Source: Solimonas aquatica
Lineage (GTDB): Bacteria > Pseudomonadota > Gammaproteobacteria > Nevskiales > Nevskiaceae
Length of the DNA: 64,000 nt
NCBI RefSeq assembly: GCF_900111015.1
Contig: NZ_FOFS01000011.1
Location: forward strand, 1-64,000
Direction: 5' to 3'
Of this stretch, positions 1-64,000 are shown piece by piece. Both the position numbers and the translations under genes were made by a program. Every line of letters starts with the position of its first letter. Within the stretch, counting starts at the first letter, position 1. A model generated the notes under the pieces. The model worked only from the letters and a program-made list of their open reading frames with translations, made no database searches and had not been told where the DNA came from.

Positions 1-294
1 ATCATCTTTCACACCGATCGAGGGGTGGAATATCTGGCGGCCGACTTCCGGAAGAAACTGGCCGCCGCCAATATCGAGCAGAGCGTGAACAGGCCCCGTC
101 GCATGACGGACAACGCCCACATCGAGTCATGGAATAAGTCCATGAAATCCGACATGTACCACCGCAGAGCCTTCAGCACGGACAGGGAGCTGCGGCTGGC
201 GCTTCGCGAATACCTCGATTTCTACAACACCCGACGGCTACACTCATCGCTCGGGTACCAAACACCAGCGGAGTTCGAAGCGCTGTGCAGTTAA
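1..294 (+). CDS. IS3-family transposase OrfB, C-terminal part (5' end outside window)
   Basis: This is the C-terminal part of a DDE integrase-type transposase, the catalytic OrfB of an IS3-family insertion sequence. The reading frame is already open at the first base, so the gene starts outside the window. The second catalytic Asp is seen in HTDRGVEY and the catalytic Glu in [14 protein letters not shown], followed by the usual [19 protein letters not shown] tail. The stop lies just before a candidate right terminus near 300–330. The 97 residues visible look intact. The element sits directly against a cut integron attC site. Confidence 0.9.
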
Positions 295-299
295 CCATA

Positions 300-331
300 A
301 GGTGTCCACTTTTTCGTAGGAAGTCCCCGTA
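300..331 (+). repeat. Probable right inverted repeat of the IS3-family element
   Basis: The sequence GTGTCCACTTTTTCGTAGG follows the transposase stop within a few bases, in the place and style of an IS3-family right end. The left end is outside the window, so the exact boundary and any target duplication cannot be verified. Confidence 0.5.
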
Positions 332-382
332 TTTGCCGCCGCTTCGCGTCGTCAAATCCGCGGCTGAGCTCCGGCGTTGGAG
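332..382 (+). other. Truncated attC site (3' half retained)
   Basis: The retained part has a loop hairpin (TTTGCCGCCGC pairing with GCGTCGTCAAA), an L' arm CCGCGGCTGAGCTC and the R' core GTTGGAG at 376–382. The expected 5' arm with its RYYYAAC core is absent. In its place is the IS end, so the IS or an associated deletion removed it. GGAG within the core is six bases from the ATG of the next ORF and may act as its Shine–Dalgarno sequence. Confidence 0.65.
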
Positions 383-388
383 CTCACG

Positions 389-835
389 ATGACTTTCGTC
401 ACACCTGAAGAGCGGCTTCGCCAAGGCGCGACTATTCTCGAAAGTAAACTTCAGCCATTCGGCTTTGCTTTCGGAATCGTTGACTCTGGCAAAGGTTCAG
501 GTGGTGACTTCGCGATCGGTGCGTTTACTGCAGGTGATCGTGAGATTCGCATGTGGTTTAGGTTTCACCTTGGAGACGTAACGTACCGCAAGGGCTCTGT
601 GGAGGCGCCGCACAAGGCCGTCGCGCAGTACCTCGGCCTAGAGGGCACTACTGCATATCCCTGTCCTCAAACAGATAATCCATTGGAAGGTTTTGAGGCT
701 TTGCTCACCGATTGGCACCATTGGAATCTGTTCTTCCAAAATGAAGGGGCATTGTTTGAGTCTGTTATGCAGGCCTACAAGTACAAGCAACCTCCCGCCG
801 GATTCACCACTATATTCCGGCATGAGAAGAAGTGA
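389..835 (+). CDS. Integron cassette protein of unknown function (148 aa)
   Basis: I do not recognise this protein. It is predicted soluble, with no signal peptide or membrane segment, and has an aromatic-rich C-terminal half (DWHHWNLFF). The ATG at 389 is chosen because GGAG lies six bases upstream, inside the attC core; the upstream in-frame TTG at 377 falls within the core itself. The gene fills its cassette almost completely, ending two bases before the downstream attC core. No promoter is evident in the cassette, so it is probably read from an upstream integron promoter or from the IS. Confidence 0.75.
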   Translation: MTFVTPEERLRQGATILESKLQPFGFAFGIVDSGKGSGGDFAIGAFTAGDREIRMWFRFHLGDVTYRKGSVEAPHKAVAQYLGLEGTTAYPCPQTDNPLEGFEALLTDWHHWNLFFQNEGALFESVMQAYKYKQPPAGFTTIFRHEKK

Positions 836-836
836 G

Positions 837-903
837 GTCCAACTAGTGCTTCAAGCCGACGTCCCCGCCTTCGGCGGGTCCGCGGCTTAAGCTGGCGTTG
901 GGG
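837..903 (+). other. attC recombination site 1
   Basis: The R'' core GTCCAAC (837–843) and the R' core GTTGGGG (897–903) flank a palindrome. The arm GCTTCAAGCCG pairs with the arm CGGCTTAAGC leaving one unpaired C, the extrahelical base typical of attC bottom-strand recognition. The central CCCCGCC–TTCG–GGCGGG hairpin forms the variable loop. The site is 67 bp long, within the normal attC range. Confidence 0.85.
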
Positions 904-906
904 CTC

Positions 907-1395
907 ATGAAAACTCGCAAACAAGTCTATGACCTCATTCCGGCCGACCTGCATCAGACAGCCGTATGGGAGTTCGCCTTGGATGAAGAAGGTGAAGAGG
1001 GGCAGGACGAAGCTACGGTTCGTCCCGTGAATGTCGAAGGCTCTTTGAACACCGCGGATGGGATGTTCATTGTCTGGGCGTCTTTCGTACTTGCCGACGG
1101 CTCGCATGCAGAGGGCTACCTCACACCTGGGGTCCAAGGTGACAACCATCTAAGTTCGGTACAACCGGCTGTCGTGGCTGAGGGCGGGCAAGTTTCCTTC
1201 TGGTGTGGGCTTGTCGCTCCGGAAAGGGGCTACCTCGATCGCTGCTATAAGGTCCTTGGGAAACAGCCGAACGAGATATTTCCCCTGTCGTACCAGTCTC
1301 AAGTTAATCTGGTCGGGGGCACCATCAGTGGCAGCATTCCTGGCTTTGTCGTGCTTGAAGACATGAAATCGGGAAGAACGAGGGTAGTTCGGTGA
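907..1395 (+). CDS. Integron cassette protein of unknown function (162 aa)
   Basis: This is an acidic soluble protein with the string EFALDEEGEEGQDEATVRP near the N-terminus and a beta-rich, glycine-containing C-terminal half. I cannot assign a family. The ATG at 907 was preferred over an in-frame TTG at 898 lying inside the attC core. The stop is one base before the next attC R'' core, the usual tight packing of a cassette. No signal peptide or transmembrane segment is visible. Confidence 0.75.
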   Translation: MKTRKQVYDLIPADLHQTAVWEFALDEEGEEGQDEATVRPVNVEGSLNTADGMFIVWASFVLADGSHAEGYLTPGVQGDNHLSSVQPAVVAEGGQVSFWCGLVAPERGYLDRCYKVLGKQPNEIFPLSYQSQVNLVGGTISGSIPGFVVLEDMKSGRTRVVR

Positions 1396-1396
1396 G

Positions 1397-1474
1397 GCCC
1401 AACCATCAGTTCCACCCGACGTCCCTGCCTCCGCTTCGCTACGGCAGGGTCGTGGGTGAACTGCAGCGTTAGCG
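1397..1474 (+). other. attC recombination site 2
   Basis: The R'' core is GCCCAAC (1397–1403) and the R' core GTTAGCG (1468–1474). The arm CAGTTCCACCCGACG pairs with CGTGGGTGAACTG, again leaving an unpaired C in the 5' arm. The central loop has its own hairpin (CCCTGCC pairing with GGCAGGG). Length is 78 bp. Confidence 0.85.
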
Positions 1475-1484
1475 CAGAGATCAC

Positions 1485-1841
1485 ATGAAAGCTCCTCGCA
1501 CACTCGTCGTAATTCTTGCTATCTATTTTCTCCTCAAGGTCTTAACTGCCGTCCTCACTGGACAGATTTACGCTCTTGCGCCGTTGGCGGTTTGGAGCAT
1601 CGCAGGCTGGAAAGCCTACAAGGGCAGTCAAACTGCGGCAGGGGTGCTCGTCGTTCTTTTCGTTCTCGGTGCCGCGTTCACAACATACGGCACAATGGTC
1701 GCTTCAGGACTGCACCCTATTGATGTTGGCTTCAACTATGGATATGTAGTCTTCTTGGCGGCTTCGGCAGCGTATTTACTTTTAAGCCGCAAGCTAAAGG
1801 CATTCCAAGAGTCTAGTGGGGTTGGCGCGTATGGGCGCTAA
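1485..1841 (+). CDS. Integron cassette membrane protein (118 aa)
   Basis: A small, very hydrophobic protein with about four predicted membrane segments, near residues 7–25, 28–45, 50–70 and 85–101, and a short basic C-terminal tail. It should sit in the inner membrane. I do not recognise the family. The gene starts ten bases after the attC2 core and its stop codon lies inside the next attC core, as is common in cassettes. Membrane cassette proteins of unknown role are frequent in integrons. Confidence 0.75.
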   Translation: MKAPRTLVVILAIYFLLKVLTAVLTGQIYALAPLAVWSIAGWKAYKGSQTAAGVLVVLFVLGAAFTTYGTMVASGLHPIDVGFNYGYVVFLAASAAYLLLSRKLKAFQESSGVGAYGR

Positions 1842-1862
1842 CAACGCGCTCCAGTGCGACGC
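1836..1862 (+). other. Truncated attC site (5' half only), end of the array
   Basis: CGCTAAC at 1836–1842 is the exact reverse complement of the R' core of attC2 (GTTAGCG). It is followed by an arm, AACGCGCTCCAGTGCGACGC, of attC type. No complementary arm or GTTRRRY core follows in the next 200 bases, so the site has lost its 3' half where the array joins unrelated DNA. Confidence 0.6.
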
Positions 1863-1936
1863 TACGAGAAAATCCGATGGATAGTGTTCGCTGTCGGACG
1901 AGATTTGATTCTTCAGGACGAGCGACGCCGTAGCCC

Positions 1937-2218
1937 TTGCGCAGGAGCCTTCCAATCATGCGCTGCAGCGAAGTGTCGCCTTCGGCGAGGCGAAGAACGA
2001 CAACGACTACGCTCCGCGGCAAGCCGGCGGTTGCTGCGTACTGGCAAAAGGCGCTGAGTCTCATGCCGGATCTGCGGTTTGAGCTTCTCTGCATTCTGGT
2101 TGGCGTCCAGTCCATTACGCGCCACTACAAGGGCGCCAGCGGGCGCCTCGCGGCAGAGGTCTTCCACTTTGGTCCGGATCGCAAGGTGCTCGGGACCTTC
2201 GCGCACTATGCTGTTTGA
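1937..2218 (+). pseudogene. Remnant of a SnoaL-like (NTF2-fold) gene
   Basis: From about 2012 the frame encodes a convincing C-terminal part of a SnoaL-like polyketide-cyclase family protein, including LRGKPAVAAYWQKAL and RLAAEVFHFGPDRKVLGTFAHYAV up to a normal stop. The first 25 codons have low complexity (Ser, Arg and Thr runs) and do not resemble the family. The N-terminal half is missing. The truncation sits where the cassette array ends, so deletion or recombination there probably broke the gene. It is unlikely to be functional. Confidence 0.55.
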
Positions 2219-2254
2219 GCAGCAGCCTGCCCCGACATTCTGGAGATGCCGTGC

Positions 2255-2527
2255 ATGTCCGTCACCAAGTCAATCAGCCAGCTTTCCGGCCTGGGGCCAA
2301 AGTCGCAGGAGATGCTGGCGCGCGCCGGCATCACGACGGTGGAGCAGTTGCGGGCACTGGGCTCGATCGAGGCTTACGTGCGGACCAAAAAGGCGAATGC
2401 TGGGGTGAGTCTCAATCTGCTGTGGGGACTTGAGTCCGCCATCAGCGGTGAGCACTGGCGGACAGTGGCAAAGCAGCATAGAGCCAGTTTGCTGCTGGCC
2501 CTGGAGGCGCGGGAGAAAGGTGTCTGA
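2255..2527 (+). CDS. TfoX C-terminal domain (helix-hairpin-helix) protein
   Basis: This 90-residue protein is essentially only a TfoX_C domain: LSGLGPKSQEMLARAGITTVEQLRALG followed by VSLNLLWGLESAISGEHWR. The N-terminal domain of full-length TfoX/Sxy is absent, as in many stand-alone members. The domain resembles a helix-hairpin-helix fold; full-length relatives act in competence regulation, but a role here is only inferred. ATG 2255 has GGAG nine bases upstream; an in-frame ATG at 2246 is less well placed. Confidence 0.8.
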   Translation: MSVTKSISQLSGLGPKSQEMLARAGITTVEQLRALGSIEAYVRTKKANAGVSLNLLWGLESAISGEHWRTVAKQHRASLLLALEAREKGV

Positions 2528-2695
2528 GCAGAAGCACGCCGTTCAGCCCGTCGGGTTTGAATGAGAAGTGCCGCACATCCCGTGGCAGGGGGCGGCGTGA
2601 CAGCTGTTTATCATCCCTGCCTGTATGCCGCCGCGCCGCTGTCCTCGATCGCCGCCCTGAACCGAACTTGCTCCGATACTTTTGGGAGTTGACGC

Positions 2696-3124
2696 ATGGT
2701 CGAAGTTTCTTTCGCTCGCTTGCTGGCACTCCGTGCGTTGTATGGCCTGATGAGCCTGGGTCTTGCGGTGGTGATCTGGCCCCAGCTGCTTTTCCAGACG
2801 CCCGCCACGGTGGATTCCGGCAGTGTCGTTCGTTCGCTGCTCGGCGCGCTGGGCTTGCTGGCCGCCTTCGGGCTGCGCTATCCGCTGCAGATGCTGCCGG
2901 TGCTGTTGTTCGAACTGCTCTGGAAGCTGGTGTGGGTTGGCGCGGTGGCGCTGCCGGCCTGGCAGCAGGATCGCCTCGGGGTCTACGGCACCGCCACGTT
3001 CTACGAGTGTCTGCCGGCCTTCATTCTGTTTCCGCTCATCATTCCCTGGCGCTACGTGCTGGCGGTCTACATCAAGGCCCCGGGCACGCCATGGCATTGC
3101 CGCCGCAGAGAGGGTGATGCCTGA
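2696..3124 (+). CDS. Small inner-membrane protein of unknown function (142 aa)
   Basis: Four hydrophobic stretches, near residues 10–30, 43–60, 68–88 and 100–125, predict a polytopic inner-membrane protein. GGGAG lies seven bases before the ATG. I do not recognise a named family. The next gene follows on the same strand after about 40 bases, so the two may be cotranscribed. Confidence 0.7.
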   Translation: MVEVSFARLLALRALYGLMSLGLAVVIWPQLLFQTPATVDSGSVVRSLLGALGLLAAFGLRYPLQMLPVLLFELLWKLVWVGAVALPAWQQDRLGVYGTATFYECLPAFILFPLIIPWRYVLAVYIKAPGTPWHCRRREGDA

Positions 3125-3164
3125 GCTGATGGCAGGCCGCACACACAAGCCCAAGGGGGACACC

Positions 3165-3674
3165 ATGGATTCGATTCATCCCGGCCGCTACACCGCTGAA
3201 GTGCAGGGCCCGTTTGTGGTCTTCATCATCGGCATGCGGATCAACCGCATTCTGGCGTTTGCCAGATGGCTTCCCGTCGCCAGAGCGATGCGTCCGATGG
3301 TCGAGCATCTGCTCGCGCATCGGGAGCTGGGCCTGCTGCACGCGCAGGCCTACGCCTACTGGCGCGGTGCGGCGCTGGTGCAGTACTGGCGCTCCTTCGA
3401 GCATCTCGAACGCTTCGCCCGCGATCCCGCCCTGTCGCATCTGGATGCCTGGCAGCGTTTCAATCGCGCGGTGGGTGCGGATGGCAGCGTGGGCATCTGG
3501 CATGAGACCTACCTGGTGCAGGCCGGGCAATACGAGTGTGTCTACGGCAACATGCCCAGATTTGGTCTGGCGGCCGCCGGCCGGCATATGAAGGCGGTCG
3601 GTGCCCGGGAGACCGCCAAGCGCAGGCTGGGCAGGGAAGGCGAGCCGGCGGTGCCTTCCTACGAAACGCCTTAG
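3165..3674 (+). CDS. DUF4188 family protein
   Basis: The sequence (GPFVVFIIGMRINRI, QYWRSFEHLERFARDP, WHETYLVQAGQYECVYGNMP) matches the DUF4188 family, whose fold is likely a dimeric alpha/beta-barrel related to small monooxygenases. The 169-residue length is normal for it. The ATG at 3165 is chosen because AAGGGGGA stands four bases upstream; the frame is open further upstream but without family-like sequence. No signal peptide is seen. The substrate is unknown. Confidence 0.75.
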   Translation: MDSIHPGRYTAEVQGPFVVFIIGMRINRILAFARWLPVARAMRPMVEHLLAHRELGLLHAQAYAYWRGAALVQYWRSFEHLERFARDPALSHLDAWQRFNRAVGADGSVGIWHETYLVQAGQYECVYGNMPRFGLAAAGRHMKAVGARETAKRRLGREGEPAVPSYETP

Positions 3675-3774
3675 CGCGCGCATCGCGCTTGGTGTGCAGC
3701 TGCCGGCGCCGCCGCTTGGGTTCCGCCGCGCCATCGTGTACGGTGGCGCCCGCTTCGCGCCGCCCTTGGTTCTC

Positions 3775-4530
3775 ATGCTCCTGTTCAAACTGTTTGCCGT
3801 GCCCCTGCTGGTGGCGCTGATGAGCCTGGCCGGCAAGCGCTTCGGCCACGCGGTGGCGGGTCTGCTGGCGGGCATTCCCATCGTCGCCGGTCCGATTCTG
3901 GCGGTGATGACCATCGAGCACGGCACCGCCTTTGGCGCGCAGGCGGCGATCGGCACGCTGGTGGGTCTGTTCTCTTATGCGGCCTTCGCGGTGGCATATG
4001 CGCGCGCCGCAGTGCATCTGCGCTGGCCGCTGGCGCTGCTGCTGTCCTGGCTGGTGTTCCTGGCGGTGTCGGCCTTGCTGAGCCTGGTGCACTTCTCGGC
4101 CGTGGCTGCCTGCCTGTTTGCCTTGCTGCTGCCGCCGCTGGCGCGACCGCTGCTGCCGGCCTACGCGCATGCGCTGCCCGCGCCGCATCTGCCGCGCAGT
4201 GAACTGGCCTGGCGCATGCTCGCGGCGGCCTTGATGGCACTGGCGCTCACCGCGGTCGCGGCACTGGTGGGGCCCACGGTGGCGGGTCTGCTCACGCCGT
4301 TTCCGGTGGTCACCAGTGTGCTCACGGTGTTCACGCATCGCGCCGGCGGCGCACCGGCCGTGGTGCAGCTGGCGCACGGTGTGGGCCTGGGCTTGTACAG
4401 CCTGGTGGGTTTCTTCTCGATGGCGGTTCTGCTGATTCCCGCGCAGGGCCTGCTGGTGGCGATGCTCGCGGCGGTGAGCGTGGCGCTGGCCACGCAGGCG
4501 CTGGTCTACCGCATCAAGCTGCACGCCTGA
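3775..4530 (+). CDS. Multi-pass inner-membrane protein of unknown function
   Basis: About 251 residues with seven or eight closely packed hydrophobic segments and short loops, ending in the basic tail VYRIKLHA. Internal similarity between GIPIVAGPILAVMT in the first half and LTPFPVVTSVLTVFTH in the second suggests a duplicated transporter-like fold, but I cannot name a family. The start is uncertain: the frame is open upstream to 3601, and ATG 3775 was picked as the first Met before the first membrane segment. Confidence 0.6.
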   Translation: MLLFKLFAVPLLVALMSLAGKRFGHAVAGLLAGIPIVAGPILAVMTIEHGTAFGAQAAIGTLVGLFSYAAFAVAYARAAVHLRWPLALLLSWLVFLAVSALLSLVHFSAVAACLFALLLPPLARPLLPAYAHALPAPHLPRSELAWRMLAAALMALALTAVAALVGPTVAGLLTPFPVVTSVLTVFTHRAGGAPAVVQLAHGVGLGLYSLVGFFSMAVLLIPAQGLLVAMLAAVSVALATQALVYRIKLHA

Positions 4531-4620
4531 GGCGTACGCGCGGACTCATCCGCTTGCGGGAGGCGGCGCGGGCCTGCCGCGTCCAGAGTCGAGCGGCATG
4601 CCTGCTGAGGAGACGCAAAC

Positions 4621-5106
4621 ATGGCCCTGCCGCTGGAAGACCTGGAGCTGATCCGGCGTCTGAAATACCGCTATTGCCGCTGCATCGACACCGCCAATCT
4701 CGCCGAGCTGCGCGAGCTGTTCACCGAAGACGCCAGCGTCTGCTACGTGGGCGGCAGCTACCGCTTCGAGGCCAAGGGCCGTGATGAGATTCTCGGCGCG
4801 CTGGAATACGCCTTTCACGCCGATGCGATTGCCGTGCACCACGTCAATCATCCGGAGATCGATTTCGTTTCAGACCATGAGGCCACCGGCGTGTGGTATC
4901 TCAAGGACTGGTTCTGCGATCTGAAGCACAAGATCATCACGGATGGCGCGGCGCTGTATCGCGACCGCTACGTGAAGCGCGAGAACCGCTGGCTGATACA
5001 GCACGCCGCGTATGAGCGCGTGTATGAGATCGTCACGCCGTTCACCGAGCCGCCGAATATCACGGCACATTACCTGGCCAAACACGGCAAGAAGTTGCCG
5101 GGCTGA
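4621..5106 (+). CDS. SnoaL-like (NTF2-fold) domain protein
   Basis: A 161-residue protein of the SnoaL_4 type. The family start DLELIRRLKYRYCRCIDTANLAELRELFTED is seen, with conserved elements such as HHVNHPEIDF, GVWYLKDWF and YRDRYVKRENRWLIQH. Relatives include scytalone dehydratase, BaiE and ring-hydroxylating dioxygenase beta subunits; most act as dehydratases or isomerases of lipid or aromatic substrates. GAGGAG lies eight bases before the ATG. The gene stands alone and ends just before a palindromic repeat, so the substrate is not indicated by context. Confidence 0.75.
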   Translation: MALPLEDLELIRRLKYRYCRCIDTANLAELRELFTEDASVCYVGGSYRFEAKGRDEILGALEYAFHADAIAVHHVNHPEIDFVSDHEATGVWYLKDWFCDLKHKIITDGAALYRDRYVKRENRWLIQHAAYERVYEIVTPFTEPPNITAHYLAKHGKKLPG

Positions 5107-5116
5107 GGGACTGCCC

Positions 5117-5245
5117 GCCCCCTCTCCCCTGACCCCTCTCCCGCAAGGGGAGAGGGGAAGAGTCTCGTTCTAACTCGAAGCTTTCAATCCCAATCCAGTT
5201 AAAGCCCCTCTCCCCTTGCGGGAGAGGAGCCAGGGGAGAGGGGGA
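5117..5245. repeat. Palindromic dispersed repeat, copy 1 (paired inverted units)
   Basis: Two inverted copies of a roughly 41-bp unit, each itself containing CCCCTCTCCC and a GGGGAGAGGGG arm around GCAAG, lie at 5118–5158 and 5204–5245 around a 45-base spacer. The same paired arrangement occurs at 20257–20386. It separates the convergent SnoaL-like and clpP genes and could serve as a bidirectional terminator. Confidence 0.85.
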
Positions 5246-5248
5246 CTT

Positions 5249-5872
5249 TTACCCCTCGATCTGCCCCGCGTTCTCGATGATGCGTCCCACCAGGCCATAT
5301 TCCTTGGCCTGCTGCGCGCTCATCCAGTAATCGCGCTCGGTGTCGCGCTGGATGCGCTCCAGCGGCTGGCCGGTTTCGCGCGCGAAGATCTCGTTCAGAC
5401 GCTGGCGCATCAGCACGATTTCCTTGGCCATGATCGCGATGTCGGAAGCCGTGCCGCCAGCGCCGCCCGAGGGCTGGTGCAGCATGTAGCGGGTGTTGGG
5501 CAGCGACAGGCGATTCTCGGGCTTGGCGGCGGTGTAGATCAGCGCGCCGGCGCTGGCCACCCAGCCGGTGCCGATGATGCGCACCGTGGGCTTCACGAAC
5601 TTGATCATGTCGTGAATGGTGTCGCCGGACTCCACATGGCCGCCCTGGCTGTTGATGTAGATGGTGATGGGATCGTCGGACTCGGCGGACAGCGCCAGCA
5701 GTCGCGCGCTGAAGGTCTCGGCGAGCTTCTGGTTGATGGCGCCGTAGATCAGGACGGTACGCGCCTTGAACAGGCGCTCCTCCAGGGCCGGATTCTTGGC
5801 GGACTTGGCCTCGTCCTTCTCCTTGTCCTTTTCCTTGGCGGCCAGCGGCAGATCGTGTTCGAACATACGCAA
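5249..5872 (-). CDS. Divergent ClpP-type serine protease
   Basis: A ClpP-fold peptidase with the catalytic triad Ser107 (GWVASAGAL), His132 (YMLHQPSGG) and Asp181 (TERDYWMS). ClpP forms tetradecameric chambers that degrade proteins delivered by ClpX or ClpA. This one differs from the housekeeping gammaproteobacterial ClpP: the nucleophile motif lacks the usual GQAASMGA form and the N-terminus carries a charged stretch, [14 protein letters not shown]. No clpX, lon or tig is adjacent, which argues for an extra paralogue. A hairpin (CGGGAGCGGTCCCG) lies just upstream of the ATG. The activating partner is unknown. Confidence 0.85.
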
Positions 5873-5920
5873 ATCCTGTTGGGGGCGGTGTGCGGGAGCG
5901 GTCCCGCGTCGACCCGCATT

Positions 5921-6805
5921 CTAGCCGGTCACGGTCACGGCCACCGCACGCCGGGCGCGCCAGAAGCTGTCGGCAGCGTAGATCAGCAGCGCCGCCCAGA
6001 TCAGGGAGAAGCCCACCGCCTGCACCGGGCTGAAGCCCTCGTGATACAGCAGCACGCCGCAGCCCAGCTGCAGCGTCGGCGCCAGGTATTGCAGGATGCC
6101 GACCAGACTCAGCGGAATGCGCCGCGCGCCGTAGGCGAACAGCACCAGCGGCAGCGCGGTGACCAGGCCGGACACCACCAGCAGCACTTCGGTGCGCAGC
6201 GCGCTGTGTCCGAACACACCCTGGCCGTGACCATGCGCCCAGCCCAGCAGCGCCAGTGCCGGCAGCAGCAATACCGCGCTTTCCACGGCCAGGCCGTGCA
6301 CGGCCGGCACCACCGCGATCTTGCGGATCAGACCGTAGCCGCCGAAGCTCAGGGCCAGCGCCAGGGCGATCAGCGGCAGATGCCCGGTCTGCCAGCTCAG
6401 ATACACCACGCCCGCGCCCGCGCAGGCCACCGCCAGCCATTGCCAGGCGTTGAGCCGTTCGCGCAGCACCACCACGCCCAGCAGCACGCTGACCAGGGGA
6501 TTGATGAAGTAGCCGAAGCTGGTTTCGACGATATGGCCGGCGTTCACTGCCCAGATGTACAGCCACCAGTTGCTGCCGATCAGCAGCGCGCTGGCGATGA
6601 GCAGGCCCAGGGTGCGCGGCTTGATCTCGCGGCGCCAGGCCATGCCCTCGCGCAGACCCAGATAGGCGAACACGAACAGACAGCACCACAGCACCCGGTG
6701 CGCCATGATCTGCATGGCCGGCACCTCGCGCAGCAGGCGCCAGTAGATCGGGAACAGGCCCCAGAGCAGGTAGGCGCCCACGGCGGCCAGCAAACCCTCG
6801 CGCAC
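5921..6805 (-). CDS. rarD: EamA-family permease RarD
   Basis: A ten-segment drug/metabolite transporter of the RarD subfamily, recognised by GLLAAVGAYLLWGLFPIYWRLL near the start, AHRVLWCCLF, and WLYIWAVNAGHIVETSFGYFINPL. It lies in the inner membrane; RarD proteins were named from chloramphenicol sensitivity studies and their substrate is not known. The GTG at 6805 gives a 294-residue protein, the usual size. The frame is open to 6919, but the extra 38 residues are not family-like. The ribosome-binding site is weak, so the start is tentative. Confidence 0.85.
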   Translation of the reverse strand: MREGLLAAVGAYLLWGLFPIYWRLLREVPAMQIMAHRVLWCCLFVFAYLGLREGMAWRREIKPRTLGLLIASALLIGSNWWLYIWAVNAGHIVETSFGYFINPLVSVLLGVVVLRERLNAWQWLAVACAGAGVVYLSWQTGHLPLIALALALSFGGYGLIRKIAVVPAVHGLAVESAVLLLPALALLGWAHGHGQGVFGHSALRTEVLLVVSGLVTALPLVLFAYGARRIPLSLVGILQYLAPTLQLGCGVLLYHEGFSPVQAVGFSLIWAALLIYAADSFWRARRAVAVTVTG

Positions 6806-6975
6806 GGTGCGTACCTGCGAAAGTGACCAGAGAAGGGGCGTGCAGTCTAAAGACTTTGTGCCGCGCGCGCGGCGGGTGAAAACGCCCAATCCCGGACCGG
6901 ACGTGCGATAGCGGCCCACTGTCGTTACGGCAAGTTCCTACGGGCGGGCGGCCGCGCAGCTGCCTACAATGGGCC

Positions 6976-7980
6976 ATGTCCTTCGTGATCGAGCCGCCTT
7001 CGGGTCTGCTGCGCGGGGTGCCGCCCGGCGCCCTGCTGGGTGACGTCTGGACCGAATACTCGCCATCCGCGCACGAGCAGATGCTGCGCGAGCAGCCGCA
7101 GCGCTACGTGGAGATGGTGCAGAGCATCAGCGCCTACGGCATCTGCCTGCTGGACCGTGACGGCGTGATCCGCAGCTGGAACCGTGGCGCGACCCTGATC
7201 AGCGGTCTGCGCGAGGACATCGTCTGCGGCATGCACTACGCAAGGCTGTTCGCCGACGAGGCCCTGCACGAAAACCAGCCGCAGCGCGCCCTGGACTTTG
7301 CCCGCGCCAACGGCCATTGCCGTGAGGAGCAGCTGCGCCGGCGCGGCAGCGGTGACACCATCATCGTCAGCAGCACCCTGGATGTGCTGCGCGATGCCGA
7401 GGGCCAGCTCACCGGCTTCGTCGAGGTGGTGCAGGACATCACCGAGCAGAAGGAGCGCGAGCGCCAGCTCTACGAACGCGCCACCCGCGACGCGCTCACC
7501 GGCGTGGCCAATCGCGGGCATTTCTGCGAGATCGCACAGCAGGAGATCGAACGCGCGCGGCGCTTTGCCGAGCCGCTGTCGCTGCTGCTGATCGACATCG
7601 ATCATTTCAAGCGCATCAACGATCAGTACGGCCATGAGGTGGGCGATCAGGCTTTGTGCATGATCGCGCGCGCCTGTCGCGGCAGCCTGCGGCGCATCGA
7701 CACCATCGGCCGCATCGGTGGCGAGGAATTCGCGGTGCTGCTGCCGCGTGCCGACAAGCAGCCGGCGCTGGAGATCGCGCAGCGTCTGCGTCGCGAGCTG
7801 TCGGAGCAGAAGATTCCCGCCCCGCCGCGGCGCCACAACATCTCGCTCACCGTCAGCGGCGGCCTGGCCTCGCTGCGTCCGCTGACCCGTGATCTGGGCG
7901 AACTGCTGCGCCACGCCGACGCGGCGCTGTACCGCGCCAAGCGCGGTGGCCGCAATGCGGTGCTGGCCTGGTTTGAGTGA
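6976..7980 (+). CDS. PAS–GGDEF diguanylate cyclase
   Basis: Residues about 45–160 form a PAS sensor domain (ISAYGICLLDRDGVIRSWN to GFVEVVQDITEQK), followed by a GGDEF domain at about 165–334. The active-site motif is GGEEF (248–252) with the metal-binding DIDHFKRIND before it, so cyclic-di-GMP synthesis is expected. An inhibitory site RRID (239–242) lies exactly five residues before GGEEF, predicting product feedback. There is no membrane segment, so the protein is cytoplasmic. It is divergent from rarD and converges on the GGDEF–EAL gene. Confidence 0.9.
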   Translation: MSFVIEPPSGLLRGVPPGALLGDVWTEYSPSAHEQMLREQPQRYVEMVQSISAYGICLLDRDGVIRSWNRGATLISGLREDIVCGMHYARLFADEALHENQPQRALDFARANGHCREEQLRRRGSGDTIIVSSTLDVLRDAEGQLTGFVEVVQDITEQKERERQLYERATRDALTGVANRGHFCEIAQQEIERARRFAEPLSLLLIDIDHFKRINDQYGHEVGDQALCMIARACRGSLRRIDTIGRIGGEEFAVLLPRADKQPALEIAQRLRRELSEQKIPAPPRRHNISLTVSGGLASLRPLTRDLGELLRHADAALYRAKRGGRNAVLAWFE

Positions 7981-8055
7981 GCGCGGTTTCGCAGCTGCGC
8001 CGCTGATCCGCGCGACGATGCGGCCGGTGTGGCGCTTCCAGCCGGCGTGGTTGCG

Positions 8056-10269
8056 CTAGAACAAGGCGGCGCTGCGAGGATCGGGCAGCAGACGCGGCAG
8101 ATGCAGGCCCTGCGCGACGAATTCCTCCGCGCTCACCGCCGCACCAAAGTGATAACCCTGGCCCTGGTCGCAGTGATGCGTGCGCAGATAGCAGAGCTGC
8201 TCCTCGCGCTCGATGCCTTCGGCCACCACTTCGATGCCCAGGCTGTGGGCCATGGCGATGATCGCCTGCGCCACCGCCGCATCGGCGGCGTCATCGCAGA
8301 CGTCGCGCACGAAGCTGCGGTCGATCTTCAGCTGATCCACGGCAAAGCGCGTGATGTGACTGAGGCTGGAGTAGCCGGTGCCGAAATCATCGATGGCCAC
8401 CCGCACGCCCTGTGCGCGCAGCTGCATGAGAATGCGCCGTGCTTCCTCGCCATCCTGAATCAGGCTGCTCTCGGTGATCTCCAGCATCAGTGAGCGCGGG
8501 TCCAGCTGCACCTCGCGGCAGGCCGCCTGCACCTGCTCGGGCAGATCGCGCTGCAGGAACTGCCGTGGCGAGACGTTCACCGACACCGTCAGCGACTGAC
8601 CGGTGCTGTCCTGGATGCGCCGCGCATCGCGGCAGGCCCGCTTCAGCGTCCAGGCGCCCAGCGTCGCGATCAGACCGGTTTCCTCCGCCACGCTGATGAA
8701 CTCCGTGGGCGGCACCCAGCCGCGCTGCGGGTGCCGCCAGCGGATCAGGGCTTCCATGCCGTGCACCTGGCCGCTGCGCAGATCCACCTGCGGCTGATAG
8801 TGCATGCAGAACTCGCCGGCCTGCAGGCCCTGACGGATCGCGGTTTCCAGCTCCAGCTTGCGGCTGGCCTCCTCGCGCATGTCCTCGCTGAACACGCGAT
8901 AACAGCCACGGCCGGCGGCCTTGGCCTTGTACATCGCCGCGTCGGCGGTCATCAAAAGGCCGGCCACTTCCTCGCCGTCGCCGGGGCCGACGCTGACGCC
9001 GATGCTGGCGCTCAGGTGCAGCTCATGACCGTCCACCTTGAAGGGCCGCTCGAAGGAGGCCACCAGCCGCGCCGCCATGCGCTGTGCCTCGCCGGGCTCG
9101 CGCAGGTTGCGCAGCACCGCGACGAATTCGTCACCGCCCATGCGCGCCACCACATCGTTGCTGCGCAGCTCGTTCTGCAGGCGCTGCGACACCGCCAGCA
9201 GGATCTGGTCGCCGACCGGATGGCCCAGCGAATCGTTGATGCGCTTGAAATGATCGACGTCGATCATGAACACCGCGACATGGCGGCCGGCGGCACGCGC
9301 GCCGCGCAGGGCCTGGGCCAGACATTCATCCAGCAGCTTGCGATTGGCCAGGCCGGTGAGCGCGTCGTGCTGGGCGATGTGCTGGATGTGCGCTTCGTAT
9401 TGCTTGCGTTCAGTGATGTCGCGCCAGACCACGGAGTAGCCGATCAGGCGTCCGGAGGTGTCGCGGATGGCCGCCATCACCATATTGGCCCAGAAGTGCG
9501 AGCCGTCCTTGCGCAGGCGCCAGCCCTCGTCTTCGACGTGATCCTGCGCGATGGCCTCGCGCAGCTGTGCCTGCGGCTTGCCCTCGTCCACGTCCTCGGG
9601 CGCGTAGAAGCTGGCCAGCGGCAGGCCCAGGGCCTCGTCCGCCTGGTAATCGTGCAGACGCGCCGCGCCGGTGTTCCAGCTGGCGACATTGCCGTGCACA
9701 TCGAGCATCACGATCGCGTAGTCGGCGACGCTGTCCACCATGATGCGCAGACGTTCCTCGGAGTCGCGCAAGGCCAGCTCGGCGGCCTGGCGCTCGCTGA
9801 TGTCGCGGATCACCGCCACGAAGCGCCGGCCACCGCTGCCTTCGATGGCATTGACCGACAGCAGCATCGCGAACTCGCTGCCATCGCGGCGCAGCCCCGG
9901 CACTTCGCGCGGCGCGCCGCGCAGGCAGCCGGCGTCCAGCGGCCCGCTGTCGGCCACCTGCCGTGCATGACGTGGCCGCAGGCGTTCCGGAATCAGCAGC
10001 GTGACATTGCGGCCCAGCAGCTCGCTGGCCAGATAGCCGAACAGACGCTCGGCGGCGCGATTGACGCTGAGAATGCGCCCGTCCCGGTCGATGCTGATGA
10101 TGCCTTCGGCACAGCTGCTGAGCATCGCGCGCTGCGCGCCGGCGGTGTCGCGCAGGTTCAGCAGCAGGGTTTGCATCTTGTGCAGGCCGCCGCGCACGGC
10201 GCCCTGCAGGCGCGGCATCAGGCCCGGCGCCGCCGGCAGCACCTTCGCTTCAGAAGAGGGAGGCCGCAT
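8056..10269 (-). CDS. PAS–PAS–GGDEF–EAL cyclic-di-GMP enzyme
   Basis: A soluble 737-residue protein with two PAS domains (about 48–160 and 173–288), GGDEF (motif MGGDEF at 377–382) and EAL (MEALIRW, Glu–Ala–Leu at 506–508, with ITESS, DDFGTGYSS and KIDRSF). Both catalytic motifs look intact, and an RSND inhibitory site stands five residues before GGDEF. It could therefore make or break cyclic-di-GMP. The ATG at 10269 follows GGGAA by eight bases and overlaps the end of the upstream membrane PAS gene by 20 bp, so translation is probably coupled. A further in-frame start upstream exists but would lengthen the overlap. Confidence 0.9.
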   Translation of the reverse strand: MRPPSSEAKVLPAAPGLMPRLQGAVRGGLHKMQTLLLNLRDTAGAQRAMLSSCAEGIISIDRDGRILSVNRAAERLFGYLASELLGRNVTLLIPERLRPRHARQVADSGPLDAGCLRGAPREVPGLRRDGSEFAMLLSVNAIEGSGGRRFVAVIRDISERQAAELALRDSEERLRIMVDSVADYAIVMLDVHGNVASWNTGAARLHDYQADEALGLPLASFYAPEDVDEGKPQAQLREAIAQDHVEDEGWRLRKDGSHFWANMVMAAIRDTSGRLIGYSVVWRDITERKQYEAHIQHIAQHDALTGLANRKLLDECLAQALRGARAAGRHVAVFMIDVDHFKRINDSLGHPVGDQILLAVSQRLQNELRSNDVVARMGGDEFVAVLRNLREPGEAQRMAARLVASFERPFKVDGHELHLSASIGVSVGPGDGEEVAGLLMTADAAMYKAKAAGRGCYRVFSEDMREEASRKLELETAIRQGLQAGEFCMHYQPQVDLRSGQVHGMEALIRWRHPQRGWVPPTEFISVAEETGLIATLGAWTLKRACRDARRIQDSTGQSLTVSVNVSPRQFLQRDLPEQVQAACREVQLDPRSLMLEITESSLIQDGEEARRILMQLRAQGVRVAIDDFGTGYSSLSHITRFAVDQLKIDRSFVRDVCDDAADAAVAQAIIAMAHSLGIEVVAEGIEREEQLCYLRTHHCDQGQGYHFGAAVSAEEFVAQGLHLPRLLPDPRSAALF

Positions 10270-11338
10270 GCACGGTTCCCGGCGACGGCGCGCTGTCCTG
10301 CGCACGCGCGGGTGCCTGCGTCAGCAGCAGGCCATTGAAACCGAACAGCCGGCCGTCGCGGTCGTGCAGCGCCTGCAGGCTCAGGTGCAGCGGCAGACGC
10401 GTGCCGTCCGGACGCAGGCCGAGCACCGGATGTTCGGCGCGGCCGTCGGCCGCCGCCTGCGTCAGCGCCGGGGCCAGGGATTCCCCATCGGCCTCATGCG
10501 CCGCCAGCTCGGCGACGTGGCGGCCCTGCAGGGCTTCGCGCGTCTGCGCGAGCAGCTGCTCGGCGCCGACATTGCAATGCTGCACGCGGCCCTGTGCATC
10601 CAGCAGCAGAATGCCCAGCGACTCGGTGCCCGACAGCAGCAGGCTCAGACGCTGTTCATGCTCGTGCAGCTGGCGCTGCTGACGCTGCGGTTCGGAGAGA
10701 TCGTGCACCACGCCCACCAGACGGCGCGGACCGGCCAGGTCGATGGCGTTGAGCGTGAGCTGCAGCGGCAGTTCGCGGCCGTCGCGGCGCAGGCCGGTGA
10801 TCATGTGGCGCTGCTCGGCGCGATGGCCCCAGCCCAGGGGATCGAGTTCGGCCAGGGTCTGACGCAGATTGCCGCGATGCCGTTCCGGCAGCAGCACGCC
10901 GGCGTGCTGACCCAGCACATCCTCGGCGCGGAAGCCGAACAGGCGCTCGGCGGAGCGGTTGAAGCCCAGGATGCGGCCGCTGGCATCGACGGTGATGATG
11001 CCGTCGGCGCTGCACTCGCTCACCGCGCGCAGGGCCGCTTCGGCCTGATTCAGCGACTTGTTGAGCCGCGCCACCAGGGTCATCGCGCGCCGCCGCGCCA
11101 GCAGTGAAAACTGCAGTATCACCGCCAGCAGCAGCGCCAGCACAAACAGCACCGCCACGGCGATGATCGCCCAGAACAGCGCGGTCTGGCTCGAAGTGCT
11201 GGCCTGCGGTTGCGCCTGCGAAATCACCGCCGGCGCCGACAGCAGCAGGGCGATCAGCGCGGTTGCGGCCACTGCGGCGCCCAGCAACAGCCAAGGCTGC
11301 CACCTGCCCAAGCGGACCATGCGCATCGCATTTGCCAT
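10250..11338 (-). CDS. Membrane-anchored PAS–PAS sensor protein without output domain
   Basis: Two N-terminal membrane segments (about residues 14–38 and 52–77) are followed by two PAS domains: ALRAVSECSADGIITVDASGRILGFN to GVVHDLSEPQ, and LLLSGTESLGILLLDAQG to FNGLLLTQ. There is no kinase, GGDEF, EAL or methyl-accepting domain. The downstream gene overlaps by 20 bp in another frame and supplies a GGDEF–EAL output. The pair probably acts as a two-piece receptor and enzyme; this is inference from arrangement. Segment count predicts both ends in the cytoplasm with a short periplasmic loop. Confidence 0.8.
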   Translation of the reverse strand: MANAMRMVRLGRWQPWLLLGAAVAATALIALLLSAPAVISQAQPQASTSSQTALFWAIIAVAVLFVLALLLAVILQFSLLARRRAMTLVARLNKSLNQAEAALRAVSECSADGIITVDASGRILGFNRSAERLFGFRAEDVLGQHAGVLLPERHRGNLRQTLAELDPLGWGHRAEQRHMITGLRRDGRELPLQLTLNAIDLAGPRRLVGVVHDLSEPQRQQRQLHEHEQRLSLLLSGTESLGILLLDAQGRVQHCNVGAEQLLAQTREALQGRHVAELAAHEADGESLAPALTQAAADGRAEHPVLGLRPDGTRLPLHLSLQALHDRDGRLFGFNGLLLTQAPARAQDSAPSPGTVHAASLF

Positions 11339-11495
11339 GAATAACCGTTGCCAAGAGTTTGAAAACAGAGCGCAGGCTAGAGGGCGGCGATGCGCGCGAG
11401 CGTCTTGAACCGCTTTGAGTGAGTGGATGCCCGATAAAAGGCGGCCTCACCTGCTTGGAGGAGGCGGGAAAACCCTGAGGCGACTTAGTTTGTCG

Positions 11496-11507
11496 GGTGA
11501 ACTCACC
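11496..11507. promoter_or_regulatory. Palindrome GGTGAACTCACC upstream of the atuD-like gene
   Basis: The two 5-base arms GGTGA and TCACC flank AC, 12 bases before the start codon and next to the Shine–Dalgarno AGGA. A related arm pair occurs at 15409–15425. The position fits a repressor site, perhaps for the TetR protein of this locus, but this is only inferred. Confidence 0.35.
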
Positions 11508-11519
11508 AGGATCTTTGAT

Positions 11520-12722
11520 ATGTCCGAGCCCGGCTCACGTCCCAGTGTCATGCAGGCATTTTCCGGTTTGAGCGATGAGGAACTGGAAATCCTCACGCAG
11601 GCCGATCGTTTTGCGCAGAAGGAAATCTATCCGCTGGCCCAGCGCATGGATGATGAGGAATGGTGGCCCGCCGAGATCTTTCCGAAGATCGGCGCGCAGG
11701 GCTACTTCGGCATCACCGCGCCGGAAGCCCTGGGCGGTGCGGGTCTGGATGTCTTCACCTCGGGCCTGATCCTGCAGGCGCTGGGGCGCTGGAATCACGC
11801 CCTGGCCCTGGCCTGGGTCGCTCATGAAAACCTTTGCCTGCATAACATCCTGCGTAATGCCAGCGAGGCGCAGAAGAAGAAATATGTGCCGGGGCTGGTG
11901 AAGGGCACGGCCATCGGCGCGCTGGGCCTCACCGAACCCGGCGCCGGTTCCGATGCGCTGGGCTCGATGCGCACCACCGCGCGCCGCGAAGGCGGGCACT
12001 ACGTGCTCAACGGCCGCAAGATCTACATCACCAACGGTCCGGTGGCCGATGTGCTGCTGGTCTACGCCAAGACCGACAAGGACAAGGGCGCGCAAGGCAT
12101 CAGTGCCTTCATCGTCGAAAAGGATTTCCCGGGCTTCAAGGTGGCGCAGAAGCTGGTGAAGATGGGCTTTCGCGGCTCGCAGACCGCCGAGCTGGTGTTC
12201 GACGAATGCCGGGTGCCGGCGGAAAACCTGGTGGGTGAAGAGAATCGCGGCGTGAAGGTGGTGATGTCGGGCCTGGATCTGGAACGCGCGATGATCTCGC
12301 CGATCTGCCTGGGCATTGCCGAGCGTGCGCTGAGCCTGGCCCTGGACTACGCGCGCCAGCGCAAGCAGTTCGGCAAGCCCATCGCCGAATTCCAGATGGT
12401 GCAGTCCATGCTCGCCGAGATGTACGTCTGGGTGGAATCGATGCGCCTGTATACTTACCAGGTGCTGCGCGCCGCAAACGTTGTCAATGAAGACGAAGGC
12501 GGGCGCGGCGACATCCACAAGATCACCGCCGCTGGCGTGATGTACGTGGCCGAGACGCTCAACAAGGTGCTCAATCACGCGGTGCAGGTGCACGGCGGCA
12601 GTGGTTACATCTGGGAAAGCGAGATCAACCGTTTGTATCGCAGCATCAAGCTGCTGGAGATCGGCGCCGGCACCACGGAAGTGCGCAAGATGATCATCGC
12701 CAAGGAACTGCTGAGTACATGA
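11520..12722 (+). CDS. atuD: Acyl-CoA dehydrogenase, AtuD-like (probable citronellyl-CoA dehydrogenase)
   Basis: A 400-residue FAD-dependent acyl-CoA dehydrogenase. The family signature LGLTEPGAGSD (135–145), the FAD/tetramer region RQRKQFGKPIAEFQ and the C-terminal IGAGTTEVRKMIIAKELL are clear. The catalytic base is probably Glu255 in SGLDLER, the position used by isovaleryl-CoA dehydrogenases, as the usual YEGT Glu is replaced by GAGT. In the acyclic-terpene pathway AtuD desaturates citronellyl-CoA to geranyl-CoA. AtuA, AtuE and a geranyl-CoA-type carboxylase downstream support this over isovaleryl-CoA. ATG 11520 has AGGA eight bases upstream; the frame is open further back without family-like residues. 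Confidence 0.8.
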   Translation: MSEPGSRPSVMQAFSGLSDEELEILTQADRFAQKEIYPLAQRMDDEEWWPAEIFPKIGAQGYFGITAPEALGGAGLDVFTSGLILQALGRWNHALALAWVAHENLCLHNILRNASEAQKKKYVPGLVKGTAIGALGLTEPGAGSDALGSMRTTARREGGHYVLNGRKIYITNGPVADVLLVYAKTDKDKGAQGISAFIVEKDFPGFKVAQKLVKMGFRGSQTAELVFDECRVPAENLVGEENRGVKVVMSGLDLERAMISPICLGIAERALSLALDYARQRKQFGKPIAEFQMVQSMLAEMYVWVESMRLYTYQVLRAANVVNEDEGGRGDIHKITAAGVMYVAETLNKVLNHAVQVHGGSGYIWESEINRLYRSIKLLEIGAGTTEVRKMIIAKELLST

Positions 12723-13561
12723 GTGACGCCGTATTGCTCGATGCGATCTGGAACGCCGATACCGTTTACCGCCCCGATCTGTTCGCCGGCAAGACCGCCC
12801 TGGTCTCCGGCGGCGGCAGCGGCATAGGCCGCGCCACCGCGCTGCTGCTCGCGCGTCTGGGCGCGCGCGTGGTGATCACCGGCCGCACCCAGGAAAAACT
12901 CGATCGCGTGGTGGCCTACGCCGCCAGCCGCGGCGTCACGCTGCACGGCTTCGCCGCCAACGTGCGCGAGCACGAGCAGGTGCTGGCGCTCTACGAGCGT
13001 GTGGAAGCCGAAGTGGGTCTGCCGGATGTGCTGATCAACAGCGCCGGCGGACAGTTTCCGCAACCGGCCATCGAGTTCTCGCCCAAGGGCTGGAACGCGG
13101 TGGTGAGCAATAACCTGAACAGCACCTGGTTCATGATGCAGCGCGCCGCGCAGCGCTGGCGCGACACCCAGCGGCCGGGCAGCATCGTCAACGTCATCGT
13201 GGTCACCGAGCGCGGCATGCCGGGCGTGGCGCACACCGTGGCCGCCCGTGCCGGCATCGTCGGCGCCACGCGCACGGTGGCGGTGGAATGGGCGCCGCTG
13301 AACATCCGCATCAACTGCGTGGCCCCGGGGCTGACGGCCAGCGAGGGCCTGGCGGTGTATCCGCCCGAAGCGGTGGCTGAATTTCCCCGCGCCAATCCCA
13401 TGAAGCGGCCGGGCACGCCGCTGGAGATCGCGCAGGCCTGCGTATTCCTCGCCGCGCCCTCGGCCAGTTTCATCACCGGCGAGGTGCTCACGGTGGATGG
13501 CGGCGGCAAGCTCTGGGGCGAACTCTGGCTGGCGGGACGGCCGGACTACTACCGCGATTGA
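12719..13561 (+). CDS. SDR oxidoreductase of the PECR/dienoyl-CoA reductase type (AtuB/AtuG position)
   Basis: A Rossmann-fold short-chain dehydrogenase with SGGGSGIGRA as nucleotide-binding loop and LINSAGGQFP in place of NNAG. The expected YxxxK site is not present: the aligned segment reads AHTVAARAGIVGATRTVAVEW. This resembles peroxisomal trans-2-enoyl-CoA reductase (AHSGAARAG) and 2,4-dienoyl-CoA reductases rather than alcohol dehydrogenases. The gene overlaps atuD by ATGA, so it is cotranscribed. Pseudomonas atu clusters also carry SDR genes (atuB, atuG). A CoA-thioester substrate from the terpene side chain is plausible. Confidence 0.8.
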   Translation: MSDAVLLDAIWNADTVYRPDLFAGKTALVSGGGSGIGRATALLLARLGARVVITGRTQEKLDRVVAYAASRGVTLHGFAANVREHEQVLALYERVEAEVGLPDVLINSAGGQFPQPAIEFSPKGWNAVVSNNLNSTWFMMQRAAQRWRDTQRPGSIVNVIVVTERGMPGVAHTVAARAGIVGATRTVAVEWAPLNIRINCVAPGLTASEGLAVYPPEAVAEFPRANPMKRPGTPLEIAQACVFLAAPSASFITGEVLTVDGGGKLWGELWLAGRPDYYRD

Positions 13562-13684
13562 TCGCGTCGCGCACCGCAAACCGCCCGGGCCTTGCGGTTG
13601 AGGGCCGGGCGTGCGGCGCAACCCAGCACAAAGCCAGCACAAAGCCTTGCGGGCTGATGGTTCGTCGTGCCCGTTTGCTCTCGC

Positions 13685-14299
13685 TCAGGTTTCAGCGCTC
13701 GCGGTGCCTGCGCCGTGTTCACCGGCGAGACTGGCCAGCATCTGCAGGCGCAGGGCTTCGAGCAGTTCCGGCAACTGCGGCTGCAGCGCTGCGGTGTGCT
13801 GCGTCCAGTTCTGCGCGGCGGCGGCGAAGCCTTCGCTGCGGCGCAGCCGGGCCTGCGTGCGCGCCAGGGCTTTTTCCAGACCTTCGCTGTGCGCGTAGGA
13901 ACGCAGCAGCGCGGCAAAGCGCGGGACATCGGGTGTCGCGGCGCCGGCCAGGCGATAGCAGTCGCCGGCCTCTGCCTGCGCCAGGGCCGCGCGCTGCGCG
14001 AATGCCGGCAAGGGCTCTTCGCTATGACGCGCCCAGTCGCGCGCCAGCAGATGGTCGCAGACCAGATCCAGCACGATGCCGGCATAGCGGCGCTGGCCTT
14101 CGGCGAAACCCTGCCGCGTGCGCACGATCAGCGGATGACGGTCGGTGGCTGCGTCCACGCGACGGTGCAGCTGAATGCCTTCGGCAATCGCGGCCGGATA
14201 GGCCGAGAGATCACGGCCGCGCACGATATCGCCGAGTATCGCGCCGGCCATCGAGGTGCCGGTGCGTTCGGCCAGCCACAGGTGCGCGAGAAAATTCAT
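13685..14299 (-). CDS. acpH: Acyl carrier protein phosphodiesterase-like protein (AcpH family)
   Basis: The start MNFLAHLWLA, then GAILGDIVRG, IQLHRRVDAATDRHP and YAGIVLDLVCDHLLARDW match AcpH, an HD-domain-like hydrolase that removes 4'-phosphopantetheine from acyl carrier protein. The His and Asp residues of LHRRVD and LDLVCDH are the likely metal ligands. At 204 residues it is a little longer than the E. coli enzyme, with extra alanine-rich C-terminal sequence. It lies six bases downstream of a crotonase-family gene on the same strand, so the two form an operon running against the terpene genes. Confidence 0.85.
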   Translation of the reverse strand: MNFLAHLWLAERTGTSMAGAILGDIVRGRDLSAYPAAIAEGIQLHRRVDAATDRHPLIVRTRQGFAEGQRRYAGIVLDLVCDHLLARDWARHSEEPLPAFAQRAALAQAEAGDCYRLAGAATPDVPRFAALLRSYAHSEGLEKALARTQARLRRSEGFAAAAQNWTQHTAALQPQLPELLEALRLQMLASLAGEHGAGTASAET

Positions 14300-14305
14300 C
14301 CGGCC

Positions 14306-15346
14306 CTAGTCCGTGATCGCGTCCACCAGCCCCCAGGCCAGGGCGGTGTCGGCGTCGATGCGCTTGCCGCTCAGCACCATCCAGGCCAGACGCTGGGCGC
14401 CGATGCGCTGCGCGATGCTCACCGTACCACCGGCGCCGGGAATCAGGCCGTACTGCAGTTCCGGCAACTGGAACCAGGCATCGCGCCGCGCGATCAGCCG
14501 CGCGGCGAAGGCGGGGAATTCGATGCCCGAGCCGATGCAGGCGCCGTGCAGCTGCACCTGCACGCGTGAGGCCACGCGTGCGAGCTGGCGACCCGGCAGC
14601 GTCAGGCTGCGGATGATATGCGCGCTGGCCGGATCGCTGGCGCTGCCGAATTCACGCAGTTCTCCGCCGGTGGAAAAACACTTGCCGCGCGCGCTGAGCT
14701 GAACCTGTGTGATGCCCGGGTCGGCCTGCACCAGCGCCAGCGCCTCGTTCAGGGCATCGCGCATCGCCACCGTCATGCTGTTGCGTCGCTGCGGACGGTT
14801 GAGCGTGAGCAGCAGCGTTTCATCGTCACGCGCCAGCAGCAGCTCCGGGCCGTCCTCATCGTCGGCCAGCGGCTCGGGTGTGCCGCGCTCCTGCAGCCAG
14901 CGCCGATATTCCACGCCGCCCTGCAGCGTGGCGTAGGCCAGCGACTCCGCCTGCAGGGCGTCTTCCAGGGGCAGATGCCGCTGCAGACGCAGCAGCTGCA
15001 CCAACACCGTGGAGGCCAGCGGCCAGCGGCGGACACGCGCTGCCAGCGCTGCCAGTGGCGCGGCATCGTCCAGGCGCAGATCGCAGGCGCGGCTCAGGGC
15101 ATTGTCCTGCCCGCCCAGCGCGATCACCGGACAGGGCAGGCGGCGCAGCCAGGTGTGCAGCGCCGCGTCCTGCCAGTCGCGGTGCGCGTCCAGCACCAGC
15201 AGCGGCTCCTGCAGCGCTGAGCAGGGCAGCTCGCCGGTCTGCATCGCCGTCAGCAGCTCCAGGGGATCGCGCGGGCGCGGCGGTGGCGGTTGGATGGGCA
15301 TCGGCTGGGCAGGCTTGGCGGCAAATATGCGGGCGCTGTTCAGCAT
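14306..15346 (-). CDS. Enoyl-CoA hydratase/isomerase family protein with N-terminal extension
   Basis: The C-terminal half (about residues 160–346) is a crotonase domain: LLTLNRPQRRNSMTVAMRDAL, ARGKCFSTGGEL and an oxyanion-type GACIGSGIEF segment. The first 155 residues do not read as a normal crotonase. They contain a helical region, LPLEDALQAESLAYATLQGG, resembling the C-terminal part of a crotonase, as if from a decayed second domain. The reaction is unknown. The start is uncertain, as Met at 15346 or 15301 and GTG at 15424 are all possible and none has a good ribosome-binding site. Confidence 0.7.
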   Translation of the reverse strand: MLNSARIFAAKPAQPMPIQPPPPRPRDPLELLTAMQTGELPCSALQEPLLVLDAHRDWQDAALHTWLRRLPCPVIALGGQDNALSRACDLRLDDAAPLAALAARVRRWPLASTVLVQLLRLQRHLPLEDALQAESLAYATLQGGVEYRRWLQERGTPEPLADDEDGPELLLARDDETLLLTLNRPQRRNSMTVAMRDALNEALALVQADPGITQVQLSARGKCFSTGGELREFGSASDPASAHIIRSLTLPGRQLARVASRVQVQLHGACIGSGIEFPAFAARLIARRDAWFQLPELQYGLIPGAGGTVSIAQRIGAQRLAWMVLSGKRIDADTALAWGLVDAITD

Positions 15347-15408
15347 AGTGAACAAAACGCCCGGGCGCACCTCGCAAAGTGCCTGAAATAACTCAAGTAA
15401 TGCAAATG

Positions 15409-15425
15409 GGTGAGACAGACTCACC
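15409..15425. promoter_or_regulatory. Inverted repeat in the divergent promoter region before the atuE-like gene
   Basis: GGTGAG and CTCACC arms flank ACAGA. The site lies between the minus-strand crotonase gene and the plus-strand hydratase gene, where both promoters are expected. The arms match those at 11496–11507 but with a longer spacer, so a shared regulator is possible but not shown. Confidence 0.35.
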
Positions 15426-15517
15426 AGAGCCGGGTTAGGCTTGGCCCCCGATCGTCACCCCGGGCCGGCATTGGCCGTGGCCGTGGCCGCGGACCCGTCA
15501 TTTTTTTGGAGCGCAGC

Positions 15518-16297
15518 ATGTCGCAAGTCCTGGTCGAGCACCGCGAGCAGATTCTCTGGATCACCATCAATCGCGAGGAGCGCCGCAACGCGCTCAATGA
15601 AGAAGTGGTGCGCAGCATCGACCGCGCGGTGGCGGAAGCCAACGCCGACGGCCGCAGCCGCGCCATCGTGCTCACCGGCGCCGGCGACAAGGCCTTCTGC
15701 GCCGGCGCGGATCTGGCCAAGAACACCAAGGGCTTCGCCTTTGCCGCCGACTTCGCGCGGCCCAAGCATTACATCGTTGATCTGTTCAAGCGTCTGCAGG
15801 AATGCACGCTGCCGGTGATCGCGCGCGTCAACGGTCATGTCATGGCCGGCGGCTTCGGCCTGCTCTGCGCCTGCGACATGGCGGTGGCGGCGGACGACAT
15901 CCGCATCGGCACCACGGAATCGAAGATCGGTGTCACGCCGATGATGATCCTGCCCTACATGCTGCGCGTGCTGCCGGCGCGGCGCCTGCAGGAGATGTGC
16001 ATCACCGGCGAGCAGTTCACCGCGCGCGAAGCGCTGGACTGGGGCGTGGTCAATTACGTGGTGCCGCGCGCCGAGCTGGACGCCAAGCTCGACTGGCTGC
16101 TGGCGCGCGTGACGGACAAGAGCCCCACCGCCATCCGTCTGGGCAAGCAGGCCTACAACGCGATGCGCGACATGAGCCTGCGCGAGTCGCTGGAGTATGC
16201 GCAGGTGATGGTGCCGGTGATGTCCTCCACCGAGGACGCCCGCGAAGGCATGGCGGCGTTTCAGGAAAAGCGTCCGGCGCGCTTCAGCGGCAACTGA
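15518..16297 (+). CDS. atuE: Enoyl-CoA hydratase, AtuE-like (isohexenylglutaconyl-CoA hydratase)
   Basis: A 259-residue crotonase. The oxyanion-hole segments GAGDKAFCAGADL and HVMAGGFGLLCACD are present, and TTESKIGVTPM covers the catalytic region. In terpene catabolism AtuE hydrates isohexenylglutaconyl-CoA, the product of geranyl-CoA carboxylase and so the next step after the carboxylase encoded downstream. GGAG six bases before ATG 15518 fixes the start. It lies 15 bases upstream of atuA in the same operon. The leucine-pathway hydratase LiuC is close in sequence; the assignment to Atu rests mainly on the neighbours. Confidence 0.8.
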   Translation: MSQVLVEHREQILWITINREERRNALNEEVVRSIDRAVAEANADGRSRAIVLTGAGDKAFCAGADLAKNTKGFAFAADFARPKHYIVDLFKRLQECTLPVIARVNGHVMAGGFGLLCACDMAVAADDIRIGTTESKIGVTPMMILPYMLRVLPARRLQEMCITGEQFTAREALDWGVVNYVVPRAELDAKLDWLLARVTDKSPTAIRLGKQAYNAMRDMSLRESLEYAQVMVPVMSSTEDAREGMAAFQEKRPARFSGN

Positions 16298-16312
16298 CGG
16301 ATAAAGCCCCTC

Positions 16313-18109
16313 ATGAGCAAGACACGAAAGGCGGAAGTGCGGATCGGTTGCGGCGCCGGTTTCTGGGGCGATTCGCCCGAGGCGCCCAAGCAGCTGGTGA
16401 CCAGCGGCGAGATCGACTATCTGGTGCTGGACTATCTGGCCGAAGTCACCATGTCGATCCTGGCGCGCGCGCGCGCCAAGGACCCGGCCCTGGGTTATGC
16501 CACCGATTTTCCGCAGGTGGTCGCCACGCTGGCGCCGCAGCTCAAGGCGCGCGGCATCAAGGTGGTGTGCAATGCCGGCGGCGTGAATCCGCAGGCCTGC
16601 AAGCAGCTCATCGATGACAAGCTCAAGGCCGCCGGCATCGAACTGAAGGTTTCGGTGGTGACCGGCGATGATCTGCTGCCGCGTCAGCGCGAGTACGCCG
16701 ACACGCGCGAGATGTTCAGCGGTGCGGCGATGCCCGAGAAGCTGTGGAGCATGAATGCCTATCTCGGCGCCTTCCCGATTGCACAGGCCCTGGATGGCGG
16801 CGCCGACATCGTGATCACCGGCCGCTGCGTGGACAGCGCGCTGATGCTGGGCGCGCTGGTGCACGAATTCGGCTGGCGTGCCGATGAGTTCGACAAGCTT
16901 TCCGCCGGCAGCCTGATCGGGCACGTGCTGGAGTGCGGCGCGCAGGCCACCGGCGGCATCAGCACCGACTGGGAAAAGGCCGCCGACAGCTGGGACAACA
17001 TGGGCTTCCCCATCGCCTGGTGCCGCGCCGACGGCAGCTTCACCGTGGGCAAGCCGGCCAACACCGGCGGCCGCGTCGAGGTCGATACCGTGGCCGAGCA
17101 GATCGTCTACGAAATCGGTGACCCTTCCACCTATCTGCTGCCGGATGTGTGCTGCGACTGGCGGCAGGTGCAGCTCAAGCAGGTGGCGCCGGATCGCGTC
17201 GAAGTCACGGGTGCGCGCGGCCGTGCGCCGACGCCGTACTACAAGGTTTCCGCCACCTATCAGGATGGCTTCCGCAGCACCATGACCATGATGATTGGTG
17301 GCGTGGCGGCGGTGCGCAAGGCCGAGGCGGTGGCGGCGGCGATCCTCAAGCGCACGCGGCGCATCTTCGCCGAGCGTGGTCTGGCCGACTATCTGCGCAC
17401 CGACGTCGAAGTGCTCGGTGCAGAGGCCAACTGGGGCGCCAATGCACGGCGCCGCGATACGCGCGAGGTGATTCTCAAGATCGCCGTGCATCACGCCGAG
17501 AAGGCGGCGCTGGAGGTCTTCGCACGCGAGGTGATTCCGCCGGCCACCAGCATGGCGCAGGGGGTGACCGGCTATGCCGGCGGACGGCCCACGCCGGCGC
17601 CGCTGGTGCGCCTGTTCTCCTGCCTGGTGCCCAAGAGCAGCGTGGCGATCACCGTGGACGGCGCCGCGTTCCAGGCACCGGCGCTCGCTTATGGCGATGG
17701 CGCGCCGCCGGCCGATGCCGGCAGCGCGGGCGGGGAAGTGGCGCAGAGCGAAGGTCCGACGCAGACCGTGCCGCTGATTGCGCTGGCCTACGGCCGCTCC
17801 GGCGACAAGGGCGATGCCTCCAATGTCGGCATCATGGCGCGGCGCGCGGAATTTCTGCCGCTGCTGCGTGCGCAGCTCACGCCCGAGGCGGTGAAGCGCT
17901 ATTACGCGCACTGCGTCAAAGGCGCGGTGACGCGCTACGAAGTGCCCGGCCTGCAGGGCTTCAATTTCCTGATGCAGGAGGCGCTGGGCGGCGGCGGCAT
18001 CGCCAGCCTGCGACATGATGCGCAGGGCAAGATGATGGCGCAGATCCTGATGGACTTCCCCATCGCCGTGCCGCAGCGCCTCATCGATCAGGGTCTGGTC
18101 CGCCTGTGA
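16313..18109 (+). CDS. atuA: Acyclic terpene utilisation protein AtuA (DUF1446 family)
   Basis: The protein starts with VRIGCGAGFWGDSPEAPKQL and continues with DYLVLDYLAEVTMSIL, CNAGGVNPQACKQ, GRCVDSALMLGALVHEF and LIALAYGRSGDKGDASNVGI. These are hallmarks of AtuA/DUF1446 proteins, essential for growth on citronellol and geraniol in Pseudomonas but of unproven biochemical activity. Length, 598 residues, is normal. It is soluble, without signal peptide. It overlaps the next gene, a TetR regulator, by GTGA. This gene is the best marker that the locus serves terpenes and not leucine. Confidence 0.92.
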   Translation: MSKTRKAEVRIGCGAGFWGDSPEAPKQLVTSGEIDYLVLDYLAEVTMSILARARAKDPALGYATDFPQVVATLAPQLKARGIKVVCNAGGVNPQACKQLIDDKLKAAGIELKVSVVTGDDLLPRQREYADTREMFSGAAMPEKLWSMNAYLGAFPIAQALDGGADIVITGRCVDSALMLGALVHEFGWRADEFDKLSAGSLIGHVLECGAQATGGISTDWEKAADSWDNMGFPIAWCRADGSFTVGKPANTGGRVEVDTVAEQIVYEIGDPSTYLLPDVCCDWRQVQLKQVAPDRVEVTGARGRAPTPYYKVSATYQDGFRSTMTMMIGGVAAVRKAEAVAAAILKRTRRIFAERGLADYLRTDVEVLGAEANWGANARRRDTREVILKIAVHHAEKAALEVFAREVIPPATSMAQGVTGYAGGRPTPAPLVRLFSCLVPKSSVAITVDGAAFQAPALAYGDGAPPADAGSAGGEVAQSEGPTQTVPLIALAYGRSGDKGDASNVGIMARRAEFLPLLRAQLTPEAVKRYYAHCVKGAVTRYEVPGLQGFNFLMQEALGGGGIASLRHDAQGKMMAQILMDFPIAVPQRLIDQGLVRL

Positions 18110-18759
18110 GGCGCAAGGTGCAGCGCGTGCACGCGCCGCGTCTGGCGCGCGAGCAACGCGTCGACGAGATTCTGCAATCGGCACGCGAGGTGTTCTGCGA
18201 GAAGGGCTTCGAAGCGGCGGCGGTGGCCGAGATCGCGGCCCGCATGGGTGCGGTGGAAGGCACGGTCTACAAGTATTTCCCGACCAAGCGCGATCTTCTG
18301 CTGCGCGTGCTGGAACACTGGTACGAGGAGATGTTTGGCGACTACACGCGCGATCTGGCGGGCGTGCACGCGCATCGCGAGCGTCTGCGCCTGCTGGTCT
18401 GGCGGCATCTGCGCTCGCTGCGTGATAAGCCCAAGCTCTGCCGGCTGATGTTCCGCGAGGTGCAGTCCGAGCGCGATTACCGAGGCACGGTGCTGCACGA
18501 TCTCAACCGCCGCTACACACAGCTGCTGCTCGATGTGATCCGCGCCGGCGTGGCCGATGGCGAGTTTCGCGGCGACATCGCGCCGGAGCTGCTGCGTTCC
18601 ATGGTCTACGGCGGCATCGAGCATCACGGCTGGAACTACGTCTGCGGGCGCGGCGAGCTGGATGTCGACGGCGTCGCCGATCAAATCATCACCGTGCTCT
18701 GCGAGGGCATCACCAAGCCCGCGCGCGCCGGCCACACCAAAACAGGAAAGAAGTCATGA
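18106..18759 (+). CDS. TetR-family regulator of the terpene locus (AtuR-like position)
   Basis: A 217-residue regulator. Residues about 17–63 form the TetR helix-turn-helix (ILQSAREVFCEKGFEAAAVAEIAARMGAVEGTVYKYFPTKRDLL), followed by a helical ligand-binding domain. The GTG start overlaps the atuA stop and its own stop overlaps the biotin carboxylase ATG, so it is translated within the operon. In Pseudomonas, AtuR is a TetR repressor encoded apart from the atu operon; here the regulator is embedded in it. Autoregulation by a terpenoyl-CoA is plausible but inferred. Confidence 0.85.
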   Translation: MRRKVQRVHAPRLAREQRVDEILQSAREVFCEKGFEAAAVAEIAARMGAVEGTVYKYFPTKRDLLLRVLEHWYEEMFGDYTRDLAGVHAHRERLRLLVWRHLRSLRDKPKLCRLMFREVQSERDYRGTVLHDLNRRYTQLLLDVIRAGVADGEFRGDIAPELLRSMVYGGIEHHGWNYVCGRGELDVDGVADQIITVLCEGITKPARAGHTKTGKKS

Positions 18760-20246
18760 GCATCCAGAACTGGCCCTTTCATACCGTGCTGGTCGCCAAT
18801 CGCGGCGAGATCGCGGTGCGCGTGCTGCGCACCGTGCGCAAGCTGGGACTCAAGGGGGCGGTGGTCTATCACGCGGCGGATCGCAACACCGCGGCGGTGA
18901 AGATGGCGGATGTCGCCATCGAGATCACCGGCGCCACGCCGGTGGCCAGTTATCTGGATGGCGCGCAGATCATCGCCGCCGCGCAGGCCTGCGGCGCCGG
19001 CGCCATTCATCCCGGCTATGGCTTCCTGTCCGAGAACAAGAGTTTCTGCGAGGCCGTGGAAGCCGCCGGCATCCGCTTCATCGGTCCCACGCCGCAGCAG
19101 ATCGAGCTGATGGGCGACAAGGTGCGCGCGCGCAACTTCGTGCAGAAGGCCGGCTTCCCGGTGGCGCCCTCGGCCATCGAGGATGATGACCCCGCCAGCT
19201 TCGTCGAACGCGCCCGCGCCGTGGGTGCGCCGCTGCTGATCAAGCCCTCCGCCGGTGGCGGCGGCAAGGGCATGCGCATCGTGCGGGATCTCGCCTTGCT
19301 GGCGCAGGAGATCGAGCGCGGCCGCTCGGAAGGGCAGCGTTACTTCGGCGATGGCCGCCTGTATGCCGAGCGCTACATCGAGAACCCGCGTCATATCGAA
19401 GTGCAGGTGCTGGGTGATGGGCAGGGCGCTGTGGTGCATGTCTTCGAGCGTGAATGCTCGGTGCAGCGGCGCTTCCAGAAGATCGTGGAAGAAACCCCTT
19501 CGCCGGCGCTGGACGCGGCCTTGCGCGAGAAGATCTGCGAAACCGCAGCCGGCATCGCGCGCTCCATCGGCTATCGCAATGCCGGCACCGTCGAATTCAT
19601 CTTTGGCCAGGGCGGCGAGTTCTATTTCCTGGAAATGAACACGCGCCTGCAGGTGGAGCATCCGGTGACGGAAGAGATCACCGGCATCGACCTGGTGCAC
19701 GAGCAGCTGCGCATCGCCGCCGGTGAAGCCCTGGGCTATGGCCAGACGGACGTGAAGTCCAGCGGGCATGCCATCGAGTTCCGCATCTATGCGGAGGACC
19801 CGGCGCGCGGTTACACACCGACGACCGGTCCGGTGCTGCTGCTGCATCCGCCGCAGGGCGAGGGCGTGCGCTGGGACAGCGGCATTCTGCAAGGCGGTGA
19901 AGTGACCTCGGCTTTCGATCCGATGATCGCCAAGCTGATCATCCGCGGCCGCGACCGCAGCGAGGCCATCGCCCGCGCCGATGTCGCGCTGCGCGACACC
20001 GTGCTGCTGGGCTGCAAGACCAATACCGCGTTCCTGCGCCGCCTGATCGCGCATCCGGCTTTTGTTGCGGGTGATGTGCACACCGGCTTTCTCGATGCCA
20101 ATCCGCAGATCGCCGCCGAACCCGCCTTGCGCGAGGAGAGCCTGCAGGCCCTGCTGGCCGCTGCGGCACTGAGCACGCGACCCATGCGCGATGTCGCGGA
20201 CACGGTGCCGGACATGCAGGCGGCGATGGGCGGATGGCGGAATTGA
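18756..20246 (+). CDS. Biotin carboxylase subunit of geranyl-CoA carboxylase (AtuF N-terminal part)
   Basis: This 496-residue protein carries biotin carboxylase domains only: VLVANRGEIAVRV at the start, the ATP-grasp glycine loop KPSAGGGGKGMRI, HIEVQVLGDGQG, FLEMNTRLQVEHPVTE and a C-terminal domain ending after AFDPMIAKLI. It carboxylates biotin using ATP and bicarbonate. In Pseudomonas AtuF this domain is fused to the biotin carrier domain; here it stops before it and the carrier is a separate downstream gene. The gene overlaps the TetR gene by ATGA. A methylcrotonyl-CoA role is possible, but AtuA next door favours geranyl-CoA. Confidence 0.88.
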   Translation: MSIQNWPFHTVLVANRGEIAVRVLRTVRKLGLKGAVVYHAADRNTAAVKMADVAIEITGATPVASYLDGAQIIAAAQACGAGAIHPGYGFLSENKSFCEAVEAAGIRFIGPTPQQIELMGDKVRARNFVQKAGFPVAPSAIEDDDPASFVERARAVGAPLLIKPSAGGGGKGMRIVRDLALLAQEIERGRSEGQRYFGDGRLYAERYIENPRHIEVQVLGDGQGAVVHVFERECSVQRRFQKIVEETPSPALDAALREKICETAAGIARSIGYRNAGTVEFIFGQGGEFYFLEMNTRLQVEHPVTEEITGIDLVHEQLRIAAGEALGYGQTDVKSSGHAIEFRIYAEDPARGYTPTTGPVLLLHPPQGEGVRWDSGILQGGEVTSAFDPMIAKLIIRGRDRSEAIARADVALRDTVLLGCKTNTAFLRRLIAHPAFVAGDVHTGFLDANPQIAAEPALREESLQALLAAAALSTRPMRDVADTVPDMQAAMGGWRN

Positions 20247-20256
20247 GGCCTGAGCG

Positions 20257-20386
20257 TCCCCCTCTCCCCAACCCCTCTCCCGCGAGGGGAGAGGGGCTTT
20301 ACTGCCAGGGGAGAAAGAAGGCCTGCCGTGAACATCAAAGCCAACTCCCCTCTCCCCTTGCGGGAGAGGGGCTGGGGGAGAGGGGG
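20257..20386. repeat. Palindromic dispersed repeat, copy 2 (paired inverted units)
   Basis: The layout matches 5117–5245: two inverted units, at 20257–20297 and 20345–20386, each with CCCCTCTCCC arms around GCAAG or GCGAG. It fills most of the gap between the biotin carboxylase and biotin-carrier genes, in the middle of a tight operon. Confidence 0.85.
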
Positions 20387-20430
20387 CGGTGCCGCCCACA
20401 GGACTTCGCTTCAGACCAGGAGACGATCTG

Positions 20431-20928
20431 ATGCAACACGCATTCAAGCTCGGCGAGGCCGAGCACAATCTGGCGCTGTCGCGCTCGGCCAAGGCTTATC
20501 GCCTGCATCTGGACGGGCAGCTCATCGACATCGATCTGAAAACCGGCGCCGATGGCCGTGCCTGGCTCACGGTGGGTGAACGGCATCTGCCGGTGGTGAT
20601 CGCCACGCGCGGTGATGAGGTGTTCGTGCATCTGGAGGGCGAGGCTTACGCGCTGCGCTACCAGCACCCGCTGGACCGGCTCGCCGCGCAGGCGCACGGC
20701 GGCGCCGAGGACAGCATCCGCGCGCCCATGCCGGGCAGCATCGTGGCGCTGAGCGTGCAGGCCGGCGAGGCGGTGAGCAAGGGCCAGACCCTGCTGGTGA
20801 TGGAGAGCATGAAGATGGAAACCACCATCAGTGCACCGCGCGACGGTGTGATCGCCGCGATCCGTTACGAGAAGGGACAGACCTTTGATCGTGACGCAGT
20901 GCTGCTGAGTCTGGAGCCGCTGTCCTGA
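20431..20928 (+). CDS. Biotin carboxyl carrier subunit of geranyl-CoA carboxylase (AtuF C-terminal part)
   Basis: A 165-residue protein with an N-terminal beta-barrel-like region (about 1–85), comparable to the linker domain of fused alpha subunits. A biotinyl domain follows: RAPMPGSIVALSVQAGEAVSKG and the biotinylation site VMESMKMETT with Lys128. The biotin shuttles carboxyl groups from the biotin carboxylase to the carboxyltransferase. AGGAGA seven bases before ATG 20431 shows independent translation. Together with the upstream gene it is equivalent to one fused alpha subunit. Confidence 0.87.
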   Translation: MQHAFKLGEAEHNLALSRSAKAYRLHLDGQLIDIDLKTGADGRAWLTVGERHLPVVIATRGDEVFVHLEGEAYALRYQHPLDRLAAQAHGGAEDSIRAPMPGSIVALSVQAGEAVSKGQTLLVMESMKMETTISAPRDGVIAAIRYEKGQTFDRDAVLLSLEPLS

Positions 20929-20948
20929 TCTCCTCACGGCGAATCGCG

Positions 20949-21023
20949 CATTCCCGCGCCCGCGGGAATCCACGGAATTCGCGAACCGTCAGCTGCCGGA
21001 TTCCCGCTTACGCGGGAACGACA
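20949..21023. repeat. Two REP-like palindromes (ATTCCCGC…GCGGGAAT)
   Basis: ATTCCCGCGCCCGCGGGAAT and ATTCCCGCTTACGCGGGAA lie in the gap before the carboxyltransferase gene. They look like REP-type intergenic palindromes; a related one with GGGAATGACA is at 54132–54159. Confidence 0.6.
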
Positions 21024-21037
21024 CCTCCGAGAACCCC

Positions 21038-22645
21038 ATGAAGCGCATCGAATCCAAGCTCAACACCGCCTCATCCGAATTCGCCGCCAATGCTGCGCAC
21101 AACCGGCGCCTGGCCGAAGCCTTCCGCGAAAAGCAGCGCGCCGTGCGCCACGACCGCCCGCAGCGGGATATCGACCGCCTGCGCCAGCAGAACAAGCTGC
21201 TGGTGCGGGAGCGTCTGGAGCTGCTGCTGGACCCCGGCACGCCGTTTCTGGAACTGTCTTCGCTGGCGGCCAACGAGGCCTACGGCGGCGAGGTGCCGGG
21301 CGCGGCGGTGGTCACCGGCATCGGCATCGTCTCCGGACGCGAGGTGCTGATCAATGCCGGCGATGGCGCGGTCAAGGGCGGTGCCTGGTATCCGCTGACC
21401 GTGAAGAAGGCGGTGCGCGCGCTGGACATCGCCATCGAGAACCGCCTGCCGGTGGTGCATCTGTGCGATTCCGCCGGCGGCTTCCTGCCGCTGCAGGCGG
21501 AGCTGTTCGCCGACAAGTATTACGCCGGCCGCATCTTCCGCAATCAGTGCATCCTCTCGAAGATGGGCGTGCAGCAGGTTTCGGTGGTGCTGGGCCATTG
21601 CACGGCCGGCGGCGCCTATGTGCCGGGTCTGTCCGACTACAACGTGATCGTGCGCGGCACCGGCGCGATCTTTCTTGCCGGCCCGCCGCTGGTGAAAGCC
21701 GCAACCGGCGAGGAAGTGTCGGTGGAGGAGCTGGGCGGCTGCGATATGCATACCAGCGTCTCCGGCACGGCGGACTATCCGGCCTCCAGCGAGGAAGAAG
21801 CCATCGCCATTGCCCGCGACATCGTCGCGCAGTTCAAGCGGCCGCAGAAAACCCTCATCGAATATCTGCCGCCGGAAGCGCCTTACTACGATCCGGGCGA
21901 GCTGTACGGCGTGCTGCCGCGCGACATCAAGCAGCAGTTCGACATGAAGGAAGTGATCGCGCGTCTGGTGGACGGCTCGCGCTTTCACGAGTACCAGCCC
22001 AATTACGGCAAGACCCTGATCTGCGGTTACGCGCATCTCTGGGGTTACAAGATCGGCATCCTGGCCAACAACGGCGTGCTGTTCAACGACAGCTCGCTCA
22101 AGGGCGCGCACTTCATCGAGCTGTGCAATCAGAACAAGACGCCGATCCTGTTCCTGCAGAACATCACCGGCTTCATGGTCGGCCGCGAGTACGAGCGGCG
22201 CGGCATCACCAAGGACGGCGCGAAGATGCTGATGGCGGTGAGCTGCAGCGAGGTGCCGAAGTTCACGGTGATGTGCCATGGCAGCTTCGGCGCCGGCAAT
22301 TACGGCATGAGCGGCCGCGCCTTCGACAGCCGCTTCCTGTTCTCCTGGCCGCAGTCGCAGATTTCGGTGATGGGCGCCGAGCAGGCCGCCAACACCCTGG
22401 CCGATGTGAAGATCCGTCAGCTCGCCAGAGAGGGCAAGAAGCTCAGCCAGGAACAGATCGACGCGATCCGCGATCCGGTGCTGGGCGAGTTCAAGCGCAA
22501 GCAGAGCGCCTACTGGTCCACCTCGGAGATCTGGGACGACGGCATGCTCGACCCGGTGGACACCCGCAATGCCCTGGGCATCGCGCTCTCGGCGGCGCTC
22601 AACACGCCCATCGCCGATCCGCGTTACGGCGTGTTCCGCCTGTAA
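21038..22645 (+). CDS. atuC: Carboxyltransferase beta subunit of geranyl-CoA carboxylase
   Basis: A 535-residue carboxyltransferase of the methylcrotonyl/geranyl-CoA carboxylase family. Key segments are LHLCDSAGGFLPLQAE (oxyanion region, read here as VHLCDSAGGF), GHCTAGGAYVPGLSDYN, FLAGPPLVKAATGEEVSVEELGG and FLQNITGFMVGREYE. It transfers the carboxyl group from biotin to the gamma position of the enoyl-CoA. AtuC and LiuB differ by a few residues shaping the acyl pocket; GHCTAGGAYVPGLSDYN differs from the GSCTAGGAYVPAMSDE form typical of LiuB. Context supports geranyl-CoA. It is the last carboxylase gene of the operon. Confidence 0.85.
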   Translation: MKRIESKLNTASSEFAANAAHNRRLAEAFREKQRAVRHDRPQRDIDRLRQQNKLLVRERLELLLDPGTPFLELSSLAANEAYGGEVPGAAVVTGIGIVSGREVLINAGDGAVKGGAWYPLTVKKAVRALDIAIENRLPVVHLCDSAGGFLPLQAELFADKYYAGRIFRNQCILSKMGVQQVSVVLGHCTAGGAYVPGLSDYNVIVRGTGAIFLAGPPLVKAATGEEVSVEELGGCDMHTSVSGTADYPASSEEEAIAIARDIVAQFKRPQKTLIEYLPPEAPYYDPGELYGVLPRDIKQQFDMKEVIARLVDGSRFHEYQPNYGKTLICGYAHLWGYKIGILANNGVLFNDSSLKGAHFIELCNQNKTPILFLQNITGFMVGREYERRGITKDGAKMLMAVSCSEVPKFTVMCHGSFGAGNYGMSGRAFDSRFLFSWPQSQISVMGAEQAANTLADVKIRQLAREGKKLSQEQIDAIRDPVLGEFKRKQSAYWSTSEIWDDGMLDPVDTRNALGIALSAALNTPIADPRYGVFRL

Positions 22646-22762
22646 GGCCCACCCTCTCCGGACGGTTGGGGTTTCGGCAATGCCGCTGCGCTAGCCTCGA
22701 CGCAAGCTGGCGCAACACTGCGTGCGCCATGCCCCGTGAGCCCGAACATAGAGAGGAGAACC

Positions 22763-24892
22763 ATGCCCGAATTGAGCAAGCGGCTGCTGCCGCTGTGCGC
22801 TGCCGCGCTGCTGGCGGCCTGCGCCGCCGAAGTGAAGCCCACCGCGACCGCAGCGCCGGCTGCAGTGCCGAGCGGTCCCGTCGATGCCGCGCGTCTGATC
22901 GCCGCCGACCGTGAGCCCGGCAGCTGGCTCAGCACCGGCCGCAACTACAGCGAGCAGCGCTACTCGCCGCTGGCCGCCGTCAACAAGAGCAATGTCGCGC
23001 AGCTGGGTCTGGCCTGGAGCTACAAGCTCGATGTGGATCGCGCCACCGAGGCCACGCCCATCGTCGTCGATGGCGTGATGCTGGTGACCTCCGCATTCTC
23101 CATCGTCACCGCGCTGGACCCGCGCGACGGCCATGAGCTGTGGAAGTTCGATCCCAAGGTGCGCCGCGATCTCGACCGCGACGGCTGCTGCGATGCCGCC
23201 AATCGCGGCGTCGCGGTCTGGCAGAACAAGGTGTATGTCGGTGCCTACGACGGTCGCCTGATTGCGCTGGATCTGAAGACCGGCGCCAAGCTCTGGGAGA
23301 CCGACACCATCGTCGACCACAAGCGCAGCTACACCATCAGCGGCGCGCCGCGCGTGGTGAAGGGCAAGGTGATCATCGGCAACGGTGGTGCGGAGCTGGG
23401 CGTGCGCGGCTATATCGGTGCCTACGATGCCGAGACCGGCGCGCTGGCCTGGCGCTTCTACACGGTGCCGGGTGATCCTTCCCGGCCCGCCGAGAACGCC
23501 GCCATGGAGATGGCGCGCAAGACCTGGTTCGGCGACCAGTACTACAAGCTCGGTGGCGGCGGCACGGTCTGGGATTCCATGGCCTATGACCCCGAGCTGG
23601 ATCTGCTCTACATCGGCACCGGCAACGGCTCCAGCTGGAACCGCAAGGTCCGCAGCGAGGGCAAGGGCGACAATCTGTTCCTGTCTTCCATCGTCGCGCT
23701 GAGGCCCGACAGCGGCGAATACGTCTGGCACTACCAGACCACGCCGGGCGAAACCTGGGACTTCACCGCCACGCAGAGCATCATCCTGGCTGACCTGAAG
23801 ATCGAGGGCCAGACGCGCAAGGTGCTGATGCAGGCGCCGAAGAACGGCTTCTTCTATGTCGTCGACCGCGTCACCGGCAAGCTGATCTCGGCGGAAAAGT
23901 TCGTCACCGTGAACTGGGCGAGCAAGGTGGACCTGGCCAGCGGCCGGCCGGTGGAGTCGCCGGACGGCGACTGGACCAGCCAGCCCAAGCTGGTGTTCCC
24001 GGGCCCGCTGGGTGCGCACAACTGGCAGCCCATGTCCTACAGCCCGCAGACCGGACTGGTGTACATCCCGGCGCAGCAGGCGCCGTATCTCTACGTGCCC
24101 GACAACGCCCAGCGTTATTCCGGCCGTGGCCGCTGGCACACCGGTTCGGCGCCGCTGGCGGTGCCGGAAAACAACAAGGAGCTGCAAGGCATCGCCGGCC
24201 TCTACAAGGGCCAGCTGCTGGCCTGGGATCCGGTGGCGCAGAAAGTGGCCTGGAGCCAGGACTACGCGGCGATCTGGAACGGCGGCACCCTGGCCACCGC
24301 GGGCAATCTGGTGTTCCAGGGCACCGCCGACGGCCGCTTCGTGGCCTATGCCGCCGACAAGGGCGACAAGCTCTGGGAAACGCCGGCCAACACCGGCGTG
24401 ATGGCCGGGCCGATGAGCTATGAAATCGACGGCGTGCAATACGTGAGCGTGGCCGCCGGCTGGGGTGGTGCGCTGCCGCTGGCGGCGGGTGCGCTGGCCG
24501 CGCCGGGCACCCGTGCCGATGCGCGCATCCTCACTTACAAGCTGGGCGGCACTGCCAGCCTGCCGGCGCCCAAGACCGCGGTCGCGCTGCCCCCGCCGCC
24601 GCCGCTCACCGCCAAGCCCGCCGTGGTTGCCAAGGGCCGTGATCTGTACAACGAGCACTGCGGCGTCTGCCACGGCGCCAGCGCCATCGGCGGCGGCGTG
24701 CTGCCGGACCTGCGCAAGCTCACGCCAGAGAAGCACCAGATCTTCGCCGGCATCGTCGCCGGTGCCTACATCGACAAGGGCATGCCCTCGCTGATGGACG
24801 TGCTCAAGCCCGAAGACGTGGAAGCGATTCATCAGTACCTGATCGCGCGCGCACAGGACTTGCATCGCGAGGCTGCTGCCGGCTCGCCCTGA
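22763..24892 (+). CDS. PQQ- and heme c-dependent alcohol dehydrogenase, predicted lipoprotein
   Basis: A quinohemoprotein alcohol dehydrogenase of 709 residues. The N-terminal eight-bladed propeller shows GRNYSEQRYSPL, the vicinal disulfide pair in DGCCDAANRG, and repeated tryptophan-docking strands such as GKLWETPANTGVMAGP. A C-terminal cytochrome c domain has CGVCH at 633–637. The signal peptide ends in a lipobox, LLAAC, so the enzyme is probably tethered to a periplasmic membrane face. GAGAGGAGAA before the ATG is a strong ribosome-binding site. It follows the geranyl-CoA carboxylase genes by 117 bases. Oxidation of citronellol or geraniol is the likely role, inferred from position. Confidence 0.88.
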   Translation: MPELSKRLLPLCAAALLAACAAEVKPTATAAPAAVPSGPVDAARLIAADREPGSWLSTGRNYSEQRYSPLAAVNKSNVAQLGLAWSYKLDVDRATEATPIVVDGVMLVTSAFSIVTALDPRDGHELWKFDPKVRRDLDRDGCCDAANRGVAVWQNKVYVGAYDGRLIALDLKTGAKLWETDTIVDHKRSYTISGAPRVVKGKVIIGNGGAELGVRGYIGAYDAETGALAWRFYTVPGDPSRPAENAAMEMARKTWFGDQYYKLGGGGTVWDSMAYDPELDLLYIGTGNGSSWNRKVRSEGKGDNLFLSSIVALRPDSGEYVWHYQTTPGETWDFTATQSIILADLKIEGQTRKVLMQAPKNGFFYVVDRVTGKLISAEKFVTVNWASKVDLASGRPVESPDGDWTSQPKLVFPGPLGAHNWQPMSYSPQTGLVYIPAQQAPYLYVPDNAQRYSGRGRWHTGSAPLAVPENNKELQGIAGLYKGQLLAWDPVAQKVAWSQDYAAIWNGGTLATAGNLVFQGTADGRFVAYAADKGDKLWETPANTGVMAGPMSYEIDGVQYVSVAAGWGGALPLAAGALAAPGTRADARILTYKLGGTASLPAPKTAVALPPPPPLTAKPAVVAKGRDLYNEHCGVCHGASAIGGGVLPDLRKLTPEKHQIFAGIVAGAYIDKGMPSLMDVLKPEDVEAIHQYLIARAQDLHREAAAGSP

Positions 24893-24927
24893 GCCGCAGC
24901 GCGCGAGGCCGCGTCAAAAAGCTGTCG

Positions 24928-24971
24928 GCCATCATGGGTCGCGATCCGCCAGAATCGCGGCCCATGATGGC
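24928..24971 (+). terminator. Long hairpin downstream of the PQQ dehydrogenase
   Basis: An 18-base stem (GCCATCATGGGTCGCGAT against ATCGCGGCCCATGATGGC) closes on an 8-base loop, with a single G–T mismatch. It lacks a T-tract, so termination, transcript stabilisation or a protein-binding site are all possible. Confidence 0.5.
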
Positions 24972-25160
24972 TTGCTGTTGCGCGAGTCGGGGTTTCACCC
25001 CGTCAGGCGTTTTCTGTAGCGCGTAGGCCGGTGCCGCCGTTCGGCGGCTGCATTGCGCGGTTTGGTCGTGCCTGCCCATGGCGGCGCACCGCGTGCTCCT
25101 AGCTTCATGGCTCATTGAATCAGCCGCGTCCGGCCGTCGGACGCACTCAGGAGCCAGCCC

Positions 25161-26915
25161 ATGATCCGTGTCGGGAAACCGTCTTCTTCGTGTCTCGGCG
25201 CGCTGCTCGCGCTGAGCGCGAGCCTGCTCGCAGGCGCGGCCCTGGCCGACGCACCGCCGCAGCGGCTGATCGTGAAATACCGCAATGCCAATGTCAGTGC
25301 CGACGGCCCGGTCGGGCTGCAGGCCTTGCGCAATCCGGCGGCGCGCCTGGGGGTGGTCACCAGCCATCTGCGCGATCTGCAGAACGGTGCGCAGCTGATG
25401 AGTCTCTCGGGCCGGCGCCTGTCGCGCACGGAGCTGCAGCAGATGGCGCGTGAAGTGGCGGCGGATCCGAACGTGGAATACGCCGAGGAAGACCGGCTGC
25501 TGCAGCCGCAGATGACGCCCAATGACGCGCGCTACAACGAGCAATGGGATTTCTTCGATACCACGGCCGGCATGCGCGTGCCGGCGGCCTGGGATCAGGC
25601 CAGCGGCGCCGGCATCGTGGTGGCGGTGGTGGACACCGGTTATCGCCCGCATACCGATCTGGCCGTGAATCTCTACTCGGGCTATGACTTCATCAGCAAC
25701 GCGCTGATCGCCAATGACGGCAGCGGTCGTGACAGCGACGCACGCGATCCGGGCGACGCGGTCTCGGCGGGCGAATGCGGCAACGGCAATGCGGCTTCCG
25801 GCAGCAGCTGGCACGGCACGCATGTGGCCGGCACCATCGCCGCCGCCGCCAACAACAGCATCGGCGTCGCCGGTGTGGCGTATGCGGCGAAGATTCTGCC
25901 GGTGCGCGTGCTGGGCAAATGCGGCGGCTATATCTCGGACATCGCCGACGGCGTGGCCTGGGCCAGCGGGGCCACGGTCAGCGGCGTGCCGAGCAATCCC
26001 AATCCCGCGCGCGTGATCAATCTCTCGCTGGGCGGCAGCGGCGCCTGCGGCAGCACCATGCAGAACGCCATCAACACGGCGCGCGCACGCGGCGCGGTGG
26101 TGGTGGTGGCGGCCGGCAACAGCAACACCGACGCCAGCAACAGCAATCCGGCGAACTGCTCGGGCGTGGTGGTGGTGGCCGCCACCAATCGCAGCGGCGG
26201 CCGTGCCTACTATTCCAACTACGGCAGCATCGTCGATGTGGCCGCGCCCGGCGGCGCGATGTCCTCGGCCAACGATCCCAACGGCATTCTCTCCACGCTC
26301 AACACCGGCAGCACCACGCCGGGCAGCGACAGCTATGCGCTGTATCAGGGCACCTCGATGGCGACCCCGCATGTCGCCGGCGTGGTGGCGCTGATGCTGT
26401 CGAAAAATTCCGCGCTGACGCCGGATCAGGTCGAGACCCTGCTCAAGAGCAGCTCGCGCGCCTTCCCGGCCACCTGCAGCGCTTGCGGCGCCGGCCTGGT
26501 CGATGCCAACGCGGCGGTGACGGCGGCGATCGGCGGCGCGCCCGCCAGCAGCGGCGGCAGCAGTGGCGGCGGTTCTTCCAACGTCAGCAACAGCGGGTCC
26601 TGCGCCAGCGGCTACACGGCCTACAGCGGCACGCTCAGCGCCAGCGGCTCGGCCTATCTGCCGACCAGCAGCGGCTACTCGGTGGCGACCTCGGGCCTGC
26701 ATTCGGTGCTGCTCACCGTGCCGGCCACCGGCAACTTCGATCTGTATCTGCACAAGCAGGTGTCGGGGGCCTGGTCGCAGGTGACGGCGGCCGCCACCGG
26801 CGGCGTGGGAGCCTCCGAATCGATCAACTACACCGGCAGCAAGGGCGTGTATCGCGTGAAGGTGGTTGCGACCAAGGGCAGCGGCGCCTATCAGGTCTGC
26901 CTGAAGACGCCGTAA
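25161..26915 (+). CDS. Secreted subtilisin-like serine protease (S8), first of a tandem pair
   Basis: A 584-residue preproprotease. It has a signal peptide ending near ALA (residue 29), an inhibitor-type propeptide (about 33–115) and a catalytic domain with Asp158 (VAVVDTGYR), His218 (WHGTHVAGT), oxyanion Asn320 and Ser399 (QGTSMATPHVAG). A Gly/Ser linker (SSGGSSGGGSSN) leads to a C-terminal beta-rich PPC-like domain with two cysteines. It is probably exported by Sec and then type II secretion. CAGGAG lies before the ATG. A strong terminator follows, so it is expressed separately from its neighbour. Confidence 0.9.
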   Translation: MIRVGKPSSSCLGALLALSASLLAGAALADAPPQRLIVKYRNANVSADGPVGLQALRNPAARLGVVTSHLRDLQNGAQLMSLSGRRLSRTELQQMAREVAADPNVEYAEEDRLLQPQMTPNDARYNEQWDFFDTTAGMRVPAAWDQASGAGIVVAVVDTGYRPHTDLAVNLYSGYDFISNALIANDGSGRDSDARDPGDAVSAGECGNGNAASGSSWHGTHVAGTIAAAANNSIGVAGVAYAAKILPVRVLGKCGGYISDIADGVAWASGATVSGVPSNPNPARVINLSLGGSGACGSTMQNAINTARARGAVVVVAAGNSNTDASNSNPANCSGVVVVAATNRSGGRAYYSNYGSIVDVAAPGGAMSSANDPNGILSTLNTGSTTPGSDSYALYQGTSMATPHVAGVVALMLSKNSALTPDQVETLLKSSSRAFPATCSACGAGLVDANAAVTAAIGGAPASSGGSSGGGSSNVSNSGSCASGYTAYSGTLSASGSAYLPTSSGYSVATSGLHSVLLTVPATGNFDLYLHKQVSGAWSQVTAAATGGVGASESINYTGSKGVYRVKVVATKGSGAYQVCLKTP

Positions 26916-26940
26916 GCGCCGGCGAACTGCTGCAGCACCA

Positions 26941-26972
26941 AAACCCGCGGCCGGAATGCCGCGGGTTTTTTA
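26941..26972 (+). terminator. Rho-independent terminator after the first subtilisin gene
   Basis: AAACCCGCGG pairs with CCGCGGGTTT across an eight-base loop and runs into TTTATT. This is a classic intrinsic terminator in the correct position. Confidence 0.9.
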
Positions 26973-26999
26973 TTGCCTTCGTGCCGGGCTTTATCAGCA

Positions 27000-27046
27000 T
27001 TTCGCCTACTGGGTGTAATCCACCACTTGCAAGCTTGTAGGTGAAA
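27000..27046 (+). promoter_or_regulatory. Structured leader before the second subtilisin gene
   Basis: TTTCGCCTAC and GTAGGTGAAA form inverted arms 27 bases apart, between the terminator of the first protease gene and the start of the second. Overlapping stem-forming sequence (CGCGAGG…AGCGCGG) lies before the ribosome-binding site. Either an operator or a 5'-UTR structure is possible. Confidence 0.35.
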
Positions 27047-27109
27047 TCCTTACCGTACCGCCACCGCGAGGGAAAGCGCGGTATCCCCCAACACCGAGGA
27101 GCGTTCTTC

Positions 27110-28834
27110 ATGACTCGTCGCATTGCTGCGGCTCGCACAGCCGCGGTCCGGATGTTCTTGTGCCTGTTTCTGCTTGCTTCATGGGTTGCTGCGGCGCAGG
27201 CCGCGCCGCCGCCGCAAAGACTGATCATCAAGTACAAGAACAGTCTGCCGCTGAGCGCGCGCCTGCGTGGTGCCGACCGCGGGGTATGGGCCACGCCGGC
27301 CGCACGCGCGGGCGTGCAGCTGGCGCGCCTGCGCGCCCTGCACAACGGCGCCGACCTGCTGCGCCTGTCCGGCCGCCAGCTGGAAGGCCGCGAGCTGTCG
27401 GCCCTGCTCACGCAGCTGGCTGCCGATCCCAATGTCGAGTACGTGGAAGAGGATCATCTGCTGCAGCTCAACTTTGTGCCCAACGATCCGCGCTACAACG
27501 AGCAGTGGGATTTCTTCGAGTCAGTGGCGGGCGTCAACGCGCCGCGCGCCTGGGATCAGGCCACCGGCAGCGGCATCGTCGTGGCGGTGGTGGACAACGG
27601 CTACCGCCCGCACGCCGATCTGGCCGGGCAGATCATTCCCGGCTATGACTTCATCAGCGACGCCACCATCGCCAACGACGGCAATGGCCGCGATCCCGAT
27701 CCGATCGATCCGGGCGATGGCGTGGCGGCCGGCGAATGCGGCTGGCTCTCCAAGGAACAGCGCAGCACCTGGCACGGCACGCATGTCTCCGGCACCATCG
27801 CCGCGCGCAGCAACAACGGGCTCGGCGTGGCGGGCATCGCCTTCAACGCCAGGGTGCTGATGGTGCGTGCGCTGGGCAAGTGCGGTGGCTACATGTCCGA
27901 CATCGCCGATGCCGTGGCCTGGGCCTCGGGCGGACATATCGATGGCGTGCCCGACAATGCCAATCGCGCCCGCGTGATCAATATGTCGCTGGGCGGACAG
28001 GGCATGTGCGACCGCACCATGCAGAACGCGATCAACACCGCGCGCGGCAACGGTGCGGTGGTGGTGGTGGCCGCCGGCAACAGCAAGGCCGATGCGAGCT
28101 ACTTCAACCCGGCCAGCTGCAGCGGTGTGATCACGGTGGCGGCGGTGAATCGCAGCGGTGCGCGCGCGGCCTATTCCAACTATGGTCCGGTGGTGGACAT
28201 CGCCGCGCCGGGCGGCGAGAAGACCTCGGTCGATGATCCCAACGGCATTCTCTCCACGCTCAACGCCGGTCTGAGCACGCCCGCCGAAGACAGCTATGCC
28301 TTCTACCAGGGCACCTCGATGGCGACGCCGCATGTCGCCGCCGTCGCGGCGCTGGCGCTGTCGAGGAATCCGGCGCTGAGCCCGGATCGCGTCGAGTCCC
28401 TGCTCAAGCGCACCGCGCGGCCGTTCACCGCCAGCTGCGATCAATGCGGTTTCGGCATCGTCGACGCAGCGGCTGCGGTGGCCTCGGCCAATGCCAATCT
28501 CGGCGGCGTGGCCAGCTGCCCCACCGGCTACAAGCAGTACGACGGCGTGATGAGCCAGTACGTGGCGGCGTATCAGCCCGGTGTCGATGGCTATGTCGCG
28601 GCGGCCGGTCCGCAGTCTGTGATTCTGATCGGCGACAACGGCAGCAACTTCAATCTGACCCTGGAAAAGAAATACCAGAGCCCGTACTACAGCTCCTGGA
28701 TCTATGCCGCCAGCAGCTTCACGTATGGCAATCGCAAGGAGCTGAGCTACAACGGCGCGGCCGGCAGCTATCGGGTGCACATCGACGCCTACTTCGGCGG
28801 CGGGGCCTACACGCTCTGCGTGAAGTCGCCGTAA
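27110..28834 (+). CDS. Secreted subtilisin-like serine protease (S8), second of a tandem pair
   Basis: This is a paralogue of the preceding gene with the same layout: signal peptide ending near AQA, propeptide, catalytic domain (VAVVDNGYRPH, WHGTHVSGT, AAGNSKAD, QGTSMATPHVAA) and a C-terminal beta domain with CPTGYKQYDG. It lacks the long Gly/Ser linker of the first copy, and one active-site neighbour is Asn in VVDNG instead of Thr. GAGGAG eight bases before ATG 27110 sets the start; the frame is open to 27041 without a signal-like sequence. Both proteases probably digest extracellular protein. Confidence 0.9.
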   Translation: MTRRIAAARTAAVRMFLCLFLLASWVAAAQAAPPPQRLIIKYKNSLPLSARLRGADRGVWATPAARAGVQLARLRALHNGADLLRLSGRQLEGRELSALLTQLAADPNVEYVEEDHLLQLNFVPNDPRYNEQWDFFESVAGVNAPRAWDQATGSGIVVAVVDNGYRPHADLAGQIIPGYDFISDATIANDGNGRDPDPIDPGDGVAAGECGWLSKEQRSTWHGTHVSGTIAARSNNGLGVAGIAFNARVLMVRALGKCGGYMSDIADAVAWASGGHIDGVPDNANRARVINMSLGGQGMCDRTMQNAINTARGNGAVVVVAAGNSKADASYFNPASCSGVITVAAVNRSGARAAYSNYGPVVDIAAPGGEKTSVDDPNGILSTLNAGLSTPAEDSYAFYQGTSMATPHVAAVAALALSRNPALSPDRVESLLKRTARPFTASCDQCGFGIVDAAAAVASANANLGGVASCPTGYKQYDGVMSQYVAAYQPGVDGYVAAAGPQSVILIGDNGSNFNLTLEKKYQSPYYSSWIYAASSFTYGNRKELSYNGAAGSYRVHIDAYFGGGAYTLCVKSP

Positions 28835-28857
28835 GCGCAGCGTTCCGCGCCCAACAA

Positions 28858-28888
28858 AAACCCCCGCGGTGCGAGCCGCGGGGTTCTC
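28858..28888. terminator. Hairpin between the convergent subtilisin and citrate synthase genes
   Basis: CCCCGCGG and CCGCGGGG form an eight-base GC stem around TGCGAG, with an A-tract on the left and TT-rich sequence on the right. It can terminate transcription from both sides. Confidence 0.75.
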
Positions 28889-28905
28889 CTTGCTGCAGCC
28901 TGCTT

Positions 28906-30198
28906 TTAGCGCTGCGCGATCGGCGAGACCGTGCGCTCGGCGGCGCCGGTGTAGACCTGACGCGGACGGGCGATGCGCATGGCGGGATCGGAAACCATCT
29001 CGATCCAGTGCGCCACCCAGCCCACGGTGCGGGCCACGGCGAACATCGGCGTGAACATGTTCACGGGAATGCCCAGCGCCTTGTAGATGATGCCGGAGTA
29101 GAAGTCGACGTTCGGGTAGAGCTTGCGCGCCTTGAAGTAGTCATCGGACAGCGCGATCTCTTCCAGCTTCATCGCCAGTTCCAGCTTGGGATCGTCCACC
29201 TTCAGCGCCTGCAGCACCTTGTGGCACTGCTCGCGGATGATGGTCGCGCGCGGATCGAAGTTCTTGTACACGCGATGGCCGAAGCCCATCAGGCGCACGC
29301 CGGAGTTCTTGTCCTTCACCTTGTCCATGAAGCCCTGCACGTTCTTCACGTCGCCGATTTCATCGAGCATGGTCAGCACGGCTTCGTTGGCGCCACCGTG
29401 CGAGGGGCCCCAGAGCGCGGCGATGCCGGCGGCGATCGCGGCGTACGGATTGGTGCCGGTGGAGCCGGCCATGCGCACCGTGGAGGTGGAGGCGTTCTGC
29501 TCGTGGTCGGCGTGCAGGGTGAAGAGGATGTCCAGCGCCTTGGCGGCGATGGGATTGACGTGATACGGCTCGGCCGGCACCGCGAACATCATGTGCAGCA
29601 GGTTGCTGCAGTAATCCAGATGGTTCTGCGGATACATGAAGGGCTGGCCGTAGTACTTCTTGTAGGCCGCCGCGGCGATGGTCGGGATCTTCGCGATCAT
29701 GCGGTGCGCGAAGATTTCGCGATGGCGCGGATCCTTGTTGTTGGTGGTGTCGTGATAGAACGCCGACAGCGAGCCGACCACGCCGGTGAGCATGGCCATG
29801 GGATGCGCGTCGTAGTTGAAGCCTTCGAAGAACCGGTTGAGGTTCTCGTTGATCATGGTGTGCTTGCGGATGCTGCTGTCGAAATTCTGCAGCTCCTGGC
29901 CCTTGGGCAGCTCGCCGTTGAGGATCAGGTACGCGACTTCCAGGAACGAGCAGTGCTCGGCCAGCTGTGCCACCGGGTAACCGCGATACAGCAGGATGCC
30001 CTGATCGCCGTCGATGTAGGTGATGGCCGACTTGGTGGAGCAGGTCGAGGAGAAACCGGGGTCGTAGGTGAACACGCCGGTCTTGTCGTAGACCTTGCCG
30101 ACGTCCAGGCCCACCGGGCCGAGCGTGCCGCCGATGGCCGGCAGATCAAGCTTCTCGCCGGTCGCGTTGTTGAGAAGACTGTAGCTGGGCGTACTCAT
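28906..30198 (-). CDS. gltA: Citrate synthase
   Basis: A type II citrate synthase of 430 residues with [15 protein letters not shown], the active-site histidines in [14 protein letters not shown] and [14 protein letters not shown], and the C-terminal [19 protein letters not shown]. It condenses acetyl-CoA and oxaloacetate at the entry of the TCA cycle. AGAGGAATCC precedes the ATG. It lies 55 bases downstream of malic enzyme on the same strand; together they provide oxaloacetate-linked and pyruvate-linked carbon flow useful for acetyl-CoA from terpene and fatty-acid degradation. Confidence 0.95.
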
Positions 30199-30253
30199 GG
30201 ATTCCTCTTGATGGGCTGTATTTCAGTGAAGGCGGGCGATTGGAATGAGCGGA

Positions 30254-31510
30254 TCAGGCAGCGGCAGCGGGGCGACGGCGCGCGACGCCACTGTCCAGCG
30301 CCGCCTGGGCAACGGCCGGCGCGACCAGATTGCGCAGGCGGGGGTCCAGCGGCTTTGGAATGATGTAGTCCGGGCCGAAACACAAGGATTTTAACCCATA
30401 AGCGTCCAGCACTTCGCCCGGAACCGGCTCACGGGCGAGCTGGGCCAGGGCGCGCACCGCCGCCACCTTCATGGCGTCATTGATGCAGCTGGCGCGCACG
30501 TCGAGCGCGCCACGGAACAGAAACGGGAAGCACAGCACGTTGTTGACCTGATTGGGATAGTCGCTGCGGCCGGTGGCCATGATCAGGTCCCTTCGCACGT
30601 TCAGTGCCACCTCCGGACGGATTTCCGGCACCGGATTGGAGAGTGCGAACACGATCGGGCGCTCGGCCATCAGCATCAGCCACTCCTCGCGCACCAGGTC
30701 CGGACCGGACAGGCCGATGAACACGTCGGCGCCGGCCAGCGCGCCCGCCAGGCTGCGCCGCTCCGAGGGCTCGACCGCAAACTCGCGCTTCTCCGGATTG
30801 AGGCCCGGGTAATCCTCGCGGCCGGTGTGAATCACGCCCTTGCGATCCACCAGCAGCAGATTCTCGCGGCGCGCGCCCAGGGCCACGGCCAGGCGCATCG
30901 AGGCGATGCCGGCGGCGCCGGCGCCCAGGCAGACGATGCGGGCGTCTTCGATCCGCTTGCCCTGCAGCTCCAGGGCGTTGAGCAGGCCGGCGCAGAGCAC
31001 GATGGCGGTGCCGTGCTGGTCGTCGTGAAACACCGGAATGTCCAGGCGTCGCGACAGCTCGGCCTCGATCTCGAAGCAGGCCGGCGCGGCGATGTCTTCC
31101 AGATTGATGCCGCCGAAGGTGGGCGCGATGCGCGTCACGGTGTCGATGAATTCGCGCGAGTCCCTGGTATCGACCTCGATGTCGAAGACATCGATGTCCG
31201 CGAATTTCTTGAACAGCACCGCCTTGCCTTCCATCACCGGCTTGCCGGCCAGCGCGCCGCAATCGCCCAGGCCCAGCACCGCGGTGCCGTTGGAGATCAC
31301 CGCCACCAGATTGCCCTTGGCGGTGTAGCGGTAGGCGTTTTCGGGATTGGCCTGGATGGCCAGCACCGGCTCGGCCACGCCCGGGCTGTAAGCCAGGGAC
31401 AGATCGCCGGGGCCGGACACCGGCTTGGTGATGCTGATGCCCAGTTTTCCGGGGCGAGGATGTTCGTGATAGTCGAGTGCGGCCTGGCTCAGATTCAAAG
31501 GCGTGTTCAT
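30254..31510 (-). CDS. Malic enzyme, short form without phosphotransacetylase domain
   Basis: Oxidative decarboxylation of malate to pyruvate is expected. The family signatures [46 protein letters not shown] and the nucleotide-binding [12 protein letters not shown] are clear. At 418 residues it ends after the malic domains, unlike MaeB, which continues with a phosphotransacetylase-like domain. NADP preference is likely for this subfamily but not proven. The ATG at 31510 begins [22 protein letters not shown], a normal family start; the ribosome-binding site is poor and a Met 12 codons upstream is an alternative. Confidence 0.88.
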
Positions 31511-31582
31511 GGCGGCTGCGCGGCGCTGCGGGCCCGCGGGCATTGGCAAAAGGGGGCGGAATTGTCCGCCGCACACCGCCCA

Positions 31583-31613
31583 AAACAAAGGGCCGCGCAT
31601 GGTGCGCGGCCCT
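31583..31613 (-). terminator. Intrinsic terminator after rpmE2
   Basis: On the minus strand AGGGCCGCGC and GCGCGGCCCT form a ten-base stem around a five-base loop, followed by TTGTTTTG. It separates L31 from malic enzyme. Confidence 0.85.
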
Positions 31614-31667
31614 GTCACATCAGCCAAGCGACGTGTCGTCGCCGGTACAGCGTTTCGTCTGCGACGC

Positions 31668-31910
31668 TTACTTCTTGCCGTAGCGCGCCTTGAACTTGCC
31701 GACGCGACCGCCGGTGTCCACGACCTTCTGCTTGCCGGTGTAGAAGGGGTGCGAGAGGCTGGAGGTATCGAGCTGCACCAGCGGATACTTCTCGCCGTTG
31801 ATCTCGATGCTTTCCTTGGTCTTCACCGTCGAGCGGATGATGAAGACGTGATCGGCCGCGCCGTCCTTGAACGCAACCGGGCGGTACTCGGGATGGATGC
31901 CGTCTTTCAT
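31668..31910 (-). CDS. rpmE2: 50S ribosomal protein L31, type B (zinc-independent)
   Basis: An 80-residue protein starting [20 protein letters not shown] and ending [20 protein letters not shown]. It lacks the CxxC zinc ligands of type A L31, so it is the C-minus form, generally favoured under zinc limitation. It has its own promoter-like sequence and terminator and is thus a single-gene unit. No Zur box was recognised upstream by eye. Confidence 0.93.
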
Positions 31911-31945
31911 GGGAAGCTGTCCGCGAAAACTTAAAAAGGGCGCGA

Positions 31946-31974
31946 AGTTTAATGAAGCGGGTGGGCTACCGCAA
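31946..31974 (-). promoter_or_regulatory. Candidate sigma-70 promoter of rpmE2
   Basis: On the minus strand TTGCGG is followed after 17 bases by TAAACT, about 35 bases upstream of the rpmE2 start codon. The spacing is ideal; each box matches the consensus only in part. Confidence 0.4.
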
Positions 31975-32004
31975 GCGCCCCGCGCGATTTGCCGGCGCGG
32001 CCGC

Positions 32005-32196
32005 TCACTCGCTTTCCGGGCTCACGTCCACCAGCGGCAGCTCGCCCTCCTCGCCCAGCTGCACATGGACCGCCATGGGACGGCAGCAGACCGGGCAGTC
32101 CTCCGTGTAGTCCTGCACCTCGCCGGCCGACAGATCGATGTCGAGCTGGATGGCTTCCCAGCAGGCGGGGCAGGTGACGGTCACTTCTTCGAGCAT
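32005..32196 (-). CDS. CPXCG-type cysteine-rich small protein
   Basis: A 63-residue acidic protein with two cysteine pairs, CPAC and CPVC, spaced as in the CPXCG family (PF14255). The pairs probably bind zinc. No function is established for the family. It lies ten bases downstream of hemW and is likely the last gene of that operon. Confidence 0.8.
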   Translation of the reverse strand: MLEEVTVTCPACWEAIQLDIDLSAGEVQDYTEDCPVCCRPMAVHVQLGEEGELPLVDVSPESE

Positions 32197-32205
32197 CAGT
32201 CCAGC

Positions 32206-33369
32206 TTACAGGAACAGCTGCAGCAGGCCATTGAGATGGCGGTGGCCCAGCGCCGTGGGGCGCACCCGGCCCTGGGATTCTTCGATCAGGCCGCGCGCCT
32301 GCGCGGTCTGGGCGGGCGCCAGCGCCGCCCAGCGCAGGCCGGTGCGCGCTTCGTAATCGGCGATGGCGAAGCCTGCGTTGAGGCGCAGGGCGTTCATGAG
32401 AAATTCGAAGGGCAGGTCCTGCGCGCCCACCGTTCGCTGCTCCTGAATCGCGCCCGGGCCGCCGGCTTGGGCCAGATAGGTTTTGGGATGCTTGTGCCGC
32501 GCGCGGCGCTGCACGCCCTCCGCCAGGCTGCGCTTGCCATGTGCGCCGGCGCCGATGCCCAGGTAATCGCCGAACTGCCAGTAGTTGAGGTTGTGCCGCG
32601 CGCGCCGGCCCTCCTGCGCATAGGCCGAGACCTCGTACTGCGCGTAGCCGGCGCCGGCGAGCAGGCTCTGCGCCTGTTCCTGCATCTGCCAGGCGCTGTC
32701 CTCGTCGGGCAGCGGCGGCGGGCGCGCGGCGAATTCGGTGTTGGGCTCCAGCGTCAGCTGGTAATAGGACAGATGCGTGGGCTGCAGCGCGATGGCCGCG
32801 CGCAGATCGCCCAGGGCCTGCGCCGGCGTCTGCTCGGGCAGGGCGAACATCAGATCCAGATTGAAGTTGGCAATGCCCGCGGCGCGCGCCATGTCCACCG
32901 CGCGGCGCACCTCGGCGCTGTCGTGGATGCGGCCCAGGCGCTTGAGCATGGCATCGTCGAGGCTCTGCACGCCGATGGACAGGCGGTTGATGCCCGCCGC
33001 CGCATAGCCGGCGAAGCGCGCGGCCTCGGCGGTGCCGGGATTGGCTTCCAGGGTGATTTCGATATCGGGTGCAAAGCGCAGCCGCCTGGCCACGGCCTCC
33101 AGCAGCCGGCCGATGGCGCGCTCGGAAAACAGGCTCGGCGTGCCGCCGCCCATGAAGATCGAAACCAGCGGCCGCGCTTCCGGCGCCTGGCTCAGCTCGT
33201 AATCCAGATCACGCAGCAGTGCGTCCACATAGGCTTCTTCCGGCAGGGTTTCGCGCAGGCCATGCGAGTTGAAGTCGCAGTAGGGGCATTTCTGCACGCA
33301 CCAGGGGAAGTGCAGGTAGAGCGACAATGGCAGCGCTTCCGCGCGCGGGCCCGAGGCCGGCAGGCTCAT
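32206..33369 (-). CDS. hemW: Radical SAM heme chaperone HemW
   Basis: The 4Fe–4S cluster motif CVQKCPYC (CxxxCxxC) and the following [24 protein letters not shown] and [11 protein letters not shown] identify HemW, a radical SAM protein that hands heme to target enzymes and was long misnamed as an oxygen-independent coproporphyrinogen oxidase. The extra cysteine of true HemN is absent. Length of 387 residues is normal. Its ATG overlaps the stop of the GNAT–RdgB gene by ATGA, so it is translationally coupled. Confidence 0.93.
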
Positions 33370-34409
33370 GCCGGCAGCTGGCGGAGCAGGCTGTGCATGG
33401 CGCGGGCGCGGTGCGAGACGCGGTTCTTCAGCTCGGCGGGCAGCTCGGCGGCGCTGCGCGCCAGTTCGGGCACATAGAACAGCGGGTCGTAGCCGAAGCC
33501 GTTCGCGCCCTGCGCGGCTTCGAGGATGCGGCCGGGCCAGAAGCCTTGTGCGATCAGCGGGACAGGGTCTTGCGCATGACGCAGCAGCACCAGCACGGAG
33601 ACGAAGCGGGCGCTGCGCTGCGCCTCCGGCAGGCCGGCCAGGGCGTGCAGCAGTTTTTCATTGTTGGCGGCATCGGAAGCGCGCTCTGCGGCATACCGCG
33701 CGGAGCGCACACCGGGCGCGCCACCCAGTGCCGCGACTTCCAGTCCCGAGTCATCGGCCAGCGCCGGCAGTCCGGAGACGCGCGCGGCGTGGCGGGCCTT
33801 GAGCAGGGCGTTCTCGATGAAGCTCTCGCCGGTTTCCTCGACGTCTTCATCGCTGAACTCGCTGACCAGACGCAGCGCGTAGCCGCGTGGCGCGAGCAGA
33901 GCCTGCAGCTCGGCGAGTTTCTTCTGGTTGCGCGAGGCCAGCACCAGGGTCTGCGCGAGGGGCGCGGGCGGTGGCGCGGCGCCGTCCAGCACCAGGCGCT
34001 TGCCGTAGCTCAGCACCGCATCGCGGCGATAGCCGAGACGTTCATAGAACAGCGCCGCGCCGGTGTTGTCCTCGCGCAGCTGCAGATTCATCTTCGGGGC
34101 GCCGAGGCTGGCGACATAGGCTTCGGCAGCAGCCATCAGCTGCCGGCCCAGGCCCTGGTGACGCAGCGCGGGATCGGCGGCCAGATAGTTCACCCAGCCG
34201 CGATGTCCGTCATAGCCGGCCATCACGCTGCCGACGATGCGCGCATCCTGCACGGCGACGAGAAAGCCTTCGGCCTGCTGCGCGAGCTTGCGCGCGATAT
34301 CGCGCTGCGGATCGTTCCAGGGCCGCGTCAGGCCGCAGGCCTGCCACAGCGCGATGACCGCGCCGGCATCGTCCGGCACGAAGCGCCGGATCTGCACGGC
34401 CTCAGGCAT
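33366..34409 (-). CDS. Fusion protein: GNAT acetyltransferase plus RdgB-type XTP/dITP diphosphatase
   Basis: Residues 1–145 form a GNAT domain resembling Ype[23 protein letters not shown], the acetyl-CoA loop [17 protein letters not shown] and [14 protein letters not shown]. Residues from about 155 to 347 form a complete RdgB/HAM1 pyrophosphatase: [41 protein letters not shown] and [13 protein letters not shown]. RdgB removes dITP and XTP from the nucleotide pool. The two halves are in one frame with a short proline/alanine linker ([10 protein letters not shown]). The start is fixed by overlap with the rph stop. Such a fusion is unusual; rdgB normally follows rph alone. Confidence 0.9.
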
Positions 34410-35124
34410 CGAGGGCCTGACGCTGGGCGGCGCTGAGTTCGGCGATGCCCTTGGCGGCGAGATCGAGCAGGGCATTGAGTTCGTCGCGACGGAAGGCATG
34501 GCCTTCGGCGGTGCCCTGCACCTCGATGAACTGACCGGCTTCGTTCATCACCACGTTCATATCGCACTCGCAGCCGGAGTCTTCGCTGTAGTCCAGGTCG
34601 AGCACCGGCTGACCCTGGACGATGCCCACCGACACTGCCGCGATCTGGCCGAACAGGGCGTCCTTCTTGATCTGGCCACGCTTGCGCATGCTGCGCAGGG
34701 CTTCGGCCAGCGCGATATAGCCGCCGGTGATCGAGGCGCAGCGCGTGCCGCCGTCGGCCTGCAGCACATCGCAGTCGATGGTGACGGTGTAGCCGGCGAT
34801 GGCATTGAGGTCCACGCAGGCGCGCAGCGAGCGACCGATCAGGCGCTGGATTTCCTGCGTGCGCCCGGACTGCTTGCCCTGCGCCGCTTCGCGACGGCTG
34901 CGGTCATGCGTGGCGCGGGGCAGCATGCCGTATTCGGCCGTCACCCAGCCGCCTTCCTTCTTCCAGGCCGGGCCGCGCTCTTCGACGCTGGCGGTGCACA
35001 GCACGCGGGTATCGCCGCAGGCGATCAGCACCGAGCCTTCGGCGTGCTTGGTGAAGCCGCGGGTGATGTGCAGGGGGCGAAGCTGGTCGGCCGCACGGCC
35101 GGAGACGCGGGTGAAAGAACTCAC
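34402..35124 (-). CDS. rph: Ribonuclease PH
   Basis: A 240-residue phosphorolytic exoribonuclease that trims tRNA 3' ends. Typical segments are [73 protein letters not shown] and [18 protein letters not shown]. The start is a GTG whose GTGA overlaps the msrQ stop; no ATG fits. The C-terminus is full length. Confidence 0.93.
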
Positions 35125-35738
35125 GTGGAAATGACAGGCTGCTTGCGGGCGCGGAGTATAACGCGCCAGGGCCGGCGCCAGAGCAGCAGGCCCAGCAGCA
35201 GCGCCAGATACAGAAGCGGCTCGCGCAGATCGGATTTCACCAGCCAGACGAAGTGCAGTGCCGCCAGCAGCGCGGCGGGATAGATGAGTTTGTGCAAGGT
35301 GGCCCAGCGCCGTTTCAGGCGCTGCTGCCAGCCGCGCGTGGAGGTCAGCGCCAGCGGCAGCAGGAGCAGCAGCGCGGCAAAGCCCAGGGTGATGTAGCGG
35401 CGCTTGATGAGGTCGGCCGCCAGCTGTCGCGCGGAGAATTCCAGATCGAAAGTGAGATAGATGCTGAAGTGCAGGCAGGCCCAGGCAAAAGCCCAGAGCC
35501 CGAGCAGGCGACGGATGCGCAGCGGTTCGCTGCGCTTCAGTCGCTCGCGCAGGGGACTCATGGCCAGGGTGAGCAGCAGCAGGCGCAACGCCCATTGCCC
35601 GCTGTGGTGCTCGATGAACTCCACGGGATTGGCGCCCAGCCGGCCCTGCAGAATCAGCCAGCCCAGCTGCAGCAGCGGCGCGGTGGCCAGCGTCCAGGCC
35701 GCGAGCCGCCAGCACAGCAAGACGCGCGCCGGCGACAT
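35121..35738 (-). CDS. msrQ: MsrQ heme-binding membrane subunit of the periplasmic methionine sulfoxide reductase
   Basis: A 205-residue membrane protein with about six segments. [43 protein letters not shown] and [24 protein letters not shown] carry the conserved heme-ligand histidines. MsrQ passes quinol or flavin electrons to MsrP. Its ATG overlaps the msrP stop as TGATG. The longer frame upstream is only overlap with msrP. Confidence 0.9.
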
Positions 35739-36682
35739 CAGTAGTAGCGCCGCAGATCCAGACCGCTGTACAGGGACGCCACTTCCGGATAGCCGTTGAA
35801 CATCAGGGTGTCGCGCTTGAACAGCTCGCCCAGGCGCCGCTCGCGGCTCTGCGACCAGCGCGGATGATCGACCGCCGGATTCACATTGGCGTAGAACCCG
35901 TACTCGTCCGGCGCCAGAGCGCTCCACGTGGTGGCCGGCTGCTTCTCCGTGAAGCGGATGCGCACGATGGACTTGATGCTCTTGAAACCGTACTTCCAGG
36001 GCACGGTCAGGCGCAGCGGCGCGCCGTTCTGATTCGGCAGCACGCGGCCGTACATGCCCACGCTCAGCAGCGTGAGCGGATGCATGGCCTCGTCGATGCG
36101 CAAACCCTCGCGATACGGCAGCTGCAGACCGCTGAAGCGTGCCAGCGGCATCTGCTGGTCGTCGTAGAGCGTTTCAAAGGCCACGTATCGGGCTTTGGAC
36201 GTGGGCTTGAAGCGCTTGAGGAAATCGCCGAGCGGAATGCCCAGCCAGGGCACCACGATGCTCCAGGCTTCCACGCAGCGATGCCGGTAGATGCGCTCTT
36301 CCAGTGCGCCGGCCAGCAGGCTGTCGATATCGACCTGCGCCGGCGCCTCGCATTCGCCGTCCACCACCACCGTCCAGGGCCGGGTCTTGAGCTTGCCGGC
36401 ATTGCGCGCGGGCTCGTCCTTGGCGGTGCCGAACTCGTAATAGTTGTTGTAGCTGCTCACGTCCTCGAAGCTGTTGGGCTTCTCGCCGCCGGCCCTCTCG
36501 CGGCGGGTGCTGATTTTCAGCGCGCCGGGCCCCGGGCTTTGTGCGCGGCCCAGACCGGGCGCGGCCAGGGCGATGCCGGCCAGACCCAGCTGCTGCAGAA
36601 AGCGGCGGCGGCTGGCGTAGACCTCGGGCGGTGTGATCTCGGTTTCCCGCAGCAGATGCGGCGGCGCGATGCGTATCAGCAT
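35738..36682 (-). CDS. msrP: MsrP molybdopterin-dependent methionine sulfoxide reductase, catalytic subunit
   Basis: The N-terminal twin-arginine signal reads [19 protein letters not shown], so the folded protein is exported by Tat to the periplasm. The molybdenum-ligating cysteine is in [15 protein letters not shown], as in E. coli YedY, and [15 protein letters not shown] and [20 protein letters not shown] are family features. It repairs oxidised methionines of periplasmic proteins with MsrQ. The ATG at 36682 has only a weak ribosome-binding site. It is divergent from sufE. Confidence 0.92.
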
Positions 36683-36794
36683 GATCAGCTCGGTGAAAAA
36701 GCGGGCAGGAGCATTCAAGACCGCAGCTTGCGACAAGCCGTTCGGCCTTACCATATGCGTGGTACGAACTGGCATGACGATTGGACGCGCGGCA

Positions 36795-37205
36795 ATGACT
36801 TTGGACGAACTGGCGGAAACCTTCGAATTTCTCGGCGACTGGGAGGAGCGCTACCGCTATCTCATTGAACTCGGCCGCAAGCTGCCGCCGCTGCCCGAGG
36901 GCGCGCACAACGAGGCCAACAAGGTGCGCGGCTGCATGTCGCAGGTCTGGCTGACGCAGGAAGTGCTGCCCGGCCCGCCCAAGACCCTGGAATTTCGCGG
37001 CGATTCGGATGCGCACATCGTCAAGGGCCTGATTGCGGTGCTGCTGAGCCTGACGTCGGGGCGCACGCCCCGCGAGATTCTGGATCTGGACATCGGCTCG
37101 GCTTTCGAGCGTCTGGGGCTGGAAAGCAATATCTCCATGAACCGCCGCAACGGTTTTTATGCCATGGTGGAGCGCATCAAGGCGCTGGCGGCGCAGGAGG
37201 CCTGA
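36795..37205 (+). CDS. sufE: SufE-type cysteine desulfurase sulfur acceptor
   Basis: A 136-residue SufE domain: [35 protein letters not shown] and the persulfide-accepting Cys47 in [11 protein letters not shown]. SufE accepts sulfur from SufS and stimulates iron–sulfur cluster assembly. No suf genes are adjacent, so it is a stand-alone copy. ATG 36795 gives the normal family start; ATG 36774 is an in-frame alternative seven codons upstream, and neither has a good ribosome-binding site. Confidence 0.88.
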
Positions 37206-37283
37206 GGCTGCCGCGAGCCCCTGTCACAAGCGCCGCGTTGCGCCGGCCCTAGAATCAGGCGGGTTTTCCCAAGGAGCTGCACC

Positions 37284-38228
37284 ATGGAAGTCATTGCACT
37301 GGTTTTTGTCGCCTTCGTCATCGTCACCCTCTGGAAGGGCGTGGTGATGGTGCCGCAGGGCCGTGAATACACCGTCGAGCGCTTCGGCAAGTACCGCGCA
37401 ACCTTCCGCCCCGGCCTGCACTGGCTGGTGCCCTACGTGGACAGCGTCGGCCGCAAGCTGTCGATGATGGAGCAGGTGCTGGACGTGCCTTCGCAGGAAG
37501 TCATCACCAAGGACAACGCCATGGTCGGCGTCGACGGCGTGGTGTTCTTCCAGGTGCTGGACGCGCCCAAGGCCGCCTACGAGGTGCAGCAGCTGGAATA
37601 CGCGATCCTGCAGCTGACCATGACCAATCTGCGCACGGTGATGGGATCCATGGATCTGGACGAGCTTTTGAGCCAGCGCGACCACATCAACCTCAAGCTG
37701 CTGTCGGTGGTCGATCAGGCCACCACGCCCTGGGGCGTGAAGGTGACGCGCATCGAGATCAAGGACATCCGCCCGCCGCCGGCGCTGGTGGAGTCGATGG
37801 CGCGGCAGATGAAGGCCGAGCGCGAGAAGCGCGCCAACATCCTCGACGCCGAAGGCTTCCGCCAGGCGGCGATTCTCAAGGCCGAGGGCGAGCGCAATGC
37901 CGAAATCCTCGCCGCCGAGGCGCAGAAGATCGCCGCGGTGCTGGAGGCCGAGGGCCGGCGCGAGGCGGCGTTTCGCGATGCCGAGGCGCGCGAGCGCGGT
38001 GCCGAGGCCGAGGCCAAGGCCACCACCATGGTCAGCGAGGCCATCGCCAAGGGTGATGTGCAGGCGATCAACTACTTCGTCGCGCAGAAATACGTGGAGG
38101 CGCTGGGCAAGATCGCCAGCAGCCCCAACGAGAAGCTGGTGCTGATGCCCCTGGAGGCCGCCAGCGTGATCGGCGCCATCGGCGGCATCGCCGAGCTGGC
38201 CAAGAAGGCCGGCGCGGTGAAGTCCTGA
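37284..38228 (+). CDS. qmcA: SPFH/stomatin-like membrane protein QmcA
   Basis: One N-terminal membrane segment (residues 2–20) precedes a band-7 domain (VPQGREYTVERFGKYRATFRPGLHWLVPYVD) and a long Ala/Glu-rich coiled coil (about 170–260) with repeated AEGERNAEILAAEAQ-type sequence. Such proteins form large rings in membrane microdomains. The adjacent NfeD gene, 24 bases downstream, is the usual partner. Length, 314 residues, is typical. Confidence 0.9.
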   Translation: MEVIALVFVAFVIVTLWKGVVMVPQGREYTVERFGKYRATFRPGLHWLVPYVDSVGRKLSMMEQVLDVPSQEVITKDNAMVGVDGVVFFQVLDAPKAAYEVQQLEYAILQLTMTNLRTVMGSMDLDELLSQRDHINLKLLSVVDQATTPWGVKVTRIEIKDIRPPPALVESMARQMKAEREKRANILDAEGFRQAAILKAEGERNAEILAAEAQKIAAVLEAEGRREAAFRDAEARERGAEAEAKATTMVSEAIAKGDVQAINYFVAQKYVEALGKIASSPNEKLVLMPLEAASVIGAIGGIAELAKKAGAVKS

Positions 38229-38251
38229 TCGATCCGCAGCCGGAGCCGCGC

Positions 38252-38692
38252 ATGAGACTGCATGAGCTGCTGTACTGGCACTGGTGGGTCGCCGCCCTGT
38301 TGCTGCTGATGCTGGAAGCCTTCGCGCCCGGTGCGGTGTTCCTGTGGATGGGCGTGTCGGCCGCCGTGGTCGGCCTGCTGCTCCTGCTCATGCCCCAGCT
38401 GGCGCTGGCTGCGCAGCTGATCGTGTTCGGGGTGCTGGCCCTGATCGCCTTCTTCGCCTGGCGCCGCTTCAAGCCGCAGGCGGACGCCGAGGATCAGCCC
38501 GCGCTCAACCGCCGCGGCGAGTCCTATGTGGGCCGCCATTTCACGCTCAGCGAGGCCATCGTCAACGGCGTCGGCGAGCTGCGCGTGGATGACACGCAGT
38601 GGCGCGTCGTCGGTCCGGATTTGCCGTCCGGCAGCGCGGTGCGCGTGACCGGCACGGAAGGTGCAACGCTCAAGGTCGAAGCCCTGCGATGA
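38252..38692 (+). CDS. NfeD-family membrane protein
   Basis: A 146-residue short-form NfeD protein with three or four membrane segments (about 8–65) and a C-terminal OB-fold domain (RRGESYVGRHFTLSEAIVNGVGELRVDDTQWRVVGPDLPSGSAVRV). It lacks the protease domain of long NfeD proteins. It probably works with the stomatin-like protein upstream in membrane quality control. Confidence 0.87.
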   Translation: MRLHELLYWHWWVAALLLLMLEAFAPGAVFLWMGVSAAVVGLLLLLMPQLALAAQLIVFGVLALIAFFAWRRFKPQADAEDQPALNRRGESYVGRHFTLSEAIVNGVGELRVDDTQWRVVGPDLPSGSAVRVTGTEGATLKVEALR

Positions 38693-38702
38693 GAGCCTTG
38701 CC

Positions 38703-39440
38703 ATGCACAGCAGTACCGTTGACGAAATGAGCGCCCAGCAGCACACGCCGCAGGGCCTGCACGCGCATCGCGGCGAGATCGTCGGCATCGAAATCCCCGA
38801 AACGCTCTACAGCCTCGGCGAGGAGATCGCGCACGCGGTCACCCACGGCGTCGGTGCGCTGCTGGCCATCGTCGGCCTGGTGGCGATCGTGGTGCGCGCG
38901 GCGCTGTACGGCACCTACTGGCATGTGATCGCCTGCAGCGTGTTCGGGGCCACGCTGGTGCTGATGTACACCGCCTCCACGCTCTATCACAGCATCCCGC
39001 TGCCGCGCGCCAAGCGCGTGCTGCGCGTGATCGATCACTCGCTGATCTACTTCCTGATCGCCGGCACCTACACGCCGTTCACGCTGGTGACCCTGCACGG
39101 GGTCTGGGGCTGGAGTCTGTTCGCGGTGACCTGGGGCCTGGCGGTGGCCGGCGTGGTGTTCAAGATCTACGCCACGGGCCGTTTCGAAAAGCTCTCGCTG
39201 TTCATCTATCTGGCGATGGGCTGGTGCGCGCTGGTGGCGGTCAAGCCCATCCTGCAGAACCTCGAGACCGGCGGCGTGCTGCTGACGGCGGCGGGCGGCC
39301 TGGTCTACAGCGGGGGCGTGGCTTTCTACACCTGGGAGCGGCTGCGCTATCACCATGCGATCTGGCACTTGTTCGTGCTGGGTGGCAGCGTGCTGCAGTA
39401 CTTCGCGGTGTTCTTCTACGTGGTGCCCGGCCCGGCCTGA
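38703..39440 (+). CDS. trhA: PAQR/hemolysin III family membrane protein TrhA
   Basis: Seven membrane segments with the family residues EEIAHAVTHGVGALLAIVGL, TASTLYHSI, RVIDHSLIYFLIAGTYTPF and HHAIWHLFVLGGSVLQYFAVFFYV. The conserved histidines and aspartate would bind zinc, as in PAQR receptors. TrhA proteins regulate membrane fluidity, although older names call them hemolysin III. Met 38703 was chosen; Met 38730 would also give a full domain. Confidence 0.88.
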   Translation: MHSSTVDEMSAQQHTPQGLHAHRGEIVGIEIPETLYSLGEEIAHAVTHGVGALLAIVGLVAIVVRAALYGTYWHVIACSVFGATLVLMYTASTLYHSIPLPRAKRVLRVIDHSLIYFLIAGTYTPFTLVTLHGVWGWSLFAVTWGLAVAGVVFKIYATGRFEKLSLFIYLAMGWCALVAVKPILQNLETGGVLLTAAGGLVYSGGVAFYTWERLRYHHAIWHLFVLGGSVLQYFAVFFYVVPGPA

Positions 39441-39476
39441 ACACCGGACCGCGGTCGGGCGGGCGCGGCGCGGGGC

Positions 39477-40145
39477 TCAGTCTTCTTCTTCCGTCGCGTC
39501 TTCCGGCAGCGGCAGATAGTGGATGTGCGTGCCGCTCTCGCCGCGCACGGCCAGACGCACCATGGCTTCGGCGACTTGTTCGGCGGGGATCGGCCGGTAG
39601 CGGCGCAGGGGGCCGGCGCAGAGCATGGCCAGCAGCGGCGAGAGTTTTTGTGCGAAGGCTTCGCCCCGCCGGTGTTCGCTGCGGGCGCCCAGCAGCAGCG
39701 AGGGCCGCAGAATGTGCAGGGCTTCGAAGTCCAGCGCCGACACCGCCTTCTCCATGCGCCCCTTCACGCGTGAATAGAAGCTCGGCGCGTGCTCGGAAGC
39801 GCCGGCTGCGGAAATCACCAGGAACTGCTGCGCGCCGGCCGCGTGCGTCAGCCGCGCCAGTTCCACCACCATGCGGTAGTCCACATCTTCAAACGCCGCG
39901 CGCGAACCGGCCGTGCGCAGCGTGGTGCCCAGGCAACAGAACACATCGTCCACCCGCAGCGACTCGCCCAGCGCCTCGAGCCCGGCGAAGTCCGTGACGA
40001 TTTCGCGCAGATGCGGGTGGCTCAGGTTCAGGGGCCGGCGCGTCAGCACGCGCACCTGGGCATAGGCCGGGTCCTGCAGCAGGCGCTGCAGTACGCCGCG
40101 GCCCACCAGGCCGCTGGCGCCGGCGATCAGTGCGACCCGGTTCAT
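39477..40145 (-). CDS. NAD(P)H-binding atypical SDR (HTATIP2-like)
   Basis: The Rossmann motif ALIAGASGLVGRGVL opens a 222-residue protein with DDVFCCLGTTLRTAGSRAAFEDVDY, QFLVISAAGASEHAPSFYSRVKGRMEKAV and LHILRPSLLLGAR. This is typical of atypical SDR proteins related to human HTATIP2. YSRVK provides the YxxxK pair. The substrate is unknown. The gene converges on trhA and is divergent from the HIT gene. The acidic C-terminus ends EDATEEED. Confidence 0.82.
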   Translation of the reverse strand: MNRVALIAGASGLVGRGVLQRLLQDPAYAQVRVLTRRPLNLSHPHLREIVTDFAGLEALGESLRVDDVFCCLGTTLRTAGSRAAFEDVDYRMVVELARLTHAAGAQQFLVISAAGASEHAPSFYSRVKGRMEKAVSALDFEALHILRPSLLLGARSEHRRGEAFAQKLSPLLAMLCAGPLRRYRPIPAEQVAEAMVRLAVRGESGTHIHYLPLPEDATEEED

Positions 40146-40195
40146 GCCTTTGCACTTGTCATCGAGATTGCCGCCCTATATATCCCTGAGGAAAC

Positions 40196-40663
40196 ATGAA
40201 ATATCAGTTCCCCGCTACGAGCGCCATGACCTTGCACCCAGGCTTCGAACTACATCCCCAACTGCGTGCGGACACATTGGCCGTCGGCGACTGGCCACTG
40301 TCCCGGGTGCTACTGATGAATGACACGCACTATCCCTGGCTGATTCTGGTGCCGCGCCGCCCCGGCCTGCGCGAAATCTATGAGCTGCCGGAGGGGGAGC
40401 GTCAACAGCTTATGCGCGAATCCTGCCTGCTGGCCAGCACCCTCATGCGGCTGTTCACCGGCGACAAGCTCAACGTGGCGGCGCTGGGCAACATGGTGCC
40501 GCAGCTGCATCTGCACCACATCGTGCGCCGCGTCGGCGATCCGGCCTGGCCGGCGCCCGTCTGGGGCAGGCACCCTGCGCAGCCGTATCTTGAGGCGGCG
40601 GCCGATGACTGCCTGGCGCTGCTGCGCCGCGAATTGACCGCGCTGTTGCCCCTGCAGGTCTGA
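40196..40663 (+). CDS. HIT-domain hydrolase
   Basis: A 155-residue histidine-triad protein with the motif QLHLHHIVRR (HxHxH) at about residues 101–110 and the family start SRVLLMNDTHYPWLILVPRRPG. HIT proteins cleave nucleotide phosphoramidates or dinucleoside polyphosphates. GAGGAAAC before the ATG is a good ribosome-binding site. No gene context specifies a substrate. Confidence 0.85.
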   Translation: MKYQFPATSAMTLHPGFELHPQLRADTLAVGDWPLSRVLLMNDTHYPWLILVPRRPGLREIYELPEGERQQLMRESCLLASTLMRLFTGDKLNVAALGNMVPQLHLHHIVRRVGDPAWPAPVWGRHPAQPYLEAAADDCLALLRRELTALLPLQV

Positions 40664-40726
40664 GCGGCGCTTGCCGCTGCGAGCCGCGGCTCTCTACAGT
40701 GCCGCGTTCTCGGGCAGGAGGCGGCA

Positions 40727-41554
40727 ATGGACAATGTGGCGGGCAAGTGCGTGCTGATCACCGGCGCGGCCATGGGCATGGGCCGTCTCTACGCGGAGCA
40801 TGCGGTGCGCGAAGGCGCGGCCGCCGTGGTGCTCTGGGACATCAATGCCGCTGAACTCGACAAGACCGCCGCCGAGCTGCGCGGTCGCGGCGGCAAGGTG
40901 CATGCGCAGGTGGTGGACGTCTCGCAGCAGCCGGCGATCGCCGCCGCCGCCGAGACCCTGCGCCGCGAGGTGGGCGAGCCGGATGTGCTGATCAACAACG
41001 CCGGCATCGTGCGCGGCAAGTATTTCTGGGAGCACGACCCGCAGAAGGACATCTACGCCACCATGGCCATCAACGCCCTGGCGCCGATGTACATCACCCG
41101 CGAGTTCCTGCCCGGCATGATCGCGCGCCGTGATCGCCAGGCGCGCATCGTCAACATCTCCTCGGCGGCGAGCATGGTCTCCAACCCGCGCATGAGCGTG
41201 TACTGCGGCTCGAAATGGGCCTGCACCGGCTGGAGCGATTCGGTGCGCCTGGAGCTGGAGGCAGCCGGCCACGCGCACATCAAGCTGCTCACGGTCTGCC
41301 CCACGTATATCGCCACCGGTATGTTCGAGGGCGTGAAGAAGATGCTGTTCACGCCCATCCTCACCCCGCAGTCGGTGGTGGACGCGGTCTGGCAGGGCAT
41401 GAAGGCGGGCCGCGTGCGCCTGATCCTGCCCTGGACGGTGTATCTGTCCAATGCGCTCAAGGGACTGCTGCCGGTGCGCCTGTTCGACTGGATGGCGCGG
41501 CATGTGTTCCGCGTCTACAACACCATGGACGAATTCAAGGGCCGCTCGTCCTGA
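40727..41554 (+). CDS. Short-chain dehydrogenase/reductase
   Basis: A 275-residue classical SDR with cofactor loop ITGAAMGMGRL, NNAGIV, catalytic Ser in NISSAASM and YCGSK (YxxxK). WDINAAEL at the second strand suggests NAD(H). The hydrophobic C-terminal part (ILPWTVYLSNALKGLLPVRLFDWMARHVF) resembles membrane-associated retinol- or lipid-type dehydrogenases. GGAGG precedes the ATG. Position near a fatty acyl-CoA reductase suggests a lipophilic alcohol or aldehyde, but this is inference. Confidence 0.85.
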   Translation: MDNVAGKCVLITGAAMGMGRLYAEHAVREGAAAVVLWDINAAELDKTAAELRGRGGKVHAQVVDVSQQPAIAAAAETLRREVGEPDVLINNAGIVRGKYFWEHDPQKDIYATMAINALAPMYITREFLPGMIARRDRQARIVNISSAASMVSNPRMSVYCGSKWACTGWSDSVRLELEAAGHAHIKLLTVCPTYIATGMFEGVKKMLFTPILTPQSVVDAVWQGMKAGRVRLILPWTVYLSNALKGLLPVRLFDWMARHVFRVYNTMDEFKGRSS

Positions 41555-41666
41555 GCCGGACCACCGCCTGACTTGTCTCATTGCTCTGGTGGCATGGCGC
41601 GCCGTATAAACGCGCCATCATCCCTGCGGTGCCTATGTTGCCCGCAAACAGCCGGAGGAAGAAGTC

Positions 41667-42035
41667 ATGAAAGCCCGCCAGAGCCTGGCGCTTGCTGCTG
41701 TCGCGGCCTTGCTGCTGGCCGCCTGTCAGAGTGGTCCGCCCAAGCCGCCGCCCTGCAAGGTCTGCGCTTATGGCGGGCCGGGCGCGCCGCCCGGCGTGGC
41801 CTTGCCGCCGGGACTGGCCACGCCGTTCAAGGCGGGCGAGCGGGTGGCCGTGGCCAAGGCCGTGGAGTTGCGCAGCGCGCCCTCGCCCACCGGCGAGACG
41901 GTGGAAGCCCTGCCGGCCGGCACCGTGGTCACGCTGCGCTCGCGCATGCTCAATGCCATCGGCCCCTGGTGGCTGGTGGATCATCAGCTCAATTCCGGCT
42001 GGCTGCGCGAGAGCGAGCTGCCCGCGCCGCGCTGA
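41667..42035 (+). CDS. SH3-domain lipoprotein
   Basis: A 122-residue protein with a lipoprotein signal (lipobox LLAAC, Cys20), a proline/glycine-rich linker with two further cysteines (PPPCKVC), and a C-terminal bacterial SH3-like domain (VELRSAPSPTGETVEALPAGTVVTL to WWLVDHQLNSGWLRESEL). Such proteins often bind cell wall. GGAGGAAGA precedes the ATG. The target is unknown. Confidence 0.8.
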   Translation: MKARQSLALAAVAALLLAACQSGPPKPPPCKVCAYGGPGAPPGVALPPGLATPFKAGERVAVAKAVELRSAPSPTGETVEALPAGTVVTLRSRMLNAIGPWWLVDHQLNSGWLRESELPAPR

Positions 42036-42047
42036 AAAATCCCGCCG

Positions 42048-42077
42048 CTGACGGCGCGCCGCTGGCTGCGCCGTCAG
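42048..42077 (+). terminator. GC hairpin after the SH3 lipoprotein gene
   Basis: CTGACGGCGC pairs with GCGCCGTCAG around a ten-base loop, 12 bases after the stop codon. There is no T-tract, so it may be a weak terminator. Confidence 0.45.
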
Positions 42078-42080
42078 CCA

Positions 42081-42157
42081 CCCTGTGTTTGCCGGAGCAT
42101 CGCTTGTGATCATGGCGCTCCGGTAAGATCGCGGGCACTCTAAGGCTAAACACAGGG
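42081..42157. promoter_or_regulatory. Nested inverted repeats in front of the fatty acyl-CoA reductase gene
   Basis: CCCTGTGTTT and AAACACAGGG are perfect ten-base inverted arms 57 bases apart. Inside them CCGGAGC and GCTCCGG form a second inverted pair. The outer right arm ends 15 bases before the start codon. The set could be a looped operator or a leader hairpin covering the promoter. Confidence 0.45.
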
Positions 42158-42171
42158 CGGGGAGCGGCAAC

Positions 42172-44154
42172 ATGAATTATTTCGTCACCGGCGCCACCGG
42201 CTTCATCGGCAAGTTCCTGATCGAGAAATTGCTGCAGCGTGAGGGCAGCAGTGTCTATGCGCTGGTGCGCGAGGGCTCCCAGGAAAAGTTCGAGCTGCTG
42301 CAGGAGCGCTTCGGCGAGGCCGGTGACCGCCTGATCGCAGTGACTGGCGACGTGACCCAGCCCGGCCTGGTCAGCGACGCCGACCGCAAGAAGCTGCACG
42401 GCAAGATCGACCATGTGTTCCATCTGGCCGCCGTTTATGACATGAACATGGACGATACGCAGGCCGACCGCATCAACATCGACGGCACGCGCAATCTCGT
42501 CGAATTCGTCAACGGTCTGGGCGGCAAGGTCAGGCTGCACCACGTCTCCAGCGTCGCGGTGGCCGGCGGCAGCTTCGTGGGCCGCTTCACGGAAGAGATG
42601 TTCGACGAAGGCCAGAACGTCGATCACCCCTATTACCGTTCCAAGTACCAGTCCGAAGCCATCGTCCGCAACGAGACCAAGGTGCCGTTTCGCATCTTCC
42701 GTCCGGGCACCGTGGTCGGTGCCTCGCAGACCGGCGAGATGGACAAGATCGACGGGCCTTACTACTTCTTCAAGGCCATCCAGAAGCTGAGCTTCGCCAT
42801 CCCCAAGTGGCTGCCGCTGCTGGGCATCGAGGGCGGCAAGGTGCCGGTGGTGCCGGTGGACTACGTGGCCGCGGCCATGGACTACATCGCGCACAAGGAC
42901 GGCCTGGACGGCGGCTGCTTCTGCCTGGTGCAGTCCAAGCAGCCCAGCGTGGGTGATCTGCTGCAGACCCTGCTGGAAGTCGCGCACGGCCCTGAGTTCG
43001 CGCGCAAGCTGGAGCTGCCCAAGCTGCCGTCGGCGATGCGCCAGATCGCCGGGCAGGTGAAGAGCCGCATTCCCAACAGCGTGGAGACCAAGTTCTCGCA
43101 GCTGATCGGCGTGCCGCTGTCGGTGGTGGCCTATGTCGGCAACCGCACGGTGTTCGACGACAAGAAGACCCGCGCGGCGCTGAAGGGTTCGCACATCCAG
43201 TGCCCGGAGTTCCGCGATTACGCCGAGCAGCTCTGGCAGTACTGGGAGAAGTTCCTCGACATCGACACCAAGGTGCCGCGCGGTGCGGTGCAGAAGCTGG
43301 GCGGCAAGGTGGCGGTGGTGACCGGCGCCTCGCGCGGCATCGGCATGGTGGTGTCCAAGAAGCTCGCGGCGGCTGGCGCCAAGGTGGTGCTGGTCTCGCG
43401 CAAGCGCGAGAAGCTCGAAGAGCTGCAGAAGGTGATCGAGGCCGCCGGCGGCGAGGCGCATGTCTACCCCTGCGACCTCAACGACATGGAAGCCATCGAC
43501 CGCTGCTCGCAGGACATCCTCAAGGATTTCGGCCATGTCGACATCCTGATCAACAACGCCGGCCGTTCGATCCGCCGCGCGGTGTTCGAGTCGCTGGACC
43601 GTTTCCATGACTTCGAACGCACCATGCAGCTGAACTACTTCGGCGCGGTGCGCATGATCCTCAACTTCCTGCCGTCGATGGCCAAGCAGAAGAACGGCCA
43701 TATCGTGAACATCAGCTCGATCGGCGTGCTGGCCAATGCCGCGCGTTTCTCGGCCTATGTGGCAAGCAAGGCGGCGCTGGACGCGTTCGGCCGCTGCCTG
43801 TCGGCGGAAGTGAAGCACCGCAACATCGAGATCACCGCGATCTACATGCCGCTGGTGCGCACGCCGATGATCGCGCCGACCAAGATCTACGACTACGTGC
43901 CCACCTGGTCACCGGAGAAGGCCGGCGACACCGTGATGCATGCCCTGCTCAAGCGCCCGAAGTCCATCGCCACGCCGCTGGGCACCGCCGCGCAGCTTTC
44001 GTATGCGCTGTGGCCCAAGCTCAACGACTACATCCTCAACAAGGGCTTCCACCTGTTCCCGTCCTCGGAAGCCTCCAAGGGCCGCAAGGAAGGCGCCAAG
44101 CCCACGCTGGAGCAGGTGGTGTTCGCCAACATCTTCAAGGGCGAGTACTTCTAG
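42172..44154 (+). CDS. Two-domain fatty acyl-CoA/ACP reductase (alcohol-forming, Maqu_2507-like)
   Basis: A 660-residue protein made of two Rossmann domains. The N-terminal half is an extended SDR/Male-sterility type domain (TGATGFIGKFLIEKLL, HLAAVYDMNMD, HPYYRSKYQSE, RIFRPGTVVG). The C-terminal half (from about 380) is a classical SDR (VTGASRGIGMVVSKKLA, NNAGRSIRRAV, SSIGVLANAARFSAYVASKAA) similar to the Acr1 acyl-CoA reductase. This order and size match Marinobacter Maqu_2507-type reductases that make fatty alcohols from acyl-CoA or acyl-ACP for wax esters. Both cofactor loops and both YxxxK motifs are intact. It stands alone with its own terminator. Confidence 0.78.
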   Translation: MNYFVTGATGFIGKFLIEKLLQREGSSVYALVREGSQEKFELLQERFGEAGDRLIAVTGDVTQPGLVSDADRKKLHGKIDHVFHLAAVYDMNMDDTQADRINIDGTRNLVEFVNGLGGKVRLHHVSSVAVAGGSFVGRFTEEMFDEGQNVDHPYYRSKYQSEAIVRNETKVPFRIFRPGTVVGASQTGEMDKIDGPYYFFKAIQKLSFAIPKWLPLLGIEGGKVPVVPVDYVAAAMDYIAHKDGLDGGCFCLVQSKQPSVGDLLQTLLEVAHGPEFARKLELPKLPSAMRQIAGQVKSRIPNSVETKFSQLIGVPLSVVAYVGNRTVFDDKKTRAALKGSHIQCPEFRDYAEQLWQYWEKFLDIDTKVPRGAVQKLGGKVAVVTGASRGIGMVVSKKLAAAGAKVVLVSRKREKLEELQKVIEAAGGEAHVYPCDLNDMEAIDRCSQDILKDFGHVDILINNAGRSIRRAVFESLDRFHDFERTMQLNYFGAVRMILNFLPSMAKQKNGHIVNISSIGVLANAARFSAYVASKAALDAFGRCLSAEVKHRNIEITAIYMPLVRTPMIAPTKIYDYVPTWSPEKAGDTVMHALLKRPKSIATPLGTAAQLSYALWPKLNDYILNKGFHLFPSSEASKGRKEGAKPTLEQVVFANIFKGEYF

Positions 44155-44238
44155 GCAAGCGGCTGCGCGTGCCGCGCGCTGTGGTGCCGGCCGGAGGCTC
44201 CCGCGACGCAGTCGGGGCAGAAGGCTGGAGCGCTGCAA

Positions 44239-44269
44239 CAAAAAGCCCGCCGTGCAGGCGGGCTTTTTC
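44239..44269. terminator. Bidirectional intrinsic terminator between the reductase and aroG
   Basis: AAAAGCCCGCC pairs with GGCGGGCTTTT around five bases, with A and T tracts on both sides. It can serve both converging genes. Confidence 0.92.
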
Positions 44270-44287
44270 GTGCCTCAAGGTGCGGGA

Positions 44288-45355
44288 TCAGGCGCTGCGC
44301 GCATGGCGCAGGCGGCGCTGTTCCACCGAGCCAGCCAGGCTGCGCAGCAGCTCGGCGGTGTCGTCCCAGTGGATGCAGGCGTCGGTCACCGACTGGCCGT
44401 AGCACATGGCCGGGCCGATGTCCTGGCGGCCTTCCACCAGATGCGATTCGATCATCACGCCGATGATGCGCTCGTCGCCGCCGGCGATCTGGTGGCCCAC
44501 GTCCTGGCCCACGCTGATCTGCTTCTTGTGCTGCTTGCTGGAATTGGCGTGGGAGAAGTCGATCATCACCTGCGGACGCAGGCCGGCCTTGCTCAGCGCC
44601 GCGCAGGCCGCGTCCACGCTCTTGGCGTCGTAATTGGTGCCGGAGCTGCCGCCGCGCAGAATCACGTGGCAGTCCTCGTTGCCGGTGGTTTCGAAGATGC
44701 CCACCTGACCCTGCTGGGTCAGCGACAGGAAGCGGTGCGGATGCCTGGCCGACATCACCGCGTCCACCGCCACCTTCACCGAACCTTCGGTGCCGTTCTT
44801 GAAGCCCACCGGGCAGGACAGCGCCGAGGCCAGCTCGCGATGCAGCTGCGATTCGGTGGTGCGCGCGCCGATGGCGCCCCAGGCGACCAGATCGGTGAGG
44901 TACTGCGGGGTGAGGATGTCCAGGTATTCCACGCCGGCGGGAATGCCCATGTCATTGAGCTGCAGCAGCAGCTCGCGGCCCATGCGCAGGCCCTTGTTGA
45001 TGTCATAGCTGTCGTCCAGGTTCGGGTCGTTGATCAGGCCCTTCCAGCCGACCGTGGTGCGCGGCTTCTCGAAGTACACGCGCATGATGATCAGCAGATG
45101 CTTGGACAGCTGCTCGCGCAGGGTCTTGAGGCGCTCGGCGTATTCCAGCGCGGCCTTGGGATCGTGGATGGAGCAGGGGCCGACGATCACCAGCAGGCGG
45201 TCGTCGCGGCCGTGCAGCACGTCCTGAATCTCGCGGCGCGCATCGAAGGTGGTCTGCGCCGCGCGCTCGCTGGCCGGCAGCTCGGCCTGCACCTGGGCGG
45301 GCGTGGAGACACCGCTGATGGACTTGATTCGGGTGTTTTCGGTGACGACGCGCAT
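44288..45355 (-). CDS. aroG: 3-deoxy-7-phosphoheptulonate synthase (DAHP synthase, class I)
   Basis: The first enzyme of the shikimate pathway, condensing phosphoenolpyruvate and erythrose 4-phosphate. VIVGPCSIHDPKAALEYAERL, MRVYFEKPRTTVGWKGLINDP, GARTTESQLHRELASALSCPVGFKNGT and DFSHANSSKQH are hallmark segments with the metal and substrate ligands. At 355 residues it is the AroF/G/H type with the N-terminal extension that binds the feedback amino acid; which one cannot be read by eye. ATG 45355 begins MRVVTENTRIKSI. Confidence 0.93.
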   Translation of the reverse strand: MRVVTENTRIKSISGVSTPAQVQAELPASERAAQTTFDARREIQDVLHGRDDRLLVIVGPCSIHDPKAALEYAERLKTLREQLSKHLLIIMRVYFEKPRTTVGWKGLINDPNLDDSYDINKGLRMGRELLLQLNDMGIPAGVEYLDILTPQYLTDLVAWGAIGARTTESQLHRELASALSCPVGFKNGTEGSVKVAVDAVMSARHPHRFLSLTQQGQVGIFETTGNEDCHVILRGGSSGTNYDAKSVDAACAALSKAGLRPQVMIDFSHANSSKQHKKQISVGQDVGHQIAGGDERIIGVMIESHLVEGRQDIGPAMCYGQSVTDACIHWDDTAELLRSLAGSVEQRRLRHARSA

Positions 45356-45512
45356 GACACAAAACCTGTGTAACCCCAAATGGGGCCGGGATGCTAGCAG
45401 GTTTGCCGGGCCTGCTCACCCGGGCCTGCGCTGAGTTTTTTCTATGGCGGCGATAGCGGAGACGCGCCCTGCCTCAGGCACAATGCCGCCCAATCTGCCC
45501 CTTTCGCCCAGG

Positions 45513-46466
45513 ATGCCCAAGCCCATGCTGCGCCGATCCGTCTTGCTCCTCGCCCTGCTGCTGAGCGGCGCCGTACAGGCCGAGCCCTTCGTGCTGGGCA
45601 CCAGCAACCAGGCGGCACTGGCGCGGCACGCGCCGCTGCCCACGCCGCAGGCCGACGCCACCGGCAGCGGCCTGCGCCTGAGCCTGGACTGGACCAATGA
45701 ATTCGTGCTCGACCAGCGCGGCACCGAGGCGCTGCTGCTGGATGGCGAGACCCTGCGCCTGAATCTCGCGGCGCGCTGGAACTGGCGCGGCTGGCTGCTG
45801 GGCGCCGAGCTGCCCGTGCTCAATACCTCGGGCGGCGTGCTCGACAGTCCCATCGAGAGCTGGCATCAGTTCTTCGGGCTGCCCAATGGCAATCGCGAAG
45901 ACGAGCCGCGCAAGCAGTATCGCGATGTCTACCAGCGCAACGGCCAGACCCTGCTCGATCTGGACAGCGGCAAGACCGGCATCGGCGATGCGCGCCTGTC
46001 GCTGGCGCGCTGCGGCGCGGCCGGCTGCTGGCGCGGCCTGCTGCAGCTGCCCACCGGCGATGCCGAGCGGCTCATGGGCGGCGGCCTGGGCGGCGCGCTG
46101 TGGTACGAGCGGCCGTACGCCTTTGCCGCCGGCGGCGCCTGGAGCGGCGCGCTCGCCGCCGGTGTCGCGGCGGTGCGTGCCGATGGCCCGCTGCAGGATC
46201 AGCAGCGCCAGTTCATTCCCTTCGGCTGGGCCTCGCTGGGCTATCAGCTGCTGGCCAGGCTGGAACTGGGCGCGCAGTTCTATCTGCACGGCCCGCTGTA
46301 CAGCGATTCGGAGCTGGCCGCGCTGCGCCGCCCCGGCGGCCAGCTGGCCTTCGGCCTGCGCTACCGCCCCACACCGCAGACCTCGCTGTGGCTGGGCGCG
46401 CAGGAAGATCCCATCATCGAATCCTCGCCGGACTTCTCGATCCATCTGGCGGTGGACTGGCATTGA
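45513..46466 (+). CDS. DUF3187 family outer-membrane-like protein
   Basis: A signal peptide (LLLALLLSGAVQA) is followed by about 295 residues of alternating beta pattern (LRLSLDWTNEFVL, LRLNLAARWNWRGWLLGAELPVLN, GQLAFGLRYRPTPQTSLWLGAQED) and a C-terminal aromatic end, FSIHLAVDWH. This matches DUF3187, probably a small beta-barrel. Function is unknown. The start is tentative between Met 45513 and Met 45525. Confidence 0.78.
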   Translation: MPKPMLRRSVLLLALLLSGAVQAEPFVLGTSNQAALARHAPLPTPQADATGSGLRLSLDWTNEFVLDQRGTEALLLDGETLRLNLAARWNWRGWLLGAELPVLNTSGGVLDSPIESWHQFFGLPNGNREDEPRKQYRDVYQRNGQTLLDLDSGKTGIGDARLSLARCGAAGCWRGLLQLPTGDAERLMGGGLGGALWYERPYAFAAGGAWSGALAAGVAAVRADGPLQDQQRQFIPFGWASLGYQLLARLELGAQFYLHGPLYSDSELAALRRPGGQLAFGLRYRPTPQTSLWLGAQEDPIIESSPDFSIHLAVDWH

Positions 46467-46477
46467 GCGCCGCCGCG

Positions 46478-46732
46478 ATGGACTCCCGTCTGCTGCGCGC
46501 CATCGGCTGGCTGGCGTCCTGCGCCGCGCTGGCCATGTACTTCGCCTACATCGACCAGATCCGCCTGAACCTGCAGGGCCACAAGGGTTCGGCGATCCAG
46601 GCCGGGGCGACCGTCGTCAACTGCATGCTGTGGACGGTGTATGGCGCCGCCCGCGCGCGTCGCGACTGGCCGATCATCGTCGCCAACGTGCCCGGCATCG
46701 TGCTGGGCCTGATCGCGCTGCTCACGGCCTAG
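46478..46732 (+). CDS. SemiSWEET-type small membrane protein
   Basis: An 84-residue protein with three membrane segments. Its pattern (MYFAYIDQIRLNLQGHKGSAIQAGATVVNCMLWTVYGAARARRDWPIIVANVPGIVLG) matches bacterial SemiSWEET/PQ-loop transporters, which dimerise to carry sugars; the PQ-type turn appears here as YIDQIRLNLQG. ATG 46478 is used although an open frame runs further upstream inside the DUF3187 gene. The two genes are 11 bases apart and probably cotranscribed. Confidence 0.75.
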   Translation: MDSRLLRAIGWLASCAALAMYFAYIDQIRLNLQGHKGSAIQAGATVVNCMLWTVYGAARARRDWPIIVANVPGIVLGLIALLTA

Positions 46733-46784
46733 CTGGGGGATCTGCGCAGTCGCCGGCATCCCCGCAGCCGGCTAGGCTTGGCCG

Positions 46785-47300
46785 ATGATCGCCGCCGATG
46801 AACACATCGCCCTGCATCACCTCACCCGGGCGCACGCGCCGTTTCTGCAGCGCCTGATGAACGAGCCGTCCTGGCTCGCCAACATCGGTGATCGCGGTAT
46901 CCGCAGTCTGGCCGATGCCGAGCGTTTCATCGCGGAGAAGATCCGGCCTGCGTATGAGGCACAGGGCTACGGCATGTATGCGCTGACCCGCGCCAAGGAC
47001 GAGACGCCGCTGGGCGTCTGCGGCCTGTTCCGGCGCGAGGTGCTGCCGCTGCCGGATCTGGGCTTTGCCCTGCTGCCGGAATACTGGGGCCAGGGCCTGG
47101 CCTGCGCCGCCGCGCGACTGACCCTGCGCCACGCCCATGAGGTCTTGGGCCTGCGCCGCCTGCTGGCGATCACCGCGCCGCACAATGAGCGCTCGGCGCG
47201 TCTCCTGCAGCGCCTGGGCTTTGTCTGCACGGGCAGCGTGCGGCTGGCGCCGGATGCCGAAACCCTGCAGCTCTACGACAGCGGCGAAATCGCGCCTTAG
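46785..47300 (+). CDS. GNAT N-acetyltransferase (RimJ-like)
   Basis: A 171-residue acetyltransferase with the acetyl-CoA loop LLPEYWGQGLACAAARL and the C-terminal ITAPHNERSARLLQRLGFVCTGSVRL of the RimJ/RimL type. The substrate is unknown. The stop TAG is made of the last two bases of a TTA target duplication plus the first base of a MITE-like element. Without the insertion the codon would read TAA at the same place, so the protein is unchanged. Confidence 0.85.
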   Translation: MIAADEHIALHHLTRAHAPFLQRLMNEPSWLANIGDRGIRSLADAERFIAEKIRPAYEAQGYGMYALTRAKDETPLGVCGLFRREVLPLPDLGFALLPEYWGQGLACAAARLTLRHAHEVLGLRRLLAITAPHNERSARLLQRLGFVCTGSVRLAPDAETLQLYDSGEIAP

Positions 47301-47567
47301 AACTTATCCGCGAATTGCACGCGCTTGCGACGGAGGTCGTTTTGCCGCAGGGCAAGGCGGCAGGCGCGCCGCTTGGTGATTCCAAGCCAGCGGCTGCCAA
47401 CGCCGCACTGCGACAAAACGGCCCCGTCCCGAAGGGTTGCGCCCAAATCGCGCCATGCGGCGTTGCGAAACGCAAGCCTTGGAACCACCAAGGCCTGCGT
47501 TTCGCGCCTTGCCTGGCGCGATTTTGGGCAGCAACGCAAGCGTGTGCAATTCGCGGATAAGTTCTTA
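47297..47567. mobile_element. MITE-like element with 30-bp terminal inverted repeats and TTA target duplication
   Basis: The element (47300–47564, 265 bp) starts GAACTTATCCGCGAATTGCA and ends with its reverse complement; 29 of 30 terminal bases match. TTA flanks both ends. It has no transposase ORF. Inside are several strong hairpins, the best an 18-base stem at 47465–47482 and 47488–47505 with one mismatch. TIR plus 3-bp TNA-type duplication suggests mobilisation by an IS5-family transposase, which is inference. Confidence 0.88.
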
Positions 47568-48848
47568 AACCGCGTCGGCGTCCTGCACCGGCAGCAGGCA
47601 TTGCAGCATCGCTTCGAAATGCATCAGCCCCAGCTCCTGGCGGCCGGCCTCCAGCCAGATGTGACGCAGCAGCATGGTGCTGCGCCAGCGCAGCTCGCGC
47701 AGGCTCAGCTGCAACTCGGCGGCGATCTCCTCGTCGAGTGCGCCCAGCGTTTCGGCATCGGCAATCAGGAACATCACGCCGCTGGCGTTGAGCGCCACCA
47801 GCAGCGTGGTGCACAGCTCGCTGACGCGACCGGCGAAATGGCGCACCGACCAGGGCATGTCGTGGTTGCTGTGGGTCTGCACCGCCGCGTCCTTGCAGTT
47901 CTGCAGGCGGAGGTAGATGTCCTGCGCCGCGCGGCAGAGTTCGCGCGGGTCCTGCTGCGTCGCCGGCGGCGGCACCGGATGGCCCAGGGTCTCGCAGACC
48001 ACAGACACCAGATCGGCCGGAAACTGCCGGCTCACCAGGCGCAGGGCCAGCAGGGCCTGCGCCTCGGATTGCGCTTCCTCCGCGAAGATCGCCGCCAGCA
48101 CGTCGGCGACGATCAGCAGGCGCCCGTGCACGGACAGCGCGTCCTCTTGCAGGCCCAGCGGATAGCCGCTGCCGTCCAGGCGCTCGTGATGCTCCTGCAC
48201 CGCGCGCACGATGCGCGGCGGCATGCTCGCGCAGTCGGCCAGCAGCAGCGCGCCGATGCGCGGATGCACCGCCACCTGCCGCCACTGCTCGACGCTCAGC
48301 GGCTTCTGCCGGTCGAGCATGTCGGGGTTCACGTACATCTCGCCGAAGTCGTGGCAGAGCCCGGCGAGAATCAGCGCCGGCAGCTCGGATTCCGGCAGGC
48401 CGATGCGTCGCGCCAGCAGCGTCGCGATCAGCGACGCGAGCAGGGCGTGCTCGTAGCCGCCGCTGCCGTCGAAGGCCACCGTGCTCAGCTGCAGCTCCGG
48501 CACGCCGGAAACCTCCAGGGTGGCGAACTGTGCGCGCACCTCGCCCAGATGCGGGCCGCCCAGCTTCGGCAGCGCCGGCAGCTGCGCCAGCAGGCGCTCC
48601 AGGTCCTGACACAGATGCGCGCTGCGCACGCCGTCTTCGAGACGGATGCAGATTTCCAGCGGTTTGTGCAGGCGGCTTTCCAGCAGACGGTCGCGCAGCG
48701 TCACCGAGATCGGTTTGCCGGCGGCCCAGAGTTTCAGGCCGTGCTGGTTGTAGATGTCCTCGCCAGCCAGGATGGGTTTGTGTTCCGCAGCGCTGAGCAG
48801 CCGGCCCAGATAATGTGGATTGGGCTGCACGAAAGAAAATGTTCCCAT
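47565..48848 (-). CDS. HD-GYP domain protein, probable cyclic-di-GMP phosphodiesterase
   Basis: Residues about 130–290 form an HD-GYP domain: LCHDFGEMYVNPDML supplies the HD metal ligands and HHERLDGSGYPLGL the GYP signature. The N-terminal region (PILAGEDIYNQHGLKLWAAGKPIS) and the helical C-terminal third are not recognised. Cyclic-di-GMP hydrolysis is expected; there are three other cyclic-di-GMP-related genes at 7–11 kb. Its stop codon TAA lies in the right TTA target duplication of the MITE-like element and is preserved. Confidence 0.87.
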   Translation of the reverse strand: MGTFSFVQPNPHYLGRLLSAAEHKPILAGEDIYNQHGLKLWAAGKPISVTLRDRLLESRLHKPLEICIRLEDGVRSAHLCQDLERLLAQLPALPKLGGPHLGEVRAQFATLEVSGVPELQLSTVAFDGSGGYEHALLASLIATLLARRIGLPESELPALILAGLCHDFGEMYVNPDMLDRQKPLSVEQWRQVAVHPRIGALLLADCASMPPRIVRAVQEHHERLDGSGYPLGLQEDALSVHGRLLIVADVLAAIFAEEAQSEAQALLALRLVSRQFPADLVSVVCETLGHPVPPPATQQDPRELCRAAQDIYLRLQNCKDAAVQTHSNHDMPWSVRHFAGRVSELCTTLLVALNASGVMFLIADAETLGALDEEIAAELQLSLRELRWRSTMLLRHIWLEAGRQELGLMHFEAMLQCLLPVQDADAV

Positions 48849-49028
48849 CTGCCTGCCTTGTTCTGGATTGGGGGATTGCGAGCCGGCGGCAAGCGGTCAT
48901 CGCAAGGCATTGGTGCGGCAGCTTGGAATGTCACTCATGCGTATGGCCTTGTGCAAGAGCAGCGCTGTCGGAATTTGTCCGGGCTTCGGGTGGTCGTATG
49001 CTGAAGGCCCCACGCACGCTGTCCTGTT

Positions 49029-49391
49029 ATGACTGATCTGCTGCAACACCTCCGCACGCTGGAGGCGGAACTGCATCATCCCGGCGTCGCCTGCTCCGGC
49101 GAGCGCCTGGCGCAGCTGCTGCATCCGCAGTTTCATGAGGTGGGCCGCTCCGGCCGGCGCTACGACCGCGACACCGTGATCGCGCATCTGGCCCAGGCCC
49201 GCGGCCCCACGGCGCTGGCGGCGCAGGACTATGTGCTGCAGGCGCTGGGGCCGGACTGCGCGCTGCTGTGCTACCAGTCGCTGCATCGCGAGGGCGACGG
49301 CACGCAGACCGCGCTGCGCGCCTCGATCTGGCGGCGCACGCCGCAGGGCTGGCAGCTGTTCTATCACCAGGGCACGGCGGTGCCGCGATGA
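49029..49391 (+). CDS. DUF4440/NTF2-like protein
   Basis: A 120-residue protein with the DUF4440 pattern LRTLEAELHHP, LAQLLHPQFHEVGRSGRRYDRDTVIAHL and ALRASIWRRTPQGWQLFYHQGTAV, a cystatin-like NTF2 fold. Its role is unknown. It begins a run of closely spaced plus-strand genes. The ATG lies near a weak purine stretch only, but the family start fits. Confidence 0.8.
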   Translation: MTDLLQHLRTLEAELHHPGVACSGERLAQLLHPQFHEVGRSGRRYDRDTVIAHLAQARGPTALAAQDYVLQALGPDCALLCYQSLHREGDGTQTALRASIWRRTPQGWQLFYHQGTAVPR

Positions 49392-49427
49392 GGCCGCGAC
49401 ACGCGCGGCCGCTGCGGAGCTTGCGCC

Positions 49428-49757
49428 ATGCGCGATGAGCGCAGCACGGCGCCGGCGCGGCGCGAGGAACTGCTGAGCCTGCTCTCCACCTCGGGCACGC
49501 TGGCCGGTCTGTGCATCACCGTGGTGGCGTTCATGAACACCTTCGACAAGAGCCGCAGCGACGTCTCGATCGCCGACGATGCGTTCGCGATCTGCGCGGC
49601 GGTGTTCCTGCTCTGCATCTACGTCAGCTTCTGGGCGCTCAAGAGCGGCACCTCGCGGGTGGCCGGGCTGCTGGTGACGGTGGCTGACACGCTGTTTCTG
49701 ATCGCACTCACCGGCATGACGCTGGCAGCCTTTATCATGGTCTACACCATCGTCTGA
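49428..49757 (+). CDS. Small membrane protein of unknown function (109 aa)
   Basis: Three hydrophobic segments (about 24–36, 52–70 and 80–107) after a charged N-terminus. I do not recognise the family. It stands between the DUF4440 and DUF1304 genes with short gaps and is probably cotranscribed with them. Confidence 0.7.
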   Translation: MRDERSTAPARREELLSLLSTSGTLAGLCITVVAFMNTFDKSRSDVSIADDAFAICAAVFLLCIYVSFWALKSGTSRVAGLLVTVADTLFLIALTGMTLAAFIMVYTIV

Positions 49758-49793
49758 TGGCCGCGCGCCGCGACCGGCGCACCAGGAGGGGAC

Positions 49794-50144
49794 ATGCTCG
49801 CCAAACTGCTGACCGTGCTCGTGGCCTTGCTGCACAGTTATTTCCTGATTCTGGAGATGTTCCTCTGGGACAAGCCGCTGGGGCGCAAGACCTTCAAGCT
49901 CACGGAGGAATACGCCGCGCAGTCGCGCAGCCTGGCCGCCAATCAGGGCCTCTACAACGGCTTTCTCGCGGCCGGTCTGCTGTGGTCGCTGAGCCTGGGC
50001 GAACCCGGTTTGCCGGTGCGCAGCTTCTTTCTGATCTGCGTGGTGGTGGCCGGGGTCTTCGGTGCGCTCACCGTCAGCCGTCGCATCTTCTTCGTGCAGG
50101 CGCTGCCGGCGGCGCTGGCACTGGTGGCCGGCCATTTCAGCTGA
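49794..50144 (+). CDS. DUF1304 family membrane protein
   Basis: The start LLTVLVALLHSYFLILEMFLWDKPLGRKTFKL and the following ANQGLYNGFLAAGLLWSL are diagnostic of DUF1304, a four-segment inner-membrane protein of unknown function. AGGAGGGGAC precedes the ATG. The LysR gene 33 bases downstream may regulate it. Confidence 0.87.
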   Translation: MLAKLLTVLVALLHSYFLILEMFLWDKPLGRKTFKLTEEYAAQSRSLAANQGLYNGFLAAGLLWSLSLGEPGLPVRSFFLICVVVAGVFGALTVSRRIFFVQALPAALALVAGHFS

Positions 50145-50177
50145 GTCCCGGCGCCGGCCCGGCGGAATGAGACCACG

Positions 50178-51110
50178 ATGCGCCTGACCCTGGACGCGCT
50201 GGAGACGCTGGATGCCATCGACCAGCACGGCAGCTTCGCGCGTGCCGCCGAGGCCCTGCATCGCGTGCCTTCGGCGGTGACCTACACCGTGCAGAAGCTG
50301 GAGTCGGATCTGGGCGTGCAGCTGTTCGACCGGCGCGGCAAGCGCGCCACGCTCACCGAGGCCGGTCGCGCCCTGCTGCTGCGCGGCCGTGATCTGCTGC
50401 GCCAGGCCGAGAGCCTGGAGGACTGCGTCAAGCGCGTCGCCCATGGCTGGGAGCTGCAGCTGACCATCGCGGTGGACGAGATCGTGCCGCTGGAGCTGCT
50501 GTTTCCGCTGATCGCCGAGTTCGACGCGCAGCACACCGGCACGCGCCTGCGCCTCACGCGCGAGACCTTCCACGGCGCCTGGGACGCGCTGGTGGACCGG
50601 CGCGCCGATCTGGCCATCGGCGCCGCCGGCGAGATGCCGCTGGGCCACGGCCTGGCCAGCCAGCGCTGGTGCGCGCTGCCCTTCGTGTTCGCGCTCTCGC
50701 CACGGCATCCGCTGGCGGCGCTGCCGGAACCGCTGCCGCTGAGCGAGATCGGCAAGCATCGCGCGGTGGTGGCGGCGGACTCCTCGCGCAAGCTCTCGCC
50801 GCGCACGGTCGGCGTGCTCGACGGCCAGGACACCCTGGTGCTGCCCACGCTGGCCGCCAAGCTCGCCGCGCAGCGCGCCGGTCTGGGCGTGGGCTTTCTG
50901 CCGCAGTACATGGTGCGGCCGCATCTGGCCGACGGCGGTCTGGTGCTGCGCCAGACGCAGGCGCCGCGCGCACCGGCGCTGTTCAATCTGGGCTGGCGCG
51001 CCGGCGACGAAGGCCGCGCCCTGGCCTGGTTTCGTCAGCGCATTCTCGGCGATCCGCAGCTGCTGGCAGCGCTGGAGGCCGGGCCCGATAGCGCCGCCGA
51101 ACTGCTCTGA
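50178..51110 (+). CDS. LysR-family transcriptional regulator
   Basis: The N-terminal winged helix-turn-helix (LDALETLDAIDQHGSFARAAEALHRVPSAVTYTVQKLESDLGVQLFDRRGKRATLT) is followed by a LysR substrate-binding domain to residue 310. The same-strand DUF1304 gene upstream and the divergent arrangement lacking a classical target gene leave its regulon open. The protein resembles the PgrR/DhcR-like group that sits near small membrane proteins, but this is uncertain. Confidence 0.88.
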   Translation: MRLTLDALETLDAIDQHGSFARAAEALHRVPSAVTYTVQKLESDLGVQLFDRRGKRATLTEAGRALLLRGRDLLRQAESLEDCVKRVAHGWELQLTIAVDEIVPLELLFPLIAEFDAQHTGTRLRLTRETFHGAWDALVDRRADLAIGAAGEMPLGHGLASQRWCALPFVFALSPRHPLAALPEPLPLSEIGKHRAVVAADSSRKLSPRTVGVLDGQDTLVLPTLAAKLAAQRAGLGVGFLPQYMVRPHLADGGLVLRQTQAPRAPALFNLGWRAGDEGRALAWFRQRILGDPQLLAALEAGPDSAAELL

Positions 51111-51169
51111 ACGGCTGACGTCAGATCACGGCCGCGCTTTACACTGCGGCTCTTTTTTCGGGGGACAGA

Positions 51170-52150
51170 ATGCAGCCGCAGCTCGACTACACGGTGCGCG
51201 AGGTCGCGATCGGCCTGCGCAGCCGCCTCATCATCTGGCTCATGCGCTGCCTGCTGCGGCCCTGGCTGGCGCGCATCGTCACCGGCAAGTCGGCGTCGCT
51301 GATCGGCGCGCAGCTGCTCACCGCCGCCCAGGCCCTGCCGCGCGGCCTGCCGCTGCAGCCGCGTTACGAGCTGCTGGGCGCGCAGCAGCCGGTGCCCGGC
51401 CATGTGTTCGGCGAGCTGGGCGAGCCCGGCGGCAGCGTGCTGCTCTGGCTGCACGGCGGCGCCTTCCTGCTGCCGGCCGCGCCCAGCGCGCATCTGGCCA
51501 CGCTGTCGCGGCTCTGCCAGCGCCTGGGCGTGGCCTGCTTCGTCCCGGATTACCGCCTGGCGCCGCACGCCCGCTTTCCCGCCGGCCTGGACGATTGCGA
51601 GCGCGCCTACCGCCTGTTGCTGGAGCTGGGGTACGCGCCCGGGCGCATCGTGCTGGGCGGCGACTCGGCCGGCGGCAATCTGCTGTTCGGCCTGCTGCAG
51701 CGCATCCGCGCCGCCGGCCTGCCGATGCCCGCCGCCGCCGTGGCGCTGTCGCCGGCCGCCGAGCTGAGCCGCGCCCATGCGCCGCCCTCGCGGCTGCGCA
51801 ACCGCAAGCGGGACGCCTTGCTGTCGGTCAAGGACTTGAGCGCGATCCGGGAGTCTTATGTCGGGGCGGCGGATGCCAGTGATCCGCAGGTCTCGCCTGT
51901 GTATGCGGATTTTCAGGGCTTTCCGCCGCTGCTGCTGCTGGCCAGCGATGCCGAAATCCTCTGCGACGATGCGGTGCTGCTGGCCGCGCGGGCGCGGCGG
52001 GCCGGGGTCGAAGTCCGCCTCGATATCTGGCCGGTGCTGCCGCATGCCTTCCCGCTGTTTGCGGCAAGCTTGCGCGAGGCCCGCGCGGCGCTGGACGATA
52101 TCGCGGCGTTCCTGCAGGACAAGCTCGCGGCACCGCGTCGCGCTGCCTAA
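51170..52150 (+). CDS. Alpha/beta hydrolase of the hormone-sensitive-lipase family
   Basis: Hallmarks are the oxyanion-hole HGGAF (residues about 97–101), the nucleophile elbow GGDSAGGNL, and the late Asp (LLASDAEILCDDA) and His (PVLPHAFPLF). The family hydrolyses esters of medium acyl chains or aromatic alcohols. The N-terminal helical cap (to about residue 60) is hydrophobic, so loose membrane association is possible. Its gene ends 56 bases before the propionyl-CoA synthetase gene. Confidence 0.88.
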   Translation: MQPQLDYTVREVAIGLRSRLIIWLMRCLLRPWLARIVTGKSASLIGAQLLTAAQALPRGLPLQPRYELLGAQQPVPGHVFGELGEPGGSVLLWLHGGAFLLPAAPSAHLATLSRLCQRLGVACFVPDYRLAPHARFPAGLDDCERAYRLLLELGYAPGRIVLGGDSAGGNLLFGLLQRIRAAGLPMPAAAVALSPAAELSRAHAPPSRLRNRKRDALLSVKDLSAIRESYVGAADASDPQVSPVYADFQGFPPLLLLASDAEILCDDAVLLAARARRAGVEVRLDIWPVLPHAFPLFAASLREARAALDDIAAFLQDKLAAPRRAA

Positions 52151-52206
52151 CAGACACAGGCCCACAACCCGGCTGCCATGCCGGCCCAGAGCCCCGGAGG
52201 CGAACC

Positions 52207-54090
52207 ATGAGTCAGTACCCGTCCATCTATCAACGCTCGCTGCGCGATCCCGCCGGCTTCTGGGCCGAGCAGGCCGAAGCCCTGCACTGGGAGCGGCGTT
52301 GGGACCGCGTACTGGATGACAGCCGCGCGCCGATGTATCGCTGGTTTGCCGGCGCGCGCTTCAACACCTGCTACAACGCCCTGGACCGTCACATCGACAG
52401 CGGCCGCGCCGATCAGGCCGCGCTGATCTACGACAGCCCGGTCACCGGCACGGTGCAGACCTATACCTATCGCCAGCTGCGCGGCCGCGTGGCGCGCTTT
52501 GCCGGCGTGCTGCGCGCGCAGGGCGTGAAGGCCGGCGATCGCGTGGTGATCTACATGCCGATGGTGCCGGAAGCGGCGATCGCGATGCTGGCCTGCGCGC
52601 GCATCGGCGCGGTGCATTCGGTGGTGTTCGGCGGCTTTGCCGCGCCGGAGCTGGCCAAGCGCATCGAAGACGCGCGGCCGGTGCTGGTGGTTTCGGCTTC
52701 CTGCGGCATCGAGCCGGGCCGCATCGTCGAATACAAGCCGCTGCTGGATCAGGCCCTGAAGATGTCCGCGCACCCGGTGGCGCACTGCGTGATTCTGCAG
52801 CGCCCGCAGTGCAAGGCCGAGATGCAGGCCGGCCGCGATCTGGACTGGCTGGAAGCCGAAGCCGGCGCCACGCCGGCCGAGTGCGTGGCGGTGGCCGCCA
52901 CCGATCCGCTGTATGTGCTCTACACCTCCGGCACCACCGGCAAGCCCAAGGGCGTGGTGCGCGACAACGGCGGCCACGCCGTGGCGCTGGCCTATTCCAT
53001 GCGCACCGTCTACAACACCGCGCCGGGCGAGGTGTACTGGGCGGCTTCCGACGTGGGCTGGGTGGTGGGCCATTCCTACATCGTCTACGGCCCGCTGCTG
53101 GCCGGCTGCACCACCATTCTTTACGAAGGCAAGCCGGTGGGCACGCCGGACGCCGGCGCCTTCTGGCGCGTGATCCAGCAGCATCAGGTGAAGACTTTCT
53201 TCACCGCGCCCACGGCCTTCCGCGCCATCAAGAAGGAAGATCCCAAGGGCGAGCTGCGCGCGCGCTATGACCTCTCCTGCCTGCGCACCCTGTATCTGGC
53301 CGGCGAGCGCTGCGACCCCGACACCATCGAGTGGGCGCGGGCCCAGCTCAAGGTGCCGGTGATCGACAACTGGTGGCAGACCGAACTCGGCTGGCCGGCC
53401 ATCACCAATCCCATGGGCATCGAGCCGTATCCGGTGAAGCCGGGTTCCGCCGCGCTGCCGGTGCCCGGCTTCGATGTGCAGGTGCTGGACGTGGACGGCA
53501 AGCGCGTGGGCGCCGACGAGATCGGCAACGTCGCCATCAAGCTGCCGCTGCCGCCGGGAACCCTGTCCACCATGTGGGGCAATGAGCAGGGCTATATCGA
53601 CAACTACCTGACGCGCTATCCCGGCTACTACCTCGCGGGCGATGCCGGGTATCAGGACGCCGACGGCTATTTCTGGGTGATGTCGCGCATCGATGACATC
53701 ATCAATGTCGCCGGCCACCGCCTCTCCACCGGCCAGATGGAGGAAGTGCTGGCCAGCCATCCGGACGTGGCCGAGTGCGCGGTGATCGGCGTGGCCGATG
53801 CGCTCAAGGGCCAGCTGCCCGTGGGTCTGGTGGTGCTCAAGGCCGGCGTCGACCGCGAGCCCGAGACCATCACCCGCGAGCTGGTGGCGCGGGTGCGCGA
53901 ACAGATCGGTGCGGTGGCGGCGCTGAAGAAGGTGCTGATCGTGGCGCGCCTGCCGAAGACGCGCTCAGGCAAGGTTCTGCGCGCCACCATGCGCGCGATT
54001 GCCGATCATCAGCCCTACAATGTTCCGGCTACCATCGACGATCCGCGCATTCTCGAAGAGATCGCGGCGGCGCTGGCGGCCCAGGAATAA
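52207..54090 (+). CDS. prpE: Propionyl-CoA synthetase (acyl-CoA ligase)
   Basis: A 627-residue ANL-superfamily ligase. Motifs include the P-loop YTSGTTGKPKGVVRDNGGH, WWQTELGWP, GYYLAGDAGYQDADGYFWVMSRIDDIINVAGHRLSTGQME and the catalytic lysine in KTRSGKVLRATMR. The N-terminal YQRSLRDPAGFWAEQAEALHW and PVTGTVQTYTYRQL point to PrpE rather than acetyl-CoA synthetase. It activates propionate, a product of odd-chain and branched substrates. GGAGGCGAACC precedes the ATG. Confidence 0.9.
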   Translation: MSQYPSIYQRSLRDPAGFWAEQAEALHWERRWDRVLDDSRAPMYRWFAGARFNTCYNALDRHIDSGRADQAALIYDSPVTGTVQTYTYRQLRGRVARFAGVLRAQGVKAGDRVVIYMPMVPEAAIAMLACARIGAVHSVVFGGFAAPELAKRIEDARPVLVVSASCGIEPGRIVEYKPLLDQALKMSAHPVAHCVILQRPQCKAEMQAGRDLDWLEAEAGATPAECVAVAATDPLYVLYTSGTTGKPKGVVRDNGGHAVALAYSMRTVYNTAPGEVYWAASDVGWVVGHSYIVYGPLLAGCTTILYEGKPVGTPDAGAFWRVIQQHQVKTFFTAPTAFRAIKKEDPKGELRARYDLSCLRTLYLAGERCDPDTIEWARAQLKVPVIDNWWQTELGWPAITNPMGIEPYPVKPGSAALPVPGFDVQVLDVDGKRVGADEIGNVAIKLPLPPGTLSTMWGNEQGYIDNYLTRYPGYYLAGDAGYQDADGYFWVMSRIDDIINVAGHRLSTGQMEEVLASHPDVAECAVIGVADALKGQLPVGLVVLKAGVDREPETITRELVARVREQIGAVAALKKVLIVARLPKTRSGKVLRATMRAIADHQPYNVPATIDDPRILEEIAAALAAQE

Positions 54091-54130
54091 GGAGACCGGG
54101 TGTTGCCCATGCGCCGAGACGAAAAGACCT

Positions 54131-54160
54131 GTCATGCCCGCTGGCGCGGGAATGACAGGC
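54131..54160. repeat. REP-like palindrome
   Basis: TGTCATGCCCGC and GCGGGAATGACA form inverted arms around TGGC. The palindrome resembles those at 20949–21023 and lies in the gap between prpE and the PTPS-like gene. Confidence 0.55.
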
Positions 54161-54179
54161 AATGGTCGCGAGGCCGCGC

Positions 54180-54596
54180 ATGAGCGAGCCGGTCGTCTAC
54201 CTCACGCGCCGCGAAACCTTTGCCGCCGCGCACCGCCTGTGGTCGGCCGAGTTGAGCGAGGCGGAGAACCGCGAGCTGTTCGGCCCCTGCGCCCGCGATT
54301 ACGGGCACGGCCACAACTACGTGCTGGAAGTCACCCTGCGCGGCGGCATCGATGCCAAGACCGGCGTGGTGGTCAACATCACCGAGCTGCGCGATGTGAT
54401 CCGCGAGCGGATTCTGGCCGACGTGGACCATCGCCATCTCAATCACGATTCGCAGCTCATGCACGGCATCAATCCCACGGTGGAGAACATCGCCGTGGTG
54501 TTCTGGCGTGTGCTGCACGAGCGCTTCGGCGCGCTGCTGTACGAGGTCTGCCTGCACGAGACCGAGAAAAACTGGGTTCGCTACCGCGGGGAGTGA
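54180..54596 (+). CDS. 6-pyruvoyl-tetrahydropterin synthase family enzyme (eukaryote-like type)
   Basis: A 138-residue T-fold enzyme. Zinc-binding histidines are in FAAAHRL and YGHGHNY, the catalytic Cys in FGPCARDYGHGHNY, and the Asp/His relay and Glu in ADVDHRHLNHD and HETEKNW. The spacing CARDYGHGHNY resembles true PTPS more than bacterial QueD. The product could be a tetrahydropterin or 6-carboxytetrahydropterin; no other queuosine or pterin gene is near. The ATG at 54180 starts MSEPVVYLTRRETF. Confidence 0.82.
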   Translation: MSEPVVYLTRRETFAAAHRLWSAELSEAENRELFGPCARDYGHGHNYVLEVTLRGGIDAKTGVVVNITELRDVIRERILADVDHRHLNHDSQLMHGINPTVENIAVVFWRVLHERFGALLYEVCLHETEKNWVRYRGE

Positions 54597-54738
54597 TAGC
54601 GCGCCGGAAAAGAACACGCGTTTGCCCGCAGCCGCAGCCTGAACCCCGGGCGCTTGCTGCGCGTAAAACCGGTCCGCATGATGCTGCGTTCTTGCGGACA
54701 AAACATCGCATCAATCAACCTCAATCGGGTCAGGAATC

Positions 54739-55968
54739 ATGAGTGCTGCTGAACAGACGTTTGTGATCGTGGGCGCCGGCCAGGCCGGCGGCGAAGTCGC
54801 GGTGGAGCTGCGCAAGCAGGGCTATACCGGCCGCGTGCTGCTGATCGGCGAAGAGCCGCATGTGCCCTATCGCCGCCCGCCGCTGTCCAAGGCTTATCTC
54901 GCCGGTACGGTTGGCGAGGAAGGCCTGTACATCACCCCGGCCGCGAGCCTGGCCAAGCACAACATCGAATTCATCGGCGGCACGCGCGTCACCAAGATCG
55001 ACCGCGCCGCCAAGACCGTGAGCCTGTCGGACGGCCGCAGCATTGCCTACGACAAGCTGGCCCTGACCACCGGCGGCCAGGCGCGCATGCTCAACCTGCC
55101 CGGCGCCAACCAGCCCAATGTGCTGGCGGTGCGCAGCATCGAGGACGTGGCCAAGCTCAAGCCCTATGTGGCGGAAGGCCGGCACATCGTCATCATCGGC
55201 GGCGGCTTCATCGGCCTGGAAACCGCGGCGGTGGTGAAGAAGCTGGGCATGAAGGTCACCGTGCTGGAAGGCCTGCCGCGCGTGCTGGCGCGCGTCACCG
55301 TGCCGGAAGTTTCGGCCTTCTTCGAGCGCGTGCATCGCGAAGCCGGCGTGGACATCCGCACCGGTGTGCAGATCGCCGGCTTCGAGGGCGACGAGAAGGT
55401 CAGCCATGTGAAGCTGGGCAATGGCGAGATGCTGCCCGCCGATGTGGTGGTGGTGGGCATCGGCCTGGTGGCCGGCGTGGAGCTGGCCGAGGCCGCGGGC
55501 CTGGCGCTGGACAACGGCATCGTGGTCGATGAGTTCGCGCAGACCTCGGACCCCGACATCGTCGCCGCCGGCGACGTCACCAATCATCCCTCCGAATTCC
55601 TGGGCCGGCGCGTGCGTCTGGAGTCGGTGCAGAACGCCATGGAGCAGGGCCGCATCGCCGCGCGCAGCATGCTGGGCAAGAAAGAGCCCTACCGCACCGT
55701 GCCCTGGTTCTGGTCCGACCAGTACGATCTCAAGCTGCAGATGGTGGGCGTGTCCACCGGCTTCGACCGCGTGATCATCCGGGGTGATCTGGCCCAGGGC
55801 CGCGCCTTCGTCGCGTTTTACCTGAAGGACGGCAAGCTGATTGCCGTGGACACCGTGAACCGTCCGCAGGAATTCATGCTGGCCAAGAAGCTGGTGGCCG
55901 CGCACGCGGTGCTGGATCCCGACAAGCTGGCCGATGACAGCATCCCGCTCAAGGAAATCGCCGCCTGA
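54739..55968 (+). CDS. FAD/NAD-dependent ferredoxin reductase (putidaredoxin-reductase type)
   Basis: A 409-residue flavoprotein with the FAD-binding FVIVGAGQAGGEVAVEL, PYRRPPLSKAYL, the NAD(P)-binding VIIGGGFIGLETAAV and the second FAD motif IVAAGDVTNH. The C-terminal reductase domain includes PWFWSDQYDLKLQMVG. Such enzymes reduce a 2Fe–2S ferredoxin or rubredoxin serving a P450 or monooxygenase. No ferredoxin or P450 gene is adjacent, so the partner is elsewhere. The stop overlaps the next ATG as TGATG. Confidence 0.9.
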   Translation: MSAAEQTFVIVGAGQAGGEVAVELRKQGYTGRVLLIGEEPHVPYRRPPLSKAYLAGTVGEEGLYITPAASLAKHNIEFIGGTRVTKIDRAAKTVSLSDGRSIAYDKLALTTGGQARMLNLPGANQPNVLAVRSIEDVAKLKPYVAEGRHIVIIGGGFIGLETAAVVKKLGMKVTVLEGLPRVLARVTVPEVSAFFERVHREAGVDIRTGVQIAGFEGDEKVSHVKLGNGEMLPADVVVVGIGLVAGVELAEAAGLALDNGIVVDEFAQTSDPDIVAAGDVTNHPSEFLGRRVRLESVQNAMEQGRIAARSMLGKKEPYRTVPWFWSDQYDLKLQMVGVSTGFDRVIIRGDLAQGRAFVAFYLKDGKLIAVDTVNRPQEFMLAKKLVAAHAVLDPDKLADDSIPLKEIAA

Positions 55969-57269
55969 TGCGCCTGCTTGATCTGCAGCGCCGCCTGCCG
56001 GCGGTGCTGCCCCATCCTCTGCGTGCGCTGCTGGGCACGCGCGTGCACGTGCCGGATGACTTGAGCGCGGTCACGCAGATCGACCACGCCGCCGAGTGCG
56101 AACCGCAGCGCGTGGCGATGAGCGACGAAGGCGTGGCGCGGATCTGGAGCGCGGTGGAGAACTTCTACCGCACCGGCCTTCAGCCGGCCATCACCCTGGT
56201 GATGCGTCGCCAGGGCCGCGTGCTGATGAAGCGTTCCATCGGCTGCGTGCGCGGCAATCTGCCGGGCGAGGAGCAGGACTTCGAGCCGCTTACGCCGGAC
56301 ACGCCCATCAGCCTGTTCTCGGCATCCAAGTCGATCTCGGCGCTGCTGGTCCACAAGGCCGCCGAGCTGGGCCTGCTGCAGCTGCACGACCACATCGCCG
56401 ATCACATTCCGGAATTCGCCGCCGCCGGCAAGGCCGCCGTCACCGTGCGCGATCTGCTCGCGCACCGCGCCGGCATTCCCGCCGTGCCGCAGGTGGAGCC
56501 TGCGCCCGAGCTGCTGCGGCAGTGGGACAAGATCATTGCCCTGCTCTGCGCCGAGCGGCCTTTCGACCGGCATTTCGAGCGCCAGGCCTATCACGCGCTG
56601 TCCGCCGGCTTCATCACCGGCGAGCTGCTGCGCCGCGTCACCAAACGCGAGCTGCCCGAGCTGATGCGGGAATGGCTCGCCGAGCCGCTGCAGCTGCGTT
56701 ATCTCACGTATGGCCTGAAGCCCGAGCTGCGCCACCTGGCGCCGCCCAATGTGCAGACCGGCGTGAAGCCTTACTGGCCGGCGACCCGGTACATCGAGCG
56801 CGTGGTGGGCGTGAGCTTCGACGCCGCCATCCATGCGTCCAACGATGACGCCTTCCTCTCTGCCGTGGTGCCGGCCGGCAACATCTACGCCAGCGCCGAC
56901 GATGTGAGCCGCGTGTTCCAGATGCTGCTGGATGGTGGCGAGCTGGACGGCCGGCGCGTGCTCAAGGCCCAGACCGTGCGCGAAGCCCTGCGCCCTGTCG
57001 GTGCGATGCAGCTCGACCGTACCCTGCTGCTGCCGATGCGTTACTCCGCCGGCTTCATGCTGGGCGAAAACCCGTTCGGCCTGTTCGGTCTCAAGAGCCG
57101 CCGCGCCTTCGGGCACCTGGGTTTCGTGAACGTCCTGGCCTGGGCCGACCCCAGCCGCGACATCTCCGTGGCCCTGCTCAACACCGGCAAGTCACTGGAG
57201 CCGGCCGCCTACGTGCGCCTGATCGGCGTGGTGCACGCGATCGGGAAGGCGTGTTCGCGGCTGGATTGA
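55968..57269 (+). CDS. Serine hydrolase of the beta-lactamase/EstB family
   Basis: A 433-residue class C beta-lactamase-like hydrolase. The catalytic SxxK is in SLFSASKSISALLVHKA, the tyrosine region in YHALSAGFITGELL, and GFVNVLAWADPSRDISVALLNTGK forms the final strand. Relatives act as esterases on short-chain or aromatic esters. It lacks a signal peptide, which argues against a cell-wall role. Translation is coupled to the reductase gene upstream, although a shared pathway is not evident. Confidence 0.85.
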   Translation: MRLLDLQRRLPAVLPHPLRALLGTRVHVPDDLSAVTQIDHAAECEPQRVAMSDEGVARIWSAVENFYRTGLQPAITLVMRRQGRVLMKRSIGCVRGNLPGEEQDFEPLTPDTPISLFSASKSISALLVHKAAELGLLQLHDHIADHIPEFAAAGKAAVTVRDLLAHRAGIPAVPQVEPAPELLRQWDKIIALLCAERPFDRHFERQAYHALSAGFITGELLRRVTKRELPELMREWLAEPLQLRYLTYGLKPELRHLAPPNVQTGVKPYWPATRYIERVVGVSFDAAIHASNDDAFLSAVVPAGNIYASADDVSRVFQMLLDGGELDGRRVLKAQTVREALRPVGAMQLDRTLLLPMRYSAGFMLGENPFGLFGLKSRRAFGHLGFVNVLAWADPSRDISVALLNTGKSLEPAAYVRLIGVVHAIGKACSRLD

Positions 57270-57442
57270 GCGGAGCGCTGGCGCGGCGCGCATAACGCTC
57301 ACCACGCGGCGACCGTAGCAACTGCAGCACCCGTAGGGCGGTTAGGCGCGCTAGCGCCGTAACCCGCCAGGGCTTTGCTAATTGTTGCTGCGCGTGTTTC
57401 TCGATCTATTGCCTCTTTCGACCGCCCTTCGGCGGCCGACTC

Positions 57443-57470
57443 ACTTCTCTTTGCTTGTGCAAAGAGAAGT
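57443..57470. repeat. Conserved CTTCTCTTTGC hairpin, left unit
   Basis: ACTTCTCTTTGC and GCAAAGAGAAGT form a perfect 12-base stem with the loop TTGT. It is the best conserved part shared by both units of the element. Confidence 0.85.
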
Positions 57471-57890
57471 AAGCAAGAGAAAGCACACCCCGGCTCTGGC
57501 GCCCGCTACGCGGGTGCCTTCGCTGTGCAACGTGCTCGGGGCCGTTGCAGACACGCCATCCCTGGCGTGGCCGCAACTGAGCCGCCCTTCCTGGGCGGCT
57601 CTCCCCTGCGCTCGCCGCACAGCTCAGCGCCAGAGACGGGGACCCCAAAGTCAAAAGCAACAGCGTAGCGACGCTCATCGCTGCGCTGTTGCTTTGCTGT
57701 TGACCTTCCCCCCTTTGCCTCGCACCGAGCAGCGCAGCGAGCGCAGGGGAGAATCGAACAGGATGTTCGATTCAGTTGCATACAGGCCATGGATGGCCTG
57801 TATGCGACGGCCCCGAGCACGTGAGCAGCGCAGGCTTCCGGCGCCGCGACAGCGGCGACGGATGCGAGGCGTAGGGCGTGCTTTCTCTTG

Positions 57891-57924
57891 GGTACTTCTC
57901 TTTGCACGAGCAAAGAGAAGTACC
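57891..57924. repeat. Conserved CTTCTCTTTGC hairpin, right unit
   Basis: A perfect 15-base stem (GGTACTTCTCTTTGC with its complement) around the loop ACGA. Its extra outer pairs GGT/ACC replace unpaired bases of the left unit. Confidence 0.85.
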
Positions 57925-58095
57925 TCGGGCGCCGGAGGGCGCACGAAACCAAGGCCAGATCAAGAGTTGAACAACGAAGTTACAGCAAGGCCCAGGCGGG
58001 TTGCGGCGCTCACGCGCCTAACCCGCCCTACGAATGACGGACTTTCCTGCACGATGTGAGCGCAGGCCAAGACAGCCGCAGACACTGTCGCGCCG

Positions 58096-59544
58096 CTACC
58101 GGGCCGGCGCAGCTGCGTGTGGACCTACAGCTGTGTTGGGCCACAGCACCGCATGCGGCACATGATCCGGCGACAGTTGCTCGCGCCGGGTGCCGGCGAC
58201 GAAGGCCGGAGCGTGGTCGCCCACCACCACCAGGGCGGTATCGTGGCGCCTGGCCATCATCTCGGCCAGCGATTGCATGAGCAGATGGTGCAGCTTGGCC
58301 AGGCGGCATTCCTGTTCGTCGCCGGCCGTGGTCGGGCTCTGGCTGCAGTCCACGGCGGCGCGCGGGTCCTGGCTTTCATAAATCGGCAGGTGCGCATTGA
58401 GACTCAGCCAGTACACGAACTGCCTGGCGTGCGCGGGATCGTCGAGCTGGCGGCCGATCAGCGCGGGAACGTCGCCATCGCAGACGCCGGGGAAGGTGGC
58501 GCCGCAGCGGGACTCGCGGCCCAGGCGCGTGAGCAGCTCGCGGTCGAACAGGCGCTCGGTGAAGCCCAGCTGCGGATACCAGTGCAGGCGGTTGAACATG
58601 CTGCCGCGATAACCGTGCATCGCCACGCTGTGATAGCCCAGCGCGGCCAGCTGATGGGGCAGGCAGTGATCGAGCTGGATGCGCGGATCGGGCAGGCGGA
58701 TGGAGCTGCTGCGCAGGCCGCAGAGTTCGCGCAGCTCGCCGTTGACGGTGGAGCCCTGGAACAGGGTCTCGCCCAGCTCCAGCCGGAGGTCCGGACGCTG
58801 CGCGGCCAGCTGCGTCAGCGGTGCGGTGATCAGCGCGCGCGCGCGCTCGTCCTTGAACCAGCCCCAGGATTCCACCACCACCAGCACCAGCTTCGGCGGC
58901 AGCTGCTGCTGCGCGAGGCCGGCGACGATGGGCGCGCTGGCGCGTTCCGGCGCCGGGCTCAGCGTCAGCGGCTGCGAGTTGCCCAGCTGGTGGCGCAGCT
59001 CGCGCAGGATGAAGGCGCCCGGCGAGCCGGCCACGTTCACGGAGGTGACGGCGCGGTCCATGCCGGTGAGCAGGTTCGGCGACAGCGCCAGATCCGCGCC
59101 CAGCACCAGCAGTGTCAGCAGCAGTGCGCAGCTGCTTTCGCGGACGCGTGCCGCGCCGGGCGCGCGCAGGCGCAGCATCAGCCCGGCCAGCGCGGTGGAG
59201 CCCAGCAGCACCACCGCGACAATCGGCAGCACGAAGGACGGCGCCAGATTGAACAGCTCCTGCGTGGTTTCCAGCACCTTGCTCAGATCGAACTGGTAGG
59301 TGGGTGCCACCGTCATCGCCAGATCGGCGATCAGGGTCAGGGCCAGCGCCGGCAGGCCCAGCCACCAGGGCAGCCAGGGAATCAGGATGCCCAGGGCCAG
59401 GTAGTCGAGATTGGCCAGGGTGTGGCTCACGCCCAGATAACGGGCGATGAGATTCATCAGCAGATCGGGCAGCAGGCCATAGGCCAGCGCGCTGCGCAGC
59501 AAGACGCGCAGCCAGGACGGCTCGGGTTCGAAATAGCGCCTCAT
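58096..59544 (-). CDS. Membrane-anchored sulfatase/LTA-synthase-like phosphotransferase or hydrolase
   Basis: About four N-terminal membrane segments (to about residue 150) are followed by a periplasmic alkaline-phosphatase-fold domain. Recognisable points are LVLVVVESWGWF, the nucleophile region in FQGSTVNGELRELCGL (Thr or Ser), HGYRGSMFNR and the C-terminal metal site VVVGDHAPAF. This layout is shared by lipoteichoic acid synthases, OpgB and phosphoethanolamine transferases. The exact substrate is unknown. It overlaps the acyltransferase gene upstream by ATGA, suggesting joint modification of an envelope glycan. Confidence 0.78.
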   Translation of the reverse strand: MRRYFEPEPSWLRVLLRSALAYGLLPDLLMNLIARYLGVSHTLANLDYLALGILIPWLPWWLGLPALALTLIADLAMTVAPTYQFDLSKVLETTQELFNLAPSFVLPIVAVVLLGSTALAGLMLRLRAPGAARVRESSCALLLTLLVLGADLALSPNLLTGMDRAVTSVNVAGSPGAFILRELRHQLGNSQPLTLSPAPERASAPIVAGLAQQQLPPKLVLVVVESWGWFKDERARALITAPLTQLAAQRPDLRLELGETLFQGSTVNGELRELCGLRSSSIRLPDPRIQLDHCLPHQLAALGYHSVAMHGYRGSMFNRLHWYPQLGFTERLFDRELLTRLGRESRCGATFPGVCDGDVPALIGRQLDDPAHARQFVYWLSLNAHLPIYESQDPRAAVDCSQSPTTAGDEQECRLAKLHHLLMQSLAEMMARRHDTALVVVGDHAPAFVAGTRREQLSPDHVPHAVLWPNTAVGPHAAAPAR

Positions 59545-60647
59545 GACACGACCACCGGTGCGTCTGCGGGCTTGCGCGGACTCCAGCGTCGCGCCAGATA
59601 CTGCCGCAGGCGCGACTCCAGCAACTCATAGCTGACCCAGGCCACCGCCCAGCTCAGCAGCAGGCTGGCGAGGGTGAAGACCACGAACGTCAGCTCCGGA
59701 CCCAGCACCGGCAGCAGCTTGGGCACCAGGCTGCGCTTGAGCGGCCACATCAGCACCGCATGCCAGAGATAGAAGCTGTAGCTGACCGTGGCGGTGAACT
59801 GGATGGGCCGCCAGCGCAGCGCCGCGATCAGCAGGCCGCGTCCGGCAACCACCGCGTCGAACAAAATCAGGCCCAGGAAGAAGGACAGCACCAGCAGCGC
59901 CGCGTACCAGGCATTCAGATGGGCCTGCGCGCGCGAGTAGTCCAGCACCAGGGTCTGCCAGACCACCACCAGCGCCACGAAGCTCAGCGCCGGCGGCACG
60001 CGCCGCATCCAGGGCGAAATCAGCTGTTCGCGCCACAGGCAGATGCCGATGCCGGCGAAGAAGAACATCGCGGTGGCCGAGCGCGAGAACAGCAGGAAAC
60101 CCACGGCGAGGGCAAACGCCGCCGCCGCCGCCGGCCGGCCGCGGTGATAGAGCACGAAGGCCCAGGCGGCCGCGAGATAGAACGCCATCTCGAAGGACAG
60201 CGACCAGGACACGTTGAGCACGATCGGCAGCTGGAACACGCCGGGCAGGAACAGCAGATTGGCCAGGATGTGCAGCGGCCAGCTCCAGGCCGGCGTCTCG
60301 GCAAACATTTCCACGTGCCGCCAGATGCCGAACACGCACAGCGGAATCAGCACGCCGATGTAAGCCGGATACACGCGCAGCAGGCGGTCGATGAGAAAGC
60401 CCGGCACGCTGGCCTTGCGGATCAGGGTCTCCGTGATCAGATAGCCGCTGATCATGAAGAACATCTCCAGGCCGATGCGCAGGCTGCCGAAGACGTGATC
60501 GGCGAAACTGCCGGGCGCCACGACCAGCGCGCCGGTCTGCGCGGCGCCCAGGTAGGCGTGATAGACCAGCACCATCAAGGCGCCGGCGCCGCGCAGTCCG
60601 TGTATGTATGGGTTATAGCCGCGAGGCGTCGCTGTGGTGGCGCTCAA
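59541..60647 (-). CDS. Acyltransferase-3 family membrane protein (OafA/YrhL-like)
   Basis: A 368-residue protein with about ten membrane segments. Family motifs include YIHGLRGAGALMVLVYHAYLG (with the conserved Arg and His), EMFFMISGYLITETLIRK, RLLRVYPAY and YSFYLWHAVLMWP. Such enzymes O-acetylate lipopolysaccharide, exopolysaccharide or peptidoglycan. It lacks the SGNH extension of some OafA forms. It is the first gene of a two-gene operon with the sulfatase-like protein. Confidence 0.87.
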   Translation of the reverse strand: MSATTATPRGYNPYIHGLRGAGALMVLVYHAYLGAAQTGALVVAPGSFADHVFGSLRIGLEMFFMISGYLITETLIRKASVPGFLIDRLLRVYPAYIGVLIPLCVFGIWRHVEMFAETPAWSWPLHILANLLFLPGVFQLPIVLNVSWSLSFEMAFYLAAAWAFVLYHRGRPAAAAAFALAVGFLLFSRSATAMFFFAGIGICLWREQLISPWMRRVPPALSFVALVVVWQTLVLDYSRAQAHLNAWYAALLVLSFFLGLILFDAVVAGRGLLIAALRWRPIQFTATVSYSFYLWHAVLMWPLKRSLVPKLLPVLGPELTFVVFTLASLLLSWAVAWVSYELLESRLRQYLARRWSPRKPADAPVVVS

Positions 60648-60885
60648 GTGTGAACCCGTGTTGGAGAGGCGGCAGCCGTTTCCCCCATGAAGACAGCCGC
60701 GCCGGCGCTTATCCTCGCACAGTGCCCGTCAGCCGCCCAGCCGCGCGGGCACGACGATTGCCAATGGCACCGCGCTGCGGCAACCTGCCGACCATCTCCC
60801 GATCATTATCACCCAGCATGTCCATCCTGATCGCGGCGCCAGGCCCCGCGACGGCCGCGCGCTGCGCAGCCCCGAGCCCCTTGCC

Positions 60886-62271
60886 ATGAAATGGCTGCGT
60901 CGCCTCAGCTTCGCCCTGCTGCTGACGCTGGCGCAGTCCAGCGCCGCACGGCTGAGCATGCCGGGAGTGTTCGGCGATCACATGGTGCTGCAGCAGCATC
61001 GCCCCATGGTCTTCTACGGCTCGGCGCCGTCCGGCGCCACGGTGCGCGTGCAGGCCGGTGCGGCGCAGGGCAGCACCGAGGCCGACAGCGAGGGCCGCTG
61101 GCAGCTGCGCCTGCCGCCGCCGGAGCCGGGCGCGGCCTTCGAGGTCAGCGTGCGCTGCGCGGACGAGGAACTGCGCTTCCGCGACGTGGTGGCCGGCGAG
61201 GTCTGGCTGATCTCCGGGCAGTCGAACATGGAGTGGCCGCTGAATTTCCTGCCGGACAGCAAGGACGACATCGCCGGCGCCGCCAATGCGCAGCTGCGCC
61301 TGATGCTGATCGGCCACCAGCGCCGCGTGAAGGCCGATGTCAGCGACGTGCCGGGGCGCTGGGCGCCGGCCACGCCGGAAACCGTGGCGGGCTTTTCGGC
61401 CGTGGGTTTCTATTTCGGTCAGGCCCTGCAGCAGGAACTCAAGGTGCCGGTCGGCATCATCCAGGCCACCTGGGGCGGCAGCAATATCGAACCCTGGATT
61501 CCGCGCGACGCCTGGCTGCAGACCCAGCGAGCCGGCGAACTCAAGCCCAGCGACATGGGCGGCGGCTTCCTGTGGCTGGGCAGCATGTACAACGGCATGG
61601 TCCATGCACTCACCGGCTATACCCTGCACGGTGTGCTCTGGTACCAGGGCGAGTCCAATGTGAAGAACGGCGAACGCTATCTGCCCAAGTTTCTGACCCT
61701 GATCCGCGGCTGGCGCGCGGCCTGGCAGGCGCCGCAGCTGCCGTTCTATTACGCGCAGCTGGCGCCTTTCGAGGAAAAGCTGGGCGGCGCCAAGCTGCCG
61801 CCGCTGTGGCAGGTGCAGACCCGGGTGCGTGAACGCGTGCCCGGCACCGGCATCGTGCCCACCCAGGATCTGAACCCGGAACTGAACGTGCATCCGCGCC
61901 GCAAGCGCGAGGTGGCGCAGCGCTTTCTCCGGCTGGTGCTGGCGCGCGAATACGGACGCGAGGGCCTGGTGGAAGGGCCGCGCCTGAGCGGCCTCAGTCG
62001 CGAAGGCGGCGTGCTGCGCCTGCGGTTCGTCGACGCCCAGGGCCTGCAGGTGCGCAACGAGGAGCAGGCCACCGGCTTCGAGATCGCCGGCGCCGATGGG
62101 GTGTTCAAGCCGGCTTATGCGCGGATCGATGGCGAGAGCATCGTGCTGCGCAGCGCACAGGTGCCGCAGCCGCAGCAGGCGCGCTATGCCTGGGACTTCG
62201 AACTGGCGACCATGGCCAATGTCGTCAACGCCGCCGACCTGCCGCTGCTGCCCTTCTCCAGCCCGCCCTAG
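60886..62271 (+). CDS. Sialate O-acetylesterase-like secreted esterase
   Basis: A signal peptide (LSFALLLTLAQSSAA) leads to a SASA-type SGNH esterase: FGDHMVLQQHRPMVFYGSA, the nucleophile block SGQSNMEWP, IQATWGGSNIEPWIP, GVLWYQGESNV and the catalytic histidine region LNVHPRRKREVAQR. A C-terminal beta domain follows. Such enzymes remove O-acetyl groups from sialic acids or plant polysaccharides such as xylan. Divergent from an acyltransferase-3 gene, it might work on acetylated envelope sugars, but this is speculative. Confidence 0.87.
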   Translation: MKWLRRLSFALLLTLAQSSAARLSMPGVFGDHMVLQQHRPMVFYGSAPSGATVRVQAGAAQGSTEADSEGRWQLRLPPPEPGAAFEVSVRCADEELRFRDVVAGEVWLISGQSNMEWPLNFLPDSKDDIAGAANAQLRLMLIGHQRRVKADVSDVPGRWAPATPETVAGFSAVGFYFGQALQQELKVPVGIIQATWGGSNIEPWIPRDAWLQTQRAGELKPSDMGGGFLWLGSMYNGMVHALTGYTLHGVLWYQGESNVKNGERYLPKFLTLIRGWRAAWQAPQLPFYYAQLAPFEEKLGGAKLPPLWQVQTRVRERVPGTGIVPTQDLNPELNVHPRRKREVAQRFLRLVLAREYGREGLVEGPRLSGLSREGGVLRLRFVDAQGLQVRNEEQATGFEIAGADGVFKPAYARIDGESIVLRSAQVPQPQQARYAWDFELATMANVVNAADLPLLPFSSPP

Positions 62272-62301
62272 GCGGCCTCATCACCATCCCCCGAACCCCT
62301 C

Positions 62302-63039
62302 TTGAACGCCGCCAAAGACCCTTCGAGCCCTCCGGTTTCCTATGCCGAGCTGACGGTCCAGCATCGCAGCTGGCTGGGGCGCTTCAGCCATCGCGCGCGC
62401 TTCGATCTGGCCCAGCGCCTGCTGGCGCCGCAAGCCGGCGAGCACGTGCTGGACTACGGTGCCGGCGATGCCTATCTGCTGTGTCTGATGCACGCCCGGC
62501 AGCCGCAGGCGCGGTACAGCGCCTACGAGCCCTATCCGGCGATGGCGCAGCAGGCGCGCGCGCGGCTGCAGGCGCAGATGCCGGAGGCGTCCCTGTTCTG
62601 CACGCGCGAGGAGCTGCAAAACCAGCGCTGCGACAAGCTGGTCTGCTGCGAGGTGCTGGAGCATCTGCAGGAACCGGAGCTGGCGCAGGTGTTCGCGGAT
62701 TTCCGGCAGCTGCTCGATGCAGAGGGGCGTCTGCTGCTGTCGGTGCCGGTGGAAGTGGGGCCGGTGGCCCTGGTCAAGCATCTGGTGCGCATGCGTGGCG
62801 CCCAGGCGCGGCGCACGCCGCTGCGCCATGTGCTGGCCGCCGCATTCGGACGCGTGCGCGAGCTGCCGCGTCCGGCGCAAGGCCGCTACATCTACGCGCA
62901 CCTGGGTTTTGATCATCGGGCTCTGCGCCGGCGCCTGGCGCAGGAGGGTTTCGTGATCGAGACCGAGCATTTCTCGCCGCTGCCCTGGCTGCGCGACTGG
63001 GGCAATTCGCAGGTGTTCTGGCTGTGCCGCAAGGCCTGA
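62302..63039 (+). CDS. Class I SAM-dependent methyltransferase
   Basis: The SAM motif VLDYGAGDAYLLCLM and motif post-I (YSAYEPYPAM) with CCEVLEHLQEPELAQ mark a Rossmann-fold methyltransferase of 245 residues. The start is TTG, as no in-frame ATG precedes the domain; the ribosome-binding site is weak. The substrate is unknown. It lies 30 bases after the esterase gene and is probably cotranscribed. Confidence 0.8.
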   Translation: MNAAKDPSSPPVSYAELTVQHRSWLGRFSHRARFDLAQRLLAPQAGEHVLDYGAGDAYLLCLMHARQPQARYSAYEPYPAMAQQARARLQAQMPEASLFCTREELQNQRCDKLVCCEVLEHLQEPELAQVFADFRQLLDAEGRLLLSVPVEVGPVALVKHLVRMRGAQARRTPLRHVLAAAFGRVRELPRPAQGRYIYAHLGFDHRALRRRLAQEGFVIETEHFSPLPWLRDWGNSQVFWLCRKA

Positions 63040-63084
63040 GGCGCCTCGCTGGCATTGTCACGGCATCGGGATAGACTGCGAGGC

Positions 63085-63744
63085 ATGGACACCGCGCCCG
63101 AGAAACTGCCTGCCGCCGCCAGCACCGGCGAGCTCAGCGCGCGCGGCGGCGAAGCCCGCCAGAACCTGAGCGTGGACGCCTGGGCGCAGGCGGCGCTGGA
63201 GGCCATGGCCAGCGGCGGCCTGGAGGCGGTGGCGGTGGAGCCGCTGGCGCGCCGCCTGGGCGTGACCAAGGGCAGCTTCTACTGGCACTTCCCCAATCGC
63301 GAGGCCCTGCTGCATGCGGCCCTGGCGCTCTGGGAGCGCAGCGAGACCGACGACATCCTGCAGCGCGTGGGGCCGGAGCCTGATCCCTACCAGCGCATCG
63401 TCAAGCTGTTCAAGGCCGCCAACGCCAGCTATCGCTCGGGCCGACTGTATCTGGCCATCGCCGCCGCCGAAGACAAGCCCATGGTGCAGGAAGTGGTGCG
63501 GCGCGTCTCCGAGCGGCGCATGAGCTATCTCTACGACTGCTATCGCGCCCTGGGCTTCGAGGAGCCGCAGGCGCGGCACTGGGCGCGCTTTGCCTACGCC
63601 ACCTTCATGGGCAATCTGCAGATCGGTCGCGACACGCCGGAGCTGATGCCCAATGGCGCCGAGTTCAGCGAATACGTGAAGCTGATGATCCGCGTGCTGA
63701 TTCCGCACGAGGCGGGCACGGCATCTGCTGACGCGGGAGGCTGA
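63085..63744 (+). CDS. TetR-family transcriptional regulator
   Basis: A helix-turn-helix at about residues 30–75 (AWAQAALEAMASGGLEAVAVEPLARRLGVTKGSFYWHFPNREALLHAALALWE) and a C-terminal helical domain identify a TetR protein of 219 residues. It lies 39 bases upstream of a FadE-type acyl-CoA dehydrogenase gene on the same strand, so it may respond to acyl-CoA. ATG 63085 follows a GCGAGGC purine stretch. Confidence 0.87.
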   Translation: MDTAPEKLPAAASTGELSARGGEARQNLSVDAWAQAALEAMASGGLEAVAVEPLARRLGVTKGSFYWHFPNREALLHAALALWERSETDDILQRVGPEPDPYQRIVKLFKAANASYRSGRLYLAIAAAEDKPMVQEVVRRVSERRMSYLYDCYRALGFEEPQARHWARFAYATFMGNLQIGRDTPELMPNGAEFSEYVKLMIRVLIPHEAGTASADAGG

Positions 63745-63783
63745 TCCAACCCTCGCGGTCCCCCGGATGAAGGAGCGATGTGC

Positions 63784-64000
63784 ATGACCGTCACGATCCT
63801 CCTGCTCGGTTTCGCCTGTGCCTGGCTGCTGGCTTTCGTCGGCGCCGCGCTCTGGTCGTGGACGCTGGGGGGCGCCCTGCTGCTCTTGCTGCTGGCGCTG
63901 TTCGACGCCCTGAGTCCCGGCGCGCTGATCGTTCTGGCGGCGCTGGGGGCGCTGCTGGCGCTGCTGCTGCATCTGCCGGCGCTGCGGCGCAATGTGCTCT
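63784..64000 (+). CDS. fadE: Start of a FadE-type acyl-CoA dehydrogenase (truncated by window edge)
   Basis: The 72 visible residues begin MTVTILLLGFACAWLLAFVG and contain two hydrophobic segments followed by LPALRRNVL, as in FadE, whose N-terminal membrane helices precede the dehydrogenase domain. AGGAG is eight bases before ATG 63784; ATG 63778 would be too close to it. The catalytic domain lies beyond the window, so the assignment is provisional. Confidence 0.6.
   Translation, partial: MTVTILLLGFACAWLLAFVGAALWSWTLGGALLLLLLALFDALSPGALIVLAALGALLALLLHLPALRRNVL

What the first reader, a model, noticed from the sequence alone, without database searches (positions are those of the whole stretch)
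57332..58032. 0.7-kb inverted element with fully compensatory hairpin stems
The two halves keep order, spacing and loops, but stems are rewritten. In one pair AGCCGCCC with loop TTCCT corresponds to GAATCGAAC with loop ATCCT. In another CACGCCA with loop TCCC corresponds to TACAGGCCA with loop TCCA. Such covariation shows selection for structure, so these are probably structured RNAs, structured single-stranded DNA, or ends recognised by hairpin-binding enzymes. It may be an undescribed non-coding system.
Basis: partly seen in the sequence, partly recalled or inferred. Interest (0 to 1): 0.78.

Follow-up and report, generated by a model that had tools for sequence, protein, structure and literature searches.

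The report
Palindromic repeat carrying paired CsrA-type RNAs
A 0.7-kb palindromic repeat, scattered in dozens of copies between genes, carries two back-to-back copies of a known RNA fold that looks like a docking site for the global regulator CsrA, so a dispersed repeat may act as a sponge for a master regulator.

Summary
Window 57332-58032 is a non-coding palindromic element found at 40 or more places in this genome (27 longer than 500 bp). Each half holds two hairpins whose stems are rewritten by paired changes while the loops mostly keep GGA. Both halves match Rfam RF01731 (TwoAYGGAY) above its gathering score, on opposite strands, facing outward. The 54 RF01731 matches reported for the genome lie inside element copies. 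Across 98 distinct units from other genomes, 24 of 25 base pairs show double-sided changes (567 cells; shuffles 142). The outward pair recurs in other genera, other orders and Pseudomonas. The ends are GTAG-headed REP palindromes, which also occur alone. Copies sit at gene 3' ends: 16 convergent, 10 tandem, 0 divergent of 26.

So the fold is not undescribed: it is in Rfam, and CsrA binding was proposed for it. I did not find in print that it is the cargo of a high-copy palindromic repeat. A P. putida RsmA/E/I pull-down recovered a 'long palindromic region', probably the same kind of thing; I could not check its sequence.

Best mechanism: transcripts crossing the element expose a two-hairpin CsrA site. 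Transcription and binding are untested, and most full-length transcripts are predicted to misfold. New variant of a known kind.

The parts
57332..58032 (.). whole REP-bounded palindromic element (one of at least 40 places in this genome)
   Evidence: DNA search of own genome and boundary alignment of copies
57333..57368 (+). left terminal REP-like palindrome, 5'-GTAGGGCGG...
   Evidence: boundary alignment; 71 pattern matches in genome, some outside the element
57995..58031 (-). right terminal REP-like palindrome, inverted
57440..57473 (.). left outer hairpin ACTTCTCTTTGC-TTGT-GCAAAGAGAAGT
   Evidence: inverted repeat I9 and direct repeat D1; counterparts by eye in other genera and Pseudomonas
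57891..57924 (.). right outer hairpin ACTTCTCTTTGC-ACGA-GCAAAGAGAAGT
   Evidence: inverted repeat I8 and direct repeat D1
57538..57605 (-). left TwoAYGGAY unit (RF01731, 48.3 bits, gathering 43): basal stem, hairpin 1 loop AGGAA, hairpin 2 loop AGGGAT
57747..57814 (+). right TwoAYGGAY unit (RF01731, 58.8 bits): basal stem, hairpin 1 loop AGGAT, hairpin 2 loop ATGGAT
57751..57773 (+). right unit hairpin 1, CsrA-like site ACAGGATGT
   Evidence: alignment A1 and pair counts
57776..57807 (+). right unit hairpin 2, CsrA-like site CATGGATG
   Evidence: alignment A1 and pair counts
57606..57746 (.). centre between the two outward units, its middle variable
   Evidence: copy alignment
55968..57269 (+). 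left neighbour: beta-lactamase-family gene (PF00144) pointing into the element
58096..59544 (-). right neighbour: sulfatase-domain gene (PF00884) pointing into the element

Best explanation
The element is a high-copy, REP-bounded palindromic intergenic repeat. Its conserved cargo is a back-to-back pair of TwoAYGGAY RNA units. SHOWN: each unit can fold as a basal stem plus two hairpins joined by AG and CGG, the stems covary, the loops mostly keep GGA, the two units face outward on opposite strands, copies lie at gene 3' ends, and the genome has one CsrA gene. INFERRED: an RNA that contains one unit in sense presents two GGA hairpins to one CsrA dimer. Because the element is an inverted pair, transcription across it from either side yields one sense unit, in a 3' UTR or in antisense to the convergent neighbour. 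Dozens of dispersed copies would then act together as a CsrA decoy (sponge) and/or mark the mRNA 3' ends for CsrA binding. Copies spread as parts of REP-flanked units; what moved them is not known.
For: RF01731 above gathering score in both halves. The 54 RF01731 matches reported for G000 (which scored 150 of 274 candidates) lie, compared by eye, in element copies. Covariation in own units and in units from other genomes. In 58 own units hairpin 2 keeps GGA in 58 and hairpin 1 in 46, while stems vary. G-U pairs on the GGA strand outnumber A-C ones 31 to 11 in A2 and 15 to 5 in A1 (p 0.003 and 0.04; related units and a model that accepts G-U, so indicative only). Outward orientation in 38 of 44 neighbouring unit pairs from other genomes. 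Of 40 own copies, 26 have both neighbours called: 16 convergent, 10 tandem, 0 divergent; the window baseline is 7/22/7 of 36 gaps over 40 bp. CsrA in own genome with L4 and R44 (that these matter is recalled), and in all 24 RF01731-positive of 369 class genomes (compared by eye) against 313 of 369 overall (p 0.017). Prior proposal of CsrA binding for RF01731, made there for Clostridia (PMC4333381, passages). RsmA/E/I pull-down in P. putida KT2440 recovered intergenic sequences next to ISPpu8 and a long palindromic region downstream of PP_3547 (PMC7937890, passages). Other Pseudomonas palindromes carry RF01731 pairs.
Against: No transcript was looked at or seen; no sigma-70-like promoter and no GacA-type box in the window element. 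In equilibrium folding of own copies L021-L045 the unit keeps at least 80% of its local pairs in only 7 of 49 units, one of those from a half copy, because the two halves pair with each other. In the full window copy the left unit keeps 23 of 26 local pairs and the right one 10 of 28; with the outward half alone they form (26 of 26 and 25 of 28). 12 of 58 own units lack GGA in hairpin 1. 31 of 72 loci with a unit in other genomes show no second unit within 1 kb at the threshold used. The KT2440 palindrome itself could not be read, so its identity with this kind of element is inferred.
Confidence: 0.58

Rival explanations
1. The element works mainly as a structured 3'-end device: a bidirectional transcription or mRNA-decay boundary between convergent genes, as proposed for REPs. 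CsrA is not needed and the GGA loops are incidental.
For: 16 of 26 copies between convergent genes, 0 between divergent ones. GTAG REPs lie mostly between convergent or same-direction genes, and P. fluorescens intergenic repeats are biased tail-to-tail (passages of PMC3733652, and PMC2718517). Very stable full-length fold, about -500 kcal/mol for the window copy.
Against: Does not explain why loops keep GGA while stems are rewritten, the three-way junction shared with RF01731, or the preferred outward strand. Terminator-like sites in 57250-58120 are 2, against 0.7 (sd 0.8) expected.
Confidence: 0.2
2. The hairpins are single-stranded DNA signals for a transposase (RAYT/IS200-IS605 kind, or another) that moves the element.
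For: GTAG-headed REP ends in inverted orientation, the arrangement described for RAYT-associated REPs (PMC2817692, passages). REPs also occur alone and as shorter pairs. No target-site duplication of 4 bp or more in 14 testable copies, as expected of such transposition (recalled). The G-U excess fits single-stranded DNA as well as RNA.
Against: No Y1_Tnp match in G000, 98% complete. In the order, Y1_Tnp is found in 24 of 35 RF01731-positive and 39 of 50 negative genomes, p 0.45 (sorted by eye). The covarying hairpins are internal, not terminal. This may be true of the REP ends and still leave the GGA units as RNA.
Confidence: 0.14
3. Mutation, not selection: hairpin arms are kept complementary by template switching or repair within palindromic DNA, and copies are neutral debris.
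For: Palindromes can be corrected by intrastrand templating (recalled). Shortened and partial copies exist (L297, L300).
Against: Correction would erase mismatches, yet the same stem position is unpaired in 31 of 37 own units and 79 of 92 cells elsewhere. GGA loops, junction letters and the basal stem are kept across orders, although the family and model searches favour such units.
Confidence: 0.08

Closest known systems
Rfam RF01731 TwoAYGGAY RNA (PMC2864571, table row and passages seen)
   Same: Both halves score above the gathering threshold; same basal stem, two GGA-loop hairpins and junction letters.
   Different: Listed there as a probable RNA of human gut, gamma-Proteobacteria and Clostridiales; the passages seen do not call it part of a repeat. 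Here two units lie back to back in a 0.7-kb repeat with REP ends. Only the core (model 45-113 of 168) matches in the window; the external stem does not.
CsrA/RsmA-sequestering sRNAs (CsrB, RsmY, RsmZ)
   Same: Paired GGA-loop hairpins of the kind bound by a CsrA dimer; binding was proposed for RF01731 (PMC4333381, passages).
   Different: Not a single regulated sRNA gene: dozens of dispersed copies, no promoter or GacA box found in the window copy.
Rsm-bound intergenic palindromes and ISPpu8 flanks of Pseudomonas putida KT2440 (PMC7937890, passages)
   Same: Long palindromic intergenic region; other Pseudomonas palindromes read here contain RF01731 pairs.
GTAG-class REPs and RAYT-associated REPs (PMC2817692, PMC3733652, passages)
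   Same: GTAG head, imperfect palindrome, inverted pairs, gene-3'-end bias.
   Different: Here the pair encloses about 0.6 kb of conserved structured cargo, and no RAYT is found in the genome.

Membership tests
Rfam RF01731 TwoAYGGAY | score at or above the curated gathering threshold | tested here: met
   58.8 and 48.3 bits against 43
Rfam RF01731 TwoAYGGAY | two adjacent hairpins on a basal stem, supported by covariation | tested here: met
Rfam RF01731 TwoAYGGAY | strict AYGGAY in both loops | tested here: inconclusive
   window loops are AGGAT, ATGGAT, AGGAA, AGGGAT: GGA in all four, strict AYGGAY in one of four
Rfam RF01731 TwoAYGGAY | external stem of the full model (positions outside 45-113); described as not well conserved in PMC4333381, so not taken as defining | tested here: not met
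   both window matches cover model 45-113 of 168 only; 5 of the 54 matches in G000 cover 1-168
CsrB/RsmY/RsmZ-type CsrA-titrating sRNA | GGA in hairpin loops, in pairs | tested here: met
   both hairpins in 46 of 58 own units, hairpin 2 alone in 12 of 58
CsrB/RsmY/RsmZ-type CsrA-titrating sRNA | binds CsrA and relieves its repression | not testable with these tools
   needs gel shift or in vivo pull-down
CsrB/RsmY/RsmZ-type CsrA-titrating sRNA | own regulated promoter (GacA/UvrY box) | tested here: not met
   no sigma-70-like site in 57250-58120 and no TGTAAG-N6-CTTACA match with 3 or fewer mismatches inside the window element (consensus recalled); not filed here
REP (GTAG class) | GTAG head plus imperfect palindrome, many dispersed copies | tested here: met
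   71 matches with up to 2 mismatches, control 3; boundaries
REP mobilised by a RAYT | cognate RAYT (Y1_Tnp, PF01797) in the genome | tested here: not met
   no match in G000, 98.4% complete; may be lost or in the missing part
classical MITE | target-site duplication | tested here: not met
   0 of 14 testable copies with 4 bp or more; mixed-flank control 4%
classical MITE | short, non-coding, terminal inverted repeats, multi-copy | tested here: met

The most novel reading that the evidence does not exclude
TwoAYGGAY is the conserved cargo of a widespread class of palindromic repeats in Gammaproteobacteria that form a dispersed, copy-number-tuned CsrA/Rsm sponge. The inverted-pair design makes a sense unit whichever flanking gene reads through, so gains and losses of repeat copies retune the global Csr/Rsm network.
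Probability: 0.3. Interest if true: 0.85.

Novelty: new variant of a known kind. Interest (0 to 1): 0.58.

Why it matters
It joins three subjects that the passages I read keep apart: an orphan Rfam motif, REP-like palindromic repeats, and Csr/Rsm titration. If right, it gives dozens of 'intergenic repeats' per genome a concrete biochemical role. It would explain a puzzling class of Rsm pull-down targets in P. putida, and it makes a testable prediction: repeat copy number should set free CsrA. Even if sponge activity fails, it shows that these repeats keep their hairpins under constraint and that ORFs called inside them are probably not genes.

Tried and rejected
Coding reading rejected: the six complete ORFs of 50 aa or more inside the element have negative coding scores by a home-made codon score; the 225-aa ORF that runs past the right end was not scored, but it and the 148-aa ORF have no Pfam match. 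Classical MITE with target duplication rejected. RAYT as binder of the GGA hairpins not supported. Clean empty site: the closest homologue of the beta-lactamase gene was found in 10 of 10 genus relatives, and the 1.5 kb held on its far side gave no DNA match to the element or to the sulfatase gene. This shows a location that is not conserved, not a clean empty site. Left and right units differ in stems in nearly all own copies (read by eye); I drew nothing from this, because left and right draw on different allele sets. Other Rfam hits below gathering score (MIR898 and other miRNA models, IRES models) taken as chance on GC-rich hairpins. Presence of CsrB/RsmY/RsmZ genes in G000 was not tested.

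Full report
OBSERVATION. The stretch 57332-58032 is an imperfect palindrome with three main pairs of inverted arms, 78-88% complementary. The stretch looks non-coding: the six complete ORFs of 50 aa or more inside it have negative coding scores, and the two ORFs scanned (225 aa on +, which runs past the right end, and 148 aa on -) have no Pfam family. It lies between a beta-lactamase-family gene and a sulfatase-domain gene that converge on it.

A REPEAT. A search of the window's own genome (4.43 Mb, 31 contigs, 98.4% complete) finds the element again and again; it scored 40 of 133 candidates, so the list is a lower bound. I fetched 39 further places. With the window copy, 27 of 40 are longer than 500 bp; 11 of the 13 shorter pieces abut a contig end, which suggests that the repeat broke the assembly. 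In most copies that reach both ends these are the same: 5'-CGTAGGGCGG ... CCGCCCTACG-3'. This is a GTAG-headed palindrome in inverted orientation, the form given for REPs in PMC2817692 and PMC3733652 (passages). The REP pattern with up to 2 mismatches occurs 71 times, control 3. I looked at 14 of these places outside the main list. Six (L301-L305, L307) match the element only in its REP, one (L306) gave no match, and the other seven hold shortened or partial elements, such as L297 of about 245 bp. No target duplication of 4 bp or more was seen in 14 testable copies. No Y1 transposase was found in this genome.

WHAT THE HALVES ARE. cmscan gives RF01731 TwoAYGGAY in both halves, 58.8 bits on + (57747-57814) and 48.3 bits on - (57538-57605), gathering score 43; these are the only Rfam matches at gathering score in the whole 64-kb window. 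In the own genome 54 RF01731 matches were reported, 51 of them over the cut-off, from 150 of 274 candidates scored; comparing the lists by eye, all 54 fall inside element copies. The unit is a short basal stem (GGG/CCC), hairpin 1, AG, hairpin 2, CGG.

COVARIATION. I aligned 37 distinct own units (58 units found, 38 distinct, one short unit dropped). Of 925 cells 94.4% form standard pairs, with 88 double-sided changes in 10 of 25 pairs; shuffles give 85.3%, 27.4 and 7.8 pairs (29 of 500 shuffles reach 10), and the number of pair types does not exceed shuffles (17 against 17.5). Sliding the partner gives 34-40% paired. A model built from these units was run on 88 loci of other genomes with E up to 0.1: 117 matches in 72 of the 88 loci. 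On 98 distinct rows, 92.9% of 2281 cells are paired and 24 of 25 pairs have double-sided changes (567 cells, against 142 shuffled); all five measures exceed all 500 shuffles. That alignment is fitted to the structure and so leans towards it, but the margin over shuffled and slid controls is large. One stem position (mostly C opposite U) is unpaired in 31 of 37 own units and in 79 of 92 cells elsewhere, which does not fit simple palindrome correction. G-U pairs on the GGA strand outnumber A-C 15 to 5 in A1 and 31 to 11 in A2 (two-sided p 0.04 and 0.003); the units are related and the model accepts G-U, so this is only indicative.

LOOPS. Own units were collected by outer anchors, an anchor between the hairpins and a check that GGA or CGA occurs somewhere in the unit. 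Hairpin 2 keeps GGA in 58 of 58 and hairpin 1 in 46 of 58. In the 98 units from elsewhere, as aligned, both loops have GGA in 84, hairpin 2 only in 11, hairpin 1 only in 2, neither in 1; this set was found with models that favour GGA. The window loops AGGAT, ATGGAT, AGGAA and AGGGAT resemble CsrA/RsmA sites; PMC7937890 quotes the consensus RUACARGGAUGU in hairpin loops.

DISTRIBUTION. RF01731 is found in 7 of 11 genomes of the genus, own genome counted, in 35 of 85 of the order (34 over the cut-off) and in 24 of 369 spread over the class (16 over the cut-off; stricter filters in both). Stems differ widely between genera while junction and loops stay. In other genomes, 44 pairs of units lie closer than 1 kb: 38 face outward, 4 inward (one of these an overlapping double call) and 2 are in tandem; 31 of the 72 loci show a lone unit at this threshold. 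RF01731 is above threshold in 14 of 16 loci given to cmscan (not in L176 and L200), often as outward pairs. Fifteen Pseudomonas genomes chosen for holding the pattern have 2 to at least 98 matches each, 98 being the number of candidates scored.

CONTEXT. Of 40 own copies, 26 have both neighbours called: 16 convergent, 10 tandem, 0 divergent (home-made gene calls). In the window, gaps over 40 bp are 7 convergent, 22 tandem, 7 divergent of 36; on that small baseline 16 or more convergent of 26 has p of about 3e-6 and no divergent p 0.004. Such a bias is known for GTAG REPs and for P. fluorescens intergenic repeats (passages). The window copy is absent from the 1.5 kb held beyond the closest beta-lactamase-gene homologue in 10 of 10 genus relatives.

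CsrA LINK. The genome has one CsrA match, with L4 and R44 present (their importance is recalled). All 24 RF01731-positive class genomes have CsrA (by eye) against 313 of 369 overall, hypergeometric p 0.017, which is weak and confounded. PMC4333381 (2014; passages) proposed that TwoAYGGAY, treated there as clostridial, binds CsrA. In P. putida KT2440, pull-down of RsmA, RsmE and RsmI recovered ISPpu8-flanking intergenic sequences and a 'long palindromic region downstream PP_3547', which the authors tied to IS insertion (PMC7937890, passages). I think this is the same kind of element, but the KT2440 sequence is not in the collections I had.

AGAINST. Folding own copies L021-L045 at equilibrium, the unit keeps at least 80% of its local pairs in only 7 of 49 units (one of the 7 from a half copy), because the halves pair with each other. 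In the window copy the left unit keeps 23 of 26 and the right 10 of 28 local pairs; the outward half alone folds as expected (26 of 26 and 25 of 28). So either RNAs start inside the element, or local hairpins form first during transcription. No sigma-70-like promoter and no GacA-like box in the element were found.

NOVELTY. The fold and its proposed partner are published, and Rfam 15 lists RF01731 among families improved with R-scape (PMC11701678, one passage). Searches for TwoAYGGAY and for CsrA/Rsm with repeats and palindromes listed no paper that I could see to describe TwoAYGGAY as cargo of a palindromic repeat; only listings and the passages cited were seen, not whole papers, and subscription papers are not covered. 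I rate it a new variant of a known kind.

Noticed in passing
L297:318-562 (G000:C16), L300: Shortened REP-to-REP units; in L297 the GGA core is missing and the two ends seem joined at the repeated ACTTCTCTTTGC hairpin, as if the core was lost by recombination between the two hairpins.
   Followed up: partly
L045, L046, L048, L049, L053-L059: Eleven of the 40 element places abut a contig end, so the repeat seems to break this assembly and the true copy number may differ.
   Followed up: no
own units with loop ACGAA, ACGAT, ACCAA or GGCAA (for example L027R, L029R, L023L): Hairpin 1 lacks GGA in 12 of 58 own units although the stem is mostly intact; CGA loops recur in other genera too. Either decay of one site or a second loop type.
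   Followed up: no
L121:1640-1711: Opposite a TwoAYGGAY unit on +, the - strand gives a sub-threshold match to RF01690 Bacillaceae-1 (27.7 bits, gathering 35). PMC4333381 notes that the reverse complement of Bacillaceae-1 carries the CsrA motif, so the two families may be one kind read on opposite strands.
   Followed up: no
window 57606-57746 and the centres of L124, L126, L137, L186, L235: By eye, the centres share a T-rich CTTTTGA-like stretch upstream of a unit in several genera; possible promoter element or recombination site, not recognised by the sigma-70 scan of the window.
   Followed up: partly
L299:480-560 (G000:C28): One element copy is interrupted by a different REP-like palindrome (GTAGCCCGGATGCAGCG...).
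   Followed up: no
order-level genomes G071-G084 (family f6, genus g21): All 14 genomes have Y1_Tnp matches (1 to 8 each) and none has an RF01731 match.
   Followed up: no
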